Shown: piece after piece, positions 1-64,000 of the stretch
Layout: the number at the start of each line of letters is the position of its first letter
Numbering within the stretch: position 1 is the stretch's first letter
Assembly (NCBI RefSeq): GCF_039529835.1
Contig: NZ_CP154262.1
Span: 2,232,001-2,296,000, forward strand
Direction of reading: 5' to 3'
Length of the DNA: 64,000 nucleotides
Source: Arthrobacter sp. TMP15
GTDB lineage: Bacteria; Actinomycetota; Actinomycetes; Actinomycetales; Micrococcaceae
Made by a program: the position numbers and the translations under genes
The notes under the pieces: generated by a model
What the model saw: the letters and a program-made list of their open reading frames with translations, nothing else
Told to the model about the DNA's origin: nothing
The model's database searches: none

Positions 1-736
1 TGTGATGGCGAGACTTCAGAAAGCCGCGGGGGTTGGCCCGGTGACTCTCCTTGGCTTCATGAACCGCTCCCCGGATCTGGGCAACCGAGTCGTCTAAAAC
101 GTGGCGACGGGCTGCCCACGCCTCATGTTCCGGCGGCCAGGCCTCCACCAGTGCTTTCGCCACATCCTCAAGCTGTTCGATAAGTACAAAGCGTCCACGG
201 GAAATCCGTGCCCGGGCGGCGTCCAATGACAACGGCGGGAAAAGTGTCACGTTGACAGTCAAGCCGACCGCTACGCCCATCGCCATCTGGACGGCGTACC
301 CGATGGAGAACGCATCAACACCCTTGGGCCCGTCTATAAGCAACACAAGAAGTGTTGCCACCGGAACATAGTCGCGCCCAGCACCCAGACGTGGCACGCC
401 CGCCAGTAACACCCCCAGCCCAACGGCAACAGAAATGGTAATGATGTTGGGATCGCCCAACAGCAGCACTATCGCCGCCAATGAGATCCCCAACACCAAA
501 CCGGTCAGTGTTTGAAAGCCAGTGCGCACTGACCCCATGAAGGTGGGGTACATGCTTACCAAAGCTCCTAGAGGGGCGTAGTAAGGAAACTCTTGCGTGA
601 CACCGGGCATGTGGGGCGCCAAGAACCAGGCGATGCCAACGGCAAGGGCGGTTTTGGCGGCCAGCAACACGCGCCGACCGCTCACTGTGGCTGCGGCCCA
701 TACTTTCAGGGTTTGCAATGAGATCTTTCCACTCAT
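1..736 (-). CDS. FUSC-family membrane protein, C-terminus beyond window
   Basis: The frame is open from an ATG at 736 to the window edge, giving about 245 codons, so the 3' part is missing. The translation begins MSGKISLQTLKVWAAATVSG and contains several hydrophobic segments (roughly residues 25-45, 65-85 and 90-110, then 130-155), followed by a charged soluble part with the phrase LFPPLSLDAARARI. That arrangement, short paired membrane helices followed by a cytoplasmic helical region, is typical of FUSC/aromatic-acid-exporter-like proteins, which are thought to move small aromatic or lipophilic compounds across the inner membrane. The substrate cannot be told from sequence. It is followed by the convergent-orientation small gene for a DUF6458 protein on the same strand upstream. 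Confidence 0.7.
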   Translation of the reverse strand, partial: MSGKISLQTLKVWAAATVSGRRVLLAAKTALAVGIAWFLAPHMPGVTQEFPYYAPLGALVSMYPTFMGSVRTGFQTLTGLVLGISLAAIVLLLGDPNIITISVAVGLGVLLAGVPRLGAGRDYVPVATLLVLLIDGPKGVDAFSIGYAVQMAMGVAVGLTVNVTLFPPLSLDAARARISRGRFVLIEQLEDVAKALVEAWPPEHEAWAARRHVLDDSVAQIRGAVHEAKESHRANPRGFLKSRHH

Positions 737-794
737 GGTGTAGTTCAGAGCAAGCTAATAACGTATTGCTCGCACTTTTTTAGTGCAGTCAGAG

Positions 795-1052
795 CTACAG
801 ATCGGTGTCGCGAGTGTTCTCTGTGCGTTCCACGAGAGCTTGACCGTCGGGTTGGCCCACCACTGTGCGGCGGGTTGAGGTTGACTGACGCCGACGGAAC
901 ATAAAGACCAAGCCCAGCACAAAAACAACCGCACCGGCGATCATCATGATGTTGCCAACCAACATCAGGTCAATCCAAGCCACCTCGATGTTCAAGGCAA
1001 ATCGTAAAATAGCACCAACAACGAACAGGAAGATTCCAGAACCAATACTCAT
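795..1052 (-). CDS. DUF6458 family small membrane protein
   Basis: This 85-residue protein starts MSIGSGIFLFVVGAILRFAL, the characteristic opening of the DUF6458 family found throughout Actinobacteria. It has two hydrophobic helices (about residues 5-23 and 28-52) followed by an arginine-rich cytoplasmic tail FRRRQSTSTRR. A ribosome binding site AAAGG lies 8 nt before the ATG. The biochemical role of the family is unknown. It lies just upstream of, and on the same strand as, the FUSC-like gene, with about 60 nt between them, so the two may be cotranscribed. Confidence 0.8.
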   Translation of the reverse strand: MSIGSGIFLFVVGAILRFALNIEVAWIDLMLVGNIMMIAGAVVFVLGLVFMFRRRQSTSTRRTVVGQPDGQALVERTENTRDTDL

Positions 1053-1211
1053 GAGAATTACCTTTTCTTTCAGTAGATTGTCACAACGATCAGTGCGGGG
1101 ACATAAAAATGCGCAACCGCGGCGCTTCAGTACTCCAATAATGCTACAACCAGCTCAATGCATCTGGTGTGACTTGGGGTACTTCCAGCGTGTTTTAGAT
1201 AGTGTGAAGCT

Positions 1212-1745
1212 ATGGAGAGTATCAAAATATACACGATCGGGCATTCCACCCACCCCATCGATGAATTTATTGCCATGCTGCATGCTCACGGCGTCAAAAA
1301 GTTGGTGGATGTCAGAACAATTCCCAAATCTGGACACAATCCACAGTTCATGGCGGATGCTTTGGCCACGAGTCTGCGGGCTGAGGGCATTACCTACAGG
1401 AGAGCGAAAGCTCTCGGAGGTTTACGTCACGTTCGCAAGGACAGCCCCAACAGTGGGTGGCGTAACAAATCATTTCAGGGTTACGCCGATTACATGCAAA
1501 CTCCTGATTTCACTGAAGCGTTGGAGGACTTACTGGATCGTTCGCAGCACAGTGATGTGGTTATCATGTGTGCTGAGGCAGTGCCATGGCGGTGTCACCG
1601 ATCCATGATCGGTGATGCGCTGGTGGTCCGCGGTGTCACCGTTCTTGACATCATGACTGAGAAGAAAGCCACAGAGCACGTTCTCCATTCCTTCGCTCGC
1701 GTTGATGGCACCAGCATCACGTATCCACCTGAGACTGCCGGCTGA
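1212..1745 (+). CDS. DUF488 domain-containing protein
   Basis: The 177-residue product has the DUF488 signature: an opening YTIGHSTHPIDEF, then VDVRTIPKSGHNPQF near residue 35, and the CAEAVPWRCHRSMIGDAL motif near residue 120, in which the two cysteines and the histidine are conserved in the family. DUF488 proteins are small soluble proteins of uncertain function, sometimes found near DNA-repair or stress genes. The start is the ATG at 1212, with only a weak GAAG upstream. The APP1-like gene follows 70 nt downstream on the same strand. Confidence 0.85.
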   Translation: MESIKIYTIGHSTHPIDEFIAMLHAHGVKKLVDVRTIPKSGHNPQFMADALATSLRAEGITYRRAKALGGLRHVRKDSPNSGWRNKSFQGYADYMQTPDFTEALEDLLDRSQHSDVVIMCAEAVPWRCHRSMIGDALVVRGVTVLDIMTEKKATEHVLHSFARVDGTSITYPPETAG

Positions 1746-1815
1746 TTCTCAACGCTTTTGCTCATATGCCCGCGTACTGGCAGTTGCAAGCCCACTCGTG
1801 TGGAACAGTAGTGTC

Positions 1816-2892
1816 ATGGCTCCCAGACCTTCACAGCACCAGCTAAGCAGCGAGGATCGCATGCATCACCTTCCTGCCGCAAAACCCCCGGCCAGTGCTT
1901 TGCTTGGTCCTGTCATGCACGTTGTCGACATGGTCCATGGTGTGCGCTCGCGTCTGGCCCAGGTTAAAGGCTTCACTCCCACCATTCTGGCCTATCCAGG
2001 CTACGGCTCCACTTCATGGGTGCGCGTGCTGGGCAGGGTCATGCTGATAGGCAAACCTGCCAAGACTCTCGGTAAAGTGCGCGGATGGCGGGCCTTCACC
2101 AGCGTGCCCATCCGTTACAGCGAAATTGAAGTGGAGATCAATGGCGTCAGCCATACTGTTCAAGCAGATTCCGGCGGAATCATCGACGTGGTGTTGGAAG
2201 CGTCCTTAACTCCGGGCTGGCATTCAGTATTACTGCGAAGCCAAACTGCGGCTCCCACGGAAGCCCGAATCCTCGTCGTCGCATCGGATGTCAGCTTTGG
2301 GGTCATCTCTGATATCGATGACACCGTCATGGTCACTGCTTTGCCCCGACCATTGTTGGCCCTGTGGAACACCCTGGTCCTGAGCGAGAGGGCCCGGACA
2401 CCTACCCCGGGTATGGCCGTGTTGCTCGAGCGAATTGTTGCCCGGCACCCTGAGGCCCCTGTCCTTTACCTCTCTACCGGCGCATGGAACGTGGCACCGG
2501 CTTTAGAAAGATTTCTTGGCCGAAATTTATATCCTGCAGGGGTTCTGCTCTTGACAGACTGGGGCCCATCAAGGCAGCACTGGTTCCGTAGCGGGCGCGA
2601 ACATAAACTTAAAAATTTGGCGCGATTAGCGCAGGAATTTCCCAGTATCAAATGGCTTTTGGTAGGTGACGATGGGCAGCACGATCCACAGATATACGCG
2701 GAATTTGCCAGGATTCATGCCACGCAGACAGCCGCGGTCGCCATTCGCGAGTTATCGGCCGGGGAAGCCCTGTTGGCAGGTGGCCGCTCACACGAGGACG
2801 CTCTTGCCACCGAGCATGGAGCCGTACCGTGGGTGAGTGCTCCTGACGGCGCAGGATTGGCGGAGAAACTCAAGGAGCACGGTTTGCTCTAA
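1816..2892 (+). CDS. APP1-family (DUF2183) phosphatase domain protein
   Basis: The C-terminal half carries a HAD-like catalytic segment with the DxDxT/V motif SDIDDTVMVT, then PVLYLSTGAWN and a LVGDDGQHDPQIYAEF segment, which together are diagnostic of the APP1 phosphatidate-phosphatase-like catalytic domain. The N-terminal region holds the usual ILAYPGYGSTSWVRVLGRV strand. It probably removes phosphate from a lipid or related substrate in the cytosol. The longest open frame begins at 1702 and overlaps DUF488; I prefer the ATG at 1816 (about 358 residues), and an ATG at 1861 is equally possible because GCGAGG precedes it. The next gene also acts on phospholipids, so a joint lipid role is plausible. 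Confidence 0.8.
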   Translation: MAPRPSQHQLSSEDRMHHLPAAKPPASALLGPVMHVVDMVHGVRSRLAQVKGFTPTILAYPGYGSTSWVRVLGRVMLIGKPAKTLGKVRGWRAFTSVPIRYSEIEVEINGVSHTVQADSGGIIDVVLEASLTPGWHSVLLRSQTAAPTEARILVVASDVSFGVISDIDDTVMVTALPRPLLALWNTLVLSERARTPTPGMAVLLERIVARHPEAPVLYLSTGAWNVAPALERFLGRNLYPAGVLLLTDWGPSRQHWFRSGREHKLKNLARLAQEFPSIKWLLVGDDGQHDPQIYAEFARIHATQTAAVAIRELSAGEALLAGGRSHEDALATEHGAVPWVSAPDGAGLAEKLKEHGLL

Positions 2893-2965
2893 GTTGGCAG
2901 CTGGCAGGCTAGGCCGCTCAAACGTCCAACACCATCTGATTCTGGCGAAAAATTAGGACATCGGC

Positions 2966-4819
2966 ATGACTGAACAACACCCTCAAGACTCAACGGAACC
3001 AAATGATCCCGCGGATCCATCCGGCCCAACGACAGGGCGGGAGGGTGAACTCCGCGAAGACCGTTTTCTGGGGCGTAAAGACCTTACTCGGTGGCATGCA
3101 CCCTTGGGTGCATTGCTCGCCGATGCTGTGCGCTGGCTCAGTAAAAGGCTGGGCCCAAACGCAGCGTTGATCCTCACCCTCGCAATCGGCGCTTCAATCG
3201 CTGCTTTGCTGACGTACGCTTCCACGGAAGTCTATGAGAGCGTCACTGAAGCCGATGGGGTTGCCGCCCTGGATCACCCGCTGTTGGAAGCAGCCAAGAG
3301 TGTCCGCTCGCCCGGACTGAACGCCGCAATGACGGGTTTCACCGACATTGCCGGGACCATTGGGATGCCTATTTTGGCGGCAACGATCATGGTGATTCTT
3401 GCGCTCAAACGGCGGTCCTGGACTCCCGTCATCCTCATTCTCACTGCAGCTACGGGATCTCTTTTAATGACAGTTGCGGGTAAGCAGCTTTTTGGCCGGT
3501 CCCGCCCATCGCTGATCGACGCCGTGCCTCCCTACGAATACTCTCCTTCATTTCCCAGCGGCCACACGCTTAACGCATTCGTGATAGCAGGCGTGGTGGC
3601 CTACCTGATTCTCCTTCGTCGGCGCACCGTCCGGGGGCGGGTATGGACAGTTATAGTAGCCGGGGTCTTTGCGTTTGCTGTTGGATTAAGTCGTGTTTAT
3701 TTGGGGCATCATTGGTTCACCGACGTCCTGGCAGCCTGGACCTTGGGCGCCGTCTGGCTCTCACTGGTCATTACAGCGCACCGGTTATATCTGACCGTCA
3801 ATAGAGACGTTGCAGCCGCAGCAAACCGAACTTCCACCAGCACAAATAGCTTACAAATTACAACAAAGGACGCCATGACCCTGACCCACGTTCATAAGCC
3901 CAAGAGTGCCGCCATGGTCATCAATCCGCTAAAATCCCCCGGAGATGACTTTAAAGCCGCATTTGTGCAGCTGTGCGCGGATGCTGGCTGGTCCGATCCA
4001 TTGTGGTTGGAAACTTCAGCGCAAGATCCCGGACGGGGCCAGGCCCGAGAAGCCATAGCAGCTGGAGTCGATGTCGTCATTGCTGCTGGCGGCGACGGTA
4101 CGGTGCGCTATGTTGCTGACGTTCTCGCTGGATCAAAAACTCCGATGGGCGTGGTACCGCTGGGGACCGGTAATCTCCTTGCTCGTAATCTGGGAATTAA
4201 TATTAAGGACCCACTGGCGGCAGCCCAAGACGTGCTGCACGGTACGGTAACTTCGATAGATATTGTCAGGGCCGTGCTTGATCATGGAAGGGAAGAACAC
4301 CTATTCCTCGTTGCGGCCGGGCTGGGTTATGACGCCTCGATTATGGCGAATACCCATGACGGGCTAAAGGATCGGGTCGGTTGGCTCGCATATGTGGAGG
4401 CCGGCATTCGACATTTACCCGGCAAGGCTGTCACTGCCAGAATTTCCGTCGATGGTGCAGACCCTGTACGCCATAAGGTCCGTGGCGTTATGGCTGGAAA
4501 TTGCGGAAAGCTCATGGGTGGGTTGGAGATCTTCCCTGCAGCTGTCGTTGATGACGGCATTCTGGATCTCCTCACTCTTTCCCCACGAGGCAAGTTGGGC
4601 TGGCTGGGCGTTCTGTGGCGTGTTTTTGGGAAGAAGGGCAAAGGTGCCGCGTCAGTGCAGAGCTTTTCTGGTAAATCTGCACAGATCGCACTTGATCAGC
4701 CGCAAGAATTCCAGCTCGACGGCGATCACTTTGGTCCTGTGCAACATCTTCTTCTCACAGTAGAACCGCTGGCGCTAGGTATCAGAATGAGAACGGCGGA
4801 CTTGGCCGAAGCGTACTGA
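2966..4819 (+). CDS. PAP2 phosphatase / diacylglycerol kinase-like fusion
   Basis: This 617-residue protein joins two lipid enzymes. The first half (about residues 60-270) is a membrane PAP2 phosphatase with the three acid-phosphatase motifs: KQLFGRSRPS, PSFPSGHT and SRVYLGHHWFTDVL. The second half (about residues 310-617) is a diacylglycerol/sphingosine kinase-like catalytic domain with GGDGTVR and PLGTGNLLARNLGI. The opposed activities could interconvert a phosphorylated and an unphosphorylated lipid at the membrane; that is inference. AGGA lies 8 nt before the ATG. Such fusions are known in Actinobacteria. The ATG at 3874, start of the kinase-like half (MTLTHVHKPKS), could in principle be a second start. 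Confidence 0.88.
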   Translation: MTEQHPQDSTEPNDPADPSGPTTGREGELREDRFLGRKDLTRWHAPLGALLADAVRWLSKRLGPNAALILTLAIGASIAALLTYASTEVYESVTEADGVAALDHPLLEAAKSVRSPGLNAAMTGFTDIAGTIGMPILAATIMVILALKRRSWTPVILILTAATGSLLMTVAGKQLFGRSRPSLIDAVPPYEYSPSFPSGHTLNAFVIAGVVAYLILLRRRTVRGRVWTVIVAGVFAFAVGLSRVYLGHHWFTDVLAAWTLGAVWLSLVITAHRLYLTVNRDVAAAANRTSTSTNSLQITTKDAMTLTHVHKPKSAAMVINPLKSPGDDFKAAFVQLCADAGWSDPLWLETSAQDPGRGQAREAIAAGVDVVIAAGGDGTVRYVADVLAGSKTPMGVVPLGTGNLLARNLGINIKDPLAAAQDVLHGTVTSIDIVRAVLDHGREEHLFLVAAGLGYDASIMANTHDGLKDRVGWLAYVEAGIRHLPGKAVTARISVDGADPVRHKVRGVMAGNCGKLMGGLEIFPAAVVDDGILDLLTLSPRGKLGWLGVLWRVFGKKGKGAASVQSFSGKSAQIALDQPQEFQLDGDHFGPVQHLLLTVEPLALGIRMRTADLAEAY

Positions 4820-4897
4820 TTTGACGGGGCAGCAGAACCTGAGCCAGGCACCTCCCAAAGATTTTATACTCCGCATCGGAGCTAGCGACTTCTTAGA

Positions 4898-5065
4898 TTA
4901 ACGGCTGAACAAGCTGGCAAAAAAACCCTTTCGTGTGGGCTTCTTGCCCTCGTGCCCTCGGCAACGGTCTGCAGGAGGAACCGCTCGCATCACTTGCTCA
5001 ACGTGCTGGCCACAACCCGCCCACGTGGTTTTTCCACAATTCTTACATGTCACTGCACGGCACAT
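4898..5065 (-). CDS. small Cys-rich zinc-ribbon-like protein (55 aa)
   Basis: A 55-residue frame begins MCRAVTCKNCGKTTWAGCGQ and ends with a basic KKPTRKGFFASLFSR tail. Five cysteines and two histidines (Cys2, Cys7, Cys10, Cys18, Cys35; His21, His38) suggest metal binding. Proteins of this exact style are widespread and unnamed in Actinobacteria. The start is well supported by AAGGAG placed 7 nt before the ATG. The gene is divergent from the CstR-like regulator and their starts are 92 nt apart; the only operator-like palindrome lies between them, so it is likely a target of that regulator. Confidence 0.8.
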   Translation of the reverse strand: MCRAVTCKNCGKTTWAGCGQHVEQVMRAVPPADRCRGHEGKKPTRKGFFASLFSR

Positions 5066-5094
5066 CTGATTGCTCCTTTGTCTGTGTGTATTAC

Positions 5095-5122
5095 TTGAAC
5101 AGCATACCCCATAGGGTATAAG
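5095..5122 (+). promoter_or_regulatory. predicted promoter of the CstR-like gene
   Basis: TTGAAC (5095-5100) and TATAAG (5117-5122) are separated by 16 nt and lie 36 nt before the regulator's ATG. The palindromic operator fills the spacer and overlaps the -10 hexamer, which fits autorepression. Confidence 0.6.
5104..5119. promoter_or_regulatory. CsoR/CstR-type operator palindrome
   Basis: ATACCC-N4-GGGTAT is a perfect inverted repeat with G/C tracts of the kind bound by CsoR-family repressors. It sits between the divergent starts of the Cys-rich small protein and the CstR-like gene, so one site could control both. Confidence 0.65.
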
Positions 5123-5157
5123 ATTGTAGTAACACCAAGCGATTATCGGAGCCCATC

Positions 5158-5415
5158 ATGGAACTTGATTCACAAGAACTCACCCCTGTTATCAACCGGC
5201 TCAAACGCGCACAAGGACAGCTCGCGGCCGTCACACGCATGCTCGAAGAAGGCTGGGATTGCAAAGATGTTGTCACCCAACTTGCCGCTGTGTCCAAGGC
5301 CTTGGATAGGGCTGGCTTTGCCATTATCGCCGCGGGCCTTGAGCAGTGCATTAGGAAAGAGGACGCCAACATGAGCATCAAGGATCTGGAAAAGCTTTTC
5401 CTGTCCCTTGCCTAA
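5158..5415 (+). CDS. CsoR-family repressor, CstR-like (persulfide-sensing type)
   Basis: An 85-residue all-helical DUF156/CsoR-family repressor. It has the family core RLKRAQGQL and the phrase EEGWDCKDVVTQLAAVSKAL with Cys35, and a second cysteine, Cys64, in GLEQC. In copper-sensing CsoR the residue four before the second cysteine is histidine; here it is Gly60. Loss of that histidine while keeping both cysteines is what distinguishes CstR-type sensors of sulfane sulfur, so I infer persulfide sensing, not copper. GGAG lies 7 nt before the ATG. No rhodanese or sulfur dioxygenase gene is adjacent; the only visible candidate target besides itself is the divergent Cys-rich small protein. Confidence 0.8.
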   Translation: MELDSQELTPVINRLKRAQGQLAAVTRMLEEGWDCKDVVTQLAAVSKALDRAGFAIIAAGLEQCIRKEDANMSIKDLEKLFLSLA

Positions 5416-5438
5416 TCTTTTATCCCAAGACCTTGTGA

Positions 5439-5549
5439 TTAAACGGAACAGCCCGTGCTAGTCAGCACGGGCTGTTCACGGAATACGACAAGGACACCAT
5501 GCGTCTTGCCGGCAGTAGAGATGAGGTGCTTGAGACGTGTAATGGCCAT
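5439..5549 (-). CDS. possible small protein, 36 aa
   Basis: A short frame encodes MAITRLKHLISTAGKTHGVL and 16 further residues. It is preceded by a strong ribosome site GGGAGGAG four nt before the ATG, and lies 57 nt downstream of another small frame on the same strand. I recognise no family. The frame runs through the stem-loop at 5447-5476, which could end transcription before its stop codon, so it may be untranslated or a remnant. Confidence 0.3.
   Translation of the reverse strand: MAITRLKHLISTAGKTHGVLVVFREQPVLTSTGCSV
5447..5476. terminator. stem-loop after the CstR-like gene
   Basis: A perfect 13-bp stem (AACAGCCCGTGCT and its complement) closes a 4-nt loop 31 nt after the regulator's stop. 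There is no T-run on either side, so it is a likely but not canonical intrinsic terminator. Confidence 0.5.
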
Positions 5550-5606
5550 CTCGCTCCTCCCTTCAGCGGTGTAAAGTCGCCTCCACACCATCAGTGGTGC
5601 GGACGG

Positions 5607-5738
5607 TTAGCGGATGTTGAACAGGTCCACCCGTACGATTTCGCGATACTGACGCTCGCGGAGCTCGATGAACTTACGTTGGTCAACCGGGGAGAAGAAG
5701 AGTCTGTGAAGAACTGACCTTGTGGGTTTGGGATTCAA
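5607..5738 (-). CDS. possible small basic protein, 43 aa
   Basis: A frame starting at TTG (5738) encodes MNPKPTRSVLHRLFFSPVDQ then RKFIELRERQYREIVRVDLF and NIR. An unusually long ribosome site, AAAGGGGGTG, sits 5 nt before the TTG, and the residue composition looks protein-like, with a charged amphipathic second half. I do not recognise a family. Together with the frame at 5439-5549, which has its own strong ribosome site, it may form a two-gene unit. The overlapping plus-strand frame (5499-5717) has no such site. Confidence 0.35.
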   Translation of the reverse strand: MNPKPTRSVLHRLFFSPVDQRKFIELRERQYREIVRVDLFNIR

Positions 5739-6564
5739 TGTGTCACCCCCTTTCATGAATATTGCGTGAACTGTGGACGTATGTTGGCGCGACAAATAAA
5801 GCCCTTTTGTATTTGCTTCATTTGGAAGCAAACACAGAAAGGAATTATAAGAACACAAAAAAGCGCGAGTTATTTTGCGTGTATTATTTCCGCTGAAAAA
5901 ACGTTTAAAACATGCTCAGGTAAATCGAGATGCCAAAAATAGCAATGCTACTCGGGGCTCCATGAAAATAGCTGCGTGGTGTTTGAGAAACGTTGTTCAG
6001 TGGGGAAGCGGCCACATAAGTTGCGGCCAAGTCGGGGCAGCCTGACATTGGCGGCCCTACGCGGTGACAGTGTTAGCTGTGACGGCAATTAACAGGCGTG
6101 CAGGGCCAGGCATGATGGGATCCGATAACTCCGGAGCTGAAAATTGTAAACATCATTGCCTCCCTTCAGTTGCACGCGAAAATCCAAGGCAGTTCACCAT
6201 GGACTGGTAATAAATATACACGAACATATGGGCATCTATCCAGTTCATAACAGCACATATACGAATATTTCTTGAAATTCGGTGACATTACAAAAAATGG
6301 GCGTCACTGAAATTTTTGGCTTCTTCAGGATCAAGGGTGCTGGCATAGCAGCGGCACCAGATGATGTGCTGGTCGATTTCGAGCGAGGCGGCACATCCAA
6401 TGGCTGCGCTGGGCTGGAGATGTCCGGTCACAGCACTTTGGACACTAAACAACCATTAAATCCATCAGATAGACTTTCCCCGGTTTCGTTTCCAGTAAGG
6501 AAAGCCAATCACCAGGCTCTGGGACCATCATCCTCACTAGCCGCTCCATGGAGGCATTACGAAT
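5739..6564. other. AT-rich stretch without a convincing gene
   Basis: About 825 nt are clearly richer in A/T than their surroundings, especially 5750-5950 and 6180-6300. I see a short stem-loop (TTTGCTTC with GAAGCAAA, 5812-5832) but no frame with both a ribosome site and protein-like composition. The last part must hold the promoter of the lipoprotein gene. It may be the scar of a lost or foreign segment. Confidence 0.5.
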
Positions 6565-7320
6565 ATGAATAATCTCAAGCACAAAGCTTTGGTCCTGCCC
6601 ATTACAGGCGCGCTTTTGCTAGCACTTGCTGGATGTGGAAGCACCAAAGAAGCTTCAGCACCTGCCCCAAATGCGGAAACGTCTGCTCCCGAGCTCACTC
6701 AAGCCCCGGTCCTAACCGTCCCAGATGCGGACGTAATTTTTCCCAAAGTCACCGACACCGTGAAGAAAGCCACCTCTGTTGCTTTGGAGGGTACCTCCAC
6801 AAGCGGCCCCAAAAAGCTTAAGATCAAGGTCTCGGGTTCCCGTGATGGTACTAATTCACTCTCCGAAGTCACTCAAGACGGAGCAACCGTCACCTTGCTC
6901 AACGCTGATGGCGGAGCGTATATAAAGGCCGACAATGAATTTTTCGTCCAGAAAAGTGGACAGCAAACAGCCGATCTAGTCAAGGAAATGGCCGGCAACA
7001 AGTGGATCTCCGTCAAGGACACCAGCGTCTTTGGAGACCGGAATATTGGCTCCTTTCTCGGGATCTATAACGAGAAACCCGTGAATGATGGTTTGGGCAA
7101 ACTTGCCTCTTCATCAGTGGCCGATCTCAATGGTGCTCAAGCATTTAAGTACGTCTACGAGGAAGCGACCGTCTGGATTGCAGCAGAGGGTGAGCCGTAC
7201 CTGCTCCAGTTTGGGACAACCGGTAAGGACGCAGGGACTATAACCATGAGCGAATGGAACGCAGTGGCTCCACATGCCGCCCCGGCAAAAAATGATACTG
7301 TCACAATTCCGGGACTTTAG
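6565..7320 (+). CDS. secreted lipoprotein, LppX/LprG-like
   Basis: A 251-residue exported lipoprotein: a basic n-region MNNLKHK, a hydrophobic stretch, and a lipobox LALAGC with Cys24 as the lipidation site. A low-complexity Pro/Ala/Thr linker follows to about residue 50, then a domain of alternating strands (VDTVKKATSVALEGTSTSG-like, LLNADGGAYIKADNEFFVQ, NKWISVKD) resembling the LppX/LprAFG lipid-carrier fold of Actinobacteria. I would call it an outer-face lipoprotein of unknown ligand. GGAG lies 11 nt before the ATG. The DUF1905 gene follows after 42 nt on the same strand. Confidence 0.75.
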   Translation: MNNLKHKALVLPITGALLLALAGCGSTKEASAPAPNAETSAPELTQAPVLTVPDADVIFPKVTDTVKKATSVALEGTSTSGPKKLKIKVSGSRDGTNSLSEVTQDGATVTLLNADGGAYIKADNEFFVQKSGQQTADLVKEMAGNKWISVKDTSVFGDRNIGSFLGIYNEKPVNDGLGKLASSSVADLNGAQAFKYVYEEATVWIAAEGEPYLLQFGTTGKDAGTITMSEWNAVAPHAAPAKNDTVTIPGL

Positions 7321-7362
7321 GAGCTCTTGCGAGCTAGAAAAACCGTATCCAAAGGACTGATC

Positions 7363-7656
7363 ATGGCAGCAGCCAAGGAGCCACAGCCGCTCGACTTCAC
7401 TTTTACTGCTCCTATCTGTAAGGACGGAGCCTTCGCCACCTACCTAGTGGTTGAAGGCTCTGCCGAACTATTGGGCACTCGCAGGGCCATCAAGGTCACT
7501 GGAACATTGGATAATAAAACACCTTTTCAGGCCACACTGATGCCCTCCGGCACGGGACCACACTGGCTGCCACTGCGCGCTGCTCTGTGCAAGGCAATAG
7601 GAAAGTCCGACGCCGGTGAGCAGGTCCGCGTGCATCTTCAGCAACGCTTGAGCTAA
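7363..7656 (+). CDS. DUF1905 domain-containing protein
   Basis: The product (97 residues from ATG 7363) has the beta-rich pattern of DUF1905 proteins: LDFTFTAPICKDGAFATYLV, then GTRRAIKVTGTLDNKTPFQATLMPSG, split here by ordinary strand turns, and a C-terminal VRVHLQQ. The role of the family is not established. The open frame could begin at TTG 7327, but AAAGGA placed 7 nt before the ATG at 7363 supports the shorter form. Its last 4 nt overlap the convergent bioD end. Confidence 0.75.
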   Translation: MAAAKEPQPLDFTFTAPICKDGAFATYLVVEGSAELLGTRRAIKVTGTLDNKTPFQATLMPSGTGPHWLPLRAALCKAIGKSDAGEQVRVHLQQRLS

Positions 7657-8363
7657 CGCTTGGCTATGCGTGCCAGTACGGACAGCCAAGTTGCGGCCCC
7701 CGCGCTAAATAGTTCTTTGGTGAGCAAGGATGCCTGGGCCGGCAGGCGTCCGAGCAAAGGAACCGGCAGCGTCAAGAAGTAGTCCACGTTATCTAGTTCC
7801 ACCATGGTTGGTTCGTTTGGCCAGGATCCCACCACCAACCCGGCAGCAGTGACCCCTCGGACTGCGAGCGCTTCCAGGGTTAGCAACGTGTGGTTCAGCG
7901 TTCCCAAGCCGCTGCGGCACACAACAACCACTGCACAGTCATGGCATGCTGCGGCGAGTTCGGCCATGGTGTTGCCCTGCTCATCCAGGGCAACCAACAG
8001 CCCCCCGGAGCCTTCCACTAGCACGTGGTCGTGCTGGTCAGCCAGTGAGCGGATAGTGCGTAGATGGCCAGCAAGTGTAGGCAACGTGCGGTTTTCACGA
8101 ACGGCAGCCGCCGTTGGGGCCATGGGCAATTCCAATCTAATCCCTTCCACACAGGTGAGTGTTCCGGCCAGCCGCCCTACCTCACCGGCGTCACCGGCCT
8201 CCTGGGCACGCACTCCTGTTTGAACTGGTTTATACACAGCCACTGTGGCCCCTTGCCCCTGCAGCGTTGCGGCCAGGGCCGCAGTGGTGAGTGTTTTTCC
8301 TATCTCTGTGTCCGTCCCCGTTATAAGGACGACGGCGGGCAGCTCCACCTGTGTGCGGCTCAT
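7653..8363 (-). CDS. bioD: dethiobiotin synthase
   Basis: ATP-dependent dethiobiotin synthase closes the ureido ring from 7,8-diaminopelargonic acid and CO2, the third step of biotin ring assembly. The 236-residue protein shows the P-loop GTDTEIGKT near residue 16, the substrate motif YKPVQTGV near residue 44, and VEGSGGLLVAL near residue 115. It is the last gene of the biotin operon; its ATG overlaps the stop of the P450 gene by 4 nt, so translation is coupled. It ends convergently with the DUF1905 gene. Confidence 0.95.
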   Translation of the reverse strand: MSRTQVELPAVVLITGTDTEIGKTLTTAALAATLQGQGATVAVYKPVQTGVRAQEAGDAGEVGRLAGTLTCVEGIRLELPMAPTAAAVRENRTLPTLAGHLRTIRSLADQHDHVLVEGSGGLLVALDEQGNTMAELAAACHDCAVVVVCRSGLGTLNHTLLTLEALAVRGVTAAGLVVGSWPNEPTMVELDNVDYFLTLPVPLLGRLPAQASLLTKELFSAGAATWLSVLARIAKR

Positions 8364-9427
8364 CCTAGAATCCTTGTCGCCGTGACGGTTGTTGGAGTTT
8401 GAAAGGAAAGCAGGCGCAGCCAGCCGGGTTCCGGACCCGCCAGCTCCAGTTCAGGTAACGCCGCAGCGCTCTCCTGTATCACGAGCATGGTTTCAAGCTC
8501 TGCCAACTTGGCACCAAGACAACGGTGCAAGCCGTAGCCAAACGCCAGGGAATACGCGGTGGGTGGTGAATCGGGGGTATGCCGGCCGGAGAGCTCTAAT
8601 AGGATTTCGGCACCGGCAGGTAAGGCGGCACCGCCAAGCTCTGTGTCATGAAGTGCGCGGCGTCGCCACGTGTGGACAGATGACTCGCTCGCCAATACCC
8701 CCTGCACATGGTGCGAAGCGTTCTCGGCGATTGCCAGTTTGGCCCATTCCTGTCTTCCTAGCCCGATCCCTCTGTACAGGGCGGTGTTAATCAACTGCGA
8801 GGTAGTCTCTTGGCCAGCTATCACCAAAAAATAGCCCAGCGAGCACACTTCGGCAGTGCTTAATCCTGTATCCAGCAACACGCCAAAGAGAGATTCCTTG
8901 CCTTGGCTAGCAACCACCTCACTGCGTAGCCAACGGTAGAAGTCCGCTGCGCTGTGAGCGAGCTCGATCTGACGCTCAGCATGGGGCCAGCCCCAGAACA
9001 GCTCCAAGGAGTCACGGCTCCATTTCTTGAGTTCCTCAAGCGGTGGATTCGCCTGTCCCGTCAGCTCGGCCATGATCACTGGCGGGATATGGCGGGCAAG
9101 ACAGAGCGCTAGATCCACGGGCCCTGCAGTCAATGCAGTAGCAGTCTCACCTAGGTGGTGACGAGTCAGTTCCCTTACCCGTGGTGTAACGGCAGCAACT
9201 TTGGCGGGCGTGAAGAACCCGGCAACAGCTTTCCTGACGGTACGGTGGCGCTCCCCCGTGGCCGAGGCCAGGACGGGTGGCAGCGCAAATCCGGCTTTGC
9301 TGAGAATGCGCAGCGTGGCAGGGGTCAGCGGCACTACTGATGTCAGTGCATTCGTCGGTGCAAAATCATCGCTTCTACGCATAACCTCCTTGACCGCAGA
9401 GGGTTCGCTGACAACGTGGTAAGTCAT
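8360..9427 (-). CDS. divergent, reduced cytochrome P450 in the biotin operon
   Basis: The 355-residue protein keeps the heme-ligand loop FGYGLHRCLGAKLAELE and the I-helix oxygen-activation motif AGQETTSQ, so it is a P450. It is odd in three ways. It lacks about 40 N-terminal residues relative to usual bacterial P450s; its K-helix reads VQGVLASESSV where VEELLRYESPV is expected, so the ExxR pair is gone; and the meander between ILLELSGRHTP and the heme loop is about a dozen residues short. The start is fixed by TAATG overlap with bioF. By position it could, like Bacillus BioI, supply a pimeloyl precursor, since no bioC, bioH or bioW is visible; that is inference. Confidence 0.85.
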   Translation of the reverse strand: MTYHVVSEPSAVKEVMRRSDDFAPTNALTSVVPLTPATLRILSKAGFALPPVLASATGERHRTVRKAVAGFFTPAKVAAVTPRVRELTRHHLGETATALTAGPVDLALCLARHIPPVIMAELTGQANPPLEELKKWSRDSLELFWGWPHAERQIELAHSAADFYRWLRSEVVASQGKESLFGVLLDTGLSTAEVCSLGYFLVIAGQETTSQLINTALYRGIGLGRQEWAKLAIAENASHHVQGVLASESSVHTWRRRALHDTELGGAALPAGAEILLELSGRHTPDSPPTAYSLAFGYGLHRCLGAKLAELETMLVIQESAAALPELELAGPEPGWLRLLSFQTPTTVTATRILG

Positions 9428-10683
9428 TACTTTTCCTTATCTAGCTCAGCCACAGCTGAGCCAAGAGAACTATCCGGCAGTGCGGGCATAACCCGGCCAA
9501 GTAGCACGGCGGCATGTTCTAGTTCATAAGCCATGAGGTCAGCGCGCGCTGTCAGGCGTAGGCGAGATACGCCGTCGGGCACGCTAGGAGGTCGGAAACA
9601 ACCAACTAACAATCCGGCAGTGCGCAGTGTCTGGGCAGCCTGGAGGGCATCTTCTGCCGACGGCATGGGAACGGACTGCACGGCTCCTGGAGAGCGTGCA
9701 AAGCCACACAGTCTCGCCAACGTAGTTGCATTGCTATGTAATTGTTGTGCAAGCGCCGGCTCGGCCAGGATGATCTGGGCGGCCTTTGCGGCAGCACCAG
9801 CGGCGGCCGGAGCCAGTGCTGTGTCGAAAATGAAGGTCCTTGACGTATTTACCAGGTGTTCTCGTAAAGTAGCGGAGCCCAGTACGGCACCACCTTGGGA
9901 ACCAAGTGCTTTGGATAACGTCACGGTTCTCACAACATGACTGGCATGGCCCAGACCAGCTTCATACACGGCACCCCGCCCAGCTCCAGCCACACCTATC
10001 CCATGCGCCTCGTCTACCAGCAACCATGCGTCATGACGTGCACACAGCACGGCCAACTCGTTAAGGTCCGCGGCGTCCCCCAACACCGAATACAGCGATT
10101 CAACGACCACAACTGCCCGTGGCTGTGTGCGGGCTGCCAACACAGCACCCACTTCGGCCGTATCACCATGGGCAACCATGACCACAGGAGAGCGGGCCAG
10201 CCGTGCGGCGTCTAATAGCGAGGCATGAACATGGGAATCCAAAATCAACAGTGTTCCTGGCCCACCCAGTGATGTCAGTACACCGAGATTGGCCAGGTAG
10301 CCCGAAGAAAACACCAGCGCTGACTGCGCTGCTGTCAGCAGGCACAGCTGCTCTTCGAGGTAATTATGTACCGCCAAGGTGCCATTGACCACCCGCGATG
10401 CTCGCGCACCGCAGCCATGGTGTGCCACGGCGTCAATGGCAGCCGCCGTCACCCGAGGATCCCTGGACAGACCAAGGTAATCGTTGGCTGCCAGATCCAG
10501 CGGTGGGCCGGAACTTACCTCGTGCCGGCCGCTCTCAAGGGTAGTTCCGGCAGGCGCATCAGCCGTCCGCACCAGGCCGCGGCGCTCGCGGACAAAAGCT
10601 CGGCTATGCAACCACTGCTCCATGGCCCCGGGCCCGGTTCCTTCGCCGCTTACGTCTTTGGTTCCCCTATCAGCCGTGGACAC
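9427..10683 (-). CDS. bioF: 8-amino-7-oxononanoate synthase
   Basis: A PLP enzyme that condenses pimeloyl thioester with L-alanine to give KAPA, the first committed ring-assembly step of biotin. The 418-residue sequence has LAANDYLGLSRDPRV near residue 60, VFSSGYLANLG, LLVDEAHGIGVAG (PLP-pyridine Asp and His) and the Schiff-base lysine in VTLSKALGSQGG. Its start overlaps the end of bioA by 14 nt and its stop overlaps the P450 start (TAATG), so it lies in the middle of a tightly coupled operon. The first 40 residues are poorly conserved. Confidence 0.95.
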   Translation of the reverse strand: MSTADRGTKDVSGEGTGPGAMEQWLHSRAFVRERRGLVRTADAPAGTTLESGRHEVSSGPPLDLAANDYLGLSRDPRVTAAAIDAVAHHGCGARASRVVNGTLAVHNYLEEQLCLLTAAQSALVFSSGYLANLGVLTSLGGPGTLLILDSHVHASLLDAARLARSPVVMVAHGDTAEVGAVLAARTQPRAVVVVESLYSVLGDAADLNELAVLCARHDAWLLVDEAHGIGVAGAGRGAVYEAGLGHASHVVRTVTLSKALGSQGGAVLGSATLREHLVNTSRTFIFDTALAPAAAGAAAKAAQIILAEPALAQQLHSNATTLARLCGFARSPGAVQSVPMPSAEDALQAAQTLRTAGLLVGCFRPPSVPDGVSRLRLTARADLMAYELEHAAVLLGRVMPALPDSSLGSAVAELDKEK

Positions 10684-12043
10684 TGGCCACTGCCGATACC
10701 AAGCCTGCCCCGATCGTGGCCACGTCCTCGGGGGTACTTATATAGGCCGGCATGGTGTAAACAAGATTGCGAAAAGGCCGCACCCAAACTCCTCTCAGGA
10801 CAGCCGCACGGGTAAGCGCCTGAACATCTACGGGTGCATTCAAGGCAATAACCCCCACTGCACCCAGCACCCTGACCTCGCGAACCGGCCCCAGCGCCAA
10901 CGCAGGGGCCAGAGCGGAGGCTAATCCTGTTTCTATGGCTGCCACCTGTTTTTTCCAAGGCACGGTTTCCAATAGTTTCAGTGAGGCCACAGCAACGGCG
11001 CAGGCCAAAGGGTTAGCCATAAACGTTGGCCCGTGCAAGAGCGCCCGGAGCGGCGAGGCGGTTATGACGGCCGCAACTTCACGCGAACACAGCATTGCAG
11101 CCAGTGTCAGGTACCCCCCGGTGAGCGCCTTACCCACGCACATGATGTCCGGCACCACATCCGCCCACTCGGCGGCGAACAGTTTTCCGGTGCGGCCAAA
11201 ACCGGTGGCAATCTCATCAACTATCAGCAACAATCCAAACTCGTTGGCCACACGTCGCGCTGCGTGCAGGCATTCGGGTGCATAAACATACATGCCACCG
11301 GCACCCTGAAGTACCGGCTCCAGCACAATTGCGGCTAGTTCGTCCCCGTATCTACGGACAGTTTCCTCCAATACCGCCACCCAGTTCGCTACCTCCACCG
11401 GGTCGCACACAAGCTCGTCACCCATCAGATGAGCCTGCGGCGGTCGAGGCAGGAACAACTGCTTCGCCACGAGGCTGGAAAACTCCGCGTGCATGCCATC
11501 CACCGGGTCACAGACGCTCATGGCAGCGAAAGTATCTCCGTGATATCCACCGGCAAGCGCCAAAAACCGGCTTCTTTGGGGAAAACCGCGAGCGCGTTGG
11601 TACTGGAGCGCCAACTTCAAGGCCACCTCCACCGAGACAGAACCCGAGTCAGCAAAAAAGACGTGGGCCAACTCCGCAGGTGCCATGGCCGCCAGCCGCT
11701 CGGCTAGTTCCACGGCCGGGGCATGCGTCAGTCCACCAAACATGACATGTGAAAAAGTGCCGGCCTGCTCAGCCAGCGCAGCGTCGAGTGCCGGGTTGCG
11801 GTAACCATGGACGGCCGACCACCACGAGCTCATAGCATCAACCACCTCAAATTCCTCCCCTTTCCCGTCCTGCAGGTGCAGTTTGGTCCCGGCCGCACCA
11901 AGAACGGCGTAAGGATCCGGACCGTCCAGCGGAGCATAGGGGTGCCAAAGCAGCCCACGGTCTCGCTCTACCAGTGAGCGTGAGTGGGTTCCCTTTGATA
12001 ATGACGTATCAGTTAAGGGATCCGCGGCGGTGCGCTCAGGCAT
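10670..12043 (-). CDS. bioA: adenosylmethionine-8-amino-7-oxononanoate aminotransferase
   Basis: Class III aminotransferase that converts KAPA to DAPA with S-adenosylmethionine as amino donor. Landmarks are [14 protein letters not shown] near residue 30, [52 protein letters not shown] and the PLP lysine in [16 protein letters not shown]. The open frame extends to 12190 inside bioB, but the family N-terminus matches the ATG at 12043, which overlaps the bioB stop by 8 nt (457 residues). There is little ribosome site, consistent with translational coupling. Confidence 0.94.
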
Positions 12044-13136
12044 TCGGGGCAAGTGCCGTTCCAGCACCACGGCGGCGAATGGCGGGCTGGGCACCTGCTC
12101 CAAAATCGCCGCTATGCCCGGGCACAACGTGTTCAGGCACAGCACCTTCAGCTGGCTTACCGCCCAAGACGGTGAATCCGGCGTCGGCAATCATTTCAAG
12201 ATCGGCTTGGCCAGGTTGACCCTCACTGGTGAGGTAATCGCCAAGGAATAGCGAGTTGGCAATGTTCAGAGCCAGCGGTTGGAGACTGCGCAGGTGCATT
12301 TCACGCCCGGCTGCCATGCGAAGTTCCGCCTCTGGGCACGCGAAACGAATCAAGGCCAAAATGCGCACACAGTGAGTAGGGCTCAGCAACCAGGTGTCCT
12401 CCAAGGGGGTGCCCTCGAAAGGCATGAGGAAGTTCACGGGGATGGAGTCTGAGCCAAGATCGCGTAACGCGAACACAGCATCGATGAGGTCCTCATTATT
12501 CTCCCCCATCCCAACAATCAGGCCCGAGCATGGTGAGAGGCCTGCGCTCTTGGCATGCTCCACCGTGCGCACCCGATCGGAGAATTCGTGGGTTGAACAG
12601 ATTTCCTTATACATCTCCTCGCTGGTGTTCAGGTTGTGGTTGTACGCGTCCACCCCACACGCCTTGAGCCGTTCCGCCTGGCCATCCTTCAAAATTCCTA
12701 AACACGCGCAAACTTCCACGTCAGGGTGTTCGCTTTTTAGCCCAGCAACCATGTCCGCGACCCGATCTACATCTCGATCACTGGGTCCCTTCCCGCTGGC
12801 CACCAGACAAACACGTGAAGCGCCTGCCGCAACACCAGTCGATGCCTGCTTCAAAGTTTCTTCAGGCTTGAGCCACGTGTACTTTAGAATCTGTGCGGCG
12901 GAACCCAAACGCTGCGAACAGTAGGTGCAGTCCTCTGGACAAAGCCCGGACTTGAGGTTTACCAGGTAGTTCACCTTTACCGTGTTGGCGAAGTAGGCAC
13001 GGCGCAAGGTGGCCGCGGCGGCCACGACTTCCAACAGTTGCTCATCGGAAGAAGTCAGGATTGCAAGAGCATCCTCACGAGTCAGGGTGGCACCGGTCAA
13101 CTGCCGGTCGGCTAGGGCTTGAAAGTTATTGAACAC
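12036..13136 (-). CDS. bioB: biotin synthase (radical SAM)
   Basis: Radical SAM enzyme that inserts sulfur into dethiobiotin. The CxxxCxxC cluster motif is [10 protein letters not shown] near residue 70, followed by [11 protein letters not shown] and, later, the conserved [11 protein letters not shown] and [19 protein letters not shown]. The C-terminal 40 residues are extra and basic. First gene of the operon. The start codon is GTG at 13136; a good promoter (TTGACA-17-GATACT) places the transcript start at or next to this codon, so the mRNA is probably leaderless. The GTG lies inside the predicted BioQ operator. Confidence 0.95.
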
Positions 13137-13143
13137 CGTTCAA
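13129..13143. promoter_or_regulatory. BioQ-type operator overlapping the bioB start
   Basis: TTGAAC-ACC-GTTCAA is a perfect 6-3-6 inverted repeat and contains the TGAAC-N3-GTT pattern known for the TetR-type biotin repressor BioQ. It covers the end of the -10 region, the predicted transcript start and the bioB GTG. Confidence 0.75.
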
Positions 13144-13171
13144 GTATCGAAAAACGTGTGACTGCTGTCAA
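13143..13171 (-). promoter_or_regulatory. predicted biotin-operon promoter
   Basis: On the minus strand TTGACA (13171-13166) and GATACT (13148-13143) are spaced by 17 nt. Six nt after the -10 box is the G of the bioB GTG codon at 13136. Confidence 0.7.
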
Positions 13172-13313
13172 ATGGGCCCCTGCGTGCCCGTTCAGCTCCG
13201 AACCCCGGGCATAAGGCAGGATAGAGGGGAAACACGCAGCCTCCCGCCCACCGCAGTGGATCCTTTTGGTCCCGAATAAAGTCATCTAAAAATCCTCAGG
13301 AAGGGACCCCGCC

Positions 13314-13901
13314 ATGTCTTTGACTCGTGAAAAGGTGATTGAAACCGCTTTTGGGATCCTGCGCGACTACGGTTTGGCAGATCTATCCATGCGCCGTTTA
13401 GCTCGAGATTTGGGCGTGCAACCTGGCGCACTGTACTGGCATGTGAAGAACAAACAAGATCTCCTGGGTATCCTCTCGGTCATGATCCTAGCTCCGGCTG
13501 GAGAGAGCATTACGGTTGCGGATGCTTACGTTTCCACGGAGCCAACCACCGGGCTCTCGATCCTGAGACGTTGGGCTCAGAACATCCGAGACGTACTTTT
13601 ACAGGTCCGTGACGGGGCCGAGATGGTTGCCTTCACGCACGCACTAGCCCCGGACTCCCTCCCTAGCCTGCAGGAACCCTTAGGGCACTTTGTCTTAGCG
13701 GGCGTGCCAGCCGAGCAGGCCCAGTGGGCTGGCCTGACGCTGGTGCACTACATTTTGGGCACAGTGACCCAAGAACAAACACGTAGCGGCCTGGTGAAGG
13801 CCGGGGTTCTCCCCGGCCCGCTTGACCCCGAGAGTGAGAGCGCTACTTTCAATTTTGGTCTGGATCTGTTCTTGGCCGGGGTTACAAAATTGGTGCGCTG
13901 A
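13314..13901 (+). CDS. bioQ: TetR-family repressor, probable biotin regulator
   Basis: A 195-residue TetR-family protein. The DNA-binding helices are in residues 1-50: AFGILRDYGLADLSMRRLAR then GVQPGALYWHVKNKQDLL, the ALYWHVKNK recognition helix being typical of the TetR/AcrR type with TetR_C-like ligand domains. It is divergent from bioB, and a TGAAC-N3-GTT operator of the kind used by BioQ lies on the bioB side, so I assign it as BioQ by context and motif. BioQ represses bio genes in corynebacteria and mycobacteria. AGGAAGGG lies about 8 nt before the ATG. No matching palindrome is seen directly before its own gene. Confidence 0.75.
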   Translation: MSLTREKVIETAFGILRDYGLADLSMRRLARDLGVQPGALYWHVKNKQDLLGILSVMILAPAGESITVADAYVSTEPTTGLSILRRWAQNIRDVLLQVRDGAEMVAFTHALAPDSLPSLQEPLGHFVLAGVPAEQAQWAGLTLVHYILGTVTQEQTRSGLVKAGVLPGPLDPESESATFNFGLDLFLAGVTKLVR

Positions 13902-14070
13902 CAGGGGATACAACCCCTACCACCGAGCCGCGCAAGAGGCCTGGGACGCCTTCTGGTGCCCTGGCCAAAATAAATCTTTTCTTTTCTCCAATCCGAAACT
14001 CCTTGTGCACCGAAGCACATAGTGGACGCGCCCAAAGATGGGGCGTCCGGCACTTATGAGGAGAATTCAC

Positions 14071-14868
14071 ATGAATAAGAAATCTGCTTTTCTCGTAGCA
14101 CCCGTGCTTGCACTGGCTGCGCTGTCCCTCTCCGGTGGGGCCGCTATGGCCGCTGACGGCGATGCAACCACCTACGAAGCCAACTTGGGCGCCATCAACG
14201 GCAGCAATGCCAGCGGCTCCCTCTGGCTCTCCATCACAGGCGATCAGGCCACCGTGACACAGGACGTCAAGGGCTTGGCAGCAACCTTCGATGGCGCTGA
14301 CTACCCCCACGTTCAGCACATTCACATCGAAGGTGCCGGAACTTGCCCGGCTCCCGGCGCTGATACCAATGGCGACGGCGTTATCAGCACCACAGAAGGC
14401 GGCCCGTCCTACGGAAAGATTGGCACCACGCTTTCCACCACCGGTGACACCAGTGACAAGGCCGCTTTGGACCTTGCCGTTGGCGGTATGGGCGCCAACT
14501 ACAAGTATGAGCGCACGTTCACCATGAACGCTGCCACCATTGACGCTATCAAGGCCGGCACCGGCGTTGTTGTAGTCCATGGACTGGATCCGGCCACCTT
14601 GTCAGCTGCAGGCCAGGAAGCTAAGAGCGATCTGGTTCCCTCACTGCCGTTGGCAGCAACGTCACCGGCATTGTGCGGCACGCTAGTTGCTTCACAGATG
14701 GCGGCCATGCCCGGCGGTGCACCCGGAACGGGTGTTACAACTCAGGTAGCAGCAGCTAACGCTTCCACTTCTCCTGATGTTGCATGGTTTGCTGGCGGAG
14801 GTGCCCTGGTACTTGCAGCCGGTGCAGCTCTTGCCATGAACCGCAAAAAGACCGCTTCGGTTAAGTAG
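14071..14868 (+). CDS. secreted CHRD-domain protein with C-terminal membrane anchor
   Basis: The 265-residue protein has a signal peptide (MNKKSAFLVAPVLALAALSL, cleavage probably after GGAAMAA), a CHRD-type domain (ANLGAINGSNASGSLWLSI, HVQHIHIEGAGTCPAP, VVVHGLDPATLS) and a C-terminal helix GGGALVLAAGAALA followed by basic NRKKTASVK. CHRD domains occur in extracellular proteins; ligand unknown. AGGAG lies 8 nt before the ATG at 14071; the frame extends a further 11 codons upstream. The tail has the hydrophobic-plus-basic shape of a sortase substrate but no LPxTG. A sortase gene follows after 14 nt, so the pair may work together. Confidence 0.82.
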   Translation: MNKKSAFLVAPVLALAALSLSGGAAMAADGDATTYEANLGAINGSNASGSLWLSITGDQATVTQDVKGLAATFDGADYPHVQHIHIEGAGTCPAPGADTNGDGVISTTEGGPSYGKIGTTLSTTGDTSDKAALDLAVGGMGANYKYERTFTMNAATIDAIKAGTGVVVVHGLDPATLSAAGQEAKSDLVPSLPLAATSPALCGTLVASQMAAMPGGAPGTGVTTQVAAANASTSPDVAWFAGGGALVLAAGAALAMNRKKTASVK

Positions 14869-14882
14869 CGGCTGATTTCACC

Positions 14883-15596
14883 ATGGTAAAAAACTGCAGT
14901 CGTCGCGGAGGCCCTCTGGGCCCCGCGGCGGCGGCGGTCCTCCTGGCAACCCTCACCTTTGGTGTTGCCGCATGTGGGCCCGCCACTACATCCGCAAGCA
15001 CCACACAGACACAACAGAGCACCTCAAGTTCACCAGCAGCACCTACCACCGCTGCGCCACCACCCACTGTTGAACCCTCGAGTCCCGCACCAGCACCACC
15101 GGCTAAACCGGCCATCCAAGGCGAGGTACTCCCGGCTTCAGCACCTGTTTCATTGACGATCCCTGACATTGGTTTAACCACAAACTTAATGACGCTGGCG
15201 CGCGAGGCCAATGGCGAGGCAGAAGTACCCCCGGAAGCTGTAGGCTCCCCCGCTGGATGGTACAAACACTCCCCCACCCCCGGAGAGCTCGGCCCCTCCG
15301 TCATCCTCGGTCACGTCAACGCAACCAACAACCCCGAAGGTGTCTTCTTTCGGTTGCATGAACTCACCGAAGGCGAAGAGTTTTCCGTCACCCGCGCCGA
15401 CGGTAGCGTTGCCGTTTTTGCTGTAGACAGAAGTGAAATATTCAAAAAGAACGCCTTCCCCACCCTGGCCGTATATGGCAACACCGATCGCGCCGAGATC
15501 CGGTTGATCACCTGCGACGGCTATGAAGCCAGCTCGGGAGAATTCACCGAGAACTTCGTAGTCTACGCACACCTTGTCTCCAGCAACGCCGGATAG
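14883..15596 (+). CDS. class F sortase (lipoprotein-like N-terminus)
   Basis: The 237-residue protein has an N-terminal signal with a lipobox-like VAAC (Cys31), a long Ser/Thr/Pro/Gln-rich linker to about residue 75, and a sortase barrel. Catalytic residues visible are His in ILGHVNATN and Cys in RLITCDGYEASSG, with VSLTIPDIGLTTNLM at the domain start as in class F enzymes. Sortases link protein tails to the cell wall or act as transpeptidases at the cell surface. It immediately follows the CHRD protein gene, its likely partner. I cannot place the usual catalytic arginine with certainty. Confidence 0.85.
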   Translation: MVKNCSRRGGPLGPAAAAVLLATLTFGVAACGPATTSASTTQTQQSTSSSPAAPTTAAPPPTVEPSSPAPAPPAKPAIQGEVLPASAPVSLTIPDIGLTTNLMTLAREANGEAEVPPEAVGSPAGWYKHSPTPGELGPSVILGHVNATNNPEGVFFRLHELTEGEEFSVTRADGSVAVFAVDRSEIFKKNAFPTLAVYGNTDRAEIRLITCDGYEASSGEFTENFVVYAHLVSSNAG

Positions 15597-15665
15597 TAGT
15601 AATCAGCCAGCAGCCTCACATCCCGCATCACAGAATCGCCCCGCGTCCCAGCGCCCCTAAGAGTT

Positions 15666-16529
15666 TTGGATTGGAAGAACGTGTATAAAAAACCCAGACT
15701 TGCCGCGGTATTGGCCCTGGCCGGTGCGCTCACCCTGACAGGATGCGGTATGAACGCAACAACAGTGGCACAGGCCCCGTCTGTTCCAAGTGCTTCTGCC
15801 ACTGCCAGTGGAGCCCCCGAAATGGGTGCCATGGATTCCATGGGATCAATGGAGTCCATGATTCACATTCAGGACGGCATGTTCCATAACCCCAAGCCGC
15901 TTCCACCGGGCGCCACCGTGACCGTCATGAATATGGAAGCCTCCACGGTAGAAATCGTGGCTGATGATTCAAGCAGTTTTAAACTCACTGTCGCAGCTGG
16001 CGGGGTGGCAAATTTCCAGGCGCCAAAGAAGGCTGGGCTCTACCCTTTCCATAGCACCACCGGAGGTATGAAGGGTGTTTTGACTGTCCAGTCCCAGGGA
16101 CCGTCCGAGGCCGCTAAAATGGTGTGCGCTGATGTGGCAAAAGAGGGAGTTCGCGACATCCTCTCTCTGAGCGAACTGCCTAAAACATCAGAAAACTGGG
16201 ACGGTAAAATATTTTCCTGTACCTACCCGCTCGCTGAAGGAACGTTCGTGATGGAAGTAACCGAATCGGCCAGTGACGCCGAAGCGGGCGCATTGGCAGA
16301 AAAAATGGCCGGTTCAGCCAAGGCGGCACCTATCAAGGGGCTAGCCAATTTGGGATTGCCCGGGTACCAGTCTGATTCCGGAACTGTCATCTTTGCAAAA
16401 GACAACATGACGCTCCACGTTGACGCAACAGCACTGAGTTCAGCTGTGGGTCCAGATCGTGTCACCCCCAGCAAATTCGCCTACGAAATGGCCACCACCA
16501 TTCTGGGCTGCTGGACGGCACACCACTGA
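15666..16529 (+). CDS. lipoprotein with cupredoxin-like domain
   Basis: The protein (287 residues) has a lipoprotein signal ending LTLTGC, a Met-rich segment (PEMGAMDSMGSMESM), then a cupredoxin-like fold (IHIQDGMFHNPKPLPPGATV; KAGLYPFHSTTGGMKGVLTV) at about residues 65-140, and a C-terminal domain with two cysteines (MVCADVAKEG, IFSCTYPLAEG). Methionines and the HST segment suggest copper or other metal handling at the cell surface, but the classic Cys-His-Met blue-copper set is not clear. The start could be TTG 15666 or GTG 15681 (preceded by GGAAG). Confidence 0.7.
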   Translation: MDWKNVYKKPRLAAVLALAGALTLTGCGMNATTVAQAPSVPSASATASGAPEMGAMDSMGSMESMIHIQDGMFHNPKPLPPGATVTVMNMEASTVEIVADDSSSFKLTVAAGGVANFQAPKKAGLYPFHSTTGGMKGVLTVQSQGPSEAAKMVCADVAKEGVRDILSLSELPKTSENWDGKIFSCTYPLAEGTFVMEVTESASDAEAGALAEKMAGSAKAAPIKGLANLGLPGYQSDSGTVIFAKDNMTLHVDATALSSAVGPDRVTPSKFAYEMATTILGCWTAHH

Positions 16530-16576
16530 TCGAGCAGGTCCCCCGGAGCCGTGCTTGGGCAGAGTCCACTGACTGT

Positions 16577-17038
16577 CTAAGCACGCCCCCCGGGCGGGCC
16601 AATGAACAACATCGTGGACATGATGCCGCCAACAAAAACCACAAAGATGACCCCCAGCAACACTGGACGGTTAAGCATCCAGCGCAGAAGGACTTGAACC
16701 CAATGTCCGTCATGTGGGTGATCAGTGACGCTGGTGCGCCAGTTCCCCTCAAGCATATTCTTTCGCTCAAGCCACCTATCAAACGGGATGGTCAAGTACG
16801 GGACAAAGGCTGTGGCACCCGCTCCCACAATGAGGCGTTTGGGCCAGCGCTGGTTCAGGCCTACCAACACGGCGGCGGTCACATAGCCAATGAACACCAA
16901 GCCGTGCGCAAAACCACCCACTTTGACAGGCCAGTCACCAACACCCACCGCATATTTCAAAATCATTCCTGCGATCAACAGTGTCCAGGTGACCGCTTCG
17001 GCGATGGCCAATGTGCGGTAGAAAATACGTGGTGTCAT
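16577..17038 (-). CDS. DUF3817 family membrane protein
   Basis: The sequence MTPRIFYRTLAIAEAVTWTL is the typical start of DUF3817 proteins, small integral membrane proteins of Actinobacteria with four to five helices; GGFAHGLVFIGYVTAAVLVG and PVLLGVIFVVFVGGIMSTML are two of them. The function is unknown. The frame could start 13 codons earlier at TTG 17077, but there is no ribosome site there and the family N-terminus matches the ATG at 17038; AAGGA lies 13 nt upstream. The MpaB-like gene ends 60 nt before it on the same strand. Confidence 0.8.
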   Translation of the reverse strand: MTPRIFYRTLAIAEAVTWTLLIAGMILKYAVGVGDWPVKVGGFAHGLVFIGYVTAAVLVGLNQRWPKRLIVGAGATAFVPYLTIPFDRWLERKNMLEGNWRTSVTDHPHDGHWVQVLLRWMLNRPVLLGVIFVVFVGGIMSTMLFIGPPGGRA

Positions 17039-17098
17039 GGGCTGGTTGCGGTCCTTGAGTAGGTGGGGCAGGTGCAAGGCGATAAAGCCATAAACAGC

Positions 17099-18022
17099 TT
17101 AGCGAGGTAATTTGGGAATTTCCCCCATGCCCAATCGGCTCCTGCGCCTCCTGGCCGCAGACTCACTTGGTGATATGGGGCCCAAACTCCAGCCCACTAC
17201 CCCAAGCACTGCCTTGGTAGGCACAGTCATTGGCAGGGCCAGCTGGCCCAGGCGGGGTGGGTTTAATCGCAGCAGTTCACGGTATTCTTCCGGAAGTGAC
17301 GCCACGGCTGCGGCAAAGAGAATCTTGTAGCCGCCCTGCTGCGAACGCGGCAACGGCGGGTTCTTGATGAAGGTAACAATTTCTTTCACCCGATGGTCGT
17401 AACGAAGCTCCGGGGTGAATCCAGCCAATTGTGACTGTAACTCTTGGACGGTAACAGGAGGCTGGAGAACCCGCATGAGGGCTCCTGCCACGGCCCAGTC
17501 GCCCACGTACGCATCAGCGCCGTCCGGTATTGGTTCCCCATACGCTTGGTGTGTACCCAAAAATGCCTGTGTAAAAGCCAAATGCACCCAGCGCAGCAAT
17601 TCCGGGTTGTTGGCAGTATAGGGGCGCTCGTCTCCGTTGTTGGTGGTGTATGTGCCATGGATGTGCTCGTGGATGCGCAAGACCTTTGCCGAAGCCTTCT
17701 GCGCCGTAGCAGTATCACCGTAGCTGACGGTGAAGATCCAGCGGATAGTTCCGGCCAACCTGCCTAACGGGTCTGTGCGGTAATTTGAGTGATCGTGCAC
17801 TCCCGCAAGCGCGCCAGGGTGCAACGCCTGGATCAAAAGTGCTTGGATCCCTGCCACAGTAGTCGTCATGGAGCCGTGCACCGCCCAGACTGCCGATCCG
17901 GGCCCAAAGTAGCCTCCGTCGTCGCCCTTTTCCAGGTCCACCTGCCATTGCGGGATGGTGAGCGAATTATTGGCGAAGGTTCCACGCAGCTCACGTTGCC
18001 ACCGGGATACTATGTTCTCCAT
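17099..18022 (-). CDS. MpaB-family (DUF2236) oxygenase
   Basis: The 307-residue protein matches the DUF2236/MpaB family, alpha-helical heme or metal-dependent oxygenases related to latex-clearing protein: YFGPGSAVWAVHGSMTTTVA, LLIQALHPGALAGVHDHSNY, PLGRLAGTIRWIFTVSYG and LRIHEHIHGTY carry the conserved histidines, and LGTHQAYG follows. The physiological substrate is not known for most members. The ATG at 18022 is preferred over a GTG at 18049; neither has a strong ribosome site. DUF3817 lies downstream, possibly in the same transcript. Confidence 0.82.
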   Translation of the reverse strand: MENIVSRWQRELRGTFANNSLTIPQWQVDLEKGDDGGYFGPGSAVWAVHGSMTTTVAGIQALLIQALHPGALAGVHDHSNYRTDPLGRLAGTIRWIFTVSYGDTATAQKASAKVLRIHEHIHGTYTTNNGDERPYTANNPELLRWVHLAFTQAFLGTHQAYGEPIPDGADAYVGDWAVAGALMRVLQPPVTVQELQSQLAGFTPELRYDHRVKEIVTFIKNPPLPRSQQGGYKILFAAAVASLPEEYRELLRLNPPRLGQLALPMTVPTKAVLGVVGWSLGPISPSESAARRRRSRLGMGEIPKLPR

Positions 18023-18320
18023 GATTCTATTCTGAGCCCTTGCAAGCACAAATGCACAGCTGCCTCAACTTGGAACTTCCCCCATCACGCTCAGAGTCCG
18101 CGCTAAGAGCTATCAAAAGTTGAGCTTGGCCGTATCTTGTTCGGCGGTTTCCGTACGTGCTCGCCAACGCCATTTCAACGCCATTGAGGCCAACATGGCA
18201 GCCTCCGGTTCCCCAGTGACGGCGCGCCCAACACCGAATCAAAGGTGTTGTCCACGTGTTTTTTCCTTACGGTTGGTGCGTGTTTAGGCAAACGCTTACG
18301 CGGCTTCCCGGGTGAGTGGT

Positions 18321-19949
18321 TTACGGTGCCGTGGTTGGAAACGATGCGAGCTGGCGTGGGCGCAGAAACTGTCCGCGTGTTTTTTTATCAAAGAACATCA
18401 CGTACAGGATGCAGATAAGACCCAATGCGATGGCTATGGTTCTGATCAACACCACGGGAATCCAGGGAAAAACACTTAGTTGGTCAGTGAGGGCAATCAA
18501 GGTAAAGAATGCGCTCAGGTACAGCGTTAAACGGGTCTGCCAGCCTTCGGGAATGCCGGTGACAGCGAAGAAGGCCAACAGCCACAGCATGTACCAGGGT
18601 TGGATCATTGGCGCCAGCAGGACCACGGCTGCGAACGCCCAGGCCATGCGCCGGAGCACCGCCTGGCTGTAGCGCTGGGATTGATCAAGAAATATGGCAC
18701 CATTTTTCGTCGGTGACTGCGGCGACTGCGGTGACTGCGGTGACTGCGGTGGCAGTGTGAGCTTCAAAAACGCCAGCGCCATCACAATCAGGATGGAGGT
18801 GAGCTGACCAATGGTTTGAATAACATCAGTCACTGCAGCACCCGCACCGCCAAGAACCATGACCACAAAACCAACTGCGTTGGAGAACAAGCCCACAGGT
18901 GCATACCAAATCCACACGGTGCCCGGAGTTTGCAAGGCGGCAAGCCAGCCGAAACCAAACCCATTGATTGCACCCATAGCCGCCATAATGGCTGTTGAAA
19001 TGCCCAGCGTTGCAGCCCAAATACCAAACTTGCGCACCCAACCGGCCTGATAGCCTGCCCACAGCAGCCCCACGAATGGGAGGGCAATCAAGGTGATGGG
19101 TTTGATGGCAATAGAAGCCGTGACAAACAAGATGCCCACTATGGGCCGTTTGGCCGAGGCGTAGTAAATGCCGGCAACCACAAGCCCCAGCATCAGTGAA
19201 TCGTTGTGCACACTAGCCACAAAATTGATCAAAACCACCGGGTTCAACACAGTCAGCCACAGTGCGCGGTGGGGGTTGAAACCATGGCGTGCAGCCAGTT
19301 TGGGCACATAGACTGCCAGTAAGATAACGCCCGCCAAACTGGCCAGACGGAATGGAATCAACGCTATCTCAGGGCTACTGGCCGGCAATATCACCGCCAG
19401 GTGCTCAAGCCAGAGCCAGAGCGGCCCATAGGGGGTGGGTGCCTCCGTCCACAGCGTGTCGGGACCAAGTGAAAAATAGTTGTTCAGCGCTGAAATACCG
19501 TTTGTATAAGGGTCAAGGCCCTGCTGCATGAGCCGGCCCTGACCAATATAGGCGTATGAGTCACGGCTGAATAAAGGCAGGGCAAGCATCATTGGTGCCA
19601 CCCACAAGCTCAACGCCTTTTTCAGGACAGGGCCGCAGTCATCGTCCCAGCCGGCCAAGTGCTGGCGCAGCCTCACCCACGCCCGCAGCATCAATGCCGC
19701 CCCCACGCACAACATCACGGTGGTGGTGATAACGGCCACAGGTGTTGTTCGGGCCAGGATGAACAACGGGTTGCGAATCAGTACCGAACTGCTGGCCAAC
19801 CAGCCAACTCCAAAGGATCCCAAGAGCAACAGCAGTGAACCGGCAAATCCCTGCCACATGGCTGATGCAGCCGTGCCAGTACGGAAAGGCAGTTTACTGA
19901 ACAACTTGTGCTTCACCTCCGGCAGGGCCGCGCGCGTACTGGTCAACAA
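18321..19949 (-). CDS. MptB-like alpha-1,6-mannosyltransferase (GT-C)
   Basis: A 542-residue multi-spanning GT-C glycosyltransferase of the MptB family, which uses polyprenyl-phosphomannose to build alpha-1,6-mannan chains outside the membrane. Motifs are SRDSYAYIGQGRLMQQGLDP, TPYGPLWLWLEHLA, NFVASVHNDSLMLGL and the C-terminal MIQPWYMLWLLAFFAVTGIP. A cytoplasmic loop contains a four-fold PQS repeat (encoded at 18712-18747). TTG starts at 19949 or 19946 follow AGGAG. It is divergent from two GT87-like genes, and a second MptB-like gene faces them from the other side. Confidence 0.88.
   Translation of the reverse strand: MLTSTRAALPEVKHKLFSKLPFRTGTAASAMWQGFAGSLLLLLGSFGVGWLASSSVLIRNPLFILARTTPVAVITTTVMLCVGAALMLRAWVRLRQHLAGWDDDCGPVLKKALSLWVAPMMLALPLFSRDSYAYIGQGRLMQQGLDPYTNGISALNNYFSLGPDTLWTEAPTPYGPLWLWLEHLAVILPASSPEIALIPFRLASLAGVILLAVYVPKLAARHGFNPHRALWLTVLNPVVLINFVASVHNDSLMLGLVVAGIYYASAKRPIVGILFVTASIAIKPITLIALPFVGLLWAGYQAGWVRKFGIWAATLGISTAIMAAMGAINGFGFGWLAALQTPGTVWIWYAPVGLFSNAVGFVVMVLGGAGAAVTDVIQTIGQLTSILIVMALAFLKLTLPPQSPQSPQSPQSPTKNGAIFLDQSQRYSQAVLRRMAWAFAAVVLLAPMIQPWYMLWLLAFFAVTGIPEGWQTRLTLYLSAFFTLIALTDQLSVFPWIPVVLIRTIAIALGLICILYVMFFDKKTRGQFLRPRQLASFPTTAP
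18712..18747. repeat. 9-bp tandem repeat, 4 copies, in MptB-like gene
   Basis: Four copies of GGTGACTGC (one with GGC instead of GGT) encode Pro-Gln-Ser repeats in a predicted loop. In-frame copy-number change would lengthen or shorten the loop without breaking the gene. Confidence 0.9.
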
Positions 19950-20044
19950 CTAACTCCTGAACTTTTGCCGCCCTGAACGCAGGGCAGATTGGCGTGTACA
20001 TGGCCGGGCAGATCCGGGGCGCAGCAAACTGCTGCGCTAATATG

Positions 20045-20077
20045 TAGAATGCCAAGGACTCCGTCCTTGGCATTCTA
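20045..20077. repeat. perfect 15-bp inverted repeat in a divergent promoter region
   Basis: TAGAATGCCAAGGAC and its complement flank a 3-nt centre TCC. It lies between the divergent MptB-like and GT87-like genes, so it is not a read-through terminator for either; an operator or a 5'-leader hairpin is more likely. Confidence 0.8.
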
Positions 20078-20224
20078 CCCACTTCAGCCAGAGCGTTCCT
20101 TGGATCACCTAGAACCCACTGTGTCGTATCGAGGCTTGGCCTGGCCCAAGCTGGAACAATACTTGAGAAGGACAGCATCATCTCCACGGATACTTTTTTT
20201 GCCGCCCTCGCCCGATTCCGGGAC

Positions 20225-21577
20225 GTGCTGCTTCCCGCCCGCATCCAAAACTGGGTAAAAACACCTCGCGGCATGTGGAGTGTCTTTGCTGGCGTTCACA
20301 TACTTTTCTTGCTGTTGGCGGGCCTGCTCTCGCTTCGAGGCGAGGCGTTCAGTGACACTTTCATTTACCGCATCTGGGCATCGGTGGACTTCAACGAAAA
20401 CCTTGTAACCGGCCCCAGCCCGTGGGTTTACCCAATCCTTGCCCTCCTGCCCATGGTGGTTGCGTACCTTTTTGGCGGTGGCCCGTTCCTGTTCATCTGG
20501 GTCCTGCTGATCACCGCCCTGAACACCTTGGCCGTTGGCAAACTCACCCGCTGGGGTAAAAACTCTCAGGCTATTCCGGCAGCCCTATGGTGGATTGGTT
20601 TCACTGCTTTGTTAGCGTGGCTTGGCTTTGCCCGCGTTGACGGGTTAACAGCCCCCGTGGTCCTGATCGCCCTGTCAATCGGTGTGGCAAGCCCGTTCCT
20701 GACCTCGCTGATCCTGAGTATCGCGACGTGGACAAAAGTCTGGCCGGCCGCCGTCGTACTTGCCCTTTTCACTGTAGTGAAGCAACGCGTCCAGGTGGTC
20801 CTGGCCGGGGTACTCGTCACAGCAGTTGTTGTTGCCTTAGCGCTGGGCATGAACGCTCTGCCCAAGCTGCTGAACTTTCTGCTCGAACAAGGCGATCGTG
20901 GCATGCAGCTCGAGGCAACGTTCACCATGCCCTGGCTCTGGATGAGTGTGCTTGGGCTTGGTGGTGCGCGCATGTACATGAATCAGGACATTAACTCGAT
21001 GCAGGTCGATGGCCCGGGATCTGGGCTCATGAGCTTTTTGATGCAGCCGCTGCTTATCGCCGCCGCACTACTGGTTGCGGCCCTGATTTTCTGGGCTCTG
21101 CATACAGGTAAGCGCAATGGTGGGGCCGATCGCACGGCGCTCCTGCTCTTTGGCTCCCTGGCACTTGTCACAGCCTTTGTGGTGTTCAACAAGGTGGGCT
21201 CGCCGCAGTTCATGGTGTGGCTGGCACCTGCGGTCGCTGTTGGTCTGTCCTATCAGTGGAAGGCCTGGCGCGTCCCCGCCACCATGCTCATCGGCGTCGC
21301 GGTGCTGACATTCCTTGTCTACCCACTCTTTTACGACGCACTCTCCCACAACAACCCCGCCATGGCCGCCGTTCTGACCTTACGTAACCTCCTGCTGGTG
21401 GTCTTGTTTGTGTGGAGTGTGCGCCAACTCTTCCTCATGGGCAAGAACCCTTCACTGATTCCTCGGCACGACGCCGTTGCCTCCTTAGCGGCCAGCTCGG
21501 CCCCCGCCGGGGCTACTTCTGCTGCGGCCGCTAGTCCCGCCGGGGCTACCGAGTCCCCGCTGACCAAGGAGCCCTGA
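20225..21577 (+). CDS. GT87-like membrane mannosyltransferase, first copy
   Basis: A 450-residue multi-spanning protein of the GT87/DUF2029 type, which transfers mannose from polyprenyl-phosphomannose. It has the luminal acidic segment SDTFIYRIWASVDF near residue 40 and SPWVYPILALLPM, plus FARVDGLTAPVVLIAL and VFNKVGSPQFMVWLAP shared with the next gene. The C-terminus is an Ala/Ser-rich tail. GTG 20225 has a poor ribosome site; the frame stays open and protein-like upstream to an ATC at 20180 that is 7 nt after AAGGA. The stop TGA is one nt before the possible ATT start of the next gene, so the two are coupled. Confidence 0.85.
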   Translation: MLLPARIQNWVKTPRGMWSVFAGVHILFLLLAGLLSLRGEAFSDTFIYRIWASVDFNENLVTGPSPWVYPILALLPMVVAYLFGGGPFLFIWVLLITALNTLAVGKLTRWGKNSQAIPAALWWIGFTALLAWLGFARVDGLTAPVVLIALSIGVASPFLTSLILSIATWTKVWPAAVVLALFTVVKQRVQVVLAGVLVTAVVVALALGMNALPKLLNFLLEQGDRGMQLEATFTMPWLWMSVLGLGGARMYMNQDINSMQVDGPGSGLMSFLMQPLLIAAALLVAALIFWALHTGKRNGGADRTALLLFGSLALVTAFVVFNKVGSPQFMVWLAPAVAVGLSYQWKAWRVPATMLIGVAVLTFLVYPLFYDALSHNNPAMAAVLTLRNLLLVVLFVWSVRQLFLMGKNPSLIPRHDAVASLAASSAPAGATSAAAASPAGATESPLTKEP

Positions 21578-21605
21578 CATTTCAGCTCCTTTCTCCGACC
21601 GGGTC

Positions 21606-22868
21606 TTGGAACGGGCCATCACTATCCGCACAAGATTCATCTCCCCGCAGGTACTGGCATGGTTCCGCACACTCGCTAGCGTGTGGTGGGGATTCGCCGC
21701 CGTTCATCTTTTCTTCCTGCTCTGGATGATGAGCTTCATTGTCCACGGCGATACTTTCAGTGACACCCAGCAGTACCGCCAGTGGGCGCTTCTTGGCTAT
21801 AACCCAGAGGTTTTAGGTGATGTGATCAGTCCGTGGGTGTACCCGCTACTGGCACAGCTGCCGATCTTTGCCGCCAACGTGTTTGGCCCCTCGCTGTACC
21901 TCCTTGGCTGGACGCTGATCATCACATTTCTCAACGCCGTGGGCCTGTATTTCTTGACCCGTGGCTCGCGGTCCCGGAGCGGGATAGCACCGGCCTGGTT
22001 TTGGCTGTTCTTCACCATGTTCATGGGCTTTCTCAGCTTTGCCCGTGTAGAAGGCATCACCACCTCATTTGTTCTGGTTGCCCTCCTGTACGCAGTTCAG
22101 CGCCCTGTTATCGCAGGACTGCTCCTCTCCGTAGCCACGTGGATCAAGGTGTGGCCGGCTGCCGTTATTGCTCCCTTGCTCATTGCCAGCACCAAACGGG
22201 TTCAGGTGTTGGTGACAGGCATTTTTGTCAGTGTGGCGGTGGCGGCCTTTGCCGTACTGACCGGGGCTGGTTCTCACCTGTTGGATTTTGCCATCAATCA
22301 GGGCGATAGAGGCATGCAGTTGGAAGCCACTTTCTCCACCCCATGGGTGTGGATGAGTGTGTTTAATGTGGGCGGATCCAAAATCGCGGACAATTTGGCC
22401 ATTAACTCCACCGAGGTTTACGGCCCGGGAGCGGAAGTTGCAGCCTGGTTGATGCAGCCGCTGTTGATCATGGCCGCCCTAACCGGTGCGGTGTTGATGA
22501 TCTGGGCTCTACGGCGAGGTGCCCAGCGCCAGGAACTACTTCTTGAAGGATCACTGTTGATGGTCACGGCATTCATAGTGTTCAACAAAGTTGGTTCACC
22601 GCAGTTCATCATCTGGCTGCTGCCTGTTGTGGTAGCCGGACTAGTTCACGATTGGGACAGGTGGAAGGTTCCTGCCACTCTTTTGATGGGTATAGCGTTC
22701 ACCACATTCATTATTTATCCGTTGTTCTACACACCCTTGATCCATGCAAACCCCATCATGGCTGCGGTGCTAACAAGCCGGAACGTACTGCTTGTGACAC
22801 TTTTACTCTGGGCTGCCAAACGCACGGTTGAGCTGGGCCGCAACGCGATCCCCCACCCACCGAGCTAA
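21606..22868 (+). CDS. GT87-like membrane mannosyltransferase, second copy
   Basis: A 420-residue paralog of the preceding gene with the same signature segments: SDTQQYRQWALLGYNPE, SPWVYPLLAQLP, FARVEGITTSFVLVALLY, QGDRGMQLEATFSTPWVWMS, and VFNKVGSPQFIIWLLPVV. It is predicted to act with its neighbours in building mannosylated lipids or lipomannan at the outer face. TTG 21606 is the first standard start, but AAGGAG at 21566-21571 is 7 nt before an in-frame ATT at 21579, giving the same N-terminal length as the first copy. It converges with the second MptB-like gene. Confidence 0.85.
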   Translation: MERAITIRTRFISPQVLAWFRTLASVWWGFAAVHLFFLLWMMSFIVHGDTFSDTQQYRQWALLGYNPEVLGDVISPWVYPLLAQLPIFAANVFGPSLYLLGWTLIITFLNAVGLYFLTRGSRSRSGIAPAWFWLFFTMFMGFLSFARVEGITTSFVLVALLYAVQRPVIAGLLLSVATWIKVWPAAVIAPLLIASTKRVQVLVTGIFVSVAVAAFAVLTGAGSHLLDFAINQGDRGMQLEATFSTPWVWMSVFNVGGSKIADNLAINSTEVYGPGAEVAAWLMQPLLIMAALTGAVLMIWALRRGAQRQELLLEGSLLMVTAFIVFNKVGSPQFIIWLLPVVVAGLVHDWDRWKVPATLLMGIAFTTFIIYPLFYTPLIHANPIMAAVLTSRNVLLVTLLLWAAKRTVELGRNAIPHPPS

Positions 22869-22932
22869 CAAATCCGGAGCGGGTCCTGCCCTGATGCTAG
22901 GCACGGACCGAGTTTGACCGGCTGATTCACCA

Positions 22933-24432
22933 TCACACCAGCGGCTTCGAGTCAGCCTCGCGTGCGAACAGCAGCCTACGAGTGTGGACATCCACAACCA
23001 GTAGGTAAATGACCACCACCCACGCAACGGTGATGGAAAGCACCTCTGAATCGATCGGAAGTTGCACAAAATTCCATACAAAAAGCTGGTCTTGGGCACC
23101 AAACACCACGAAGAACGCAATCACCACATAACAAACCTTCGTTTGCCAGTTATTACGGATCCCTGTCACGGCTAGAAACGGCAGGAACCACAAAATGTAC
23201 CAAGGTTGGATGATCGGGGCCAAAAGTACCACGGCGGCAAACGCCAGCCCCATCCGGCGTACAGCCTTTCGCGGGTCTCCAAAGAGCACTAACCAAGCCG
23301 CGATCCCAATGCTGGCAATTTTCAACACGGTTCGGAAGCCATCTCCTATGACCGCTCCGTTAAGACCCACCGTATTGGCGGCCAGTTCTACCACCTGCCC
23401 ACCGAAGCCCGAGGGCGAATAACCCGTGTAACCGGGCACGGTATCAGTGAGTGCCCAGGTCCAACCCAACCCCAAATTCTGTGGAATACCCATGAGCCAC
23501 AAGAGAAGCAGACTCAACGAGGCAGTCCCGGCCCAGTAGAGGAAGCGCCTTCCCCAACCGGCAGCCTGCCCCGCCCACAACAAACCAATGAATGGCAACA
23601 GAACAATCGTGATTGGTTTTACGGCTATGGAAGCCGTCACAAGCACAACTCCCAGCAGTCCCCGCTTGGTAGCGGCGAAGTAGGTCCCTGCCACGGCCAG
23701 GCCAAGCATCAGGGAATCGTTGTGTGCACTGGCGATAAACGAGAGCAGAAATAACGGATTCGCCACAGAAATCCACAGTGCCCTGGCACCGTCGATGCCA
23801 TGAAGGCGTGCAAGTTTAGGCACATAGAGAACACACAATGCCACCCCCACGCAGGCGATCACGCGGAAGAGCAGGACGGAAAAGTCAGGTTGCCCCCCGG
23901 TCAGGGCAACAACGCCTCGGCTCAGCCACAGGATAACTGGTCCGTATGGTGTCCGGTTCTCAGCCCATGAGGGATCCGTGCCAAGCATGAACCAGTTACT
24001 CAAGGATGAAATCCCGGAAGTATAGGGGTCCAGTCCCTCTGCCATGAGCCGGCCTTGGCCTGTATAGGCGTAGACGTCGCGGGAGAAGATAGGGACGGCT
24101 AGAACAAGTGGCGCTCCCCAAGCGATGATGGCAATCACCACGGTACGCAGCGAACCCGGCCCCCACTTGCAAAGTCGCTGCCCGAGCCGCAGCCAAGACC
24201 GCAGCAGGACCATGGCGCCAAGAGTCAGTAAAATTGTTGAGGTAATGACCCCGGCACCCTCGGTACGCATTGCTATCACCAGTGGATTACGAATCATTGG
24301 GGAGCCGTTTGCGATCCAGCCCACCCCTACAGAGCCGACCGTGATCATGAGAGAACCAATGAATCCTTGCACTACGGCAATCCACGATCGATGCAAGGCA
24401 ACATCGTTCTCCACGGCAGGCGAGGCTGTCAT
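22933..24432 (-). CDS. MptB-like alpha-1,6-mannosyltransferase, second copy
   Basis: A 499-residue GT-C protein similar to the one at 18.3-19.9 kb: SRDVYAYTGQGRLMAEGLDP, RTPYGPVILWLSRGV, LSFIASAHNDSLMLGLAVAG, SIAVKPITIVLLPFIGLLWA and IIQPWYILWFLPFLAVTGIR. The ATG at 24432 is chosen because GGAG precedes it by 7 nt; the frame extends 13 codons further. Two MptB-type and two GT87-type enzymes together suggest a locus for lipomannan-like polymer or glycolipid synthesis, known from Micrococcus relatives. No cytosolic mannosyltransferase lies beside them. Confidence 0.87.
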   Translation of the reverse strand: MTASPAVENDVALHRSWIAVVQGFIGSLMITVGSVGVGWIANGSPMIRNPLVIAMRTEGAGVITSTILLTLGAMVLLRSWLRLGQRLCKWGPGSLRTVVIAIIAWGAPLVLAVPIFSRDVYAYTGQGRLMAEGLDPYTSGISSLSNWFMLGTDPSWAENRTPYGPVILWLSRGVVALTGGQPDFSVLLFRVIACVGVALCVLYVPKLARLHGIDGARALWISVANPLFLLSFIASAHNDSLMLGLAVAGTYFAATKRGLLGVVLVTASIAVKPITIVLLPFIGLLWAGQAAGWGRRFLYWAGTASLSLLLLWLMGIPQNLGLGWTWALTDTVPGYTGYSPSGFGGQVVELAANTVGLNGAVIGDGFRTVLKIASIGIAAWLVLFGDPRKAVRRMGLAFAAVVLLAPIIQPWYILWFLPFLAVTGIRNNWQTKVCYVVIAFFVVFGAQDQLFVWNFVQLPIDSEVLSITVAWVVVIYLLVVDVHTRRLLFAREADSKPLV

Positions 24433-24551
24433 CTCAAGTCTCCAGCCGTCGTCGTAAGTTTTCTGCAACAAAATATTGGGCGGTATCGGAACCGCTGGAG
24501 TCGATTTTACCGCACGCGGCCACGGCAGCGCAGTTCCGGTACATTGGGGAG

Positions 24552-25148
24552 GTGGCTATTACTAATGAACGCATTGTGTGGATTGACTGTGAGATGACGG
24601 GTTTGGATGCCGTCAATGACGCCTTGATTGAGGTGGCAGCGCTCGTGACGGACTCCGAACTGAATATTTTGGGCGAGGGTGTTGACGTCGTCATCAAGCC
24701 CAGCGAGGAGGCTTTGGCGCAGATGGGTGACTTTGTCCGCAACATGCACACCACCTCGAAGCTGCTGGAGGAACTGGCCGGCGGCACCACTATGGAGGAC
24801 GCCCAAGCACAGGTGCTCGCATACATTCGCAAGCACGTCCCCGTGGCCAACAAGGCTCCCCTCGCCGGAAATTCCATTGGCACTGACAAAGTGTTCCTTG
24901 CCCGTGACATGCCCGAACTCGTGGAGCATCTGCACTACCGCGTCATTGACGTCTCCACCATTAAAGAGCTCTCCCGCCGTTGGTACCCTCGCGCCTACTT
25001 CCAATCACCGGCAAAAACTGGTGGGCACCGCGCGCTGGGCGACATCATGGACAGTATCAAGGAACTCAAGTACTACAGGGAAGCCGTATTTGTCCCTGCT
25101 CCAGGTCCGGATTCCGCCACAGCCAAGAACATTTCAGCGGCTCTCTAA
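24552..25148 (+). CDS. orn: oligoribonuclease
   Basis: A DEDDh 3'-5' exonuclease that finishes RNA decay by degrading di- to penta-nucleotides. The exonuclease motifs are WIDCEMTGLD (ExoI), AGNSIGTDKVFLARDMP (ExoII) and GGHRALGDIMDSIKELK (ExoIII) with the catalytic histidine. Length (198 residues) is normal. The GTG at 24552 is directly behind GGGGAG, which is too close for a normal ribosome site; ATT at 24558 would be better spaced, so the exact start is uncertain. Orn is usually essential and is widely conserved upstream of tRNA-His in Actinobacteria, as here. Confidence 0.95.
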   Translation: MAITNERIVWIDCEMTGLDAVNDALIEVAALVTDSELNILGEGVDVVIKPSEEALAQMGDFVRNMHTTSKLLEELAGGTTMEDAQAQVLAYIRKHVPVANKAPLAGNSIGTDKVFLARDMPELVEHLHYRVIDVSTIKELSRRWYPRAYFQSPAKTGGHRALGDIMDSIKELKYYREAVFVPAPGPDSATAKNISAAL

Positions 25149-25333
25149 CCCTCCTTGTGAACTTGTAAAATTCTCACAACACAATTTCCGCCGCCAAAAT
25201 GCGATTTAACTCACAGAAAAGTCAAAAAGAGCCGCTTTGGTCTTGGCAACCTTTTTGATCGGGTAGACTAGTCGTCGTTGCCATAAGCGCGGAAGACATC
25301 GAATAGATGTATTTCTGCACTTCGGCGGACATG

Positions 25334-25406
25334 GTGGGATTAGCTCAGTTGGCAGAGCGCCTGGTTGTGGTCCAGGAGGTCGCGGGTTCAACCCCCGTAT
25401 CTCACC
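25334..25406 (+). tRNA. tRNA-His (GTG)
   Basis: A full cloverleaf: acceptor GTGGGAT pairs with ATCTCAC, D-arm TAGCTCAGTTGGCAGAGC, anticodon stem-loop CTGGTTGTGGTCCAG with anticodon GTG, and T-arm GCGGGTTCAACCCCCGT. A G precedes the 5' end and C is the discriminator, as tRNA-His requires. CCA is not encoded. Confidence 0.95.
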
Positions 25407-25431
25407 CCGAGTGTGATTCACAGGAATCACG

Positions 25432-25463
25432 AAACACCCCGGTCAATTGATCGGGGTGTTTTT
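25432..25463 (+). terminator. intrinsic terminator after tRNA-His
   Basis: AAACACCCCG pairs with CGGGGTGTTT around a 10-nt loop and is followed by further Ts, 25 nt after the tRNA. Confidence 0.85.
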
Positions 25464-25560
25464 CATTCTCTCCCTTGTGTTGTCCCGGTGTCCGCACCTC
25501 CCGAATTTTGAACCACATAGTAAAATCTGACCTGATTCCCAGCCTGAAAAGGAAGCTGTC

Positions 25561-26133
25561 ATGACCATCCTGCCCGTGACCATCTTGGGTGAACCCGTTC
25601 TCCACCGCCGCGCTGATGAGGTTAAGACCTTTGACGAAGACCTCAAATCCCTTGTCGCAGATATGTATGAAACCATGGCGGCGGCCAACGGTGTTGGTCT
25701 GGCAGCACCGCAAATAGGAGTCGGTCTGCGGATCTTCACCTACAAGATGGAGAACGACGACGACGTCCCCTCCCTTGGGGTTGTGGTGAATCCAACGCTG
25801 ACAGTGGGTAAGATCTCTGGGAACGCTCCGGATCCTGAAGAAGAAGTTGAAGGCTGCCTGTCAGTACCCGGCATTGACTTTCCACTCAAACGAGCCGAGT
25901 GGGTGCGTGTGCGCGGATTCGATGTAGATGGCAACCCCTTGGATTTTGAAGCCACGGGTTGGTTTGCCCGTTGCATGCAGCACGAATATGACCACCTTGA
26001 CGGCAAGCTCTACGTTGACAGGCTCAATGCACGTTTTTCCAAGAAAGCCAGGCGCTCCGCAAAGAGCAACGGTTGGGGCGTGCCTCATCTGACCTGGATG
26101 CCAGGGGTTGACCCGGACCCTTTCGGGCACTAA
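25561..26133 (+). CDS. def: peptide deformylase
   Basis: Removes the N-formyl group from nascent proteins. All three metal-site motifs are present: GVGLAAPQIGV near residue 45, EGCLSVPGIDF near residue 100 (Cys ligand) and QHEYDHLDGKLY near residue 140 (two His ligands and the catalytic Glu). The 190-residue length and the basic C-terminal tail SKKARRSAKSNGW are usual for actinobacterial forms. The ATG directly follows GAAGCTGTC; the ribosome site is weak (GGAAG). Confidence 0.96.
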   Translation: MTILPVTILGEPVLHRRADEVKTFDEDLKSLVADMYETMAAANGVGLAAPQIGVGLRIFTYKMENDDDVPSLGVVVNPTLTVGKISGNAPDPEEEVEGCLSVPGIDFPLKRAEWVRVRGFDVDGNPLDFEATGWFARCMQHEYDHLDGKLYVDRLNARFSKKARRSAKSNGWGVPHLTWMPGVDPDPFGH

Positions 26134-26361
26134 TCCATTCCGGGCTCCGCTCCGGGCACTACTCCGCGCCAGCACCAATCCACTCCGGCTCCGGCTCCGA
26201 TGATGCTGGCGGTGCGATGTTGTGAGTGGTTTCTCACGTGGAGTTTTCTGCGCAATATTACTGCGGAGCCAGCCTGCATGGAGTAGCTTGGGCATACAGA
26301 AAGTATGTAAATTTTTACTCCGGCCGCTTCTTTCTTTACGACGTGGCCGCAAAGGGGAACA

Positions 26362-27807
26362 ATGTCCGACTCAAGCACGACCAACCCAGCCCCGACAGGG
26401 ATTCCCCGCAAAGTCATAGGCCTTGCAGTGGCCGGTGCCGTAGGCGGATTCCTGTTTGGCTTTGATTCCTCAGTAGTCAACGGCGCGGTAGACGCCATCC
26501 AGGGCCAGTTTGTTCTAGGGGACGCCCTGACCGGCTTCGCCGTAGCTGTTGCTCTTTTGGGCTGCGCGGTTGGCGCCTACATGGCCGGAAAAATTGCGGA
26601 CGCCAAGGGGCGCATCCCGGCCATGAAGCTCGGTGGCCTCCTCTTCTTCGTCAGTGCTTTGGGTACCGGTTTCGCGTTCAGCGTCTACGACTTGATTTTC
26701 TGGCGGCTCGTGGGTGGTCTCGGTATTGGGCTGGCCTCCGTTATTGCTCCTGCCTACATTTCCGAAATTTCACCACGCAAACACCGCGGACGTTTGGCTT
26801 CGTTGCAGCAGCTGGCCATCACGACAGGTATTTTTGCGGCACTGCTTTCCGATGCTTTGTTTGCAAATGCCGCCGGAGGCGCCGCCCAGACGCTGTGGTT
26901 TGGTTTGCCTGCTTGGCGTTGGATGTTCCTGGCCGCAGCAGTTCCGGCCGTGGCGTACTTCCTAATCGCTTTGGTACTCCCTGAATCCCCTCGCTTCCTT
27001 GTGCTCCAAGGAAAAGAAGAGGAAGCCGCAAAGGTTTTCAAAACCATTGCCCCGCATGAGGACACCGAACGCAGCATCCGCGAAATTAAAGAAGCTGTTA
27101 AGGAAGATTCGCTTTCCGCTAAGAAAGGTTCCCTGCGTGGGAAACGCTTTGGTTTGATGCCAGTGGTGTGGATTGGCATCATCCTCTCCATGCTCCAACA
27201 ATTTGTGGGCATCAACGTCATCTTCTACTACTCCACAACTCTGTGGCAGGCGGTGGGCTTCCAGGAGAAGGATTCACTGACCATCTCAGTGGTAACGGCA
27301 ATCGTGAATATCCTTGTGACACTCGTCGCCATTGCACTCGTGGACAGAATCGGTAGGCGTCCCATCCTGCTGACAGGGTCCATTGGTATGGCACTGTCCT
27401 TGGGCACCATGGCACTGGCTTTTGCCAATGCCACTGGCTCAGGTTCCGACATCAGTTTGCCCGGCTCCTGGGGACCTGTAGCGCTGGTTGCAGCCAACAT
27501 CTTTGTGGTTAGTTTCGGCGCCTCGTGGGGACCGCTTGTCTGGGTCCTTTTGGGCGAGATCTTCCCTTCTCGCATCCGGGCCCGCGCGCTCGGGCTGGCA
27601 GCCGCAGCTCAGTGGATTGCCAACTTCATCATCACCTTGACATTCCCCTCCATGGCTTCGGCTTCACTGCCGCTGACCTACGGAATCTACGCATTGTTCG
27701 CGGTGGGATCGTTCTTCTTTGTGATGTTCAAGATCCCGGAAACCAACGGCATGTCCTTGGAGCAGGCGGACACCCTGTTCGTAAAGAAGCCCAAGGCCGC
27801 CAAATAA
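26362..27807 (+). CDS. MFS sugar porter
   Basis: A 481-residue, twelve-helix major facilitator of the sugar-porter family. It contains GGFLFGFDSSVVNGA in helix 1, the loop motif GKIADAKGRIPAMK, PAYISEISPRKHRGRL, ALVLPESPRFLVLQGK at the end of helix 6, QQFVGINVIFYYST in helix 7 and DRIGRRPILLTGSIGM. These match glucose/mannose/xylose:H+ symporters such as actinobacterial GlcP, but the sugar cannot be fixed by sequence. AAAGGGG lies 4 nt before the ATG. The long hairpin at 27821-27882 begins 14 nt after the stop. Confidence 0.9.
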   Translation: MSDSSTTNPAPTGIPRKVIGLAVAGAVGGFLFGFDSSVVNGAVDAIQGQFVLGDALTGFAVAVALLGCAVGAYMAGKIADAKGRIPAMKLGGLLFFVSALGTGFAFSVYDLIFWRLVGGLGIGLASVIAPAYISEISPRKHRGRLASLQQLAITTGIFAALLSDALFANAAGGAAQTLWFGLPAWRWMFLAAAVPAVAYFLIALVLPESPRFLVLQGKEEEAAKVFKTIAPHEDTERSIREIKEAVKEDSLSAKKGSLRGKRFGLMPVVWIGIILSMLQQFVGINVIFYYSTTLWQAVGFQEKDSLTISVVTAIVNILVTLVAIALVDRIGRRPILLTGSIGMALSLGTMALAFANATGSGSDISLPGSWGPVALVAANIFVVSFGASWGPLVWVLLGEIFPSRIRARALGLAAAAQWIANFIITLTFPSMASASLPLTYGIYALFAVGSFFFVMFKIPETNGMSLEQADTLFVKKPKAAK

Positions 27808-27820
27808 CCACCTCTTTTGG

Positions 27821-27882
27821 TTGAGGTTGGAGGTGATGACACCCCGGAGGAATGAACGGGATGTCATCACCTCCAACCTCAA
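27821..27882. repeat. long palindromic hairpin repeat, copy 1
   Basis: Arms of 21 bp (27821-27841 and 27862-27882) pair perfectly around a 20-nt centre that can form three further CCC/GGG pairs. The arm sequence TGAGGTTGGAGGTGATGAC recurs with three to four changes in the hairpin at 43346-43410. It lies between the sugar porter and the next gene on the same strand and has no T-tail. Confidence 0.85.
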
Positions 27883-27910
27883 CTGCGGTGGTGTTCGGTA
27901 GGCTGGGAAA

Positions 27911-28765
27911 ATGACTTCCCGAACCACCCTCAGCCCAAACTTGGTCCTTGCCTACCTTGACATCGCCGAAGAAGATCGCAGTGACTGTTTAATTTTGATT
28001 GAGGGACCCCCCACCCCGCCAGTATCCAGGGTTTTGACATATTTATCCGCCAGTTTGGGCAGCGCCGACGAGCCTGTCCCTGAACTTGGTACTGCAGAAC
28101 TGGCCGTTACTGAGCTGGATTGGCTCAGTGCCATGATGCGTTTTGTGCCTGACCTTTTGGCTTGGCATCAGGGGCGGGCCATCTCTGACGCAATTTCGCG
28201 TGCCACCTTGGCTGATTTTGGTCGCAATTTGGTCATTAATCGCAGAGTCCACAACCGGTTCGGCATGGACACCTGGAAATGGCTCAACCACGTGTTCTCG
28301 GGCCGTATATATCAGCTTGGTCGGCTCCAATATCTGATCCACCAACCAGCAAATCCCATCCCCGGTGTTTCCAGCGGAGAATGGATACTGGGGATCCATA
28401 TCCCAGAAGGTGGTGGCTTAGCTGCCGAGAACGTGCGTGAAAGTTTGGCATGGGCTGGCAGCTTCTTTGCCAAACACTTCCCCGCACAGCCGGTAAAAAT
28501 AGCCAACTGTGAGTCCTGGCTACTGGATCCTTATCTGCGGGATCATCTTGACCCAAGCTCCAATATTGCCAGATTCGCCGCCCGTTTCACTCCCTACGGG
28601 CAGCCTCGCGATGAACCAACGGATGCCGTGTACTTCACTTTCCGCACCCGCACTCTAGAAGAGTTGCACACGTTGCCACGGACCACGACGTTAGAAAAGG
28701 TTGTTCTTGAGCGCATCGATGCCGGAGGCACCTGGCAGTTGGGCTTCGGTACTTTGGAGTTATGA
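27911..28765 (+). CDS. acyltransferase-like (GNAT-related) protein
   Basis: The 284-residue protein resembles two-domain NAT_N/GNAT_C-like proteins of Actinobacteria: an N-terminal helical part with LDWLSAMMRFVPDLLAWHQG and a C-terminal part with GRIYQLGRLQYLIH, LGIHIPEGGGLAAENVRESL and NCESWLLDPYLRDHL. The GRLQ/LQYL and HIPEGG segments are typical. Such proteins are annotated as acyltransferase-domain proteins; substrate and partner are unknown. There is a loose GGTAGG site upstream of the ATG, 29 nt after the long hairpin. I am moderately sure of the family, not of activity. Confidence 0.65.
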   Translation: MTSRTTLSPNLVLAYLDIAEEDRSDCLILIEGPPTPPVSRVLTYLSASLGSADEPVPELGTAELAVTELDWLSAMMRFVPDLLAWHQGRAISDAISRATLADFGRNLVINRRVHNRFGMDTWKWLNHVFSGRIYQLGRLQYLIHQPANPIPGVSSGEWILGIHIPEGGGLAAENVRESLAWAGSFFAKHFPAQPVKIANCESWLLDPYLRDHLDPSSNIARFAARFTPYGQPRDEPTDAVYFTFRTRTLEELHTLPRTTTLEKVVLERIDAGGTWQLGFGTLEL

Positions 28766-28856
28766 TGCCAACAACACGCCGCCATGCTGCGGTAAACTTA
28801 TTATTTGCTGTCCTGTCTTTGCCTGACAAAATTCTTCACCGCTAGAAAGTAGTCTT

Positions 28857-30467
28857 GTGTCCTCTCCGGCCCAGTCCCCCGTCCGCGCCACCGAAATTAC
28901 CGGTCAGGCGCAGCGTCGCAGAACTTTTGCCGTCATCTCCCACCCGGATGCCGGTAAGTCAACGCTGACAGAAGCGTTGGCGCTGCATGCCAAAGTGATT
29001 GGTACCGCCGGGGCAACTAATGGCAAGTCCAACCGCCGGGACACAGTCTCTGACTGGCAACAGATGGAGAAGGACCGCGGGATTTCAATTAGCTCCGCGG
29101 CGCTTCAGTTCTCCTACCGCGACACTGTCATTAACTTGCTAGACACCCCCGGGCACGCTGACTTCTCAGAAGACACCTACCGCGTATTGGCTGCTGTCGA
29201 TTGCGCCGTTATGCTCATTGACGCTGGCAAGGGCTTGGAAACTCAGACCATGAAGCTCTTTGAGGTGTGCCGTCAGCGCAATCTACCCATCATCACCGTA
29301 ATCAACAAGTGGGACCGGCCAGGACTTGACCCCCTTGAATTGATGGATGAGATCACCGAGCGCACCGGGCTGACCCCCATGCCACTGACGTGGGCCATCG
29401 GCATTGCCGGTGACTTCCGTGGCGTGTGGGATATCCGACGCAACGAGTTTGCCAAGTTTGCCCGCAACAGCTCCGGCGCCCACATCGCCTTGACCCAGTA
29501 CCTCACGCCCGAGCAGGCAGCCGAATCCGAAGGTGAAGCATGGGTTGAGTCCACCGATGAAGCCAGTCTGGTTGTTGATGTCGATTCACCTTTGGACCTT
29601 GATGCGTTCTACGCTGGCAAAGCCACTCCCCTGCTGTTCTCCTCAGCAGCCCTGAACTTTGGGGTCAAGCAAATACTGGACACGCTGGTGGACTTTGCCC
29701 CTCCGGCTTCCCCGCGCGCCGACATTTCCGGCACCACCCGTCCGGTAGAAGCCCCTTTCTCAGGCTTTGTGTTCAAGGTCCAGGCAGGCATGAACCAGGC
29801 ACACCGCGACCACGTGGCTTTTGTCCGCGTCTGCTCTGGCATGTTTGAACGAGGCATGGTTGTTACCCAGTCACGCACAGGCAAGTCCTTCGCCACCAAG
29901 TATGCACAGCAAGTGTTTGGCCGCGAACGAGAGGTCATCGATACCGCGTTTCCTGGTGATGTAGTGGGGCTGGTAAATGCTTCAGCTTTGCGAGTGGGCG
30001 ACAGCCTTTACGTTGAGGAAGGCGTGGAATACCCTGCCATTCCGCTGTTCGCGCCGGAGCACTTCCAGGTGGCCCGATCCAAAGATCCCAGCAAGTACAA
30101 GCAGTTCCGCCGGGGAATTGAACAACTGGAGCACGAAGGTGTTATTCAGGTGCTGCGCTCGGATTTACGCGGCGATCAGGCACCTGTGCTCGCTGCTGTG
30201 GGCCCCATGCAGTTTGAAGTTGTCGAGGACCGCATGCATCATGATTTCAACGCTCCTATGCGTTTGGAGCGTTTGCCGTATTCTCTCGCCAGATTGACCA
30301 CGCAGGAGGCCACAGCCACGCTGAGCGCGATTCATGGAGCTGAGGTACTTGAGCGAAGCGACGGGGAGTTCTTGGCCCTATTCAACGATATTTGGGCTAT
30401 GCGTAGGGTGGAAAAGAACCACCCTGGCCTCTCACTGGCAGAAATTGGTACTTCCATGCAGAAGTAG
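28857..30467 (+). CDS. prfC: peptide chain release factor 3
   Basis: Translational GTPase that recycles release factors 1 and 2. The 536-residue sequence shows the P-loop SHPDAGKSTLTEAL, the switch-region DWQQMEKDRGISISSAAL, DTPGHADFSEDTYRVL, and NKWDRPGLDPLELMDEI, then the RF3-type domains II and III (RSKDPSKYKQFRRGIEQLEH). The start is GTG at 28857 with a weak upstream AGAAAG. It converges with the HNH-nuclease gene downstream. Confidence 0.95.
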   Translation: MSSPAQSPVRATEITGQAQRRRTFAVISHPDAGKSTLTEALALHAKVIGTAGATNGKSNRRDTVSDWQQMEKDRGISISSAALQFSYRDTVINLLDTPGHADFSEDTYRVLAAVDCAVMLIDAGKGLETQTMKLFEVCRQRNLPIITVINKWDRPGLDPLELMDEITERTGLTPMPLTWAIGIAGDFRGVWDIRRNEFAKFARNSSGAHIALTQYLTPEQAAESEGEAWVESTDEASLVVDVDSPLDLDAFYAGKATPLLFSSAALNFGVKQILDTLVDFAPPASPRADISGTTRPVEAPFSGFVFKVQAGMNQAHRDHVAFVRVCSGMFERGMVVTQSRTGKSFATKYAQQVFGREREVIDTAFPGDVVGLVNASALRVGDSLYVEEGVEYPAIPLFAPEHFQVARSKDPSKYKQFRRGIEQLEHEGVIQVLRSDLRGDQAPVLAAVGPMQFEVVEDRMHHDFNAPMRLERLPYSLARLTTQEATATLSAIHGAEVLERSDGEFLALFNDIWAMRRVEKNHPGLSLAEIGTSMQK

Positions 30468-30514
30468 CCCTTGGTCTGCTTTATCTGCAGCTGGCGTTGA
30501 CAACGAGTTTCTCT

Positions 30515-31321
30515 TCAATGCAGGTATCCAGATGGCAAGCTTTGCTGCTGCGGACACGGGCCAAGGACACGTTTCATGGCCGCTTTTTCTGCTGCCGTTA
30601 CCCAGAGGTTGTAGGCGGCTTTGACGGAAATTTGGCGGGCAACATAGTGGCAGCGAAATTTTTTGGACGCTGGCAGCCACGTGGCTGCGTCGCCGTCAGA
30701 TTTTTCTTGATTCGCCGGCCCATCTGCCGCCAGAAGGTTCAAGGGATCGTTGGCTAAACTTTGGCGTTGCAACCCCGACAGCGCTGATGCGCCGGTCTGC
30801 CATGCATTGCCAAGAGCCACCACATGGTCGATTTGTACTGCCCCGCTGCTGTCTTTGCCTCGTTGGAAGTGAACTTCCGCTCCTGTATATGGCTCAGCGA
30901 GAACACCGGAGGCCACTACGCAATGGGAACCGGCACTGAACGCAACCCCTTGAAGATCTCTTCGCAAGACATCGTTGCGAGTGTCGCAGCCGTTGGCGTC
31001 GGCGTCCATCCAGGCTTCACCGAAGGCGCTGCGTTGGTAGTCCTTGCCCGGAGCTTTCCCCTTAACCTCCAGAGTGTCCAGCAGCATCAGTGCGCTTCCT
31101 GTCGATACTGCAATGACTGGCCCGCCCAGAACTGGCGTCGGTGTGCTGAACGATGGAGCCGGGCCGGCCTCTGGTACGAAAGGCCACCGCCCCGAACTGT
31201 GCAGCCAGCCGCTCAAGAGCACTAGAACCAGCAAGGCTAGAGCAATTGCGGCGTGCACGGGGGCCCGGCACTGCGCCTGCGGTCGGTGCCGTTGGAGTTG
31301 GAGTTGTGTGTGGCGTGCCAT
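30515..31321 (-). CDS. HNH/DUF1524-type endonuclease-like secreted protein
   Basis: A membrane-anchored or secreted protein of about 268 residues. A hydrophobic segment (IALALLVLVLLSGWLHSSG) lies near residues 25-45, a Pro-rich linker follows, and the C-terminal domain has DADANGCDTRNDVLRRDL, VQIDHVVALGNAWQTGA and NDPLNLLAADGPANQEKSDG, matching DUF1524/HNH nuclease-like proteins with a D-H...N...K active-site pattern. Actinobacterial homologs are exported nucleases of unclear role. ATG 31321 is preferred because AAGGTGG lies 9 nt upstream; GTG 31348 is an alternative. Confidence 0.85.
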   Translation of the reverse strand: MARHTQLQLQRHRPQAQCRAPVHAAIALALLVLVLLSGWLHSSGRWPFVPEAGPAPSFSTPTPVLGGPVIAVSTGSALMLLDTLEVKGKAPGKDYQRSAFGEAWMDADANGCDTRNDVLRRDLQGVAFSAGSHCVVASGVLAEPYTGAEVHFQRGKDSSGAVQIDHVVALGNAWQTGASALSGLQRQSLANDPLNLLAADGPANQEKSDGDAATWLPASKKFRCHYVARQISVKAAYNLWVTAAEKAAMKRVLGPCPQQQSLPSGYLH

Positions 31322-31537
31322 GGCCTCTGCCCACCTTGATTCCCTCACCAGCGGCTGCGTCGTTGAATAAGTCGTGCTGGAACAAGTCTAGAGACATAGC
31401 CGTTGGCGCGTTCTGAGTTATCCACAGGCCGATGTGGCGTGTGTATCGAGAATCTGGCAGCCGTTGTAACCCTCAGGCAGCAAAAAGGCCGGCCACCTAA
31501 AGTGACCGACCCATTTACAACTACTCATTCAGTGGTG

Positions 31538-31696
31538 CTATTTATTCAGGGCGTTTCGCCGGACCCAGCCGATAGCGGCCGTAGCCACGAACAGGACGAT
31601 TCCAACGACCGCCAGCCAGAACAGGCCCTTGACCACAAAACCAAGGATCGAAAGGACAAGCCAAATGACAAGAAGTGCAATTATTATTCCAACCAT
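31538..31696 (-). CDS. small hydrophobic membrane protein (52 aa)
   Basis: A 52-residue frame: MVGIIIALLVIWLVLSILGF, then VVKGLFWLAVVGIVLFVATA and AIGWVRRNALNK. Two closely spaced membrane helices end in a basic tail. Similar small hydrophobic proteins are common and unnamed in Actinobacteria. The ATG is at 31696; the ribosome site is weak. The gene stands alone between the HNH gene and the RNase P RNA, both on the same strand. Confidence 0.7.
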   Translation of the reverse strand: MVGIIIALLVIWLVLSILGFVVKGLFWLAVVGIVLFVATAAIGWVRRNALNK

Positions 31697-31801
31697 CGCA
31701 TAAACTTACCGCACCATCGCCGCTATTGAAAAGTTACCTACAGCCGGGTAGGAAGTAGTGGCACACCTCGCGGTAGATTCACAGATTGGGAAAGTTTAAG
31801 T

Positions 31802-32187
31802 GGATAGGGCAGCCGATACGCCGGGTTTTGTCATCCGCAACAGTTACCCGCTGCGGAGAGGCAACCATCCATCTACGAACGCCGTTGCCGACGCCCTCTA
31901 GCGGCCTACCCAGACACTCGGGCGAACAGCCCTCAGTCATGCCCTGTCTGGCCTTGCTCCGGGCGGGGTTTACCGAGCTTCCCCAGTCACCTGGGGAACT
32001 GGTGGTCTCTTACACCACCGTTTCACCCTTACCTGCGCCGGCTCTTGCGAACCAGGCGGGCGGTTTACTTTCTGTGGCACTTTCCTGCGAGTTACCCCGA
32101 GTGGGCGTTACCCACCACCCTGTTCTGTGGAGCCCGGACGTTCCTCGAGTCACTTGCGTGGCTCGCGGTTGCCTAGCTGCCCTATCC
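31802..32187 (-). ncRNA. rnpB: RNase P RNA (class A)
   Basis: The minus strand contains the universally conserved core GAGGAACGTCCGGGCTCC near the 5' end and, near the 3' end, GATGGTTGCCTCTCC and GACAAAACCCGGCGTATCGG. The ends pair as helix P1 (GGATAGGGCAGC with GCTGCCCTATCC), which sets the boundaries. RNase P RNA matures tRNA 5' ends. Length, about 386 nt, is normal for Actinobacteria. Confidence 0.95.
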
Positions 32188-32284
32188 AGCAACTAAGTGT
32201 ACAGGTCGCAGGGACACCGATCGAGCGGAGCAAGACTGGGCAGCTGGGTCTGGTCCAGAATTCTACCGGGGTGAGGTTAAAGCT

Positions 32285-32336
32285 AAAGGTGCCGGTCGGC
32301 GTCGTACTTTAAAGTACGACGCCGACCAGCACCTTT
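32285..32336. terminator. long bidirectional hairpin after the GAPDH gene
   Basis: Two 26-nt arms, AAAGGTGC then GGTCGGCGTCGTACTTT and complements with one internal mismatch, meet without a loop, 14 nt after the GAPDH stop codon. Confidence 0.8.
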
Positions 32337-32350
32337 GACACGCCGTTACG

Positions 32351-33838
32351 TTACGCCGGCAACAGTACCGGTGATTCTTCCACTGCGGGGAATTGACGCG
32401 GGTGGACCCCTGCCATCTCTTCCATCACGCGGACCACTTGGCAGCTGTAGCCGAATTCGTTGTCATACCAGACGTAGAGAACCAAATGCTTGTCATTGCT
32501 GATCGTTGCTAGACCATCCACAATTCCGGCCCTGCGTGAACCAATAAAATCGCTGGAAACCACTTCCGGAGAGTCAATGAAATCGATCTGCTTGCGCAGC
32601 CCGGAATTCAAGGACATATCCCGCAAATATGTGTTGATTTCTTCTTTGGTAGTGCCGTTTTCAAGTGTCAAATTCAAGATCGCCATCGACACATTCGGGG
32701 TGGGGACACGGATGGAGTTACCAGAGAGTTTACCGGCGAGCTCGGGCAGTGCCTTGGCTACGGCCTTTGCAGCTCCGGTTTCGGTCAAAACCATGTTCAG
32801 CGCTGCAGATCGCCCCCGGCGGTCTCCCTTATGGAAGTTATCCGTCAGGTTTTGATCATTCGTGAAGGAGTGCACAGTTTCAACATGCCCATGGACAATA
32901 CCGTACTTGTCGTTGAGCGCCTTGAGCACCGGTGTGATGGCGTTGGTGGTACAGGAGGCGGCGGTGATGATCTTATCTTCATCCTTGATGGTGTCATGGT
33001 TGATTCCATGCACCACGTTCTTTAGCGCCCCTTTGCCTGGTGCGGTGAGCAACACCCGGGAGGCACCCTTGCTCTGCAGGTGCTGCGAGAGGCCTTCCTC
33101 ATCGCGCCACCGGCCGGTGTTATCCACAATCAGGGCGTCGTGAATATTGAAAGCGGTGTAGTCGATGGCGGAAGGATCATCCGAGTAGATAACCTGAATG
33201 GCTGTGCCATTGGCCTGGATGATGTTGCGCTCTTCATCAACGGTGATAGTGCCGTTGAAAGGCCCGTGGACGGAGTCACGGCGCAACAAGCTGGCACGTT
33301 TGGTCAGGTCAGATTCGCCACCATTGCGCACAACAATCGCCCGGAGCCGCAAGCCCTGACCGCCCCCTGCGTGTTCAATGAGGATCCTGGCCAGCAGCCG
33401 GCCGATCCGCCCGAAACCGTAGAGGACTACATCCTTGCCTCGCCGCAGATCCTGTCCCTGGCGGTCCACGATCTCAGCTAGCTCAACGCGCAGGAATTCT
33501 TCGCGGCTCTGACCTACACCCTCTTGGGCGTATTTGAGATTCAACGTGGCCAGGTTAATCGACGCCGGGCCCAGACGAAGGGCTGTCAATGCAAGGAGCA
33601 TGGGCAGTGTTTCTTCTGGACGGAGTAGAACTCCGTCAACATGGCGGGCAAAACGGTGCGCCTTCAGCAAGCTGACGGCGGACTGGTTGATCAGGCTGCG
33701 TCCATGTACTGAGAGAATCACGTTATTCTCACGATACAGGCGGCCAATAAGCGGAATCATAGCTTCCGCCATGGTTTCGCGTTCGATCCATGACTCTAGG
33801 ACGGCTTCACTATTGTTTGCCGCGAGTTCTTGCACCAC
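32351..33838 (-). CDS. long-form glyceraldehyde-3-phosphate dehydrogenase
   Basis: A roughly 495-residue GAPDH of the extended type, with an N-terminal helical extension (MAEAMIPLIGRLYRENNVIL near residue 25) before the usual NAD domain VVLYGFGRIGRLLARILIEH. The active-site cysteine is in ITAASCTTNAITPV, and the C-terminal YVWYDNEFGYSCQV is conserved. It interconverts glyceraldehyde-3-phosphate and 1,3-bisphosphoglycerate; long forms are thought to serve NADPH or gluconeogenic roles, which is inference here. The frame opens at GTG 33901, but GTG 33838 is preceded by GAGG at 8 nt and fits family length. Confidence 0.9.
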   Translation of the reverse strand: MVQELAANNSEAVLESWIERETMAEAMIPLIGRLYRENNVILSVHGRSLINQSAVSLLKAHRFARHVDGVLLRPEETLPMLLALTALRLGPASINLATLNLKYAQEGVGQSREEFLRVELAEIVDRQGQDLRRGKDVVLYGFGRIGRLLARILIEHAGGGQGLRLRAIVVRNGGESDLTKRASLLRRDSVHGPFNGTITVDEERNIIQANGTAIQVIYSDDPSAIDYTAFNIHDALIVDNTGRWRDEEGLSQHLQSKGASRVLLTAPGKGALKNVVHGINHDTIKDEDKIITAASCTTNAITPVLKALNDKYGIVHGHVETVHSFTNDQNLTDNFHKGDRRGRSAALNMVLTETGAAKAVAKALPELAGKLSGNSIRVPTPNVSMAILNLTLENGTTKEEINTYLRDMSLNSGLRKQIDFIDSPEVVSSDFIGSRRAGIVDGLATISNDKHLVLYVWYDNEFGYSCQVVRVMEEMAGVHPRQFPAVEESPVLLPA

Positions 33839-34058
33839 GTAATCATCCTCTTCCAGCTCAAAACACCCTTGGTTCAAGCCACCTCTAGTGTGCCAGCGCA
33901 CAGATGTTACTGGCGAGTTCAGTGAGACGGTTCACTAGACCGGTCTATCTAGAAATGAACTATACGGGATTGCCGTGACGTCTCTACGCCGGAGTATCCC
34001 CTGATGACCTGGAGTCTTAGTGGAGATTGACCCACTCACCAACAGATAAGCTCGAACA

Positions 34059-34823
34059 GTGCTAATTTTGCTTCCCCCTTCTGAAGGTAAGACCCCGGCC
34101 CAGACCGGTTCCCCCGCTGACTTGGCTGATTTGAGCTTTCCCTCGCTCACCGCCGCCCGGCAGGAGGTGGCATTTGCGTTGGCCTCCGTGTCAGGACAAG
34201 ATGATGCTCTCCGTCAACTGGGCGTAGGAGCAACCTTGGGGCATGAGGTCTCCCGGAACATGCGCCTGATGAAAGAGCCAGCCGCACCGGCCCACAGCAT
34301 CTACACGGGTGTGCTTTTTGACGCCCTGGGGTATTCAAACCTCACAACAACCCAAAAACGCAAAGCGGATGCCACAATCCTTGTGATCTCCGGTCTCTGG
34401 GGAGCCGTGGGATTCGCTGATAGCATCCCCGCCTATCGTCTCTCCATGTCCGTAGGCCTGCCAGGTCTGGGGAAACTAGCCAGCTACTGGAAACCGCGGC
34501 TAGCCGCGGCGTTGGCGGAGCACGCCCAAGATCATCTCATGGTCGATTGCCGCTCCAGCAGTTACGCCGCCGCGTGGGTCCCTGACCCCGTGCGCACTGT
34601 GGCCATCAACGTTTTCACAGAACGTGACGGCACACGCAAAGTGGTCTCACACTTCGCCAAACACACCCGCGGGGAACTGGCCAGACACTTGCTGACTCGC
34701 CGTGGTGCGGCACCACAAAACCCGGAGCAGCTGACCCGTGCCGCCGGAGAACGATGGACGGTTGAACTCGTGGCAGGAACTTCGCGCAAAGCGCACGCCC
34801 TGAACATCATCCTCAGTGACTGA
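34059..34823 (+). CDS. yaaA: YaaA/DUF328 peroxide-stress family protein
   Basis: Opening MLILLPPSEGKT and later SIYTGVLFDALGYSNLT, VISGLWGAVGFADSIPAYRLSM, and the C-terminal VVSHFAKHTRGELARHLL are the hallmark segments of the YaaA family. In E. coli YaaA lowers free iron during hydrogen-peroxide stress; some members bind DNA. The 254-residue length is normal. The start is GTG at 34059 with no strong ribosome site. The gene stands alone between divergent GAPDH and convergent zinc-ribbon-like genes. Confidence 0.88.
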   Translation: MLILLPPSEGKTPAQTGSPADLADLSFPSLTAARQEVAFALASVSGQDDALRQLGVGATLGHEVSRNMRLMKEPAAPAHSIYTGVLFDALGYSNLTTTQKRKADATILVISGLWGAVGFADSIPAYRLSMSVGLPGLGKLASYWKPRLAAALAEHAQDHLMVDCRSSSYAAAWVPDPVRTVAINVFTERDGTRKVVSHFAKHTRGELARHLLTRRGAAPQNPEQLTRAAGERWTVELVAGTSRKAHALNIILSD

Positions 34824-34874
34824 GCTTTCCGACCACCGAAGCTCCAAATAGCCAAACACCAGTGGGAATGCGGT

Positions 34875-35612
34875 CTAGCCCCAGTCCTCGGAACGGACCA
34901 GAATGGCACCTGAATCCGGGCAAAAGACAAGGGTCTCAGGCGTTGACTTTTTGATCTCAACCAGGTCGCCAGCGCTGAGCTGCATGCCTGAACCTTCTGA
35001 CTTTCCGTGGAACAAGCGGGCAGCGCCAACACCGTATTTGCCTAGGGCCCTGTCGTAAATGGCCAGCAGTTCCGGGGCAAAGGTGGCGGCCAGCTCCGCC
35101 CGTTCGGCCAAAGTGGCGTCGCGCTCCATTTTCAGTGCACCCAATTTGCTGCGCAGCTCATCCAAAACCTCGTCAAGGACGGATTGCATCTGTGCCACGA
35201 GGCCGTGCTGAGCCTCTTGCTTCGACGTTGCCTCCTCGAAGGCCTCCATAGCCTCCAGCTGGGTGTCCTCAAGATCGCCCCGGCGATGATTCAAGGATTC
35301 AATCTCACTTTGCAGCGCCATGAGATCTTTTGACAATCCACTGCCACTGTTCAATTTCGTCTCGTCGCGTTCAATCCGGGCAACTACAGCCGCCACATCA
35401 TCTTCAGCCTTCGTTAGTGTCCTGTGAGCATCACTCACGGCCGTATCAAGGACTACAAGATCACTTTTAGCCACTGTTACCCCAGCGTGTAAATCTGGAA
35501 GGCGAGGATCTTCTTTCAACGCCTTCGCCTGAACATCAAGCCCGCGTAGTTTGCCGTCAAGGCCCTGAATCTCCAGCAAGCGCATTTGCTCGCCCGGTGC
35601 TGCCTTAGCCAT
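34875..35612 (-). CDS. coiled-coil protein with degenerate zinc ribbon
   Basis: Residues 1-175 are long coiled-coil helices (LLEIQGLDGKLRGLDVQAKA, LMALQSEIESLNHRRGDLED). The C-terminus corresponds to the C4 zinc-ribbon of this family, but three of four cysteines are replaced: LFHGKSEGSGMQLS for the first pair and VFCPDSGAILVRS for the second, so zinc is unlikely to bind. AGGAGG lies 6 nt before the ATG. It follows the Nif3-like gene by 48 nt, an arrangement conserved in Actinobacteria, so the two are probably cotranscribed. Function unknown. Confidence 0.85.
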   Translation of the reverse strand: MAKAAPGEQMRLLEIQGLDGKLRGLDVQAKALKEDPRLPDLHAGVTVAKSDLVVLDTAVSDAHRTLTKAEDDVAAVVARIERDETKLNSGSGLSKDLMALQSEIESLNHRRGDLEDTQLEAMEAFEEATSKQEAQHGLVAQMQSVLDEVLDELRSKLGALKMERDATLAERAELAATFAPELLAIYDRALGKYGVGAARLFHGKSEGSGMQLSAGDLVEIKKSTPETLVFCPDSGAILVRSEDWG

Positions 35613-35660
35613 GTAAGTCCTCCTGCTACATCACGTGCGTGGTTATTCTCATGGGCAAGC

Positions 35661-36743
35661 CTAGTTCCCGGGGGTGAGAATAAAGTCCCACGGGTCCGTG
35701 TTTGTCTGACTCACTGCCAATTCAGCCTCAAAGCCCTGGTCGCTCAGAACATTACCCAGGGCTTGGGCCGCGGCAGGAAGCCATAGCCATTCGCTGGCAA
35801 AGTGCGAGAGGTCGATAAGGAACGGCTTTCCGTCCGCGCGTGCCTCACGGGCTTCCGAGGCCGGGTGATGACGCAGGTCCGCAGTGACATATACATCGGC
35901 ATCACTGGCACGAACAGCGTCAAACAAGCTATCTCCGGCCCCTCCGCACACCGCCACCTTATGGACAAGCGCGTTTTTATCCCCCGCCACCCGCACACCT
36001 CCGGCAACGGCTGGCAGCGTTAAGAAGATCCGCGCGGCCAAGTCACCCAACTTTTCGGCTCCCGGCAGCATGCCAACACGGCCAATTCCTTCTTCGACTA
36101 AACCGTGTTTGGCTGCCATAAGCGGCTGCGCATCGCTCAGGCCAAGAACGTCGGCAAGTACATCGGAGACGCCACCTACAGCGCTATCGCCATTGGTATG
36201 GACAGTCAGCAGGGCACAACCACCTTCGATCAGCCTATGGATTGCCCTGCCTTTCCCCGAGGTGGCGGCCACCGAGTTCACGCCCTTAAGCAACAAGGGG
36301 TGGTGGGTGATCAACAGTTGCGCACCCCATTCCAACGCCTCATCAATGACCTCAAGTGTGGGGTCAACAGCGAACATGATTCTGTCTACTTCCGCCTCAG
36401 GGCGGCCAACTACCAGACCCACACGGTCCCATTCTTCAGCCAAGGATTCCGGCCACAGCTCCTCAACAGCGACGAGAATGTCTGAGAGTACCGGAGTCTC
36501 CAAGGCAAACAATGCATCCTCGCCCGGCCCTGAGACTTGATCCGGCCCTGAGTCCTGATCCGGAGCCTGGAGCGAATCTTGTTCCTGAAACGAATCTTGT
36601 TCCTGGTCTGGATTTTGTTCCTGGACTGGATCTTTTTCCTGATCTGGATCTTGTTCCTGATCTGTGCCGGTGACTGCCTCGGCGCCGTGGGCACCTGCGC
36701 CAGTTCCGTCGTCGTGCGTGGGAAGAAATGATTCCTTACTCAT
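35661..36743 (-). CDS. Nif3-like dinuclear metal centre protein with acidic repeat extension
   Basis: Residues 80-360 match Nif3-like (YqfO/GTP cyclohydrolase 1 type 2) proteins: LAEEWDRVGLVVGRP, LLITHHPLLLKGVNSV with the metal histidines, LLTVHTNGDSAVGGVSDVLA and the C-terminal LIDLSHFASEWLWLP. The biochemical role is uncertain. Unusual is the N-terminal 75 residues: an acidic, Gln/Asp/Pro-rich tract (DQEQDPDQEKDPVQEQNPDQ) encoded by an imperfect 18-bp tandem repeat. AAGGTAGG lies before the ATG. The downstream gene is the degenerate zinc-ribbon protein. Confidence 0.88.
   Translation of the reverse strand: MSKESFLPTHDDGTGAGAHGAEAVTGTDQEQDPDQEKDPVQEQNPDQEQDSFQEQDSLQAPDQDSGPDQVSGPGEDALFALETPVLSDILVAVEELWPESLAEEWDRVGLVVGRPEAEVDRIMFAVDPTLEVIDEALEWGAQLLITHHPLLLKGVNSVAATSGKGRAIHRLIEGGCALLTVHTNGDSAVGGVSDVLADVLGLSDAQPLMAAKHGLVEEGIGRVGMLPGAEKLGDLAARIFLTLPAVAGGVRVAGDKNALVHKVAVCGGAGDSLFDAVRASDADVYVTADLRHHPASEAREARADGKPFLIDLSHFASEWLWLPAAAQALGNVLSDQGFEAELAVSQTNTDPWDFILTPGN
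36574..36663. repeat. 18-bp imperfect tandem repeat, 5 copies, in the Nif3-like gene
   Basis: Five units based on GGATCTTGTTCCTGATCT lie end to end and encode the acidic DQEQ-type repeats on the minus strand. Length changes would stay in frame. Confidence 0.9.
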
Positions 36744-36823
36744 AGTCCTACCTTACTGGCGAGAGCGCCCAGTGGAGACTTCAAAGCCGTTGGGGAATCT
36801 TGTGGCCACCAAATGACTTATAA

Positions 36824-37354
36824 ATGAACATGAAGACTTTTGTATTGGGCGGTGGGTGCTTTTGGTGCCTCGATGCCGTCTACCAAATGACCAAAGGCGT
36901 GGAATCCGTAGTGTCCGGTTACACTGCCGGGGCCCTGCCAAATCCCACGTATGAACAAATCTGTACTGGCATGACAGGACATGCGGAGGTGGTATCGGTG
37001 ACTTTTGATGAAAGTATCATTCCCCCGGACGTCATCTTGGACATGTTCTTTGTGCAGCACGATCCCACCACGCTCAATCGGCAGGGGTACGACGCCGGAA
37101 CCCAGTACCGCTCAGCCATGTACTACCGCGATGCTGAGGAAGAAGCAGCTTTCCATGCTGCTATTGAGCGCAACCAGCCGTTGTGGGATGACCCAATAGT
37201 TACGGAAGTCTCACCACTGGGGGTCATCTATCCTGCCACCGCAGATCACCAGGATTTCTATGCCCAGCGCCCGGAAGTCGGCTACTGCAGGGTCATTATC
37301 GACCCAAAAATCGCCAAAGTAAGAAAACATTACGCGAAGTGGCTTTCCGCGTAG
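36824..37354 (+). CDS. msrA: peptide methionine-S-sulfoxide reductase A
   Basis: Repairs methionine-S-sulfoxide in oxidised proteins. The active site motif is [13 protein letters not shown] with the catalytic cysteine at about residue 11, then [30 protein letters not shown], and [20 protein letters not shown] with YRSAMYY, all typical of MsrA. The GCFWCLD form is common in Actinobacteria. An ATG six nt further (36830) could be the true start; no clear ribosome site favours either. The cysteine-synthesis genes follow downstream. Confidence 0.95.
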
Positions 37355-37445
37355 GAACACCCCGCAGGAATCGCTACGCTGGCGAACATACCGAGCACCC
37401 CGAGACTGCAGCACACCGGTTCACGAAAGAATTGAAGGAGAAGTC

Positions 37446-38381
37446 ATGGCACGGATTTATGACAATGTTACCCAATTGGTGGGCGGCACACCCTTGGTGC
37501 GCCTCAACCGCCTAACTGAAGGCCTGGATGCCACGGTGGCTGTGAAGCTGGAGTTCTACAACCCTGCCAACAGCGTCAAGGACAGGATCGGTGTCGCCAT
37601 TGTTGATGCAGCAGAGGCGTCGGGGGAACTCAAGCCCGGTGGCACTATTGTGGAGGGCACCTCAGGGAACACAGGCATCGCCTTGGCCATGGTTGGCGCT
37701 GCACGCGGCTACAAAGTTATCCTGACCATGCCAGAGACAATGTCCACTGAGCGGCGCGTCATGCTCCGTGCGTACGGTGCTGAGATTGTTTTGACGCCGG
37801 GTTCCGAGGGTATGCGCGGATCCCTAGACCGAGCGAAGGAAATCGTCGCCAACACGGAAAATGCTGTCTGGGCCCAACAATTCGCCAATGTTGCAAACCC
37901 CGAGGCGCACCGGCGTACCACCGCCGAGGAAATCTGGAACGACACCGATGGGGCCGTTGATATCTTCGTTGCCGGAGTTGGTACCGGTGGAACCGTCACA
38001 GGTGTTGGCCAAGTCCTCAAGGAACGCAAGCCCGGCGTGCAGATTGTTGCCGTGGAGCCCCTAGATTCGGCCATCCTCAACGGTGGGGCCCCTGGCCCCC
38101 ACAAGATTCAGGGTCTGGGCGCCAACTTTATTCCTGAAATTCTGGATCAAGACATCTACGACGAAGTATTCGACGCCACGCTAGAGGACTCCGTCCGGGT
38201 TGCCCGCGAACTCGGTGTCAAAGAAGGGATCTTGGGCGGCATTTCCTCCGGAGCGATCGTCTGGGCTGCCCTGGAACTGGCTAAACGCCCGGAAAACGCC
38301 GGCAAACTCATAGTCGCCATCATCTGCGATTTCGGCGAACGCTACATTTCCACAGTGCTTTACGACGACATCCGGGGCTAG
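37446..38381 (+). CDS. cysK: cysteine synthase (O-acetylserine sulfhydrylase)
   Basis: PLP enzyme that makes cysteine from O-acetylserine and sulfide. Motifs: [13 protein letters not shown], the Schiff-base lysine in [49 protein letters not shown] and [15 protein letters not shown]. Length 311 is standard. AAGGAG lies 5 nt before the ATG. The serine acetyltransferase gene, which supplies its substrate, follows after a 174-nt gap holding a stem-loop; the two products commonly form the cysteine synthase complex. Confidence 0.96.
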
Positions 38382-38404
38382 TAAGTATCCTTGGCGGAAT
38401 ATTT

Positions 38405-38441
38405 CCCGCATCAATGACGCTGTCGGTGTCAGTGATGCGGG
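38405..38441. terminator. stem-loop between cysK and cysE
   Basis: CCCGCATCA-A-TGAC pairs with GTCA-G-TGATGCGGG around a 9-nt loop. It has no T-run and may reduce read-through into cysE or end a cysK transcript. Confidence 0.6.
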
Positions 38442-38555
38442 TCTTGCCGTCTGGGGACTTTGTTTGTTCGAACGCTGCGTAGTGGGACGGCTCCTTTGCG
38501 CAGGCATGGCAAACCACGCCAAGAATTATCTGTGGCGCTCAACTGAAGGAAGTCT

Positions 38556-39143
38556 GTGGGATTTTTCAGCAGAATACATGAAGACCTCGAGTCGGCCCGC
38601 TCGCATGATCCGGCTGCCCGCAGTTCGGCAGAAAACTTTTTCATATACTCGGGGCTCCATGCCATCTGGATGCATCGGCTAACCCACAAGATGTGGGCTA
38701 AACCGGGATTGCGGTTTCCTGCAAGGGCATTGTCACAGTTGGCGCGTTTTGTCACAGGAATCGAGATCCATCCGGGTGCCACCATTGGCAGGCGCTTCTT
38801 CATCGACCACGGCATGGGCGTTGTTATTGGCGAGACAAGCAACATTGGTGATGACGTCATGATCTATCACGGGGTAACCCTCGGGGGCCGTTCTCTGGCC
38901 AAGGTCAAGAGGCACCCAACCATCGGCGACCGTGTCACCATAGGTGCCGGTGCGAAGGTGCTGGGCCCCATCACCATTGGCAGTGACTCCGCCATTGGCG
39001 CCAACGCCGTCGTGGTCAAAGAGGCACCTTGTAACTCCATCATCACGGGCGTCCCAGCCACATGGCGGCATCGAGACGCTAAGCGTGAGATGGCTCCGGC
39101 CGTCGATCCAGCGGAGTACATCGACCCGGCCATGTGGATTTAG
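38556..39143 (+). CDS. cysE: serine O-acetyltransferase
   Basis: Left-handed beta-helix acetyltransferase that activates serine for cysteine synthesis. After a short helical N-terminus ([17 protein letters not shown]) come the hexapeptide repeats [40 protein letters not shown] and [19 protein letters not shown]. The His in FIDHG and in YHGVTLGG are the active-site pair. At 195 residues it is the short EpsC-like type. The C-terminus DPAMWI ends in isoleucine, which could insert into the cysK active site. The start is GTG 38556, preceded by AAGGAAG at 3-8 nt. Confidence 0.95.
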
Positions 39144-39148
39144 TTCTT

Positions 39149-39604
39149 TCAGCTACCCACGTAGGCGCGGGCTATGGAGGAAAGTGCGGCTTCATTCGCA
39201 TCCGTCCAGGCGTCCATGGACAGCCCCGCCCCCGAGAGCTCCAGACTGACGAGTCCGTGGACTTGCCCCCAGACTGCCATGGCGACTGCGGCCGGAGGTC
39301 CAGCTGCAGGTGCGTTCTCAAGCAGTGCAGACACGGCAGCCACCAGTGGCGCCAGCGCTTCATGGAAAAAGTCCAGCGCTCCCTCACGGCGATCCCCTGA
39401 TCCTTGCCAGCCGGCAAACATGAGCAAGTGAAGCACCGGTTGTCACAGTGCCCATTCCCGAAATGCCCGACCCAGCGCCAGCAAGCCCCGCGGTGCTGCC
39501 GCGGACGCAGACGCCGCGAGCATGCGAAATTCTTCTTTAACATCGGCTGCCACGCCTTAGACAGCCGCGTCCATGCGCCTGATAAAAACTTTAGCGGTGT
39601 GCAT
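39149..39604 (-). pseudogene. TetR-family regulator, broken by in-frame stops
   Basis: In one minus-strand frame the sequence reads KEEFRMLAASASAAAPRGLL, ALGRAFREWAL, stop, QPVLHLLMFAGWQGSGDRRE, then GALDFFHEALAPLV and VAMAVWGQVHGLVSLELSG. The last part is the typical TetR C-terminal (WHG) ligand domain and the rest is its natural upstream continuation. Stops TGA (39443-39445) and TAA (39557-39559) interrupt it, and no N-terminal DNA-binding helices are recognisable. The 95-residue piece after the TGA might still be made from GTG 39436, but it could not bind DNA. Confidence 0.7.
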
Positions 39605-39777
39605 AGGAGGTCTTGCCTTAGGCCCCACATTTTTCGCCTACTGGGAAAGCCCCGAGCATCGACAGGACTTTGCCGCCAGCGCTGGAGACCCCTTCACTTT
39701 GCCCCGTGGCGAGCGTTCATGAGGCAGAGCGCAGGAACGGCACGTCAGCGCTTGGGCCGCTGATCACCGCACCCCAG

Positions 39778-39828
39778 AACGACGGCGGCGGGTAACCTTT
39801 TTTTCAAAGGTTACCCGCCGCCGTCGTT
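39778..39828 (-). terminator. strong hairpin terminator of the 6-phosphogluconate dehydrogenase gene
   Basis: A perfect 23-bp stem closes a 5-nt loop 13 nt after the gene's stop; the loop-proximal part contains A/T runs. Confidence 0.85.
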
Positions 39829-39840
39829 CGCCACCGTGGA

Positions 39841-41307
39841 TTAGTGAGTGTCTACGGCACTTACCTCGGATTTGTCCCCGCTCCACTGGGTGTGAAACGT
39901 ACCTTCTTCGTCAACACGGTTGTACGTGTGGGCGCCGAAGAGGTCGCGCAGTCCCTGGGTCAGTGCGGCGGGCAGGCGCTTGCGGCGTAACCCGTCGTAG
40001 TACGCAAGCGAGGAAGAGAACACCGGAACCGGGATGCCAAGCTGAACGGCGGTGGACACCACGCGGCGCCAAGCTGGGAGAACCTCGGCAATTTCGGCTG
40101 CGAACGCCGGCGCGAACAACAGGTTCGCCGGCTTCTCTTCTGCCGCGTAGGCCTTTGTGATGTCCTTGAGCAGCTCTGCACGGATGATGCAGCCGCCGCG
40201 CCATAGGGAAGCGATCTCGTCAAGCTTCAGATCCCAGTTGTACTCGGTGGCCGCGGAGGTCAACATGTCGATGCCTTGGGCGTAGCTAATCAGTTTGGAC
40301 GCATAGAGAGCCTGGCGGACATCTTCAACAAAGTCCGCGCCTAGTTCCACGGAAACCTCATGGCCGGTCAGGACCTCTTGGCCAATGGCACGCTGGTTGC
40401 GCTGGGAAGACAGTCCGCGAGCAAACACGGACTCGGCGATCGCCGAGGTGGGTGAGCCAAGATCAAGGGCTGACTGGACAGTCCAGCGGCCCGTGCCTTT
40501 CTGGCCTGCCGAGTCAACAATGACATCAACCAGCGGCTTGCCGGTCTTGGCATCAACATGACCCAGCACCTCGGCTGTGATTTCAATCAGGAATGAGGCC
40601 AGCTGCCCCTCGTTCCACTTCTTGAAGATCTCTGCCTGCTCAGCCGGTTCGATGCCGGCGGCGCTGCGGAGGAGGTCGTAGGCCTCACCGATGACCTGCA
40701 TGTCCGCATACTCAATACCGTTATGGACCATTTTCACAAAGTGGCCGGCACCGTCAGTTCCAATCCATGCACAGCAAGGCTGGCCGTCCACCTTGGCGGA
40801 GATCTTTTCCAGCAGCGGACCCAGGGCGTCGTAGGATTCCTTGGAGCCACCGGGCATGATGGACGGGCCCAGCAGGGCACCCTCTTCACCACCGGATACG
40901 CCAACACCTACGAAGTGCAAGTCTTTTTTGGCTAAGGCGGCTTCACGGCGGCGGGTGTCCTGGAAGTTGGAGTTGCCGCCATCTATGATGATGTCTCCGG
41001 CCTCCATGAGCGGTACGAGGGCATCGATCACCGAGTCAACGGGAGCGCCGGCCTTAACCATCATGAGCACGCGGCGCGGTTTCTCCAATGACTCTACAAG
41101 TTCGGCGAGCGTCTGGGTGCGCACGAAGTTTCCTTCGGCGCCGTGGGCGTCCAACAACGCGTCGGTTTTTTCAACCGAGCGGTTGTGCAGCGCCACTGTG
41201 TATCCGTTGCGGGCCAGGTTGCGGGCCAAGTTGGCGCCCATGACGGCTAGGCCGGTGACGCCGATCTGTGCTGTGCCAGTTTGTGCAGTGTCATTTTGTG
41301 CAGACAT
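39841..41307 (-). CDS. gnd: 6-phosphogluconate dehydrogenase, decarboxylating (NADP)
   Basis: Oxidative pentose-phosphate enzyme converting 6-phosphogluconate to ribulose-5-phosphate with NADP. Motifs: the Rossmann loop GLAVMGANLARNLARNGYTV with NRS following, GVSGGEEGALLGPSIMPGG, HFVKMVHNGIEYADMQ, and in the C-terminal domain WTVQSALDLGSPTSAIAESV and NRVDEEGTFHTQWSG. The frame runs back to 41454, but GGAGG lies 5 nt before the ATG at 41307, giving a normal 488 residues. Confidence 0.96.
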   Translation of the reverse strand: MSAQNDTAQTGTAQIGVTGLAVMGANLARNLARNGYTVALHNRSVEKTDALLDAHGAEGNFVRTQTLAELVESLEKPRRVLMMVKAGAPVDSVIDALVPLMEAGDIIIDGGNSNFQDTRRREAALAKKDLHFVGVGVSGGEEGALLGPSIMPGGSKESYDALGPLLEKISAKVDGQPCCAWIGTDGAGHFVKMVHNGIEYADMQVIGEAYDLLRSAAGIEPAEQAEIFKKWNEGQLASFLIEITAEVLGHVDAKTGKPLVDVIVDSAGQKGTGRWTVQSALDLGSPTSAIAESVFARGLSSQRNQRAIGQEVLTGHEVSVELGADFVEDVRQALYASKLISYAQGIDMLTSAATEYNWDLKLDEIASLWRGGCIIRAELLKDITKAYAAEEKPANLLFAPAFAAEIAEVLPAWRRVVSTAVQLGIPVPVFSSSLAYYDGLRRKRLPAALTQGLRDLFGAHTYNRVDEEGTFHTQWSGDKSEVSAVDTH

Positions 41308-41544
41308 GCTACCTCCAGAGTGAATTGAACAGTTTCCTCCAGCATATCGGTGACGACTCAGGTTCCCCAGTTGGTTACAGGATTTTGCGGGCGGACAGGT
41401 GCACGAACATGCTGGTGGTGCGCGGCTGAGCGGGCATACAGGTGCTTGTCTCATTTGAGACTGGCTTTATAAAAATTTACGGGTCTGGAGCCGGACCCGA
41501 GTTTCTTTGGACGTGGTTCAGTATTTTGTGTGCACTTCATTACG

Positions 41545-42606
41545 ATGAAGATTATGAGCCCTGAAAATATTACGGTTGCGATTGCTGTCCCACTCAGCTC
41601 CGAGCTTGTGGAGCGCATCAAGTCGGCGCATCCAACCGTGACCGTTCGCTATGAACCCGAACTGCTGCCACCGGAGCGGTTCCCGGCCGACCACGCAGGG
41701 GATCCGGCGTTCAAACGAACAGCCGAACAGGAAGCGCGCTATTGGAAAATGCTCCGCAGCGCCGATGTGCTCTACGGTTTTCCCAATGAAGATGCTCAGG
41801 GGCTGGCTAGCATCTCCTCAAGCCCGAAGCTGCGGTGGATTCAAGCCATGGCAGCCGGCGCAGGTGGCACCGTCAAGGCGGCCAACCTGTCCCCCTCAGA
41901 CCTAGCGCGTATCACTGTCACCAGCTCTGCTGGCGTCCACGCCTTGCCACTAGCTGAATTTGCCATGCTAGGCATCCTGAACGGCTTCAAAGGCACAGTA
42001 GCGCTTGCCGCCGATCAGGCCGCGAAGCACTGGCCGGAGCTCCGGAGCCCTACACGTTTGCTCAGTGGCTCCAACGTAGTCATTGCCGGACTTGGCGAGA
42101 TTGGTCTTGAAACTGCGCGCCTGGCCCGGGCACTAGGCATGAACGTCAGCGGCACCAAACGCAACGTAGAAGCCATCGACGGTATAGACGTAGTCACCGA
42201 CACCGCCGGACTTCCCGATCTTGTGGCCACAGCCGACGTTCTCATCAACACTCTCCCTGGAACGCCCTATACGGAAAAACTAATCAATTCAAAAATCTTC
42301 AACGCCATGAAACCGGGCACGATTCTGATCAATGTGGGCCGTGGCACGGTTGTTGACGAGGAGGATCTCTTGGCAGCACTGAACAATGGCCAGCTCTCAT
42401 ACGCTTGCCTCGATGTCTTCGCCGAGGAGCCGTTGCCAACGAACAGTGAACTATGGTCGCACCCACTTGTGTTGGTCTCACCCCACTGCTCAGCCTTGAG
42501 TGCAGCGGAGAACCGTCTCATTGCCGAGCGTTTCATCGAGAACCTCACGCGCTTTCAGGCCGACGAGGAGCTATTGCACCCTGTGGATTCTGTCTACTTC
42601 TACTAG
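41545..42606 (+). CDS. D-2-hydroxyacid dehydrogenase family protein
   Basis: NAD(P)-dependent D-isomer 2-hydroxyacid dehydrogenase. The Rossmann motif is VVIAGLGEIGLETARLARAL near residue 185; INTLPGTPYTEKLINSKIFN, LINVGRGTVVDEEDLLAALN (catalytic Arg) and LDVFAEEPLPTNSELW (Glu) follow, and the catalytic His is in LVSPHCSALSAAEN. The substrate is unknown; enzymes of this subgroup act on glyoxylate, phosphoglycerate-like or keto acids. Three starts compete: GTG 41530, ATG 41545, ATG 41554; no ribosome site decides. Confidence 0.88.
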   Translation: MKIMSPENITVAIAVPLSSELVERIKSAHPTVTVRYEPELLPPERFPADHAGDPAFKRTAEQEARYWKMLRSADVLYGFPNEDAQGLASISSSPKLRWIQAMAAGAGGTVKAANLSPSDLARITVTSSAGVHALPLAEFAMLGILNGFKGTVALAADQAAKHWPELRSPTRLLSGSNVVIAGLGEIGLETARLARALGMNVSGTKRNVEAIDGIDVVTDTAGLPDLVATADVLINTLPGTPYTEKLINSKIFNAMKPGTILINVGRGTVVDEEDLLAALNNGQLSYACLDVFAEEPLPTNSELWSHPLVLVSPHCSALSAAENRLIAERFIENLTRFQADEELLHPVDSVYFY

Positions 42607-42656
42607 CTCACAGCTGCCACCACAGGGCCTCCACCGCAGAGGTAGAACGTCCGTTG

Positions 42657-42685
42657 TTGTGTTTTTCCCGGAGGAGAGGTATATT
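42657..42685 (+). promoter_or_regulatory. predicted promoter of candidate small RNA 1
   Basis: TTGTGT (42657-42662), 17-nt spacer, TATATT (42680-42685). The second candidate RNA has the same -10 box and spacer length. Confidence 0.6.
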
Positions 42686-42691
42686 TTCTCC

Positions 42692-42787
42692 AGGCCTTCC
42701 CCTGTGGCGTCCCCCAATAGCCACAGTGGAAGGTCCACCAATTTAAGTGCCCGTTTTGAGAGTTTCTCCGGTGCTGCGGATTTTTTT
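42692..42787 (+). ncRNA. candidate C-rich-loop small RNA 1
   Basis: From the predicted start at 42692 the RNA folds at once into a hairpin (42693-42736): stem CCTTCC-C-CTGTGGC with GCCACAG-T-GGAAGG, loop GTCCCCCAATA. A short TCCG/CGGA stem followed by seven Ts ends at 42787. No protein frame of note overlaps. The C-rich exposed loop is reminiscent of the actinobacterial 6C RNA family, whose loops can pair with G-rich ribosome sites. Confidence 0.6.
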
Positions 42788-42859
42788 GCCTCAAGTTTCA
42801 GCATGTGAAACTTCTTCTTGACCCCAAGCTGTGAACATCTGGCAATGGAGTGTGTCAGT

Positions 42860-42888
42860 TTGCATCTGGCCGTGCCAGTTGTTATATT
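42860..42888 (+). promoter_or_regulatory. predicted promoter of candidate small RNA 2
   Basis: TTGCAT (42860-42865), 17-nt spacer, TATATT (42883-42888). Confidence 0.6.
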
Positions 42889-42894
42889 TTTAGT

Positions 42895-42950
42895 ACTGGT
42901 TCCCCACCACAGCGTCCCCCAATAGCTGTGGCGGGGAGCCTTTTATTTTA
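42895..42950 (+). ncRNA. candidate C-rich-loop small RNA 2 with terminator
   Basis: From the predicted start the whole RNA is one hairpin: GGTTCCCC-A-CCACAGC pairs with GCTGTGG-C-GGGGAGCC, loop GTCCCCCAATA, followed by TTTTATTTTA. The loop is identical to that of candidate 1, while the adjacent 7-bp stem is inverted in sequence (CCACAGC here, CTGTGGC there), which keeps pairing intact. The hairpin doubles as an intrinsic terminator. Confidence 0.65.
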
Positions 42951-42996
42951 AGCAGCAGCTTGGGCCACTGCGGTCATTTGCAATCATTGGCCCCCA

Positions 42997-43329
42997 TCAA
43001 CTTGCCATCTGCAGTGGACCGCGAACCCGCCATGGCGCGCCATCAGCGTCACGCTCTAATTCCATGGTGACCAGCTCACTGCGCAGGTTACGCCCAAGAC
43101 GAGCCTGTAAGCGCCACACCTGCACATCCACGCGCCCCTGCCCCTTGGGCATGCGCTGCGCATGTTTCCACCATTCAACCCGCTCATACCAACGCACAGG
43201 CTCGGCGCCCACCAGCCAGACCCGGCCATCTCGGTGAACAGCGGCAGGAACCCCTGCCGCGGTCATTGTTACCGTCACTTCTTCCACACCCGTTTTCATG
43301 TCACAGATGCTACGGACAGGGTCTGACAT
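42997..43329 (-). CDS. DUF6504-like protein of unknown function
   Basis: The 110-residue protein has a Trp-rich core, GRVWLVGAEPVRWYERVEWW and KGQGRVDVQVWRLQARLGR, resembling the C-terminal DUF6504-type segment seen beside error-prone polymerase genes in Actinobacteria. No such polymerase is adjacent here. The ATG at 43329 has GGCAGG upstream; ATG 43299 is an alternative. The hairpin repeat at 43346-43410 lies directly before it. Confidence 0.55.
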   Translation of the reverse strand: MSDPVRSICDMKTGVEEVTVTMTAAGVPAAVHRDGRVWLVGAEPVRWYERVEWWKHAQRMPKGQGRVDVQVWRLQARLGRNLRSELVTMELERDADGAPWRVRGPLQMAS

Positions 43330-43345
43330 TGGTGCCTGCCCATAG

Positions 43346-43410
43346 CGTGAGGTTGGAGATAATGACGCCTCCGCCGGGTCGGCGGTGGCGTCATTATCTC
43401 CAACCTCACG
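43346..43410. repeat. long palindromic hairpin repeat, copy 2
   Basis: Arms of 24 bp (43346-43369 and 43387-43410) pair perfectly, then one T/T mismatch, then CCGCC/GGCGG closing a 5-nt loop. The arm core TGAGGTTGGAGATAATGAC matches copy 1 at 27821-27882. It lies 13 nt after the exonuclease gene's stop codon and 16 nt before the next gene. Confidence 0.85.
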
Positions 43411-43423
43411 AAGAGGGGGCCAG

Positions 43424-44326
43424 CTACTTGAAGGCGAGCAGGCGCAGAAACTTCAGCTCCCCGATGACCGCAATATCCTGCCCGGTCGCAGCGAGCTCGT
43501 AGGCCCGCTTGACCTTGGCGCTGGGGCGCCCGCCCCGCTCCAACTCGGCACAGACAACCAGGGTAACTTTTTTCGTTGTGCTGTTGGCAATGGAGGCACC
43601 CCTGGCTGCCGCAGCGTCCTGGGCTTCCACCCTCGGCATGGCCGCCAGGTCTCCGCTAAATACTATTGTTTGACCAAAAAGGGGACCATAGGCATTTGCA
43701 TTAGGGTTAGCCTGCGGTAGATCGGCCAGTTTTCTTGTGTAGCCCGCAGCGTAGTAGCTGGGCGTTTGCGGGGCGGCACTGCCGCCACCAGGCCAGAGAG
43801 CGGCCAGACTGGACACATCGTTGCGCCGGGCCAGTTCCAGGGCTATCAGGGCACTCGCCCGGGCGTCGTCACCGGCATCGTGGTGGTTGAAGGCCGGAAG
43901 TTCTAAGGCATCCACAACATCTGAAAGTGCGTAATGCTCCAGTTTCAAGTACTTGCGGGCGAGAGCCAGCGTGCAATGAAAATCCAGTGTGGGCGCTGGG
44001 AGCCCACACACCTCATTTGCCTTGGAAATCACTGACTTCTCAAAGCTAACGTTGTGGCCCACCAACGCATCGCCAGCAATAAAGTCCATCATGGGTCCGT
44101 GAATGCCACTCCAGCTAGGCATGTTGCGCACTTGAGTTGCGGTTATGCCGTGGATTGCCACATTGACAGGGTGGAACTCGTTGTAACCGGGCAGCGGATT
44201 CATCAACCACGTTGCCTGTTCAACAACAACTCCTGCCCGAACCTTCGTCAGACCGACTGCGCAAGCCGATGCCCGGAAGTTATTGGCTGTCTCAAAATCA
44301 ATAGCTGTGAAAGATATCCCCTGCAT
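43424..44326 (-). CDS. DnaQ-like exonuclease with C-terminal BRCT domain
   Basis: Residues 1-165 form a DEDDh 3'-5' exonuclease: FTAIDFETANNFRAS (ExoI), LVGHNVSFEKSVIS (ExoII) and HHDAGDDARASALIALELA (ExoIII). A linker with a YYAAGYTRKLADLPQ segment leads to a BRCT domain at about residues 215-300 (GQTIVFSGDLAAMPRVEAQD, KKVTLVVCAELERGGRPSAK). The exonuclease-BRCT combination resembles actinobacterial repair or proofreading-like nucleases. A good ribosome site is not evident before the ATG at 44326. Confidence 0.88.
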   Translation of the reverse strand: MQGISFTAIDFETANNFRASACAVGLTKVRAGVVVEQATWLMNPLPGYNEFHPVNVAIHGITATQVRNMPSWSGIHGPMMDFIAGDALVGHNVSFEKSVISKANEVCGLPAPTLDFHCTLALARKYLKLEHYALSDVVDALELPAFNHHDAGDDARASALIALELARRNDVSSLAALWPGGGSAAPQTPSYYAAGYTRKLADLPQANPNANAYGPLFGQTIVFSGDLAAMPRVEAQDAAAARGASIANSTTKKVTLVVCAELERGGRPSAKVKRAYELAATGQDIAVIGELKFLRLLAFK

Positions 44327-44391
44327 GAGCTTCCCTAGTCAGTACTCGATAATGCCCAACACGTACAAAATTTGCTCAGCTCTCAACGAAC

Positions 44392-44439
44392 AAAAAACCC
44401 CGTGGATTCTTAGCTTTCGCCTTGAATTCACGGGGTTTT
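44392..44439 (-). terminator. intrinsic terminator after tRNA-Val
   Basis: On the minus strand AAAACCCCGTG pairs with CACGGGGTTTT, followed by further Ts, 4 nt after the tRNA 3' end. Confidence 0.85.
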
Positions 44440-44442
44440 CTT

Positions 44443-44518
44443 TGGTGGGTCCTACCGGGATCGAACCGATGACATCCACGGTGTAAACGTGGCGCTCTAC
44501 CAGCTGAGCTAAAGACCC
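44443..44518 (-). tRNA. tRNA-Val (TAC)
   Basis: Acceptor GGGTCTT pairs with AGGACCC, D-arm TAGCTCAGCTGGTAGAGC, anticodon stem-loop CCACGTTTACACCGTGG with anticodon TAC, and T-arm ATCGGTTCGATCCCGGT. CCA is encoded. Confidence 0.95.
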
Positions 44519-44589
44519 ATTCATTGCTTAAGGCTTACAAGCATTGCGCTTGTTGGCCTGACCAACGAGAAACTACTGTACATCATGTT

Positions 44590-45537
44590 TTAGTGATTGC
44601 GCCAATCGAGCCCCAGCTCATCTGCCAAGTAACCCAGAGCCTCTCCCACACCAATATCCAACTTCACGTCAGCCAGCGGATCCCCCCTTGTTATACCCCG
44701 GTTGATAATCACCACGTGCTTGCCATCTTTGGCGGCTTTTTTTACAAAACGCAAGCCGCTCATGACTGTCAATGACGAGCCTGCAACAATCAGCAGCTCG
44801 GCCGAATCAACCATCCCAAAGGAGCGCAGCACCCTTTCCTTGGGTACGTTTTCACCAAAGAAAACGAAATCTGGCTTCAGCATGCCACCGCACAGAGGAC
44901 ACCTGGCAACTTGGAACTCGGAGATGAGCTTCTCGCCCTCCAGGTCAGCGTCAGCATCGGGCGCCGCCGAAACTCCGCCGGCGGCCACCACAGCGTCCAG
45001 GAAACCAGGATTGAGTTCGGTCAGGATGCCGGCAAGAAAAGTCCTGGAATACGTGTTGTTGCACCCCATGCACACAACCTGGTCAAACCGGCCATGCAGG
45101 TCAACCACATTGGTGGCTCCGGCGTCTTCGTGGAGACCATCAACATTTTGAGTGATGATGCCACTTGAGTACCCGCCACGCTCCAGCGCAGCCGCGGCAT
45201 AGTGACCTAAGTTAGGAACGGCATGATGCATGTGGGTCCAGCCCACATGGTTCCTTGCCCAATATCTCTGCCGCAAGAGGGTGTCCCCCACGAACTCTTG
45301 GTAAGTCACGGGTTTACGCACCGGGGCATCAGGACCACGGTAGTCAGGTATGCCCGAATCGGTGCTCAGACCCGCCCCTGTCAGAAACGCAGCAGGGGAT
45401 TCGCGCAGCAGTACCGTGAGGCTATCCAAGGCCTCGATGTCAGTAGCGGTCAACCCTGTACTGGTTGCTACGGCGCTCCTCACGGAATCAGGGCGCACGA
45501 AGCCTGTTTGACCGATTCCTGGGCGCACGCTGTCCAT
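44590..45537 (-). CDS. Sir2-family NAD-dependent protein deacylase
   Basis: Sirtuin of 315 residues: AFLTGAGLSTDSGIPDYRG (NAD loop), IITQNVDGLHEDAG with catalytic His in VVDLHGRFDQVVC, zinc Cys4 (CMGC and CPLC), LKPDFVFFGENVP and LIVAGSSLTVMSG. It removes acyl groups from lysines using NAD. The first 30 residues are a variable extension. Its ATG is two nt after the peroxiredoxin stop, so DUF3052, peroxiredoxin and sirtuin form one operon. The stop lies near the start of tRNA-Val on the same strand. Confidence 0.92.
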   Translation of the reverse strand: MDSVRPGIGQTGFVRPDSVRSAVATSTGLTATDIEALDSLTVLLRESPAAFLTGAGLSTDSGIPDYRGPDAPVRKPVTYQEFVGDTLLRQRYWARNHVGWTHMHHAVPNLGHYAAAALERGGYSSGIITQNVDGLHEDAGATNVVDLHGRFDQVVCMGCNNTYSRTFLAGILTELNPGFLDAVVAAGGVSAAPDADADLEGEKLISEFQVARCPLCGGMLKPDFVFFGENVPKERVLRSFGMVDSAELLIVAGSSLTVMSGLRFVKKAAKDGKHVVIINRGITRGDPLADVKLDIGVGEALGYLADELGLDWRNH

Positions 45538-45539
45538 GG

Positions 45540-46016
45540 TCAGAGCCGCTCCATCGCCCGCCGGTACCGCGCAAGCTCACGGCCTTCTGCCGTAGGGGTG
45601 CTAAAAATATCGGCAATGACACCCTCAGCATTGATCAGGAACGTGCTGCGTCCAGCCATGCCACGGACAGAATCAAATACCTGATACGCGCTGGCAACTT
45701 CACCGTGCGGCCAGAAGTCAGCCAGGAGCTCAAAGTTGTAATCTTCGGCTTGCGCGTAGGCACGCAAGGTGTACTTGCTATCAACGGACACAGCCAGTAC
45801 CCGCACACCAGCTTCGGTAAAATCAGCTAAATTATCGCGCAGTTCAGCCAATTCACTGGTACAAATACCAGAGAAAGCAAAGGGATAAAACACTAGGGCG
45901 ACGGCGGTGCCACGCAACCCGGTGAGTGAAACTGGCTCACCAAACTGGTTTGGCAGGCAAAAGTCGGGGGAAGTGTCCCCCACTTGCAGACCTGGGTGCG
46001 TGACGCCGTCGTACAT
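45540..46016 (-). CDS. AhpE-like peroxiredoxin
   Basis: Thiol peroxidase of 158 residues with the peroxidatic cysteine in FYPFAFSGICTSELAEL, preceded by APDF-like SPDFCLPNQFGEPVSL and followed by VLAVSVDSKYTLRAYA and RSTFLINAEGVI. It resembles mycobacterial AhpE, a one-cysteine peroxiredoxin reduced by mycothiol or thioredoxin-like donors. An additional Cys in SPDFC may or may not act as resolving residue. Its ATG overlaps the DUF3052 stop (TAATG), indicating coupling. Confidence 0.9.
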   Translation of the reverse strand: MYDGVTHPGLQVGDTSPDFCLPNQFGEPVSLTGLRGTAVALVFYPFAFSGICTSELAELRDNLADFTEAGVRVLAVSVDSKYTLRAYAQAEDYNFELLADFWPHGEVASAYQVFDSVRGMAGRSTFLINAEGVIADIFSTPTAEGRELARYRRAMERL

Positions 46017-46435
46017 TACTGACGCTTGCGCGGAGCCAAGCGTGTTGCGGCCCAGTCAGCAGAAGCACCTGCCGTCGTTGTCACATGCAACCCTGCTGTG
46101 GGTGCGGCTTCCGCAATGTCCGCCGGTTCGACGAAACCTGCACGGCCCGGCTTGGGTGTAAGCACCCAAACAATCCCACCCTCATCCAGAGTGGTCAGTG
46201 AATCCACCAGGGCATCCACTAGGTCTCCGTCGTTTGCGCGCCACCAAAGGATGACCGCGTCTACAACGTCGTGATCATGCTCATCGAACATTGCAGAACC
46301 AATCAGGTCCTCAATGCTGTCGCGCAAGTCAAAATCAACGTCGTCGTCGTATCCGAGTTCTTGGACAAGATCCTCGTCCTTGAACCCCAATTTGTCTGCC
46401 ACCTTGGCAACAGTGCCGGCGTCGGCCTCGCTCAC
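46016..46435 (-). CDS. DUF3052 family protein
   Basis: A 139-residue acidic protein with the DUF3052 core: VADKLGFKDEDLVQELGYDD, FDLRDSIEDLIG, DVVDAVILWWRANDGDLVDA and TTLDEGGIVWVLTPKPGRAG. This family is nearly universal in Actinobacteria; function is not settled. First gene of the DUF3052-peroxiredoxin-sirtuin operon and divergent from aceE. GGAGG lies upstream of the ATG. Confidence 0.9.
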   Translation of the reverse strand: MSEADAGTVAKVADKLGFKDEDLVQELGYDDDVDFDLRDSIEDLIGSAMFDEHDHDVVDAVILWWRANDGDLVDALVDSLTTLDEGGIVWVLTPKPGRAGFVEPADIAEAAPTAGLHVTTTAGASADWAATRLAPRKRQ

Positions 46436-46757
46436 GTTTTTCCTCCTGGGGTCAGCACCTGCGTGCCGGGTTGTTGATATGTATCCCCAGTCTAGGGGGG
46501 ACAGCCCATATTGCCTCTATTTAAGGATCATTGACAATGTCTATCCTGCGAAAAACCAGTAAATAAGCCGATTTCGGTGTGATTTATATTACTCGCACAG
46601 CTTTGAGTTCCCTGCGCTGGTGAGCATGGTGCGGGTTCGGGCCGTAGTCATCCAATAGGCACAGCTACGCACAACCGCTAACGGCGGTCTAGAGTGTTTA
46701 TACACGCCCATGGCCACAGCTTTGGGCCCCCCACACTGCTTTTAAGAGAGGTTGGAC
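46436..46757. other. divergent promoter region, DUF3052 and aceE
   Basis: 322 nt without a gene. It contains an AT-rich centre (46555-46600) and a short inverted repeat ACCGC-N5-GCGGT (46674-46689 region) in front of aceE. No operator can be assigned to a known regulator. Confidence 0.5.
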
Positions 46758-49502
46758 GTGGCTGCTGGAGACGAGAACAACTCCCATATCCTTAGCGGGT
46801 TGACTAATCAGCTCCCTGATCGTGATCCGGAAGAGACTGCTGAATGGCTTGAGTCTTTGGATTCGTTGATTCAGGAGCGTGGCACTGAGCGTGCCCAGTA
46901 CATTATGCGTAGTTTGCTCCAGCGTGCTGGTGCGCAGAGTGTTGGTGTGCCGATGGTGACTACGACTGATTATGTTAATACGATTCCTGCTGATCAGGAG
47001 CCTGTTTTTCCTGGTAATGAGGAGATCGAGCGTAAGTATCGTGCGTGGTTGCGGTGGAATGCTGCTGTGATGGTGCATCGTGCGCAGGCTCCTGAGATTG
47101 GTGTGGGCGGGCATATTTCTACTTATGCTGGTGCTGCGACGTTGTACGAGGTGGGTTTCAATCACTTCTTCCGTGGCAAGGATCATGCGGGTGGTGGAGA
47201 CCAGATTTTCTTCCAGGGTCATGCCTCGCCTGGTATGTACGCTCGTGCTTTCCTTGAGGGGCGTTTGAGTGAGGAAGACATGGATGGTTTCCGTCAGGAG
47301 AAATCCAAGGAAGGCCATGCACTGTCGTCTTACCCCCACCCACGGTTAATGCCGGAGTTCTGGGAATTCCCTACGGTCTCGATGGGTATCGGGCCGATGC
47401 ACGCTATTTATCAGGCGCAATCGAACCGGTATTTACATAACCGTGGCATTAAAGACACCTCTGAGCAGCAGGTCTGGGCGTTTTTAGGTGATGGTGAAAT
47501 GGACGAGCCTGAATCGCGTGGGCTGCTGCAACTGGCCGCTAATGACAAGTTGGATAACTTAACGTTTGTTATTAACTGCAACTTACAGCGCTTGGATGGT
47601 CCGGTTCGTGGAAACGGGAAGATCGTTCAAGAACTCGAAGCGTTCTTCCGTGGTGCTGGCTGGAACGTGATCAAGGTTTTGTGGGGTCGTGAGTGGGATG
47701 ACCTCCTGGCCCGTGATGAAGATGGTTCCTTGGTCAAGGTCATGAATGACACTGTTGATGGTGACTACCAAACGTACAAGGCAGAATCTGGTGGGTTCGT
47801 TCGGGAGCATTTCTTCGGGCAAACACCCCAGACTAAAGAACTCGCCGCGCATCTTTCTGATGACGAGGTTTGGAACCTCAAGCGTGGCGGCCATGATTAC
47901 CACAAGGTCTACGCCGCGTATAAAGCTGCAAGCGAGTTCAAGGGTAAGCCCACCGTGATCCTGGCCCACACCGTGAAGGGTTACGGACTCGGGACACACT
48001 TCGAGGCACGTAACTCCACGCACCAGATGAAGAAGCTTACGCTCTCGGACTTGAAAGATTTCCGTACTCACCTGCGTCTGCCGATCTCTGATGAAGTCCT
48101 TGAAGCGGACCCGTACCGTCCCCCGTATTACCATCCCGGGATGGATACCCCGGAAATTCAGTACATGATGGAACGCCGCCGGGTCCTGGGCGGGTTCGTG
48201 CCCGAGCGCCGCTCTGAACACACCGCGTTAGAACTCCCCGGGGATAAAACCTACGAAGTCGCTAATCGTGGCTCGGGTAAGCAACATGCCGCGACCACGA
48301 TGGCGTTCGTGCGTTTACTTAAAGACCTCATGCGCGATAAGGGTATTGGTCAGCGTATTGTCCCGATCATCCCGGATGAAGCACGGACCTTCGGTATCGA
48401 TGCGTTCTTCCCGACCGCGAAGATCTACAACCCCAACGGGCAGAACTACCTCTCCGTGGACCGTGATCTGGTCTTAGCGTATAAAGAGTCCATTTCTGGG
48501 CAGATCGTTCATGCCGGTATTAACGAAGCAGGCTCCGTCGCGGCGTTTACCGCCGCCGGTACCGCGTACGCCACCCACGGGGAACCATTGATCCCGGTCT
48601 ACGTGTTTTACTCCATGTTTGGTTTCCAACGCACCGGGGATCAGTTCTGGGCTGCCGGGGATCAAATGACGCGCGGGTTCATTATTGGTGCCACCGCCGG
48701 GCGGACTACCCTCACCGGTGAAGGCCTCCAACACGCTGATGGGCACTCCCCCCTCCTGGCCTCTACCAATACGGCAGTGATCACCTACGATCCCGCCTAC
48801 GGGTATGAGATCGGGGTGATTATCCGCACCGGTCTAGAGCGGATGTACGGTAAAGACTCCACGGATCCTAACGTGATGTACTACATCACTGTTTATAACG
48901 AGCCGATCATTCAACCTAAAGCACCCGAAGATATCGATGTTGAAGGGATCACCCGCGGGATCTATCTGCTCAAGAAAAGCGAGCATGACGGGCCCCGTAC
49001 CCAGCTCCTGGCTTCAGGAGTCTCCGTGCCCTGGGCCCTAGAAGCACAGCAAATCCTTGCCGATGAATGGGGGGTCGCAGCCGATGTCTGGTCAGTAACA
49101 TCCTGGACCGAGCTCCGTCGCGATGGCCTCGCGGCTGAAGAAGACGCGTTCCTACACCCGGAAAAAGACCCACGCACACCGTACATCACAGCGAAAATGG
49201 CTAACGCGCACGGACCCATCATCGCCGTGAGTGACTTCATGAAAGCAGTCCCGGATCAAATCCGTCAATTCCTGCCTAATGACTTCGCGACCCTCGGCGC
49301 AGACGGCTTCGGTTTCTCCGATACCCGCGCAGCAGCACGACGCTACTTCAAAATCGACTCTCACTCCATAGTGGTACGCACCCTGCAAATGCTCGCTAAA
49401 AACGGTGACATCGACACCAACACACCACAACAAGCAGCCCAAAAATACGACCTCCTCAACATCAACGCAGGAACCACCGGCAACACCGGCGGCGACAGCT
49501 AA
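46758..49502 (+). CDS. aceE: pyruvate dehydrogenase E1, homodimeric type
   Basis: Thiamine-diphosphate E1 subunit that decarboxylates pyruvate and acetylates E2, feeding acetyl-CoA to the TCA cycle and to the fatty-acid genes downstream. The 914-residue protein is the homodimeric type: ThDP motif [20 protein letters not shown] to [14 protein letters not shown], the [11 protein letters not shown] segment, and [16 protein letters not shown] 46758 is chosen since GAGAGG lies 6 nt upstream; TTG 46752 is too close. Oddly, third codon positions are mostly G/T in the first third and mostly C/A in the last third. E2 and E3 genes are not in the window. Confidence 0.95.
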
Positions 49503-49520
49503 CCAACAAGAGTTCGTTAC

Positions 49521-49569
49521 CGGGTGCCTGGTGTTGCTGTAGAGGTTCTACAGCAACACCAGGCACCCG
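49521..49569. terminator. long hairpin after aceE
   Basis: A perfect 23-bp stem (CGGGTGCCTGGTGTTGCTGT plus AGA and complement) with a 3-nt loop begins 18 nt after the aceE stop. No T-run follows. Confidence 0.75.
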
Positions 49570-49679
49570 CTGTACGTTAAGCCCCAGAAACACGCTACCT
49601 ACAGGCAGGGCGACTAATTCTTGAGTTGTTGGGTTCACACAAATAACCTCTTCGAGCAATAAAGACATATCCTCTAGAT

Positions 49680-51029
49680 ATGGCAGTTACTAACAAGCCG
49701 GCGGGATCCCCCTCGGATAGTAAACCCGCCAAGAATTCAGCCAGCACAACAGGCAGTAAAAACGCACTACAACACAGGAGCCCTGGAATCAAGGACACGT
49801 CGGAGACTTTGGAGCGGTTGCGGGCCAATGTTGGCACGCTGTCAACAATGATGCGTCAAGAGCTTGAAAATACTTTGCCCTGGTACAGGAAACTCAGCGC
49901 TGATGAACGCTCGGCGCTTGGCCTGGTGGCACAGAATGGCATCACTGCATTTGTCTCTTGGTATGAGCACCCGTCCTCACCAAGCTGGGTTCTCTCCGAT
50001 GTGTTTGGCACAGCACCCACTGAACTGACCCGTTCCATCAGCCTTCAACGTGCCCTGCAATTGATCCGCACAGTGGTCCAAGTCGTTGAAGACAGGGTCC
50101 CGGAAATAGCCGCCCCCGAAGAACAAGTGGATTTGCGCGAGGCAGTACTGCGCTATTCCAGAGAAGTGGCCTTCGCGGCGGCCGATGTCTATGCCCGGGC
50201 AGCAGAAAATCGTGGCGCTTGGGACACCCGCTTGGAAGCCCTCGCCGTTGACGGCATCCTGCGTGGGGAAAACACCGACGCACTGCAATCACGGATCTCC
50301 GCGCTTGGCTGGACCTCACACGGACACTTCACCATCATGGTGGGCGCCGCACCCCAGGAAGCCAACGCCTTATTCTTAGCCACCCTCCGCAGGGCCGCCG
50401 GGCGTTTTTCCGAGGATGTGATGGTGGGTATCCAAGGTGACAAACTCATTTTGGTGCTCGGAAATGTCACAGATCCGGAATCTGCCTACATCCGCCTGAG
50501 CGAACTTTTCGCACCCGGCCCTGTTGTTTACGGCCCGCTGGCACCCACGTTGGCTGAGGCCACGGGATCGGCCAAGGCTGCTTTTGCCGGTATCTCCGTG
50601 GCTAAGGGATGGTCCTCTGCCCCACGCCCAGTTTCCGCGGATGACCTTCTGCCTGAGCGAGTGATCGGTGGCGATGAATCCGCCAGACGCGCACTGTTGC
50701 TGAGCATCTACCGGCCACTTGTGGCCGCCTCCAATGGTTTGATCGAAACGCTCATTAGCTACCTCCAAGGCGGGCATTCACTGGAAGCCGCCGCCCGGGA
50801 ACTCTTTGTACACTCCAACACGGTCCGTTACCGCTTGCGACGCGTCTGCGACGTCACTGGCTGGGATCCGCTGGTTCCGCGTGAAGCGTTTGTCTTGCAG
50901 ACAGCGATCATCGTGGGCAGACTTGCCACGCCCGCCAAAGTCATCTCTTCTAAGCCGGTGCCAAAGGCAGCGCCCAAGACGTTGCCGGGCAAACAGGGCC
51001 TGCCCACGCACCGCGAAGGATCCGGATGA
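49680..51029 (+). CDS. fasR: PucR-type regulator of fatty-acid synthesis, FasR-like
   Basis: A 449-residue regulator with a variable basic N-terminus, a GGDEF-like/PucR middle region (ISALGWTSHGHFTIMVGAA, DKLILVLGNVTDPES) and a C-terminal PucR helix-turn-helix ISYLQGGHSLEAAARELFVH with SNTVRYRLRRVCDVTGWDP. In Streptomyces and relatives, a protein of this type next to fabD controls the fabD-fabH-acpP-fabF operon; the same order here supports the name. The ATG follows CTCTAGAT with no strong ribosome site. Confidence 0.85.
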   Translation: MAVTNKPAGSPSDSKPAKNSASTTGSKNALQHRSPGIKDTSETLERLRANVGTLSTMMRQELENTLPWYRKLSADERSALGLVAQNGITAFVSWYEHPSSPSWVLSDVFGTAPTELTRSISLQRALQLIRTVVQVVEDRVPEIAAPEEQVDLREAVLRYSREVAFAAADVYARAAENRGAWDTRLEALAVDGILRGENTDALQSRISALGWTSHGHFTIMVGAAPQEANALFLATLRRAAGRFSEDVMVGIQGDKLILVLGNVTDPESAYIRLSELFAPGPVVYGPLAPTLAEATGSAKAAFAGISVAKGWSSAPRPVSADDLLPERVIGGDESARRALLLSIYRPLVAASNGLIETLISYLQGGHSLEAAARELFVHSNTVRYRLRRVCDVTGWDPLVPREAFVLQTAIIVGRLATPAKVISSKPVPKAAPKTLPGKQGLPTHREGSG

Positions 51030-51086
51030 GAATTTAGTTCTTTTCGCCTAAAAGAAGACTGAGATAGCACAGCAGAGGCACCACCA

Positions 51087-51103
51087 TTGTAGACTTCCTA
51101 CAA
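51087..51103. promoter_or_regulatory. candidate operator before fabD
   Basis: TTGTAG-ACTTC-CTACAA is an inverted repeat 69 nt before the fabD start, overlapping CTACAAATTGTGG. It is the only clear dyad in this promoter region and a plausible FasR site. Confidence 0.4.
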
Positions 51104-51171
51104 ATTGTGGAGAAGAGCTTGGTGCAAGAAAATACCCTGAAAATGCGGTTTAGTTTGGAAAGCTGGTTAAT

Positions 51172-52140
51172 GTGCTTGCAATAGTCTGCCCTGGACAGGG
51201 CTCCCAATCCCCCGGTTTCCTCTCACCATGGCTGGAACGCCCAGGTGTGCGGGAACAACTGCTCACCCTGAGCGAGGCCGCTGGAATTGATCTGCTGGCC
51301 CACGGCACCACATCAGATGCCGAAACCATCAAAGACACCGCCGTAGCTCAACCCCTGATTGTTGCTGCCGGGCTCATTACAGCTCAGGCACTGCTCGGCA
51401 CTGAAGGTGCCACACTCGATGTTGCCAGCAAGCTGGCCCAACGCTCAGTGGTGGTTGCCGGACACTCGGTGGGTGAAATCACCGCCGCCGCCATCACGGG
51501 GACCCTTTCCAACTCTGACGCCATGGCTTTTGTGCGCGAACGTGCCAACCGCATGGCCGACGCCGCCGCCGCAACACCCACAGGGATGGCGGCAGTTGTT
51601 GGTGGAGACCCAGAGGAGGTCTTGGCAGCCATCGCAGCTACCGGCCTGACCCCGGCCAACATCAACTCCAAGGGACAGACGGTCGCTGCCGGAACCTTGG
51701 AACAAATCGCCGCTCTCATGGCTGCCCCGCCAGCCAAAGCCCGGGTAATCCCTCTCCAGGTAGCTGGTGCGTTCCACACCCACCACATGTCTCCTGCCGT
51801 TTCGGCTCTGGAAACACTTTCCCCGTCTCTGACCCCTCACACGCCTCAGGTTGCGCTGCTATCAAACTACGACGGCGCCGTGGTACCTTCCGGAGCAGAC
51901 GCCCTTGAATCCTTGATCGCCCAAGTCTCGCGACCGGTACGCTGGGATCTGTGCATGGAAACCATGACCGCTATGGGCGTGACCGCTTTGATAGAGCTTG
52001 CCCCTGCCGGAACGTTGACGGGTCTGGCCAAGCGAGCCATGCCCGGAATTGCTACCGTTGCTGTGAAAACACCCGATGATCTTCAGGCTGCCCAGGACTT
52101 GCTGGCAGCACACTCCGCGCACCAAGAAGGAACATTGTGA
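51172..52140 (+). CDS. fabD: malonyl-CoA:ACP acyltransferase
   Basis: Loads malonyl groups onto acyl carrier protein. Motifs: IVCPGQGSQSPGFL, the nucleophile serine in VVAGHSVGEITAAAITG, the substrate arginine in FVRERANRMADAAA, and the catalytic histidine in VAGAFHTHHMSPAV. Length 322 is usual. The start is GTG 51172. Its stop overlaps the fabH GTG (GTGA), so translation is coupled. Confidence 0.95.
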   Translation: MLAIVCPGQGSQSPGFLSPWLERPGVREQLLTLSEAAGIDLLAHGTTSDAETIKDTAVAQPLIVAAGLITAQALLGTEGATLDVASKLAQRSVVVAGHSVGEITAAAITGTLSNSDAMAFVRERANRMADAAAATPTGMAAVVGGDPEEVLAAIAATGLTPANINSKGQTVAAGTLEQIAALMAAPPAKARVIPLQVAGAFHTHHMSPAVSALETLSPSLTPHTPQVALLSNYDGAVVPSGADALESLIAQVSRPVRWDLCMETMTAMGVTALIELAPAGTLTGLAKRAMPGIATVAVKTPDDLQAAQDLLAAHSAHQEGTL

Positions 52141-53198
52141 GTACACCTACTCTTAAGCAAAGTACGCTCCGTGCCGGATCAGCCATTTTAGGCATTGGCG
52201 CCTACCGCCCCACCACGATCGTCACCAATGACGATGTGTGCCAGTGGATCGATTCCTCCGACGAGTGGATCCAGCAACGCACAGGCATCATCACCCGCCA
52301 CCGCGCCCCCAAAGATGTCTCGGTGGTGGATATGGCCGTGGCTGCAGGCGCCGAAGCCATCAAGCATGCCGGGATAGACGCCACACAAATTGGCGCCGTC
52401 CTTGTCTCCACAGTGACTCACCCCTACGCCACGCCATCAGCGGCTGCCTTGATTGCCGAACGGCTCGGGGCCTCACCCGCTCCCGCCTTTGACATCTCCG
52501 CTGCCTGCGCAGGCTACTGCTACGGCGTGGCCCAAGGAGACGCCCTGGTGCGTTCCGGTACTGCAGAATACGTTTTGGTTGTTGGAGTTGAGAAACTCTC
52601 CGACGTTATTGACAACCATGAGCGGACCATTTCATTTTTGCTCGGTGACGGGGCTGGTGCGGTTATTATCGGGCCCTCGGACGAGCCCGGCATCAGCCCC
52701 ACCGTTTGGGGCTCCGACGGCAGTAAGTGGGACACCATTGGTATGACCCACTCCCAGCTGGACATCCGCGACTTCAGCGAGCAGGCAATGAAGGGCGACG
52801 GCGTTGCTCACGCCGCCGCAGATGAGGCTCACTCAACGCTGTGGCCAACCCTTCGCCAGGACGGACAGACCGTGTTCCGATGGGCCGTGTGGGAGATGGC
52901 GAAGATGGCCAAGAAGGCGCTTGAGGACGCAGGTATAACTGCTGCCGACCTTGGCGCGTTCGTTCCCCACCAGGCCAATATGCGCATCATTGATGAACTC
53001 GCCAAGCAGCTGAAGTTACCTGAGCACGTCATTATTGGTCGAGACATTGCCGACGCCGGAAACACCTCGGCTGCCTCCATCCCCTTGGCAACACACCGAC
53101 TGCTCGCTGAGAACCCGGAGCTTTCCGGTAAACTTTCGCTGCAGATCGGCTTTGGTGCCGGACTGGTGTTTGGCGCTCAAGTAGTGCGCCTGCCCTAA
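52137..53198 (+). CDS. fabH: beta-ketoacyl-ACP synthase III
   Basis: Starts fatty-acid chains by condensing acyl-CoA with malonyl-ACP. The catalytic Cys is in AFDISAACAGYCYGVAQG, the His in FVPHQANMRIIDELA and the Asn in DAGNTSAASIPLATH. DEWIQQRTGIITRH near residue 35 is typical. At 353 residues it is of normal size. GTG 52137 overlaps the fabD stop. Confidence 0.95.
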   Translation: MSTPTLKQSTLRAGSAILGIGAYRPTTIVTNDDVCQWIDSSDEWIQQRTGIITRHRAPKDVSVVDMAVAAGAEAIKHAGIDATQIGAVLVSTVTHPYATPSAAALIAERLGASPAPAFDISAACAGYCYGVAQGDALVRSGTAEYVLVVGVEKLSDVIDNHERTISFLLGDGAGAVIIGPSDEPGISPTVWGSDGSKWDTIGMTHSQLDIRDFSEQAMKGDGVAHAAADEAHSTLWPTLRQDGQTVFRWAVWEMAKMAKKALEDAGITAADLGAFVPHQANMRIIDELAKQLKLPEHVIIGRDIADAGNTSAASIPLATHRLLAENPELSGKLSLQIGFGAGLVFGAQVVRLP

Positions 53199-53289
53199 TT
53201 AAACGTATCTCTCCACATCCGTGGTTTGATCAACATGCTATTAAACGATCAAGTCCTTGATCACAGCACAAGAAGAAAAGGAGCCGTCA

Positions 53290-53535
53290 ATGGCTAGCAA
53301 CGAAGAAATCCTGGCTGGTTTGGCCGAAATCGTCAATGAAGAGACCGGCCTTGCCCCTGAGGCCGTTGAGCTGGACAAGTCCTTCACGGATGACCTGGAT
53401 ATTGATTCCATCTCCATGATGACGATTGTTGTCAACGCTGAAGAGAAGTTCGACGTGAAGATCCCGGACGAGGAAGTCAAGAACCTCAAGACCGTTGGCG
53501 ACGCTGTCAGCTTCATTGCAGGCGCACAGGCTTAA
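53290..53535 (+). CDS. acpP: acyl carrier protein
   Basis: An 81-residue acidic four-helix protein that carries growing acyl chains on phosphopantetheine. The attachment serine is in DDLDIDSISMMTIV (usual DSL replaced by DSI). AAGGAG lies 6 nt before the ATG at 53290; the open frame extends 11 codons further upstream. A stem-loop after the gene separates it from fabF. Confidence 0.95.
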   Translation: MASNEEILAGLAEIVNEETGLAPEAVELDKSFTDDLDIDSISMMTIVVNAEEKFDVKIPDEEVKNLKTVGDAVSFIAGAQA

Positions 53536-53584
53536 GCAGCCCTTGTGCATTAGTCTCATACCCGCGTCAGCGAAAAGAGACATG

Positions 53585-53619
53585 GTGGTTGGCCGGAAAG
53601 CAGGACGCCGGCCAACCAC
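53585..53619 (+). other. stem-loop between acpP and fabF
   Basis: A perfect 12-bp stem GTGGTTGGCCGG/CCGGCCAACCAC with an 11-nt loop, no T-run. It could stabilise the acpP message 3' end or limit fabF transcription, matching the higher need for carrier protein. Confidence 0.55.
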
Positions 53620-53668
53620 AATAATCATCTTCGAGTCCTGCCCCATAATTTTTGTAGAGAGTTGAACC

Positions 53669-54928
53669 ATGGCCCGCAAAGTAGTCATCACCGGACTGGG
53701 TGCCACCACACCCATTGGCGGCGACGTCCCGACCATGTGGAAGAATGCCCTCAAGGGCGTCTCCGGCGCACACACCCTGAAAGATGAATGGGTACAAAAG
53801 TACGATCTTCCCGTTCATTTCGCAGCCAAGGCTTCAACTCCCGCCACCGAAGTGCTCAGCCGTGTCGAGGCCAAACGCATGGACCCCTCCACCCAGTTCG
53901 CTGTGGTGGCTGCACGTGAAGCATGGAAGGATTCCGGCATTGAGGAGGTGGACCACGACCGCCTGGCCGTAGCCTTTGCCACCGGCATTGGTGGTGTCTG
54001 GACTCTCCTGGATGCCTGGGACACCCTGCGTGAAAAGGGCCCCCGCCGCGTGCTGCCCATGACCGTTCCCATGCTCATGCCCAACGGCCCGGCCGCGGCT
54101 GTCAGCCTGGACCTGGGCGCCCGTGCCGGCGCACACACCCCCGTTTCCGCGTGTGCTTCAGGAACCGAGGCACTGCACATCGCCCTGGAGCTGATCCGTT
54201 CCGGCAAGGCCGACGTGGTCGTGGCTGGCGGCGCCGAAGCCGCCATCCACCCCATGCCGTTGGCTTCCTTCGCCGCCATGCAGGCCCTGTCCAAGCGCAA
54301 CGACTCCCCCGAGACGGCATCACGTCCGTACGACATCAGCCGCGACGGATTCGTCATGGGTGAAGGCGCCGGCGCGTTGGTGCTCGAGGCTGAAGAGCAT
54401 GCGCTGGCCCGTGGCGCACGCATTTACGGTGAATTGGCCGGCACCGCAGTAACCGCCGATGCCTACCACATCACCGCACCGGACCCCCAGGGTCTGGGTG
54501 CCACCCGCGCGTTGAAGGCGGCCCTCTTTGATGCTCGCGCACTGCCTGAAGACGTATCCCACGTCAACGCGCATGCCACCTCAACCCCCGTGGGCGACAA
54601 GCCCGAATACACCGCGCTCAGGGCCGCCCTGGGTGAGCACGTGAACAATGTGTGCGTGTCGGCCACGAAGTCACAGATGGGGCACCTGTTGGGTGCTTCG
54701 GGCGCCGTTGAGTCGGTCCTGACGGTGCTGGCTGTTTACCACCGCCTGGCCCCGGTCACCATCAACTTGGAGAACCAGGACCCGGAGATCCCCCTCGACG
54801 TTGTCACCGGCACACCCCGCAAACTGCCCGAAGGCGAGGTCCTGGCGCTGAACAACTCCTTCGGCTTTGGTGGACACAATGCCGTTGTGGCCATCCGCAG
54901 CACAGGACCCAAGGTTGACATGGCCTAG
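53669..54928 (+). CDS. fabF: beta-ketoacyl-ACP synthase II
   Basis: Condensing enzyme for chain elongation. The Cys-His-His triad lies in SACASGTEALHIALELI, VNAHATSTPVGDKPEY and SQMGHLLGASGAVESV; FVMGEGAGALVLE and NNSFGFGGHNAVV are conserved. Length 419 is standard. GAGAGTTGAACC precedes the ATG. Last gene of the operon, followed by a strong terminator. Confidence 0.95.
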   Translation: MARKVVITGLGATTPIGGDVPTMWKNALKGVSGAHTLKDEWVQKYDLPVHFAAKASTPATEVLSRVEAKRMDPSTQFAVVAAREAWKDSGIEEVDHDRLAVAFATGIGGVWTLLDAWDTLREKGPRRVLPMTVPMLMPNGPAAAVSLDLGARAGAHTPVSACASGTEALHIALELIRSGKADVVVAGGAEAAIHPMPLASFAAMQALSKRNDSPETASRPYDISRDGFVMGEGAGALVLEAEEHALARGARIYGELAGTAVTADAYHITAPDPQGLGATRALKAALFDARALPEDVSHVNAHATSTPVGDKPEYTALRAALGEHVNNVCVSATKSQMGHLLGASGAVESVLTVLAVYHRLAPVTINLENQDPEIPLDVVTGTPRKLPEGEVLALNNSFGFGGHNAVVAIRSTGPKVDMA

Positions 54929-54943
54929 TCTTTGTAGGAAAAC

Positions 54944-55012
54944 TGACCCGCAGCAAACAAGCGAAAAACACCTTTCAAGTGTTTTTAAGCAGTTGCTGCG
55001 GGTCATTTTTTT
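54944..55012 (+). terminator. intrinsic terminator of the fab operon
   Basis: TGACCCGCAGCAA pairs with TTGCTGCGGGTCA, with an inner AAAAACAC/GTGTTTTT hairpin, followed by seven Ts, 16 nt after fabF. Confidence 0.9.
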
Positions 55013-55108
55013 CACGGGTGAGACTTGGGATGCTGTGAACAGCCCAAGCGATCAAAGCTGGGGGAGATACGCGAGGCACTGGTCACTTCTGGGATGTTCT
55101 GGGCTGCT

Positions 55109-55612
55109 TTAGCCAACGTGGTGTAGCCAGCGCACAGGTGCTCCGGCTGCCGCGTGGCGGAAGGGCTCGAGTTCTTCGTCCCATGCCTCCCCCAAAGCCA
55201 GTGAAAGCTCCTGGTAGACAAGTGAAGGGTCACCCTTGCCTGTCTCATAGGCGTAGCGGATCCTGTCTTCGGAAACCATAATGTTCCCGTGCACATCCGC
55301 GATCGCGTGAAAAATACCCAGTTCTGGAGTGTGGGACCAGCGGGAGCCGTCCGTTCCCGGGCTCGGATCCTCAGTCACCTCGTAACGCAAATTGGCCCAT
55401 CCGCGCAAAGCGGAGGCAAGGCGGGCGCCGGTTCCGGCAGGCCCACGCCAGCTAAGTTCAGTGCGCAGCACATTAGGCGCCGCGGGCTGTGCAGTCCACT
55501 GCAAGTCCGTGCGCTGATCCATCACCCCAGCAATGGATGACTCAATATGCGGGCACATGACAGCCGGGGCTGAGTGCACAAACAAAACACCGCGCGTGTG
55601 TTCAACCTTCAT
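55109..55612 (-). CDS. DUF3145 family protein
   Basis: The 167-residue product matches DUF3145: MKVEHTRGVLFVHSAPAVMC, PHIESSIAGVMD, ALRGWANLRYEVTEDPSPG, RWSHTPELGIFHAIADVHGN and the acidic GEAWDEELEPFRHA. The family is restricted to Actinobacteria; function is unknown. GGAGG is 5 nt before the ATG at 55612, which is preferred to the ATG at 55624. It converges with the fab operon. Confidence 0.88.
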   Translation of the reverse strand: MKVEHTRGVLFVHSAPAVMCPHIESSIAGVMDQRTDLQWTAQPAAPNVLRTELSWRGPAGTGARLASALRGWANLRYEVTEDPSPGTDGSRWSHTPELGIFHAIADVHGNIMVSEDRIRYAYETGKGDPSLVYQELSLALGEAWDEELEPFRHAAAGAPVRWLHHVG

Positions 55613-55896
55613 TCCATCCTCCATTGCAGTAGGTGCGTCTTCCCCAACGACCTTCTTTGGATGGAACTGGTGTTACGCGATTCTGATGTGAACCGTCCCT
55701 AAATGTCTAGGTTATAAACCCGGGATTCGCTATCAAAAGATAACTTATTATCATTGTGCCGTAGCGGGGCAGATAACGCCACTAAGGTGAGCACTTATGA
55801 CAAGCATGTCCCTATTTTTTATGCGGTTTTCTGGTTTTCTGGCTTTCCGGCTTTCTGGCTGGATCCTTACGTTCACTATGTTCAGAGAGCGAAGTG
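55613..55896. other. intergenic region with TTTCTGGC repeats
   Basis: It contains an AT-rich segment (55700-55760) and a short run of TTTCTGGC/TTTCTGGT-like copies (55829-55861). A small frame starting at 55797 is discussed under rejected items. No operator recognised. Confidence 0.5.
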
Positions 55897-56832
55897 TCAG
55901 GCGCGTGGGTGTGCTGTGCGGTAGCTTTCTCTCAGCCGTTCCACCGAGACATGAGTGTATAACTGTGTGGTAGCCAAGGAGCTGTGCCCCAGAATCTCTT
56001 GCACAGCGCGTAGGTCCGCGCCACCGTCCAGGAGATGAGTGGCAGCCGAATGCCGCAAAGTATGAGGCCCGGTTGCAGAGGTATCACCGAGAGAAGCCAA
56101 GTGTTTATCTACCACTGAGCGCACTGTGCGCTGGTCAATACGTCCGCCGCGCTGTCCAAGGAAGAGTGCCTCACCAGCCTGATGCTTGTGTATTTTGGGC
56201 CGGCCGGCGTTCATCCACTGGCTCAGTGCCGTATCCGCTGGCACACCGAAGGGCACAGTTCGCTCTTTGTTACCTTTGCCCACCACAGTCACAGTGCGCC
56301 GCTCTTGATTGATGTCAGTGAGGTTCAAAGTTGTCAGTTCACCGACACGAATTCCGGTTCCGTAGAGAAGTTCAACCATTGCAAGATCGCGCAGGGCAAC
56401 CGGATCCTGCGCCTGGGCCGTCTTGACCATTTCTTCAAGCATCCGCCGTACTTGCTGCTGCTGCAACACAGCCGGCAGGCTCTTCCCGCGCGCGGGAGCC
56501 TTCAACCGCACCGCCGGGTCTACTCCAATGAGCTCCTCCCGCAGCGCCCATGCCGTAAAGCTGCGTGCCGTGGCAGCCCTCCTAGCCAGTGTTGAACGTG
56601 CCAGTCCGGCCTCGCTCTGCTCCCCCAGCCAACGCCGCAGCGAGCCCAAGTCCAACTCCGCCAAAGAAGTGTTGCCCTCGGCAACGGCGTGAATCAACAA
56701 TGCGTCAAGGTCCCCGCGGTATGCCCTGATGGTGTGTTCTGAACGGCCCCGTTCCGTGCGTAAGTAGCGCTCAAAGGCGTTCGCTGCCCCGGCTAGAGCA
56801 GGAGGCAGGGAGGAGCGTTCTGTTGAATCCAC
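55897..56832 (-). CDS. xerC: tyrosine recombinase XerC
   Basis: Resolves chromosome dimers at dif together with XerD. The catalytic set is visible: Arg in GTGIRVGELTTLNLTD, Lys in VVGKGNKERTVPFG, His and Arg in GPHTLRHSAATHLLDGGADL, His in LGHSSLATTQ, and Tyr in LYTHVSVERL. The N-terminal SAM-like domain has AFERYLRTERGRSEHTIRAY. The frame extends to 57087, but GTG 56832 gives a normal 311 residues and the upstream extension is not protein-like. It ends the YraN-ComM-DprA series. Confidence 0.92.
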   Translation of the reverse strand: MDSTERSSLPPALAGAANAFERYLRTERGRSEHTIRAYRGDLDALLIHAVAEGNTSLAELDLGSLRRWLGEQSEAGLARSTLARRAATARSFTAWALREELIGVDPAVRLKAPARGKSLPAVLQQQQVRRMLEEMVKTAQAQDPVALRDLAMVELLYGTGIRVGELTTLNLTDINQERRTVTVVGKGNKERTVPFGVPADTALSQWMNAGRPKIHKHQAGEALFLGQRGGRIDQRTVRSVVDKHLASLGDTSATGPHTLRHSAATHLLDGGADLRAVQEILGHSSLATTQLYTHVSVERLRESYRTAHPRA

Positions 56833-56915
56833 ACACTCACTGTGCGCTGAACAACCCCCGGGTTCAAGCTCCCCCGCCGGTCCATCTGTTTTTGGTTTAT
56901 CCCAACCCTTTGCTT

Positions 56916-57026
56916 TCAAGGGTAGACACAGACGCCGACACCGGTGAGAGCTTGGGCAAGGGCGGCCAGTGTTTGGCCACCAGTGAACTTTTGGGCTCCC
57001 GCCATCATGATGTAGTTCTGCGGCAT
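56916..57026 (-). CDS. possible small protein between dprA and xerC (36 aa)
   Basis: ATG 57026 is preceded by GGAGGT at 8 nt, one of the best ribosome sites here, and opens MPQNYIMMAGAQKFTGGQTL followed by AALAQALTGVGVCVYP. The sequence is soluble to weakly amphipathic and matches no family I know. It lies 84 nt before the xerC start and could also serve as a translated leader of xerC. Confidence 0.4.
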   Translation of the reverse strand: MPQNYIMMAGAQKFTGGQTLAALAQALTGVGVCVYP

Positions 57027-57136
57027 GGTGATGTACCTCCGAGACAGATGGATGGGAGATGTTCATCCATCTCAGCAACGCGCTCATCCTGTGCCCGCCC
57101 TGCCGTTAGCCGCTGCAGTTCGCGCACCGAGGTCAT
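57005..57136 (-). CDS. possible small protein coupled to dprA (43 aa)
   Basis: ATG 57136 overlaps the dprA stop (ATGA) and opens MTSVRELQRLTAGRAQDERV then AEMDEHLPSICLGGTSPCRR and TTS. The first 30 residues look like a charged helix; the rest is less convincing and overlaps the start of the 36-residue frame. No family recognised. Confidence 0.3.
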   Translation of the reverse strand: MTSVRELQRLTAGRAQDERVAEMDEHLPSICLGGTSPCRRTTS

Positions 57137-58404
57137 TGAGCCTGGCGCTTCCAGCCACCTGCCAGTCTTTCTGCCAGCCCCAATGCCTCAAGTCGGCCCA
57201 ACCCGGATAAGACTGTGGCAGCGCTGAGCCCCGCAACTACACACAGTTTTTCCAACGTAGTGGCTGCGCGCAACGGCAAAGCATCCAGAAGCAGCAGGTC
57301 TTGAGTGCACAAACCGTCATACAGTGCTTCCTGCACCAGTGGTTCGCTCACAAGGTGTTCCCCCATAACACCCGCCAGTTCAGCAATATCCGCTGCGTCA
57401 GTGACACACACAGCCGAGCCTTCTTTGAGTAACCTGTGGCAACCAGCAGAATTCGCCGAGTATACGGATCCCGGCACCGCCCCCACAACCCGGCTGAGCG
57501 CCTCAGCGTGATGAGCTGTATTCAGCGCACCTGAACGCCATCTGGCCTCCACTACAACGGTGACCCCGCACAAGGCAGCGATGAGGCGGTTACGTTGCAA
57601 GAACCTGTAGCGTGTGGGGTTCGTGCCAGGAGGCACCTCAGCCACGACAAGACCGCGGTCAGCAATGCTCCGCAACAGGTCCTCATTTCCGGATGGGTAG
57701 AATCTGTCCACTCCCCCAGCCATGACAGCGATTGTTGGTGGCTGCTCGTTAGCCGGGTCGTTCTCCACCGTGACGGTTCGGCCTTCGGTGTGCCTTGTCA
57801 GTGGTACCGGCATGGCGGCGCTCAAGGCTCCACGGTGCGCGTGGGCATCGATCCCGTAGGCGCCTCCACTGATAATCGTAAAATTGCGTTGCACCAGGGA
57901 ACTGGTAATTTCCGCACTGACATTAGCCCCGTAACTGGTGCTGTCACGGGATCCCACCACCGCGATGCAGCTTGACTTTGGCGGAATCCTGTTGCCTTTG
58001 CCCCTACACCAGAGTGCTATGGGCGCGTTCAGTTCCAAATCTTCTAAAGCTCGTGGCCATTGTGTGTCTTCAGGGATCAGTAAGTTCCCGCCCAATCGTT
58101 GAATGGTGGCTAGGTCCCGTTCCGGCGCAACATCGCCCAGCCGTGGCCGCCAACGCCCCAATGCCTCTGCCAGACCTGTCCACCGCTCGGTGCCTGCAAA
58201 GCCCAGTATTTCAGTGATCTGGCGTTCAACCGCAGAACTCGACCAGGCGCTGGTAGCAATCAAAGCCATCGCCTCTTGTGGCCCCAGTACCTGGATCAGC
58301 GCCAGCCCCGGCAGATCTGAAGGTTCCATCAACCGAGTCAGAGCAGCACGCGCTATGCGCAGTTCAGAATAATCCGGCGTTCTTTCTGCCTTACTTATAT
58401 TCAC
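57133..58404 (-). CDS. dprA: DNA-processing protein DprA
   Basis: Binds incoming single-stranded DNA and loads RecA in natural transformation. The Rossmann-like core shows IAVVGSRDSTSYG, IISGGAYGIDAHAHRGAL, TIAVMAGGVDRFYPSGNEDL, VAEVPPGTNPTRYRFLQRNR and IAALCGVTVVVEARWRSGAL. A C-terminal winged-helix-like part (LPLRAATTLEKLCVVAGLSA) follows. It is 423 residues, with an insertion of about 30 residues (HTEGRTVTVENDPANEQPP) in the core. Start overlaps the ComM stop by 4 nt. Confidence 0.93.
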   Translation of the reverse strand: MNISKAERTPDYSELRIARAALTRLMEPSDLPGLALIQVLGPQEAMALIATSAWSSSAVERQITEILGFAGTERWTGLAEALGRWRPRLGDVAPERDLATIQRLGGNLLIPEDTQWPRALEDLELNAPIALWCRGKGNRIPPKSSCIAVVGSRDSTSYGANVSAEITSSLVQRNFTIISGGAYGIDAHAHRGALSAAMPVPLTRHTEGRTVTVENDPANEQPPTIAVMAGGVDRFYPSGNEDLLRSIADRGLVVAEVPPGTNPTRYRFLQRNRLIAALCGVTVVVEARWRSGALNTAHHAEALSRVVGAVPGSVYSANSAGCHRLLKEGSAVCVTDAADIAELAGVMGEHLVSEPLVQEALYDGLCTQDLLLLDALPLRAATTLEKLCVVAGLSAATVLSGLGRLEALGLAERLAGGWKRQAQ

Positions 58405-59954
58405 AATCCCTCACCTCGTTGCCGCAATGTCAACGCCAACCCCACATCATCGCTGCCGGGTCGCTCACGTCCTTGAAGATCTGCCACCGTCCACGCCAAT
58501 CTCAAAACGCGATCATAACCCCGTGCGCTGAGTACCCCCGTCCCCATCGCCCTGTCCAAAAGCGCTGTGTCATGGCCACCCAACCGCAGAGGACCACGCA
58601 GCACCCGGCCCGTGAGATCAGCGTTGTGAACCAAGCCCCACTTTTTTAGTCTCTCGCCAGCAATGTCGCGGGCCATCTCTACCCGTTTTGCCACCTGGGC
58701 GCTTGATTCACGCTGTGCAGAATCGGACAGCTGTGAGAGCTGTACCTTATTGACCTGCAGCTGAATGTCCACCCGGTCAAGCAGAGGACCCGAAAGCCGA
58801 CCAAAATAGCGCCTACGTGCCATGGGTGTGCATTCGCAATTGATTCCTTTGCCCGTTGCCTTTCCGCAAGGACAGGGGTTGGCGGCCATGACAAGTTGGA
58901 AACGGGCGGGGTAAGATGCCGTTCCGGCGGAGCGATGGAGCACAAGCTCCCCACTTTCCAGAGGCTGCCGCAGTGCATCCAATACACGTTTATCAAACTC
59001 GGGCGCCTCATCTAAGAAGAGCACGCCTCGATGAGCGCGGGTAGCGGCACCAGGACGCGGTATGCCGCTACCCCCACCAATAATGGCTGCTGTGCTAGCG
59101 GAATGATGCGGCCGCTCATAAGGCGGGCGCCGTATAAGCCCAACAAGTCCAGATGCTCTATGTTCAAGGGAATGAATGGCAGTGACTTCCATGGCCTGGG
59201 CATCGTTGAGATCCGGTAGTAGTCCGGGCAGCCGCTCGGCCAGCATGGTTTTTCCTGAGCCGGGTGGTCCTATCATCATCAGATGGTGCCCACCCGCGGC
59301 CGCGATCTCCAACGCAAGACGCGCCACTGTTTGGCCTGCTACCTCGGACAAATCCACTTTCTCGTGGTTTGCCACTACACCGCTTACCGGCTGAGCGGTT
59401 TCAATGCCGGCCGCAGTGACGCCTTCAAGGCCTATGAGTTCTTGGGGGTTGGCCTCAAAGTCAGCGACCACCTGTGCCAAGCAGTCGTAGCCGCGAACCT
59501 TGGCTCCACTTACTAGCTGCGCTTCAGCGAGATTGGCACCTGCCACAACAAATTCCTTGTACCCGGCAGACAACGCGGCAAGAACTGCGGGCAGGACTCC
59601 CCGGACCGCCCGCAACCGTCCATCAAGTCCGAGTTCAGCAAGGAAGACAGTGCTGCCGGTTCGCCGAACATCGCCCGCAGCGTTGAGGGCAGCCATAACA
59701 ATGGCCAAGTCAAAGCCAGAGCCCTTTTTAGGTAGAGAAGCTGGTACTAAATTGACAGTTATTTTACGCCGACTCAATGGAATCCCAGAGTTTTGCGCCG
59801 CCGATCGAATCCGCTCCCGTGCTTCTGATAATGAGGCATCTGGGAGTCCTAGGAGAATAAAGTTGGGCAGGGTCTGGCCAATGTCGGCTTCAACTTCTAT
59901 GACGTGGCCATTTAAACCAACCAGGGCCACGGCAAGGGCACGCCCCATCCCCAT
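58401..59954 (-). CDS. YifB/ComM Mg-chelatase-like AAA ATPase
   Basis: Hexameric AAA+ helicase related to ComM, which promotes branch migration in transformation. N-terminal Lon-like domain (FILLGLPDASLSEARERIRS), then Walker A IGPPGSGKTMLAERLPGLLP, Walker B GVLFLDEAPEFDKRVLDAL, and the zinc-like NPCPCGKATGKGINCECTP. The C-terminus has SARGYDRVLRLAWTVADLQG. 517 residues is usual. Its ATG overlaps the YraN stop (TGATG). The four-gene series with DprA and XerC is conserved in Actinobacteria. Confidence 0.93.
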   Translation of the reverse strand: MGMGRALAVALVGLNGHVIEVEADIGQTLPNFILLGLPDASLSEARERIRSAAQNSGIPLSRRKITVNLVPASLPKKGSGFDLAIVMAALNAAGDVRRTGSTVFLAELGLDGRLRAVRGVLPAVLAALSAGYKEFVVAGANLAEAQLVSGAKVRGYDCLAQVVADFEANPQELIGLEGVTAAGIETAQPVSGVVANHEKVDLSEVAGQTVARLALEIAAAGGHHLMMIGPPGSGKTMLAERLPGLLPDLNDAQAMEVTAIHSLEHRASGLVGLIRRPPYERPHHSASTAAIIGGGSGIPRPGAATRAHRGVLFLDEAPEFDKRVLDALRQPLESGELVLHRSAGTASYPARFQLVMAANPCPCGKATGKGINCECTPMARRRYFGRLSGPLLDRVDIQLQVNKVQLSQLSDSAQRESSAQVAKRVEMARDIAGERLKKWGLVHNADLTGRVLRGPLRLGGHDTALLDRAMGTGVLSARGYDRVLRLAWTVADLQGRERPGSDDVGLALTLRQRGEGL

Positions 59955-60310
59955 CAGGCCACGCCCTTGAGATGGTCAATGCTGGGTGGGCCCGAGTGGT
60001 CCATGATGATGCCAACAGCGTCAATTCGCACGGTACCAATGACGTGTTGGTGTTCGCGCGCCCACAACACCGCCAAAGTTCGTAGGCGCAACAGTTTAAT
60101 CCGTGTCAACGCTTCAAGCGGATCCCCATACCGCCGCGACCTGCGTGTCTTGACTTCAACTATGACGAGTTCATTTCCATCAAGGGCAACAAGGTCAATC
60201 TCACCGCTGGCACACCGCCAGTTACTATCAATCACCCGGATACCGCGGTCCTCCAGATAATCAGCTGCCACCCGTTCACCGGACTGACCCAACGCATCTT
60301 TTGCTCTCAT
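59954..60310 (-). CDS. YraN/UPF0102 nuclease-fold protein
   Basis: A 118-residue protein of the restriction-endonuclease-like UPF0102 family: MRAKDALGQSGERVAADYLE, RVIDSNWRCASGEIDLVALD (Glu/Asp of the PD-ExK core), ELVIVEVKTRRSRRYGDPLE and LRTLAVLWAREH. The function is not proven; it is suspected to act on Holliday-junction-like DNA. GGAGG is 5 nt before the ATG at 60310. First gene of the YraN-ComM-DprA-XerC operon. Confidence 0.9.
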   Translation of the reverse strand: MRAKDALGQSGERVAADYLEDRGIRVIDSNWRCASGEIDLVALDGNELVIVEVKTRRSRRYGDPLEALTRIKLLRLRTLAVLWAREHQHVIGTVRIDAVGIIMDHSGPPSIDHLKGVA

Positions 60311-60433
60311 AACAGCCTCCAATGTCAGCTTGGCTCGCATTGGATGCCAGCAACAGTGCCAGGACACCGATTGTGGATAGTCTCACCAATCGCAGCCCCC
60401 TGTGGGGGAACAAAGCACCCCAGAACGCACGAA

Positions 60434-60467
60434 GCCGGTGACCCGCCCACCAAGGCAAGTCACCGGC
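60434..60467 (-). terminator. stem-loop after the choline oxidase gene
   Basis: GCCGGTGAC pairs with GTCACCGGC across a 16-nt loop, 44 nt after the choline oxidase stop. The T-run is poor. Confidence 0.55.
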
Positions 60468-60510
60468 GTCGTACTCGGGTTTAGTGAACCAGAGTTAAGC
60501 GAGTCAGAAT

Positions 60511-62103
60511 CTAGTTAACAGCGCTCGCCCGGACAAGCTCGGCACAGCGCTCCCCAATCATCATGGTGGTGATGTTGGGGTTAACGCTAGTCAGCTCCGG
60601 CATGACAGAACCGTCAGCCACGCGCAGCCCTGTGACACCCTTGACCCGCAACTCCGAATCTACCGGGGCCAGTGCGTCATCATCAGCACCCATGCGCACG
60701 CTTCCGGCCGGGTGATAAACAGTGTTGTGCGTGCGGCGGATGTAATCTGCAATCTCTTCATCGCTTTGCACATCCTTGCCCGGGTAGAGCTCAGTTCCCG
60801 CCCACTCGGACATGGCCGGCTGAGAAATAATGTCTCGGGCCCGGCGTATACCCGCGATCATGACGGTCATGTCATGGCCCGCCTCATCCGTGAAATAGCG
60901 CGGATCCACCTTGGGTTTGTCGCGGAAATCCCGGCTCGCCAACTTGACAGTGCCCCGCGATTTAGCGTGAGTGACGTTTGGAGTGAGGCAGAACCCGTTC
61001 TCAGTCGTGGGGTAGCCCTGACGCAGTGTGTGCATATCGAACGGAACGGAACCATAGTGCATCATCAAATCCGGCCGGTCCAACCCACTGCGCGTCTGTG
61101 AGAAGATGCCAATCTCCCACCACTGTGTGGATTCCTCCACCATGGGCTTCTTCGCCTCCCACTGGATGACAGCCTCGGGGTGGTCCTGCAGGTTCTCGCC
61201 AACTCCCGGCGCGTCCACGCGCACTGCGATGCCGTGCTCACGCAGTTGCTCGCCCGGGCCAATGCCTGAGAGCATCAACAATTTCGGTGTGTCAATGGCC
61301 CCGGCGGAGACAATAACCTCGCGGTTGGCCTTCAACGTGTGAGTGCGACCAAAAGCCGAATCCACCACATTGACACCCGTGCACTTGTTCGCCTCGTCAA
61401 AGGTTAGTTCGCGGGCCCGCAGATCAGTGAGCAACGTAAAATTCTTCCGGTCCATGATCGGATGAATGTAAGAAACGGAGCTGGATGCGCGCGTTCCATC
61501 TGGCTGACGGTTGATTTGGAAGAAGTTCGCACCATTGACAACAGTGACATCATTATTGAACTTCGCCCGAGGAATTCCGGCTTGTTCACACGCATCCAGC
61601 AGCGCGACCCCACACGGATCAGCTGCGGGGACATTCATAATCTTTACCGGTCCGCTGTCTCCATGGTGCGCGGCGTCGGGGCCAGCATCCTCATTGCTTT
61701 CAAGCTGCTTGAACAGACGGTAGCCCATCTTCGCATTCCAACCTTTGGCACCGTACACCCTCTCCCAGTCATCCAAATCTTCACGCGGTGCCCAAAAAGC
61801 GATGCAGGAGTTATGGCTGGAACAACCGCCCATGACCCGTGCACGGGCATGGCGCATAAAGGAATTGCCGTTCTCCTGTTTCTCAATGGGGTAATCCCAG
61901 TCAAGCCCGGATTCCAAAAGCTCCATCCACCGATCAAGTTGGAGGATCTCAGGCAGTTCGCGGTCGTCAGGACCTGCCTCCACTAGAGCCACCTCGACGG
62001 CGGGATCTTCGCTAAGGCGGGCTGCCACAGCGGCTCCGGCCGAACCACCACCAATGACAATGTAGTCAAAGTCGCGGTTGGCTGCATCTTCAATCATGCT
62101 CAT
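60511..62103 (-). CDS. codA: choline oxidase
   Basis: FAD-dependent GMC oxidoreductase that oxidises choline to glycine betaine with oxygen. The 530-residue sequence is close to Arthrobacter CodA: FDYIVIGGGSAGAAVAARLS, LQLDRWMELLESGLDWDYPI, VMGGCSSHNSCIAFWAPRED with the His that holds FAD covalently, VYHPAGSVRMG (catalytic His) and NPNITTMMIGERCAELV (catalytic Asn). The covalent-FAD histidine separates oxidase from BetA dehydrogenase. A run AGGAGGAG lies 7-9 nt before the ATG, three nt after the betB stop. It is the last gene of the betaine operon. Confidence 0.93.
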   Translation of the reverse strand: MSMIEDAANRDFDYIVIGGGSAGAAVAARLSEDPAVEVALVEAGPDDRELPEILQLDRWMELLESGLDWDYPIEKQENGNSFMRHARARVMGGCSSHNSCIAFWAPREDLDDWERVYGAKGWNAKMGYRLFKQLESNEDAGPDAAHHGDSGPVKIMNVPAADPCGVALLDACEQAGIPRAKFNNDVTVVNGANFFQINRQPDGTRASSSVSYIHPIMDRKNFTLLTDLRARELTFDEANKCTGVNVVDSAFGRTHTLKANREVIVSAGAIDTPKLLMLSGIGPGEQLREHGIAVRVDAPGVGENLQDHPEAVIQWEAKKPMVEESTQWWEIGIFSQTRSGLDRPDLMMHYGSVPFDMHTLRQGYPTTENGFCLTPNVTHAKSRGTVKLASRDFRDKPKVDPRYFTDEAGHDMTVMIAGIRRARDIISQPAMSEWAGTELYPGKDVQSDEEIADYIRRTHNTVYHPAGSVRMGADDDALAPVDSELRVKGVTGLRVADGSVMPELTSVNPNITTMMIGERCAELVRASAVN

Positions 62104-62106
62104 TGT

Positions 62107-63693
62107 CTAGTTCTCCTCCTGGCTGGGGCTCGAGCCGTGGTCAGCGAACCAACCGGTGACTTGCGGGTCAAGGTTCTGGTAAATATGCTTTGCTTCCTGG
62201 TACTCGCCCATGCCTGTGGGGCCAAGTTCGCGGCCCACTCCGGACTGGCCAAAGCCACCCCATTCAGCCTGCGGGAGGTACGGATGAAAGTCGTTGATCC
62301 AGATAGTTCCGTGACGCAGACGCCCAGCAATACGTTGAGCCCTGCTGGCGTCTTGTGTCCAGACTGCCCCGGCCAGGCCGTAGATGGTGTCGTTACCTAG
62401 GGCTACTGCCTCGTCCTCAGTGCGGAAAGTTTCAACGGTGATGGTAGGTCCAAACGCCTCATCAGTGAGCACAGACATACCGGAAGTGACCTGGTCAATG
62501 ACAGTGGGCAGGTAGTAGTGCCCCTCGGCCTTGGGCCCTTCGATGCCGGTGTCCTTCACCGCACCGCGTGCAGCACCGACCTCGGCAGCCGTAGCGGGGC
62601 GTCCACCGCAGCGGATTCGAGCACCTTCTTCTCGGCCCTTGCGTACGTAGCCATCAACTTTTTCCAGGTGAGCTGCCGAGATGAGCGGACCGGTTTCGGC
62701 GTCCTCATCATAGGGTCCGCCTAGGCGGATGCCGTTTGCACGACGCACCAGTTCAGTCACGAAGTCTTCGGCTATGGATTCCTCCACCAGCAGGCGGGCG
62801 CCAGCTGAGCATACTTGCCCTGAGTGAACAAAGGCCCCGTTGAGCGCGTTATCCAGTGCAGCATCAAAGTCTGCATCTGCGAAGATCACGTTCGGGTTCT
62901 TGCCGCCGAGCTCCAGCGCAACCTTTTTTACGGTTCCAGCAGCGGAAGCAGCAATGCCGCGTCCTGTGATCAATCCGCCGGTGAAGGAGACCATGTCTAC
63001 ATCCGGGTGGCTTGACAGCGGTGGGCCAACGTCAGCACCGGCTCCGGTGACGAGGTTGGCAACCCCTGCCGGCAGTCCAAGTTCATCCAGAACATCCAGC
63101 ATCAAGATTGCTGTGGATGGGGTCAGTTCGGCTGGCTTGAGAACAAAGGAACATCCGGCCGCCAAGGCCGGAGCAATCTTCCATGCCGCCTGAAGCAGCG
63201 GGTAATTCCAGGGTGTGATCATGGTGCACACACCGACGGGTTCGTACACAATACGTGAAAGTACGTTGTTATCCGAAGCATCGACAATGCGCCCGGCATC
63301 TTGGCCTGCCAACCGTCCGAAGTACTCGAAGCATGCGGCAATGTCATCCATGTCCAGACGGCTTTCGAGGATCCGTTTGCCTGTATCTTCGGATTCGGCG
63401 CGAGCAAATTCTTCCTTCCGCTCCCGAAGCCGAGTGGCTACTTTGAGCAGGAAGTCTCCGCGTTGCGGTGCAGGCACTGAAGACCACACGCCGGAGTCAA
63501 ATGAAGTGCGGGCTGCTGCAATAGCCCGTTCGGAGTCTTCTGCCGTTCCTTCCGAAACGCTCGCCACCAGCCGTCCATCAGCGGGGCAGAAAATTTCGCG
63601 GGTCCCGCCGGCGGCGGCAGGTGCCCAGGCGCCTCCGATGAACATGCTTTTGGCCCTAGTGTTGGTCGGCTCCACATGGTTTTTTTCGGTCAT
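62107..63693 (-). CDS. betB: betaine-aldehyde dehydrogenase
   Basis: NAD-dependent aldehyde dehydrogenase, 528 residues. Motifs: VCTMITPWNYPLLQAAWKIA, FVLKPAELTPSTAILMLDVL, VSFTGGLITGRGIAASAAG, catalytic Glu in KKVALELGGKNPNVIF and catalytic Cys in HSGQVCSAGARLLVEES, and FGPTITVETF. Position between a BCCT transporter and choline oxidase supports oxidation of betaine aldehyde. Its ATG overlaps the transporter stop (ATGA). A stretch around residue 360 (RPATAAEVGAARGAVKDTGI) is longer than in most relatives. Confidence 0.9.
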   Translation of the reverse strand: MTEKNHVEPTNTRAKSMFIGGAWAPAAAGGTREIFCPADGRLVASVSEGTAEDSERAIAAARTSFDSGVWSSVPAPQRGDFLLKVATRLRERKEEFARAESEDTGKRILESRLDMDDIAACFEYFGRLAGQDAGRIVDASDNNVLSRIVYEPVGVCTMITPWNYPLLQAAWKIAPALAAGCSFVLKPAELTPSTAILMLDVLDELGLPAGVANLVTGAGADVGPPLSSHPDVDMVSFTGGLITGRGIAASAAGTVKKVALELGGKNPNVIFADADFDAALDNALNGAFVHSGQVCSAGARLLVEESIAEDFVTELVRRANGIRLGGPYDEDAETGPLISAAHLEKVDGYVRKGREEGARIRCGGRPATAAEVGAARGAVKDTGIEGPKAEGHYYLPTVIDQVTSGMSVLTDEAFGPTITVETFRTEDEAVALGNDTIYGLAGAVWTQDASRAQRIAGRLRHGTIWINDFHPYLPQAEWGGFGQSGVGRELGPTGMGEYQEAKHIYQNLDPQVTGWFADHGSSPSQEEN

Positions 63694-64000
63694 GGTGTTT
63701 CCTCATCCAATCCGTTGTTCGGTGGTGTGGTTGCGACATTTGCGGGAAGGTCATCAACAGTGTCAAAGTCTCCCTCCCAGTCCGTCTTAGCTTCGCTGGC
63801 TTCAGCAATTTTGCTGACACCGGTGGCTCCGCCGCTTTGGTGCAGGAAGGCCACATGTACTTCATAGTGGTCAAGGACATCAGCAATGACCTGTTCCCTG
63901 TTGGAGCCAAAGAGGTTATAACCATGGCTGCCTTCAAGGGAGAACACTTCCATACGGTAGTAGTGCTCCGTTTTTACGGAGGACTTGGCATAGGAAGGCA
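63690..64000 (-). CDS. betT: BCCT choline transporter C-terminus, partial
   Basis: The frame is open to the window edge and gives the last 102 residues, including SSVKTEHYYRMEVFSLEGSH and VIADVLDHYEVHVAFLHQSG. This is the cytoplasmic regulatory tail of long BetT-type choline transporters, which respond to osmotic stress through the tail. The acidic end (AEASEAKTDWEGDFDTVDDL) is variable. The membrane part lies beyond the window. Its stop overlaps the start of betB, so uptake and oxidation genes form one operon. Confidence 0.8.
   Translation of the reverse strand, partial: PSYAKSSVKTEHYYRMEVFSLEGSHGYNLFGSNREQVIADVLDHYEVHVAFLHQSGGATGVSKIAEASEAKTDWEGDFDTVDDLPANVATTPPNNGLDEETP

Follow-up and report, generated by a model that had tools for sequence, protein, structure and literature searches.

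The window, by which we mean the whole stretch of 64,000 nucleotides analysed from Arthrobacter sp. TMP15, contains two promoter-hairpin units, placed 205 nt apart and downstream of a dehydrogenase gene whose stop codon lies at 42606. Each unit, read on the forward strand, consists of a promoter, in which a 17-nt spacer separates a TTGNNN -35 box from the -10 box TATATT, and a hairpin with a stem of 16 positions, which begins 7-9 nt after the -10 box. Unit 1 is preceded by a conserved element, GAGGTAGAACGTCC (42639-42652). Its promoter spans 42657-42685, with the -35 box TTGTGT at 42657-42662 and the -10 box at 42680-42685, and its hairpin RNA, with a predicted start around 42692, spans 42693-42735, followed by a tail (42736-42752) that contains TTTAA and is partly conserved (69% mean identity). 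The promoter of unit 2 spans 42854-42888, where a conserved stretch, GTCAGTTTGCATC, includes the -35 box TTGCAT (42860-42865), and the -10 box occupies 42883-42888; its hairpin RNA, with a predicted start around 42895, spans 42898-42940 and is followed by a U-rich tail, TTTTATTTTAAG (42941-42953). The coordinates of the two separately promoted units, with their TATATT boxes and 17-nt spacers, agree with those of the initial annotation of this stretch, and so does the identical C-rich loop that it reported, GUCCCCCAAUA, which is found at 42709-42719 and 42914-42924. Elsewhere in the window, at 31801-32184 on the reverse strand, lies an ordinary gene for bacterial RNase P class A RNA.

Both hairpins have helices of 8 bp and 7 bp, separated by one internal mismatch, and a loop of 11 nt, and their folding is well beyond what is obtained for shuffled sequences (z of -6.3 for unit 1 and -6.8 for unit 2). 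An exact search for the loop, GTCCCCCAATA, gave two copies in the window. The 3.7-Mb genome has one more, three in all, and this additional copy sits on a 112-kb contig (C2) and has a different stem. Two hairpins of 7 bp and 11 nt with the same loop were found in none of 30 sequences of 64 kb simulated from a first-order Markov model of the window. With regard to termination, the hairpin of unit 2 and the U-rich TTTTATTTT that follows it form a plausible intrinsic terminator, a function in which the hairpin probably doubles; its 11-nt loop was too large for the terminator scanner. It had initially been called a perfect terminator; we grade it as plausible. The hairpin of unit 1 is followed only by ACCAATTTAA, which includes no strong U tract, making the 3' end of this unit uncertain.

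Of the 23 genomes examined from the genus Arthrobacter, 22, including those of A. psychrochitiniphilus, A. cryoconiti and A. silviterrae, have the unit pair with both hairpins, as detected with a covariance model of the hairpin (R1) and by reading of the loci, and exact matches to the pair turn up across the genus. These are 21 genomes whose loci were read in detail plus a second genome of the same species, and the sole genus genome without the hairpins is a draft assembly (G008). The 21 loci have both hairpins in each, at a loop-to-loop spacing that ranges from 111 to 283 nt. In their alignment, mean column identity reaches 98% and 100% in the -10 boxes of units 1 and 2, respectively, 93% and 92% in the hairpins, 90% in the upstream element of unit 1 and 85% in the 5' element of unit 2, and is 53-56% in the promoter spacers (56% in that of unit 1), 54% in the 3' end of the upstream gene and 49% in the inter-unit DNA. 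Such a sharp footprint over promoters and hairpins implies that each promoter and each hairpin is under selection of its own.

Covariation had initially been read from the inner stems of the two units, CTGTGGC/GCCACAG and CCACAGC/GCTGTGG. As these differ between paralogous units, the comparison alone does not amount to covariation; the orthologs of each unit, however, do covary. In the orthologs of unit 1, a set spanning six genera, 98.3% of the stem cells are paired and 14 of the 16 pairs have changed on both sides, with 67 doubly changed cells (not independent events, the sequences being related) against 20.5 in shuffles. In the orthologs of unit 2 the corresponding figures are 96.1%, 11 of 16 pairs, and 47 cells against 16.1. 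Pairing drops to 33-59% in slid controls, and in the pooled hairpin family doubly changed cells number 125, compared with 35.5 in shuffles. The two ortholog sets do not include members whose loops differ in length, namely some loci of genus g21 and locus L095. The loop columns, TCCCCCAAT, are invariant in both ortholog sets, and the C-G pair that closes the loop is nearly invariant in unit 1. Ortholog alignments and footprint thus agree with the proposal of a conserved loop on a changed but compensated stem, and in the relatives the flanks vary around a loop that does not, the opposite of a loop lost from within conserved flanks. Each unit has its own conserved promoter and a predicted structured RNA, surrounded by unconserved sequence and with no conserved ORF, as independent sRNA genes would. 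With its covarying stems and conserved promoters, the pair reads, at the sequence level, as two independently promoted small-RNA genes.

Beyond the genus, R1 matches 95 of 295 genomes of the family Micrococcaceae, in 16 of 32 genera, some of the weakest of these matches perhaps being due to chance, and outside the family it gives only two weak matches among 396 genomes of the order. Genomes of the genus have from two to seven copies. The pair occupies the same place in genera g42, g40 and g43, and one unit does so in g24 and g21, with neighbours shared across genera: gnd or a dehydrogenase gene on one side, and a short unnamed gene, sir2, peroxiredoxin and aceE on the other. Whether gnd or a 2-hydroxyacid dehydrogenase gene lies upstream varies by genus, and the units remain. 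A record titled Sporosarcina beigongshangi (NZ_JADHDY010000007.1, L063) has the Arthrobacter locus with its usual neighbours and is probably misnamed. Loop variants are (A/G)UCCCCCAAUA, AUCCCCCAAUG, GAACCCCCCAAUG and GUCCCCCAAGU, all of which keep the C-run and AA, so that the stable core is C5-6AA; the context UCCCCCAAU is kept in many genera, that is, invariance extends beyond the Cs. In the genus the run has five Cs, except in one species (L095), where it has four; some members of another genus have six, and the most distant relatives have a C-run, mostly with AA, between variable flanks (GAACCCCCCAAUG, UCCCCCCCAACG, AGUCCCCCUAUUA).

Elsewhere there are hairpins that stand alone and combine the same loop with unrelated stems (L016, L024, L105; L136, L137; L126, L135). 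These sites, the first three at L016:1502, L024:1502 and L105:1626, together with L134, have the loop (A/G)TCCCCCAAT(A/G) on unrelated stems that are themselves conserved. Another group of paralogs, of plasmid type, has a GAAGTGGCCAACC stem (L003, L034, L042, L043 and L044) and includes a copy on contig C2 of the present genome (G000:C2:77098-77153, L003:1501), the others being at L034:1515, L042:1465, L043:1410- and L044:1546; it has relatives on the Arthrobacter plasmids NZ_CP013746.1 and NZ_CP012478.1. Some plasmid copies retain the Cs and not the whole loop. Upstream of this group are sequences, such as TTGTCAGAGTGTCCTTGTAGTGT, with few mismatches to the PafBC-type DNA-damage promoter motif, tTGTCRgtg-8-TannnT (PMC5656591), which the putative promoters of these plasmid-type units resemble in sequence. 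A plasmid search with the window pair and a phage search with one paralog gave no match.

The element upstream of unit 1 is a near-dyad, GGASGT-AGA-ACGTCC, that resembles the dyad GGACGT-AGA-ACGTCC of the glmS promoter. In 15 of the 23 genomes of the genus, namely the present one (G000:C1:3062703-3062716, reverse strand) and 14 others, glmS has a dyad of the GGACGTAGAACGTCC type some 30 nt ahead of its start codon, followed by a TATGAT box about 8 nt before the ATG; the glmS mRNA is possibly leaderless or nearly so. Of 21 unit 1 promoters of the genus, 16 contain the 11-mer GTAGAACGTCC unchanged, and the 12-mer GGTAGAACGTCC was found only at unit 1 and glmS in the sequence sampled, which included about a third of the genome. 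These motifs suggest that unit 1 and glmS are likely under a common regulator. The same transcription factor would probably act on both through the predicted operator of GGACGTAGAACGTCC type, a hint that unit 1 may be connected with amino-sugar or cell-wall supply. In Enterobacteriaceae, too, a pair of homologous sRNAs, GlmY and GlmZ (PMC4908143, PMC7073468), is tied to glmS. The likeness is in the tie to glmS, here by way of the promoter element that unit 1 has in common with it; the difference is that this link is a shared putative operator, and no relation in sequence or structure is expected. A genus-wide search with the palindrome GGACGTNGNACGTCC gave a sole further recurrent site, GGATGTAGGACGTCC, located near a gene for a probable solute-binding protein, which was rejected as it looks like a different operator. 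A conserved dyad, TCGGATGTAGGACGTCCGA (G000:C1:399211-399225, L334:1501), present a single time in most genomes of the genus, precedes a gene for a probable solute-binding protein and is probably the operator of another regulator.

6C RNA, or B11 (RF01066; ncRv13660c, cgb_03605), for which target pairing and an SOS link have been reported, resembles the RNAs predicted here in being an actinobacterial sRNA that exposes C-rich hairpin loops, and it is widespread and conserved. However, 6C combines two hairpins in one RNA of about 75-100 nt, and its loops usually have six Cs, whereas the units described here have one promoter per hairpin and, in a fixed context, UCCCCCAAU, five Cs (four to six across the relatives), at another locus. 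The initial suggestion that the arrangement is distinct from 6C is upheld by the covariance searches: RF01066 had no match in the window at the Rfam gathering score, none over the region at E<=10, where only chance-level matches appeared, and none in G000 and the genus genomes searched. Rather than two hairpins in one RNA, we found a conserved promoter for each hairpin, and both the unconserved inter-unit DNA (49%) and the variable loop spacing (111 to 283 nt) speak against a single 6C-type RNA. 6C-like RNAs with two or three hairpins, and loops that are mostly CCCCC(C)AA, are present at other loci in the sister genera g20, g25 and g38 and in G138 (L139-L142, L154, L115/L132/L133). They share the CCCCC(C)AA cores and the bacterial family with the units described here, but their hairpins are close together, apparently in one transcript, and not syntenic with the unit pair; in G138, a 6C-like RNA and an R1 hairpin coexist at different loci. 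Those with three hairpins, in g20 and g25, seem to be a variant not described before. Within the order, one 6C sits at the ssd (Rv3660c-like) locus (L056), and no C-rich hairpin was seen at that locus in G000 or its relatives. Judged by these comparisons, the unit pair is 6C-like in design but falls outside the features that define 6C. No Rfam family, 6C included, matches the pair, no earlier description of it was found in Rfam 15 or in open-access papers, and it is real and apparently an undescribed cousin of 6C in style.

Each gene would yield a predicted RNA of about 55 nt. A single long hairpin would take up almost all of it, leaving only the 11-nt loop (A/G)UCCCCCAAUA exposed. The stem would merely display and protect this loop and, in unit 2, also terminate transcription. 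The loop would in turn act in trans on a limited number of mRNAs by pairing with short G-rich sites in them, as in mycobacterial 6C/B11. There, C-rich loops repress mRNAs via G-rich ribosome sites, and either loop represses a target whose ribosome site contains six Gs (PMC10470900). As the loop is the sole exposed part of so short an RNA, 6C-like pairing is the likeliest mode of action, and the same loop under different promoters would make one regulatory activity available under two conditions. We therefore favor, with somewhat better than even confidence, two tandem sRNAs whose loop acts by base pairing with short G-rich sites.

The more specific proposal of pairing with G-rich ribosome sites is not supported so far. 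Loop-complementary 6-mers were found near the starts of 34 genes, against 45 for shuffled loops, and 7-mers near those of 6, against 10, that is, without enrichment at start codons in 777 predicted genes (about 1.26 Mb, a third of the genome), in a test that is coarse given that gene starts were taken from a simple codon-score script. Ordinary ribosome sites in the sampled genes are AAGGAG-like. Genus-wide, no full-length loop complement with a start codon (TATTGGGGGAC-NTG) is conserved beyond the sRNA genes; recurrent matches are found only at these genes and their paralogs, in antisense, and the others are scattered single matches. The initial interpretation is thus, as a whole, partly supported, and either the target set is small and the pairing short, or the loop is read by a protein.

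If the invariant loop were read by an RNA-binding protein, the tandem genes and the plasmid copies would act as a decoy or sponge, a mode in which CsrB and GlmY-type RNAs work. This would fit the lack of enriched complementary mRNA sites, and several copies with the same loop and different stems fit titration. Moreover, loop positions other than the Cs (A-A-U) are also invariant, and in unit 1 the C-G pair that closes the loop hardly varies; invariance beyond the Cs (UCCCCCAAU) could equally mean protein recognition instead. However, the core that persists in the most distant relatives is a C-run with variable flanks, which is better explained by base pairing, and no candidate protein came to light; we consider the sponge possible but rather doubtful. 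A divergent 6C whose two hairpins have been split into separate transcription units seems to us unlikely. Both have two hairpins with C-rich loops, and two- and three-hairpin 6C-like RNAs with CCCCCAA loops do exist in sister genera, but these are not syntenic with the unit pair, the locus differs, and in G138 both kinds of hairpin are kept apart. Neither did RF01066 match, even at E 10 or in the genus genomes searched, nor were intermediate genomes seen with both hairpins fused at the unit pair locus.

The position of the units downstream of the dehydrogenase gene, together with the U-rich tail of unit 2, could also suggest mere terminators or attenuators of neighbouring genes, with promoter-like boxes that are incidental. 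We find this very improbable, as the -10 boxes, 7-9 nt ahead of each stem, are 98-100% conserved, an invariant 11-nt loop is not needed by terminators, unit 1 has no strong U tract, and the units stay in place whether the upstream gene of a genus is gnd or the dehydrogenase gene. A mobile or REP-like repeat that has no function as RNA, as might be suspected from the extra copies on plasmid-like contigs and Arthrobacter plasmids, is scarcely credible in view of the few copies per genome (two to seven), the synteny fixed across genera, the conserved promoters and the covarying stems.

A broader scenario may also be advanced, which we offer tentatively and regard as less probable than its alternatives taken together. 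Micrococcaceae may have a family of single-hairpin sRNAs, composed of a tandem chromosomal pair and of plasmid paralogs with DNA-damage-type promoters, in which one C-rich loop serves one common partner and the chromosomal pair is wired to glmS and cell-wall precursors; such a family would be an independent functional counterpart of 6C and GlmY/GlmZ. The regulatory RNAs of Micrococcaceae are hardly described, and a conserved minimal sRNA, in essence a loop carried by a stem, would offer a clean way to ask how C-rich loops choose their targets without Hfq. It would also bear on the reasons for which bacteria retain two differently promoted copies and gain more on plasmids, and the promoter element common to unit 1 and glmS provides a testable physiological entry point.
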